Of a stretch of 10,261 nt of DNA, positions 1 through 10,261 are shown one piece after another. Source of the DNA: Candidatus Dormiibacterota bacterium (GTDB lineage: Bacteria > Chloroflexota > Dormibacteria > Dormibacterales > Dormibacteraceae); NCBI GenBank assembly GCA_003151665.1, contig PLYD01000267.1, positions 1-10,261 of the forward strand, in the 5' to 3' direction. The notes beneath the pieces were generated by a model, which was given only the letters and a program-made list of their open reading frames with translations, was not told the DNA's origin and made no database searches. A program made the translations under genes and the position numbers. Each line of letters begins with the position of its first letter. Position 1 is the first letter of the stretch.

Positions 1-644
1 AGATCGAGACCGAAGGCGACCGCCAGGCGCCACCTGCCACGACCGGGATCTGCGGCTGTGGAAGGCTTTGCGGCCGGCATCCAGCGCGCGGCCACGACCC
101 AGACAAGCACCACGATAACGACTACTGCCGCTCGCAAACCATAGGCTTCGAAGCGGCCGAGCAATCGCTCCACGGGGGCGCCTACGAAAAGTCCGAGCCC
201 CATGAAGGTCACGACCCAAAGCGCGCTCGCCGGCAGCACTCCAGTCATGAACCTGGCGAGGTTCAGGCCTACCGCGCCGGCGACCAAAGACGTGTAGACG
301 CGGAGCCCGGGCAAGAGTCGGGAAGCGGCAACCTGGAGTGGTGAGGCCTTTCGGAGCCTCGCAGCGGCTCGATCGTACGGCCCCCCGGCGTGCAGCCGAG
401 CGGCGAGCGCGTGCACCCGTTTCGGCCCGATCCGCCCCGCCCAGGCGTAGCCGGTCAGCACGCCACAGATCACGGCCAGATATGCGAGTGGGGCCATCAA
501 CCAGACCGGAGTAGATCCACTTGCGACCAGAATTCCGGCCCCGATTAGCACAACTTCTCCGGGTGCCACTGGGATTGGGAGGCCGGCTTCTTCCAAAAAA
601 AGGAGCGCGCAGACGATGGCGATGCCAGAGGCTTGCGAGGTCAC
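1..644 (-). CDS. DedA-family (SNARE-associated/VTT-domain) membrane protein, 3' end outside window
   Basis: This is the N-terminal 214 residues of an integral membrane protein of the DedA family, whose members act as undecaprenyl-phosphate or phospholipid flippases/transporters in the inner membrane. Two family hallmarks are visible: an early FLEEAGLPIPVAPGE segment (residues about 16-30), with the acidic residues and re-entrant Gly/Pro loop, and ASRLLPGLRVYTSLVAG (about 107-123), which matches the conserved R-x-x-P-x-x-R motif. Hydrophobic segments lie at about 31-41, 48-66, 115-128, 135-155 and 171-187. The start is GTG at 644: an in-frame stop lies upstream near 718 and no ATG lies between. 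The Shine-Dalgarno is poor, with only AGGA about 17 nt upstream. A usual DedA protein ends near 200 residues, but this frame stays open past residue 214 to the window edge with a basic, Arg/Trp-containing stretch, so it has a C-terminal extension of unknown length. The family call is firm; the substrate is not visible. Confidence 0.88.
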   Translation of the reverse strand, partial: MTSQASGIAIVCALLFLEEAGLPIPVAPGEVVLIGAGILVASGSTPVWLMAPLAYLAVICGVLTGYAWAGRIGPKRVHALAARLHAGGPYDRAAARLRKASPLQVAASRLLPGLRVYTSLVAGAVGLNLARFMTGVLPASALWVVTFMGLGLFVGAPVERLLGRFEAYGLRAAVVVIVVLVWVVAARWMPAAKPSTAADPGRGRWRLAVAFGLD

Positions 645-911
645 GTTAGGAGAAGGCGCTTTTCCTAAGGTTGGCTGGGATCGCGTCGCGATCCTCGGCT
701 CGCATGAGCAGCCGAATCAACCGCAATCGGGTTCGTGGTCGCCACAGTTGCCACCGAAGCGCCAACTGTATAGTCGTTCGCACTCACCCGACTATCTGAT
801 TTCTCCCAGAACATCTGCAGCAACAACAGGTTGGGCGGGACCCAGTTCCGCCGTGGAGGACTTTACGTCTCTAACCTTGCCCGAGGCGCACTGAACTCAG
901 GGCAACATGAT
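645..911. other. Intergenic region between the DedA gene and the Doc toxin gene
   Basis: About 267 bp without a supportable gene. A plus-strand frame of 92 codons begins antisense to the DedA start, but it has no ribosome binding site or recognisable domain. A weak dyad (ACAGTTG at 744-750 and CAACTGT at 763-769, 12-nt gap) is visible. The DedA promoter should lie here but I see no convincing -35/-10 pair. No terminator with a T-tract was recognised downstream of the toxin gene. Confidence 0.5.
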
Positions 912-1322
912 TCAAATCGGCTTTGAGCGTTTTTCGAGCCAAGTAGCGGCCTGCTCTGTACTGAGCTCATGGGCGGCGATTGAGAGAGCAAGGCCGCGCA
1001 GCTCTCCCCTCGCCGCCTCGAACACGTAACCTTCACGCTCCAGCCAGGCCGCCATCGCGTACATCGCTGTCCGCTTGTTTCCATCAACAAACCCGTGGTT
1101 CAGTACCAAGCTCTCAGCTAAGGCCGCGGCTCGCTTGAATTGAGTGTCGTATAGATTCTTGCCTCCAAACGAGGCCAGCGGGCGGGCGATGGCTGACTCG
1201 AGCAAACCGCGATCCCTAATCCCCTGCGATCCGCCGAACTCCGCCACAGCGACCGTGTGCATCCAGACCAGCTCTTCGAGGCTGATGAGGGGCCCGACCC
1301 GCCCCTTCTCAGAGGTCGGCAA
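912..1322 (-). CDS. doc: Doc-family (Fic fold) toxin of a type II toxin-antitoxin system
   Basis: A 136-residue protein of the death-on-curing family, close to the usual length of about 125-130. The Fic active-site motif is intact at residues 76-84, H-G-F-V-D-G-N-K-R, followed by TA; the catalytic His76 and the phosphate-binding NKR are present. The N-terminal part (ISLEELVWMHTVAVAEFGG, then IRDRGLLESAIARP) matches the standard first helices of Doc proteins. Phage P1 Doc phosphorylates EF-Tu and so stops translation; that activity is known for the family and inferred here. The start is TTG at 1322, which lets the toxin overlap the last 14 nt of the antitoxin gene and gives translational coupling; the next in-frame ATG (residue 21) would cut into the conserved first helix. 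A Gly replaces the Ala of P1 Doc before NKR, which is common in the family. The partner is the AbrB-type protein encoded immediately upstream, not a Phd. Confidence 0.9.
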   Translation of the reverse strand: MPTSEKGRVGPLISLEELVWMHTVAVAEFGGSQGIRDRGLLESAIARPLASFGGKNLYDTQFKRAAALAESLVLNHGFVDGNKRTAMYAMAAWLEREGYVFEAARGELRGLALSIAAHELSTEQAATWLEKRSKPI

Positions 1323-1539
1323 GCTCAGCTAGATCTTCTCGGTATCGCTCAGTAAAGCGGGCGGTGAACTCAATCACCCACTTGTCTGGAATGCCGGCGG
1401 GGTCGAGATCAACATGGCCAGGCCGAGAGCCTATCGCCACTTCCATCCCGGCCTTGAAGCCTGACTCAGAGATCGTTTCTGGCGGAAGAGGAATCATCAG
1501 CGAGTTCCCGACTTTACGGATCTTGCGTGTGATGACCAT
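1309..1539 (-). CDS. AbrB/MazE (SpoVT-AbrB fold) antitoxin paired with Doc
   Basis: A 76-residue protein starting MVITRKIRKVGNSLMIPLP, the typical swapped-hairpin AbrB DNA-binding N-terminus (residues 1 to about 45, with the conserved K-V-G-N-S core). A charged helical tail follows (about 53-76, rich in E, R and F) and is the expected toxin-binding segment. The frame is open further upstream to 1638, but I chose ATG 1539 because the AbrB domain begins exactly there and a perfect TATAAT lies 6 nt upstream, so the extra residues would be untranscribed. It ends with TGA at 1309-1311, inside the toxin gene. The expected role is to neutralise the Doc toxin and, with it, repress the shared promoter. 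AbrB-Doc pairs are less classical than Phd-Doc, though swaps of antitoxin type are known among TA modules. Confidence 0.87.
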   Translation of the reverse strand: MVITRKIRKVGNSLMIPLPPETISESGFKAGMEVAIGSRPGHVDLDPAGIPDKWVIEFTARFTERYREDLAELADL

Positions 1540-1545
1540 TGCTGA

Positions 1546-1551
1546 ATTATA
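1546..1551 (-). promoter_or_regulatory. -10 element (TATAAT) of the toxin-antitoxin operon, probably giving a leaderless mRNA
   Basis: On the minus strand, a perfect TATAAT is followed by six bases (TCAGCA... reading 1545-1540) and then the antitoxin ATG at 1539. A start site 6-7 nt after the -10 falls on or next to the A of ATG, so the message would have essentially no 5' UTR, and no Shine-Dalgarno is present. No good -35 lies at 17-bp spacing (CCACGC); a TTGGCG exists but is 23 bp away. Confidence 0.6.
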
Positions 1552-1735
1552 CAACGTAATTTCAGCCGGCGTGGCGCCAAAGAAACGGGAATCCGGGGGT
1601 CCACTAAGCGCTTGATAGTTGCCCATTATCGACAGCATTTGAGGTCGGGCCGCGATCTAGCTCTAAGTCAGCCTTAGCTATGTAGCGCCTCCTCCTGAGA
1701 TCCTCCAGCGCGCGTCTCCCGGGAGCGATCACCAG

Positions 1736-1765
1736 CGATGAGTTGACAGCGTTGTTAACTCATCG
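1736..1765. promoter_or_regulatory. 30-bp near-perfect palindrome, candidate operator over the -35 of the peptide gene
   Basis: The left half CGATGAGTTGACAGC (1736-1750) and the right half GTTGTTAACTCATCG (1751-1765) are reverse complements at 13 of 15 positions with no gap; symmetry stops at 1735/1766. It covers the TTGACA at 1743-1748 and the whole spacer up to the -10, so a dimer bound here would block RNA polymerase. The likeliest ligand is the HTH regulator encoded just downstream (inference). It lies upstream of the predicted transcription start, so it is best read as a DNA site and not an RNA hairpin; there is no T-tract to make it a terminator. Confidence 0.7.
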
Positions 1766-1771
1766 GACACT
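1743..1771 (+). promoter_or_regulatory. Promoter of the micropeptide-regulator cassette (TTGACA, 17 bp, GACACT)
   Basis: A consensus -35 TTGACA (1743-1748) is separated by 17 bp from GACACT (1766-1771), which keeps three of six -10 consensus bases (A2, A4, T6). The start site would be near 1778, giving a leader of about 22 nt that carries the strong ribosome binding site at 1786-1793. The weak -10 fits a regulated promoter, and the palindrome at 1736-1765 covers the -35. Confidence 0.55.
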
Positions 1772-1785
1772 CCGCCCATCACAAC

Positions 1786-1793
1786 AAGGAGGT
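1786..1793 (+). promoter_or_regulatory. Consensus Shine-Dalgarno AAGGAGGT for the micropeptide
   Basis: AAGGAGGT is complementary to the 3' end of 16S rRNA over its full length and lies 6 nt before ATG 1800. Other genes in the window have weak or no such site, so this one marks the short ORF as real and probably strongly translated. Confidence 0.8.
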
Positions 1794-1799
1794 GCGCTC

Positions 1800-1898
1800 A
1801 TGCGTAGGTTCATCCTGTCGCTTTGCCTGTCCGTGATTGGCTTGGCGCTGGCGATTGCGCCGGTGCTGGCTGATTCGATCGGGCCGACCCCCAAGTAA
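1800..1898 (+). CDS. 32-residue secreted micropeptide, candidate signalling pro-peptide
   Basis: An ATG at 1800 follows AAGGAGGT (1786-1793) with a 6-nt spacer, the best Shine-Dalgarno in the window and strong evidence of translation. The product starts MRRF, has a hydrophobic core at about residues 4-19 (ILSLCLSVIGLALAI) and a signal-peptidase-type site at PVLA before Asp25, which leaves the short tail DSIGPTPK at the C-terminus. A signal peptide followed by 5-10 polar residues is the layout of Phr, PapR, NprX and similar pheromone precursors. The next gene, 42 nt downstream on the same strand, encodes an HTH-TPR regulator, as in RNPP peptide-receptor pairs. It is most likely co-transcribed with that gene from the promoter at 1743-1771. 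Alternatives are a regulatory leader ORF coupled to the regulator, or a small membrane peptide. I recognise no named family. Translation is well supported; the signalling role is inference. Confidence 0.72.
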   Translation: MRRFILSLCLSVIGLALAIAPVLADSIGPTPK

Positions 1899-1922
1899 AG
1901 TCACTGAGGTTTCGGCTAGCGG

Positions 1923-1964
1923 ACTGTCGAGTGTGGCGGTATGCTCACCGCCATGCTCGACGGT
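1923..1964 (+). promoter_or_regulatory. 18-bp hairpin that holds both possible start codons of the HTH-TPR regulator
   Basis: The arms 1923-1940 (ACTGTCGAGTGTGGCGGT) and 1947-1964 (ACCGCCATGCTCGACGGT) pair over all 18 positions around a 6-nt loop, ATGCTC. Fifteen pairs are Watson-Crick and the three exceptions are all G-U in the plus-strand RNA; in the opposite transcript they would be A-C mismatches. The regulator ATG at 1941 is in the loop and the alternative ATG at 1953 is in the 3' arm. An in-frame TAG at 1917 rules out earlier starts. No T-tract follows, so it is not an intrinsic terminator. It could limit translation of the regulator, couple it to translation of the micropeptide, or be a second DNA operator. 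Confidence 0.7.
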
Positions 1965-3389
1965 AAGCATCGTGGCCGGCGCAAGGGTGTTGACGTTCGC
2001 GAAGGTTCCGTCCGTCAAGCAAGGCAAGAGGCAAGACTCAGCCTGGCCCAGGTCGCTGGCCAAACAATCAGTCGGACGGCCATCCACCTAATCGAGAAGG
2101 GTCGATCCCGGCCGTCGCTTGAGACCCTTGAGTTGATCGCGCGTAAGACCCGCAAGCCGGTCGGCTTTTTTTTGTTGCGACCTGATGGCGCTCCAGAATT
2201 GACCGCACGCAAGAGAGAGCTTGACGAGCTTGAGCGGCTGGTGGCGATGCGCGATTTTCAAACGGTCCTGGAATTGGCGCCGGCCCTCTTCGCACATCAA
2301 CGCTCCGACGAAGACACCGCTTTGATCCACTTCTATATCGGTCAGTCGTATTGCCGTCTCGTTCGCCCGACCGAAGCCATTGAGCACCTTCGTCTAGCCC
2401 GAACAGTCTTTGAGAACAGCGACGAATGGTTGGCCGTCGAAGCTTTGGACTGGGAGGCCTCGGCCCTTGGCCTTATGGAGGATCCGAGGGCTATTGCTCT
2501 CGCGGGTGAAGCGCTTGTTCGTTGCCGCCGACTTGATCCCAAACCACGCCAGACCGAGGCCCGCATCCTTGGCCATCTCGCCAATATGTACGTCGTCGCC
2601 CATGCCTGGGGCGAGGCTGTTAAGTACTACGAGGCAGCGGTCGTATCCGCCGGCGACGTGAAGGACCTTCTTCAATTGGCCAAGATGCACCACGGCTTAG
2701 GCACCGCCTTTCAGCGCATGCAGCAGCCAATCAAAGCACGCCAGCAGTTCGACAAAGCGCTCGCGCTGTATTCAATCGAGTCCGATCTAAGCGCCGTGTA
2801 CAGGCTAGAAAATGATCTGGGTGATCTGCTGCTCCACCAGGGCCAGCTCGACTCAGCAGAGCAGCACTTTCGCTCGGCCCTCGCTGGATCAAGTGCGCTG
2901 CAAATAGATCGGCGCGGTCGAGGGTACATATTGACCAATCTCGGCGAGGTCAGTCTGCGACGAGGTGATCTGGATTTATCACGCCAACAGCTCCTCGAAG
3001 CCCTGGAAGTGGGTAATGCGGTCGGGGAACAAGTTGTTGTCGCCAACGCATACACCCTCCTGGGGCAACTTGAGGCTCGGCAGAAGAACCTTAAGTTGGC
3101 AGGCGAACACTTCGATTCGGCGATCAGCACACTCGAGGCACTCGAGATGCCCGATCGACTTCGCGACTGCCATATGGCCTGCGCAGATTCACTGTACGAG
3201 CTCGGAGATGTTGATTTAGCAGCGCTTCACTGGAAGGCAGCGGCTGAAATCGGCAGGCTCAATGCTCTAGGACTTCAATGGTCTGCGACTTCTTTTCAGC
3301 GTTCGGCGGCCGAAGTGACCCGCTCATCGTCCGAGCCGCGAACGTCAGAATCCGGCCGGCGAGACCACCAGACGAAAGCCCTCGCCTAA
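1941..3389 (+). CDS. XRE-type HTH regulator with C-terminal TPR array (RNPP-like receptor candidate)
   Basis: A 482-residue cytoplasmic protein. A lambda-repressor-type HTH spans about residues 22-78, with the usual pattern VRQARQEARLSLAQVAG, then a recognition helix around ISRTAIHLIEKGRSRPS and the closing LELIARKTRKPVGFFL. From about 95 to 450 there are helix pairs of about 40 residues typical of TPRs, with repeated signatures such as GLGTAFQRM, NDLGDLLLHQGQLDSAEQHF, TNLGEVSLRRGDLDLSRQQL and LLGQLEARQKNLKLAGEHF. The last 27 residues are polar and probably disordered. XRE-TPR proteins of this kind bind DNA as dimers and switch on binding small ligands or peptides to the TPR groove; in RNPP members the ligand is a secreted peptide encoded next door. 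Either ATG 1941 or ATG 1953 may be the start; both lie in the hairpin at 1923-1964 and neither has a clear ribosome binding site. Likely targets are the palindrome upstream of the peptide gene and possibly its own start region. The fold call is firm; the peptide-ligand role is inferred from context. Confidence 0.9.
   Translation: MLTAMLDGKHRGRRKGVDVREGSVRQARQEARLSLAQVAGQTISRTAIHLIEKGRSRPSLETLELIARKTRKPVGFFLLRPDGAPELTARKRELDELERLVAMRDFQTVLELAPALFAHQRSDEDTALIHFYIGQSYCRLVRPTEAIEHLRLARTVFENSDEWLAVEALDWEASALGLMEDPRAIALAGEALVRCRRLDPKPRQTEARILGHLANMYVVAHAWGEAVKYYEAAVVSAGDVKDLLQLAKMHHGLGTAFQRMQQPIKARQQFDKALALYSIESDLSAVYRLENDLGDLLLHQGQLDSAEQHFRSALAGSSALQIDRRGRGYILTNLGEVSLRRGDLDLSRQQLLEALEVGNAVGEQVVVANAYTLLGQLEARQKNLKLAGEHFDSAISTLEALEMPDRLRDCHMACADSLYELGDVDLAALHWKAAAEIGRLNALGLQWSATSFQRSAAEVTRSSSEPRTSESGRRDHQTKALA
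2154..2173 (+). other. Small hairpin plus T8 tract inside the HTH-TPR coding region
   Basis: AAGCC (2154-2158), loop GGTC and GGCTT (2163-2167) are followed directly by a run of eight T (2166-2173) that encodes Gly-Phe-Phe-Leu at the end of the HTH domain. It resembles a weak intrinsic terminator and is also a possible slippage tract. The stem is only 5 bp, so function is doubtful, but T8 is unusual in DNA this GC-rich, where TTC would be the expected Phe codon. Confidence 0.3.
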
Positions 3390-3402
3390 CTCGGTACGCT
3401 CA

Positions 3403-3852
3403 TCAAGTCTGACGTCGACCGCCGGACTCCGAAGGCTCGATGGCACTCCGAGGATCGGGCAGGGCGACCACCCGATCGCACACGGCAGCCACGCGATCGT
3501 CATGGGTCACGATGATCATGGTCTTCCCGCCAGCATTCAACGCTCGGAGCATCGCCAGAACCAAGTCTGCGTTGGTCGTGTCCAATGAGCCCGTCGGCTC
3601 GTCAGCCAGCACCAAATCACACGGTTTGAGCATCAGACGCGCTATCGCAACCCGTTGCTGCTCGCCACCGGACAGCTGGTAAACCTTCTGCCCATCCGCC
3701 GAGTTGGACAAGCCGACTGCCCGCAAGGCGGATCTTCTGGCCTCCTGTCGGCCCGAGCGCGGAGCCGATCGTTTCACCTTCGGCGGCCCATGAGAGATGA
3801 ACCGAGCAAAGAGCCCCAAATGGACCTGACGCGCTACGTGCACCGTTACCAT
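3403..3852 (-). pseudogene. 5'-truncated ABC transporter ATPase remnant (MacB/LolD/FtsE-like)
   Basis: The minus-strand frame contains the C-terminal half of an ABC ATPase: signature LSGGEQQR (3651-3674), Walker B LVLADEPTGSLD with the catalytic Glu, D-loop, and the H-loop IIVTHDD. This sequence type belongs to the MacB/LolD/FtsE class, which works with FtsX-like permeases. The Walker A (GxxGxGKS/T) and Q-loop regions are absent: upstream of about 3852 the frame continues to 4008 but only as shadow coding antisense to the next gene's start. Such a protein could not bind ATP normally. Convincing similarity starts at about GRQEARRSALRAVGL (near 3754) and may extend to 3852. There is no permease partner in the window. 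It ends with TGA at 3403, 13 bp from the convergent stop of the TPR regulator. It is probably a decayed gene cut when the operon starting at 3884 became its neighbour; an assembly error is less likely. Confidence 0.75.
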
Positions 3853-3874
3853 TCTCGCCACCGGCCCGTATATA
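3846..3874 (+). promoter_or_regulatory. Putative promoter of the five-gene ABC-MoxR operon (TTACCA, 17 bp, TATATA)
   Basis: TTACCA (3846-3851) is spaced 17 bp from TATATA (3869-3874). A start site 6-7 nt later would fall at about 3881, only about 3 nt before ATG 3884, so the mRNA would be nearly leaderless. An AGAGGA (3874-3879) 4 nt before the ATG could serve as a ribosome binding site if transcription starts further upstream; both cannot apply fully at once. Confidence 0.4.
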
Positions 3875-3883
3875 GAGGAACAG

Positions 3884-6289
3884 ATGCCAGCTAGCCGCCG
3901 GCGCGCGTCAGCTCGCGCGGCCCTCGCCTTCGTGGCGGCGGCGCTGACCCTTCTTGCCGCCTCGAACGCCACCCAGGCAGCCACGAACCCACTGTCCATC
4001 GTCCTCAAAGTCGGTTACTCGGGGTTCGTCAAGGCCCAACAGTGGATGCCGGTGACCATCGACCTGACCAACAAGGGCCCGGACGTCGAAGCCACGCTCG
4101 AGGTCACCACTGGTAGCGGCTCAAATCCGAACAACGGCCAGCCGCTCGAATCGGTCATCTATCAGTCCCACCTCAGCCTGCCCGCCGGCGCCACCAAGCA
4201 CCTGCGGACCTATCTGGTCGAAGACCAGGCGCCTTCCGTCGTCTCCGTCCGTATCGTGGCGAACGGTCAAGTGCTCGCGTCGGCTGACTCGCAGACGAGC
4301 GCGCCAGCCACCGTCCTGATCGGTGTCCTATCCGACCAGGCCGCCGCGCTTGACAGCTTTTCGGCCGTCCATCCAGGAGGCATCTCGGCCAACGTCGTGC
4401 ACCTGTCACTCGAGGACGTCGGCGATTCGGGAATTCTGCTCCGCGCTTTCGACCTGCTCGTCATTGACGACTTCGCCACCGACACGCTGACCGCCGCCCA
4501 GCGCAGCGCCGTCACGGACTACGTGCAGAACGGCGGCGAGCTCTTGCTGGGCACTGGCGCTTCCTGGCGCAAGACTCTCGCGGGCGTGTCCTCGGCGATC
4601 CTGCCGGTGCAGATCGACGGCACGACCATCCTCACCTCGTCGCCGGAGCTGGGCAACTTGTCGCGCGTGGAGATCGCCACCGGAGCACTCCCCGCAGGGG
4701 CGCGTGCCTGGCTGTCTGAAGGCAACCGGCCCTTGCTGGCAGAGAGGTTCGTGGGCAGCGGATCGGTGACCCTGGCGACGTTCGACTGGAACCAGGATCC
4801 AATCGCGAGCTGGAGCGGTGCCAGCGTGCTGCTCCGACAGATCCTCGTGCGCAGCGTCTTCGCAACTTCTCAGAACCTTGGGCAGGGTTTCGTAGGTCCA
4901 TTCGGCTCCTCGGGCATCTCGGTGTCAGAACGCAGCAGCGCTCTTTCGCAAGCGCTGGGTAACCTGCCCGCGCTCGACCTACCCTCACTGGTCGTGATTG
5001 GGCTCCTGGTCCTCGCATACGTGCTGCTGGTCGGCCCTATCAACTATCTCGTGCTGCGCGCCCTCCACCGCGGCGCTCTGGCCTGGGTCACCGTGCCGGT
5101 GATCGCAATCGTCGCGTCAGCCGGTGCGTTCGGCACCGGCGTTTTCACCAAGGGTCGCTCCACGCAGACAAACCAGGTCTCGATCATTCACCTGCAGCCG
5201 GGCTGGGACCGTGCCTACCAGGAGTCATACACCGGCATCCTCACCCCAACGCGCGGTGACTACAGCGTCAGCGTCTCGGGTGCGCCGGTGTTGATCGCAC
5301 CTACCGGCTCATACAGCGGCGGCATCAGCTCCGACGTCATCCGCGTCGGCGCCGACAACTCGATAACGCTTCCGGCGATGACTGCTTACACGCTGCGGGG
5401 ATTCGCCACCGAAAGCGTGGTCACCGCGCCACAGCTGAGCGCAACCGCATCGTTTGCAAACGGCAAGCTGCAGGGCACGATCCGGAACCTTTCCAGCATG
5501 CCCTTCACCGATGCGGTGGTTCTCGCGGGCGACGGTTATCAGATACTTCCGACGTTGGCGCCAGGCGCCACCGCCACCTACGAGGTCACGCCCAAACTCT
5601 CGAACATGTTCATAGGGCCGCCGGCTGTCATGAACATCTACCCGAACAGCTTTTACTCCAATGGCGCGCCGCTGCCCTCGCAATCAGCCGACGCTGATCG
5701 CGAGGCGTTCGAGAAGACGACCATCCTGTCATTGCTCTCCGGATCGATGTACGGCAACTCGCCAACGATCGTTCCTATGGTCGTGGCGTGGACAAAGCAG
5801 CCAGGCCAGGAGGTCACGATCGCGGGGAGCCGGCCGCACACGACCACTGAGACCGCCGTCGTGCTACCGCTGCAAGTCAGCGGGATCGGTGCCGGCTCGC
5901 TGCCCGCGGGCATGGTCACGAGCCGCTTCACCGACATGGAGGGCGACACTCAGCCTGCGTCGCCGGGCGCGGTGCTGTTGCAGAACGGCACCGTGACGTA
6001 CGACTTCACACCGAACCTCGCTCTAGGAGCCCACCTGGCAACAGCGTCACTGGACTCGACGGTTTCGAGTCCCAAGGGCCCAGCTCCGGGCTCAACTTCA
6101 AACCTCCCGGCCAAAGTCTGGGATTGGCAGCAATCAGCTTGGGTTCCGCTTGACTACAACCCGAACGGCGTCACCGCGCTCCCGATCGCAGCAATCAATC
6201 CATCCTCAGGCGAGCTGCGACTCCAGGTTGTAGCCACCGGCACGCAGGTCTTGCTTGGATCGATCTCGTTGACGGGGACCGTGCAGTGA
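3884..6289 (+). CDS. Large exported membrane protein with glutamine-amidotransferase-like domain, first gene of ABC-MoxR operon
   Basis: An 801-residue envelope protein. Residues 1-32 form a signal peptide: Arg-rich start, hydrophobic core LAFVAAALTLLAA, and an ATQA cleavage site. Residues about 35-140 look like an immunoglobulin-like beta domain (MPVTIDLTNKGPDVEATLEV). About 143-300 is an alpha/beta region of the class I glutamine-amidotransferase-like type: FDLLVIDDFATDTLTAAQRSAV, then DYVQNGGELLLGTGASW. No catalytic Cys-His-Glu triad is apparent, so it is probably a non-enzymatic binding domain. Two TM helices follow at about 364-385 and 397-420, joined by the characteristic VGPINYLVLRALHRG. 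The C-terminal 380 residues are beta-rich and extracytoplasmic, ending near the membrane. Proteins of this shape recur beside ABC-2 transporters and MoxR operons; their function is not established. ATG 3884 has AGAGGA 4 nt upstream. The stop TGA overlaps the GTG of the next gene by 4 bp. Confidence 0.8.
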   Translation: MPASRRRASARAALAFVAAALTLLAASNATQAATNPLSIVLKVGYSGFVKAQQWMPVTIDLTNKGPDVEATLEVTTGSGSNPNNGQPLESVIYQSHLSLPAGATKHLRTYLVEDQAPSVVSVRIVANGQVLASADSQTSAPATVLIGVLSDQAAALDSFSAVHPGGISANVVHLSLEDVGDSGILLRAFDLLVIDDFATDTLTAAQRSAVTDYVQNGGELLLGTGASWRKTLAGVSSAILPVQIDGTTILTSSPELGNLSRVEIATGALPAGARAWLSEGNRPLLAERFVGSGSVTLATFDWNQDPIASWSGASVLLRQILVRSVFATSQNLGQGFVGPFGSSGISVSERSSALSQALGNLPALDLPSLVVIGLLVLAYVLLVGPINYLVLRALHRGALAWVTVPVIAIVASAGAFGTGVFTKGRSTQTNQVSIIHLQPGWDRAYQESYTGILTPTRGDYSVSVSGAPVLIAPTGSYSGGISSDVIRVGADNSITLPAMTAYTLRGFATESVVTAPQLSATASFANGKLQGTIRNLSSMPFTDAVVLAGDGYQILPTLAPGATATYEVTPKLSNMFIGPPAVMNIYPNSFYSNGAPLPSQSADADREAFEKTTILSLLSGSMYGNSPTIVPMVVAWTKQPGQEVTIAGSRPHTTTETAVVLPLQVSGIGAGSLPAGMVTSRFTDMEGDTQPASPGAVLLQNGTVTYDFTPNLALGAHLATASLDSTVSSPKGPAPGSTSNLPAKVWDWQQSAWVPLDYNPNGVTALPIAAINPSSGELRLQVVATGTQVLLGSISLTGTVQ

Positions 6290-7212
6290 TCACGGCAGAG
6301 AACCTCACCAAGGTCTACGGGAAAAGAGCTGCTCTCGATCACGTCTCTTTCGAAGTGCCGGAAGGCGAGATCTTCGGCTTTGTCGGCCCGAACGGCGCCG
6401 GCAAGACGACAACCCTGCGGATACTGGCCGCGCTTCTCGAGCCGACCGGCGGTCATGCATCGATTGGCGGAGTGGACGTTGCCAAGCAGCCGGACTTGGT
6501 CCACAGCCGTCTGGGTTATATGCCCGATTTCTTTGGGGTCTACGACAAGCTCACAGTGTCCGAATACCTCGACTTCTACGCCGCGTGTTACCGCCAAAAC
6601 AAGCAGAGGCGCACCAAGGTCGTGGCCGAGCTGCTCGAGCTCATCGGGCTCACAGAGCGGCGCGACCAACTCGTCGATACGCTGTCCCGCGGCTTGAAGC
6701 AGCGGCTGTGCCTGGCGCGGGCCTTGGTCCATGATCCGGTGGTGCTCTTGCTGGACGAGCCGGCGTCCGGTCTCGACCCGCGGGCGCGGGTCGACATGCG
6801 CGAGATCCTCAAAGAGCTACGCAGGATGGGCAAGACGATCGTCATCTCGAGCCACATCCTTCCCGAGCTCACCGAGCTATGCACGATGATCGGCATCATC
6901 GACCACGGGCGCATGCGCGCCACCGGTTCGGTACAAGAGGTGATTCAGCATCTCTCGGCCGGCCGCCGTGTGCGAATCGCGGTCGTCGGCGACAGTGAGG
7001 CTGCGCTGGAGATCCTCAAGCCGCTTGCGTCAGTCAGCCACACTGAAATCGCCAACGGCGCCATCGAGGCCACTTATGAAGGGGACGACTCGACCGCCGC
7101 GGAGATCCTCCAGGCGTTGACCGCAGGTGGAATCAAAGTGTCGGCTTTCAGCCAGGTTGACGGCGGGCTCGAAGAAGCTTTCATGCGCGCAACCTCGGAC
7201 GAAGTCGGATGA
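6286..7212 (+). CDS. ABC transporter ATP-binding protein (ABC-2 type exporter)
   Basis: A 308-residue ATPase. Walker A is GPNGAGKT at residues 34-41, the signature is LSRGLKQR at 133-140, Walker B is VVLLLDEP at 152-159 with catalytic Glu158, the D-loop is SGLDPRA, and the switch His is H190 in VISSH. The Q-loop position reads GYMPDFFGVYDKLTV, without Gln; Asp here and LSRG in the signature are typical of a subgroup of NatA/CcmA-like ABC-2 ATPases, so they are not signs of decay. The region after about residue 225 is the extra C-terminal domain common in this subgroup. It starts with GTG at 6286 in a GTGA overlap with the upstream stop and ends in an ATGA overlap with the permease gene, so translation is probably coupled. 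It should energise the permease encoded next at the inner membrane. The substrate is unknown. Confidence 0.95.
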   Translation: MITAENLTKVYGKRAALDHVSFEVPEGEIFGFVGPNGAGKTTTLRILAALLEPTGGHASIGGVDVAKQPDLVHSRLGYMPDFFGVYDKLTVSEYLDFYAACYRQNKQRRTKVVAELLELIGLTERRDQLVDTLSRGLKQRLCLARALVHDPVVLLLDEPASGLDPRARVDMREILKELRRMGKTIVISSHILPELTELCTMIGIIDHGRMRATGSVQEVIQHLSAGRRVRIAVVGDSEAALEILKPLASVSHTEIANGAIEATYEGDDSTAAEILQALTAGGIKVSAFSQVDGGLEEAFMRATSDEVG

Positions 7213-8261
7213 ACCGGGTAGCGACGGCGTTTTGGAATCCAATCGTGGCCAAGGAGTACCGCTCGCGGATGCGGACGTGGCGATCGCCCGTGGCGATGAT
7301 GGTCTACATACTCCTCATCGGCGGCCTTGGCTTCGCAGTGTTCTCGGTGATGGCATACGCGAACTCCGGAATTACCGGCGGCGGCAACTACGGCCAGATT
7401 CTGTTCAGCGCTCTGATCGGATTCCAGGTGATCCTGCTCGCGTTCGTCACGCCTGCGCTCACGGCCGGCGCCATCAGCAGCGAGCGCGAGCGCCAGACCA
7501 TCGACCTGCTCTTCGTCACGCGCATACCGCCCTTCTCGATCATCTGGGGCAAGCTCCTGGCGTCAATGTCCTTCGTTGTCTTGCTGCTCATCCTGTCGAT
7601 ACCGATTTTCAGCCTCGTCTTCCTGTTCGGCGGTATCGAGCTCGACCAGGTCGTGTATGCCTTCCTGGTCACGTTGGTCACAGCCCTGACGCTTGGCGTG
7701 ATGGGCATCTTGTTCTCAACCTGGTTGCGGCGCTCGCTGGTGGCCACTGTCGTTTCATATGTGGCAGCGTTCGTGCTCATCGTGGGAACGTTGGCGTTCG
7801 GCCTCTTCTTTCCAACCCAAATCGACCCGAGCGCGACGAAAGCCCCGGCCCCGCCAGCTTTCACGTACCTCAGCCCGGTCATTTCCCTGGCGTGGATCGC
7901 GGGCGACGGGTCGTTCCTCTCAACCTATGGGGTTCGGTATCCCAACACCGTTGTCGGCGGCGGGTCAGGAAATACCGTTTGCCAGAGCGCTCCGGGTGGC
8001 GGCACCAGTTGCTACTCAACCGGTAGCCCTTCTGGCGGCTTGGTCAGCACCAGCGGCTTTGTGCAAAGCGCGCAGGCGGGAACTGGAACGGTTCCAAGCG
8101 GCTTTTTCGAGGGTTGGCAATACTGGCAGGCGACCATCGTCATGCAACTTGCAATCTGTCTCGTCGCCCTCCTTGCCAGCGCCTTTATCTTGCCACCCGT
8201 ACGGCGCTTGCCCTGGCGACGGAGGAATCTAAGTCAAGGTGCTCCAGTGGTGAGCGAATGA
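7209..8261 (+). CDS. ABC-2 type transporter permease
   Basis: A 350-residue membrane protein that pairs with the ATPase encoded immediately upstream. It opens with NPIVAKEYRSRMRTWR, the amphipathic entry helix typical of this permease class. TM helices are at about 29-50, 65-88, 116-141, 148-170, 178-201 and 308-329. The cytoplasmic coupling segment SSERERQTIDLLFVTRIPP (about 90-108) matches the conserved E-R-E-x-x-T-x-x-L-L-x-x-T-x-x-x-P pattern. Between the fifth and sixth helices is a long Gly/Ser-rich extracytoplasmic loop (about 202-305) containing two cysteines, C258 and C268, that could form a disulfide. The tail is basic (RRLPWRRR). ATG 7209 overlaps the previous stop by 4 bp, and the stop overlaps the next ATG by 4 bp. 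With a single permease in the operon, it is expected to work as a homodimer. Confidence 0.92.
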   Translation: MNRVATAFWNPIVAKEYRSRMRTWRSPVAMMVYILLIGGLGFAVFSVMAYANSGITGGGNYGQILFSALIGFQVILLAFVTPALTAGAISSERERQTIDLLFVTRIPPFSIIWGKLLASMSFVVLLLILSIPIFSLVFLFGGIELDQVVYAFLVTLVTALTLGVMGILFSTWLRRSLVATVVSYVAAFVLIVGTLAFGLFFPTQIDPSATKAPAPPAFTYLSPVISLAWIAGDGSFLSTYGVRYPNTVVGGGSGNTVCQSAPGGGTSCYSTGSPSGGLVSTSGFVQSAQAGTGTVPSGFFEGWQYWQATIVMQLAICLVALLASAFILPPVRRLPWRRRNLSQGAPVVSE

Positions 8262-9760
8262 GCTCCCTCGAAGCGGTGGTCGCTGCCTTGCGTCGATCGG
8301 ATGCCAGATCGAGCGTCCCCCCCTTCTTGATGCACGCGATGCTCGGCGCCGCTGCGTGGATCGGCGTCGTGCTCCTGGTCACCAGGCTTGTGCCCTTCGA
8401 GCCCCGAGTCCAGCTGGCTGCAGTGGGCATCCCAGTCATGCTTGTTGTGGCTGCCACGGCATGGATCGTCAGCAGACCTGGGCCCGGCGCGTTGATGCGG
8501 CGTGCGGACCAGGGCCTCGGCCTGAAGGAGCGCCTTTCGACTGCGTGGGAGCGGCGGGCATCAAGCGGATTGATGGACGATCTTCTTCGCCGGGACGCGC
8601 TTGAACACGCCGAGGGAAATCGCCTCGCGCGGGCTTTTCCAATACATCTCAGCAAGAGGGAGGCGGGGGTGCTCGCCATCGTGGCTGCAGCCGCGGTTCT
8701 CCTTGCGGTCCTCCCGAATCCCATGGACCAGCTGCTCGCGCAGCGACAGGCTGACGCAGCAAGCCAGGCCAGGGCAGCCACCGCCGTCCAGGACGTCCAG
8801 AACAAGATCGCGGCAAGCACAACGCCGGCCGATCCGAAGGTGCAGAAGATCCTTACCGACACCCAAAAGCAGATTCGGCAAGCCCCTGACCCGCGCCAGG
8901 CACTGCAAGCGATATCGCCCGCGGAGCAGCAGTTGCTGCAACTCTCTGATCCGCAAACACCTGCTCGCACCAGCACGGCGCAGAACCTGGCCAGCTCGCT
9001 CAGCGCGACAAAAGCCGGAAAGGCTGCGGGGCAGGCCCTGACCGCCAGCCCGTCCAAAGGCGCCCAAGCACTCCGTCTGCTTGCGTCGCAGCTCCAGAGC
9101 CTCACGCCACAGGAGCGCGCTCAGCTCGCTCAAGCCCTGGCGACCGCTGCGCAGCATGCGTCGGATCCGGCGATGGCGGCCTCGCTGCAGAGCGCTTCAA
9201 GCGCGCTGTCCTCTGGAGACTCCGCCGCCGCCGCCGCCGCGCTGACCGACCTGGCGGGTCAGCTTGATTCGCTGCAGGCTCAGCAGAACACCGACCAGCA
9301 GGTTGCCTCGGCGATCAATGGCCTCGAGACGGCGCGGCAAGGGCTGGCGGCGCAAGCGGATCGCGACGCGGCCGGGGCGGGCGCGGCGAGTGGGAACGGC
9401 GGCGCGTCGCCGGGCGCCGGGAACGGCAACGGAAACTCGAACGGCACCGGCAGTGGAAGCGGCACCGGCAGCGGTGGTTCTGGTGGTACGGGTGGCACCG
9501 GCGCCAGTGGCAGCGGGTCGGGCAGCGGCCAGGGGGCGAAGCCGAGCGAAAAGCTCTTCGTACCCGGCCAGCCGGTTCCTGGCCAGCTCGAGAACGATCC
9601 GACCCCGTTGGGGCCTGGCCAGGATGTCCCGCTCACCCCCTACACGCAGGTGGTCCAGGCCTACCGGCAAGCTGCCCTCGACGCCACCAACCAGAGCCTC
9701 ATACCCGGCAGCGAACAAGACCTGGTTCGCGAGTACTTCTCGTCGCTGGGCGCCTCGTGA
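8258..9760 (+). CDS. Membrane-anchored helical protein with Gly-rich linker, DUF4175-like C-terminus
   Basis: A 500-residue protein. The frame is open from 8114, but ATG 8258 is preferred because it makes the same 4-bp ATGA overlap seen at the other junctions and removes 48 residues that only shadow the permease. TM helices lie at about 28-45, 51-72 and 136-154. Between them is a cytoplasmic segment with DQGLGLKERLSTAWERR. Residues about 160-375 are Ala/Gln-rich and predicted helical, probably coiled. Residues about 376-426 are an almost pure Gly/Ser/Asn/Thr linker. The last 70 residues form a conserved-looking module: EKLFVPGQPVPGQ, then PYTQVVQAYRQAALDA and LVREYFSSL. That ending resembles large membrane proteins found beside MoxR genes. 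The function is not known; it is likely an extracytoplasmic partner or scaffold of the transporter. The closing TGA overlaps the GTG of the MoxR gene. Confidence 0.78.
   Translation: MSSLEAVVAALRRSDARSSVPPFLMHAMLGAAAWIGVVLLVTRLVPFEPRVQLAAVGIPVMLVVAATAWIVSRPGPGALMRRADQGLGLKERLSTAWERRASSGLMDDLLRRDALEHAEGNRLARAFPIHLSKREAGVLAIVAAAAVLLAVLPNPMDQLLAQRQADAASQARAATAVQDVQNKIAASTTPADPKVQKILTDTQKQIRQAPDPRQALQAISPAEQQLLQLSDPQTPARTSTAQNLASSLSATKAGKAAGQALTASPSKGAQALRLLASQLQSLTPQERAQLAQALATAAQHASDPAMAASLQSASSALSSGDSAAAAAALTDLAGQLDSLQAQQNTDQQVASAINGLETARQGLAAQADRDAAGAGAASGNGGASPGAGNGNGNSNGTGSGSGTGSGGSGGTGGTGASGSGSGSGQGAKPSEKLFVPGQPVPGQLENDPTPLGPGQDVPLTPYTQVVQAYRQAALDATNQSLIPGSEQDLVREYFSSLGAS
9222..9241 (+). 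repeat. CCG/GCC triplet run coding for poly-alanine
   Basis: About six consecutive CCG/GCC triplets encode an alanine run at about residues 323-328 of the 500-residue protein. It is a simple-sequence tract and a possible site of length variation in steps of one codon. Confidence 0.7.
9410..9536 (+). repeat. Low-complexity GGC-rich tract coding for a Gly/Ser/Asn/Thr linker
   Basis: Imperfect repeats of GGCACCGGCAGTGGAAGC type encode a flexible linker of about 40 residues made almost only of Gly, Ser, Thr and Asn (about residues 385-426). Codon choice varies between repeats (GGC, GGT, GGA), so the tract is not a recent pure expansion. The opposite strand gives a proline-rich open frame that is a composition artefact. 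Confidence 0.75.
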
Positions 9761-10261
9761 TCGCAGAGGAGCCGCGGGTCGACCCGAAGAAGGTCACGGA
9801 CCTGGCCACCAGTCTCGAAGCCGAGCTGGGTCGGCTGATCGTCGGCCAAAAGGAACTGCTGCGCGACACAGTCATCGCACTGATCGGCGGCGGCCATATC
9901 CTCCTCGAAGGAGTACCGGGCCTCGGCAAGACGATGCTCGTCCGCTCGCTCGGCCAGGCGCTCGACCTGAGCTTCTCCCGGATCCAGTTCACACCTGACC
10001 TGATGCCGGCCGACATCGTCGGTACCAACATCATCCGCGAGGATTCCGGGCGCCGAGAGTTCGAATATCAGCCTGGCCCCATCTTTGCCAGCCTCGTCCT
10101 CGCCGACGAGGTGAACCGGGCGACACCGAAGACCCAGAGCGCGCTGCTGGAAGCCATGCAGGAACGCACGGTCACCGTTGGCAACGAGACGCGCAGCCTC
10201 CCCGTCCCTTTCTTTGTGCTCGCCACTCAGAACCCTATCGAGCTCGAAGGCACCTATCCGC
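9757..10261 (+). CDS. MoxR-family AAA+ ATPase, 3' end outside window
   Basis: The first 168 residues of a MoxR ATPase. Walker A is GVPGLGKT at residues 52-59; Walker B is LVLADEVNR with Asp117 and Glu118; sensor 1 is in LATQNPIELEGTYP around Asn159. The segment FTPDLMPADIVGTNII and the phrase EAMQERTVTVGNETRSLP are typical of MoxR proteins. Family members act as chaperones that remodel or insert cofactors into partner proteins, usually VWA/DUF58 proteins encoded next door. The start is GTG 9757, in a GTGA overlap with the preceding stop; no separate ribosome binding site is evident, so it is likely made by coupled translation. DUF58 and transglutaminase genes would be expected just beyond the right edge, which cannot be seen here. 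Confidence 0.96.
   Translation, partial: MIAEEPRVDPKKVTDLATSLEAELGRLIVGQKELLRDTVIALIGGGHILLEGVPGLGKTMLVRSLGQALDLSFSRIQFTPDLMPADIVGTNIIREDSGRREFEYQPGPIFASLVLADEVNRATPKTQSALLEAMQERTVTVGNETRSLPVPFFVLATQNPIELEGTYP

Follow-up and report, generated by a model that had tools for sequence, protein, structure and literature searches.

Signalling by an exported peptide and a cytosolic TPR receptor is described, in the accessible text of the literature, as a trait of Firmicutes, and the RRNPP surveys likewise cover, as far as their accessible text goes, Firmicutes and their elements (PMC9765709, PMC10075063, PMC12700828). Within the literature searched, outside of which most subscription papers lay, we found no report of RRNPP in Chloroflexota, Chloroflexi or Dormibacter, a paper on a Streptococcus Rgg being the sole match for Chloroflexi, none of peptide quorum sensing in Dormibacterota, and for a peptide pheromone in Chloroflexota only an unrelated title; the accessible text of PMC7298704, on Dormibacter and quorum sensing, names no such system.

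In the present study, we analysed a pair of genes in a stretch of 10,261 nucleotides of Dormibacterota DNA (the window, meaning this stretch as a whole), namely a short micro-ORF and an HTH-TPR regulator downstream of it, which had originally been predicted to be a peptide pheromone and its receptor. The pair proved real; it is spread widely through the class and is under selection, and we consider it quite probable, judging from the sequences, that it forms an RRNPP-like export/re-import peptide signalling switch in Dormibacterota. Of the five RRNPP criteria given in the accessible text of PMC10075063, the pair agrees with four, i.e., a propeptide of 10-100 aa (32 aa here), a receptor of 250-500 aa (482 aa for ORF 1941-3389, or 478 aa from the start at 1953), TPRs in the receptor (several TPR families in Pfam, TPR_12 with E 1.5e-23) and direct gene adjacency (a 42-nt gap), and it is consistent with the fifth, Sec export.

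The peptide gene and the neighbouring regulator in the window

The micro-ORF carries no annotation, and its precursor reads MRRFILSLCLSVIGLALAIAPVLA followed by DSIGPTPK (Table 1). The 32-codon frame, the strong Shine-Dalgarno, the signal peptide and the tail of the original prediction were all confirmed in the sequence. The signal-peptide cleavage site was placed by simple rules only, by which the precursors have a basic N-terminus, a hydrophobic core and an AxA-type site; under a permissive test the latter is present in all 74 precursors of the family, which are 26-77 aa long. As to the predicted spacing of 42 nt, it holds from the micro-ORF stop to ATG 1941, but the sequence makes ATG 1953 the likelier start of the regulator: its Met (M5 of the 1941 frame) is invariant in 104 aligned sequences and a TANNNT lies 7 nt before it, so that the true gap is probably 54 nt. 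One sequence outside that alignment, L002, has ATA at the M5 position. The structure model of the regulator contains about nine TPRs.

Table 1. Features of the peptide/regulator locus and its neighbours in the window
Feature	Position	Strand	Basis or remark
Fic/Doc-family gene	912-1322	-	Pfam
Short ORF	1309-1638	-	Pfam without match
Imperfect palindrome CGATGAGTTGACA-GCGT-TGTTAACTCATCG	1736-1765	.	13-bp arms, 1 mismatch; candidate operator
Putative peptide-gene promoter	1743-1771	+	TTGACA 1743-1748, 17 nt, GACACT 1766-1771
Shine-Dalgarno AAGGAGGTG of peptide gene	1786-1794	+	
Propeptide gene, 32 codons + TAA	1800-1898	+	ORF reading, coding conservation, homologous ORFs
Predicted signal peptide of propeptide gene	1800-1871	+	Sequence MRRFILSLCLSVIGLALAIAPVLA
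Tail DSIGPTPK of propeptide	1872-1895	+	After predicted cut
Stop codon of propeptide gene	1896-1898	+	
TATGCT, -10 (TANNNT) of probable separate leaderless regulator promoter	1940-1945	+	
HTH-TPR regulator, putative peptide receptor	1953-3389	+	ORF finder start 1941
HTH_3 domain, residues 24-74 of 1941 frame	2010-2162	+	Pfam
TPR superhelix, residues 85-445	2193-3275	+	Pfam and structure model
Partial ABC ATPase	3403-4008	-	Convergent with regulator

Among the neighbours, the Fic/Doc-family gene overlaps a short ORF that has, by eye, the look of an AbrB-type antitoxin, and the two, lying immediately upstream of the proposed signalling genes, are likely a toxin-antitoxin pair. On the other side, the partial ABC ATPase has its best profile match in a bacteriocin-export ABC ATPase, at 122.9 bits against a cut-off of 254.85 and over profile positions 108-206 only; being partial and below the cut-off, this match probably marks a remnant.

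Pairing across the class and coding selection

A whole-class search returned 110 matches to the regulator, in 54 of 110 genomes. Seven of these matches were fragments and were left out, 104 loci including that of the window were examined, and for 101 of them both the start and the upstream region could be used. Left out before the counts were L005 as a weak match, L006 as lying on the contig of L001, L012 for its missing N-terminus, and L060 and L082, whose upstream region is cut by the contig end; L105 was left out of the tree. A strict scan of -300 to +100 nt for ORFs of 22-90 codons with a Shine-Dalgarno, a basic N-terminus and an uncharged hydrophobic core found a micro-ORF on the sense strand of 69 of the 101 regulators and on the antisense strand of none of the 101. 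The same scan gave 2 of 82 downstream, where many stretches are no longer than about 200 nt, and 7 of 2020 in dinucleotide shuffles. Five relaxed cases (L013, L014, L020, L037 and L097), taken by eye with a weak Shine-Dalgarno, sequence or position, bring the total to 74 of 101. With the regulators clustered at 80% identity, the strict match was present in all members of 46 of 71 clusters, in none of 24 and in some members of one. At least one pair occurs in 51 of the 110 genomes and at least two in 20, with up to four co-resident. The pairing of homologous regulators with an upstream signal-peptide ORF, on which the original prediction staked its case, is therefore borne out.

The opposite pattern, regulators that lack such an ORF, had been named as grounds for refutation, and it was found mainly in one part of the tree. 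Of the 11 rows in the clade of the window itself, 10 have the micro-ORF, the eleventh being L012, without N-terminus. A sister clade (with L022, L025, L054 and L063 among its regulators) lacks it in 21 of 24 testable rows, L004, L057 and L068 being those that keep it, and contributes 22 of the 27 loci without micro-ORF (the 21 tree rows plus L105, which lies outside the tree and was assigned by its N-terminus). One of the sister-clade loci without micro-ORF, L071, carries a palindrome like that of the window, with 2 mismatches, about 70 nt before its longest ORF.

Beyond the family, 60 more distant HTH-TPR homologues, a part of all such matches (55 from other classes of the phylum and 5 same-class paralogues), were scanned over -350 to +60 nt; a micro-ORF was found for 3 of 60 on the sense and 9 of 60 on the antisense strand, so that at these loci a match can also arise by chance or from divergent genes. 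Within the family, 69 of 101 sense against none of 101 antisense is a difference of another order. Two of the three sense matches, L218 and L225, belong to HTH-TPR genes of another class, as does L211, which likewise has a signal-peptide ORF upstream. For L218 and L225 this ORF lies about 190 nt upstream and encodes a shared 41-aa peptide that ends in a C...C tail, with 15/7/19 differences by codon position; the two may represent a related signalling system.

The micro-ORFs evolve as protein, with selection at the amino-acid level, and the coding conservation expected of the peptide frame is thus present: in 24 pairs, each locus being used once though some pairs share branches, pS was 0.322 and pN 0.124, and the differences by codon position were 113/74/219. 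Between the window and its nearest relative there are four changes in the micro-ORF, two of them silent and the others D-to-E and S-to-T at the first two tail residues. Against L001, the DNA identity of the window is 96% in the micro-ORF, 100% in the 42-nt gap and 72-78% in the TPR part.

Tail types, promoters and other possible roles for the micro-ORF

Along this conserved pairing the tails vary, again as predicted. Among the 74 precursors, 10 tails are of IGPTP type, 5 of STGP, 27 Cys-ending (CC or CHC), 20 of WPN and 12 of other types, and they cluster on the receptor tree, needing 18 changes where shuffled labels need 61 on average, a contrast to which near-identical rows contribute. Counted by type, there are 2 changes for IGPTP, 2 for WPN, 7 for Cys-ending and 9 for other tails, and the STGP tails make up one side of a single branch. 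For 59 distinct single-copy peptides of at most 40 aa each, tail distance correlates with TPR distance at 0.45 and with HTH distance at 0.39; in partial Mantel tests the value is 0.25 (P 0.0005) for tail and TPR given HTH, and 0.03 (P 0.21) for tail and HTH given TPR. The closer link of the tails with the TPR part than with the HTH is suggestive only, because shared ancestry by itself also gives co-variation and the HTH was compared over a short stretch of 65 columns.

Of the WPN precursors, 13 are single-copy and 7 hold two or three non-identical copies. The single-WPN peptides (e.g., L031, L094 and L100) have a Cys right before the tail in 12 of 13 cases, a feature which we take to be akin to a lipoprotein box and which suggests that the precursors of this clade are processed by signal peptidase II. 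The last eight tail residues differ in all 20 genomes with at least two pairs; in nine of these 20 (seven WPN genomes, G001 and G448), two tails are nevertheless of one broad type, so the insulation of pairs is not supported there. At L121 (G001:C9), two regulator/peptide pairs of different type stand in tandem about 0.5 kb apart, with tails DSIGPTGR and DSTGPHI.

Tail classes group together on the receptor tree and follow the TPR part of the receptor more closely than the HTH part, which speaks against a reading in which the product of the micro-ORF is a small exported protein with a job of its own (an antimicrobial or an envelope peptide), and the neighbouring regulator controls its gene but senses something else with its TPRs. 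This reading has the palindrome at the micro-ORF promoter on its side, as well as the Cys-Cys and WPN tails, which could have other chemistry, and the sister clade, where 21 of 24 rows without ORF and the palindrome of L071 imply that regulators can manage without the peptide. The multiple WPN copies per precursor, on the other hand, resemble pheromone precursors (accessible text of PMC11343458), and we regard an independent job for the peptide as unlikely.

The palindrome overlaps the -35 box TTGACA of the peptide gene, whose putative promoter has a weak -10 match (GACACT). Throughout the IGPTP clade CGACACTC is constant, save one base in the window, the GGAGGT of the Shine-Dalgarno is kept in 10 aligned loci, and the palindrome core TGAGTTGACA...GT(C/T)AA(C/G)TCA lies over the TTGACA in 10 of 10 loci. 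The exact core has 9 sites in 8 of 9 genomes, every one at such a peptide-gene promoter and none elsewhere in the nine genomes scanned; its backward control had 0 sites in the same scan. By clade, the excess of palindromes is clear in IGPTP, weak in STGP and absent in CC and WPN. A search pattern with a fixed 6-nt gap misses the site of the window itself, which has a gap of 5 nt.

At up to 3 mismatches, the core has a few further sites in four genomes, where the backward control gave 2 matches each in G001 and G343 and none in G216 and G028. One such site, before a gene for a 139-aa membrane protein, looked promising in G343 and G216, yet is patchily kept (of 8 genomes with this gene, 3 have it at 2 mismatches, 1 at 4 and 4 not at all), and we do not put the gene forward as a target. 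Neighbouring genes were rejected as targets: in a comparison of 21 extended loci, the window included, the sharing of neighbour families among IGPTP loci was largely confined to genus g8, apart from a few broad families. Two CC-type pairs from different genera, L137 and L138, have three neighbour gene families in common.

Furthermore, the regulator probably has a separate, leaderless promoter of its own. In the IGPTP clade, 9 of 10 loci have a TANNNT 7 nt ahead of the start codon (for a spacing of 6-7, shuffling gives 0.29 of 10 on average), and at 5-9 nt such a box precedes the regulator in 9 of 10 IGPTP, 23 of 25 CC and 13 of 13 single-WPN loci, where shuffling gives means of 0.63, 1.48 and 0.56, though in 0 of 5 STGP loci (mean 0.25). 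The box argues against a translated leader (uORF) that would control the regulator in cis by attenuation or translational coupling, as a short same-strand ORF directly upstream, with a 42-nt gap wholly identical in the nearest relative, might lead one to think. With selection acting on the amino acids of the micro-ORF, and with a gap that varies in length and sequence between clades, such a leader is very improbable. Least credible is a toxin-antitoxin-like pair in which a repressor silences a hydrophobic, membrane-active peptide: a small hydrophobic peptide does lie beside an HTH protein, with a Fic-family gene and short partner ORF just upstream, but the AxA-type site in 74 of 74 precursors (permissive test) and the conserved tail fit a secreted precursor, and an antitoxin with nine TPRs would presumably be unusual.

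The proposed switch and its likeness to known systems

In the peptide signalling switch that we prefer, the propeptide would be exported by Sec and cut after VLA, leaving as signal the tail DSIGPTPK, either whole or trimmed so as to keep the IGPTP core. Re-imported by an oligopeptide (Opp-type) importer, it would bind the concave TPR surface of the adjacent regulator, which may itself bind the palindrome over the peptide-gene -35 box; most simply, it would be a repressor released by the peptide, with positive feedback as the result, and a wider regulon can be conjectured. SBP_bac_5 has 6-12 matches in each of 8 of 8 genomes, and is also matched in 11 of 14 control genomes. Conserved pairing and variable tails support the original peptide/receptor reading, of which binding, export and quorum sensing are the conjectural parts.

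On a larger scale, we find it fairly probable that Dormibacterota own a large peptide language, an RRNPP-like family that may have arisen independently. It would comprise four or more signal types (IGPTP, STGP, C-terminal Cys-Cys and WPN), as many as four pairs co-resident in one genome, and WPN precursors with several copies. If so, there would be peptide quorum sensing with cytosolic receptors outside Firmicutes, in a largely uncultured soil phylum, and the trait as described in the accessible literature would gain another phylum. It would also name testable signal sequences for soil bacteria that are hard to culture, and provide a separate data set on the co-evolution of pheromone and receptor specificity.

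The profile matches of the family include a plasmid Rap (E 3.6e-8), the PlcR HTH (E 0.03) and O-GlcNAc transferase (E 1.8e-8). At E up to 10, the window regulator matches HTH, TPR and other repeat-type Pfam models only; for the whole set of 19, 25 of the 68 Pfam families are listed. The modelled TPR part aligns to the peptide-binding Rap and NprR, and the TPRs of LGN and O-GlcNAc transferase match it equally well. Compared with NprR-NprX and PlcR-PapR of Bacillus, both RRNPP systems, the pair belongs to a different phylum, NprR being only about 10% identical to the regulator, and a leaderless promoter of its own seems to serve the Dormibacterota receptor. To our knowledge, the tails IGPTP, STGP, CC and WPN are unlike the signals of NprX, PapR, Phr and PrgX. 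Rap proteins are not known to carry an HTH, and the Dormibacterota receptor differs from Rap-Phr of Bacillus, phages and plasmids in that it carries a DNA-binding domain. AimR is an HTH-bearing receptor. The AimR-AimP arbitrium of Bacillus phages likewise joins a TPR receptor to a small secreted peptide signal (accessible text of PMC6458997). A phage origin of the pair was considered and set aside, one scan of viral contigs with two patterns having returned no relative. The candidate clusters of RRNPP_detector come from a survey whose scope, in the accessible text, is Firmicutes and viruses (PMC10075063). Finally, the multi-copy WPN precursors resemble the repeated Phr precursors described in the accessible text of PMC11343458.
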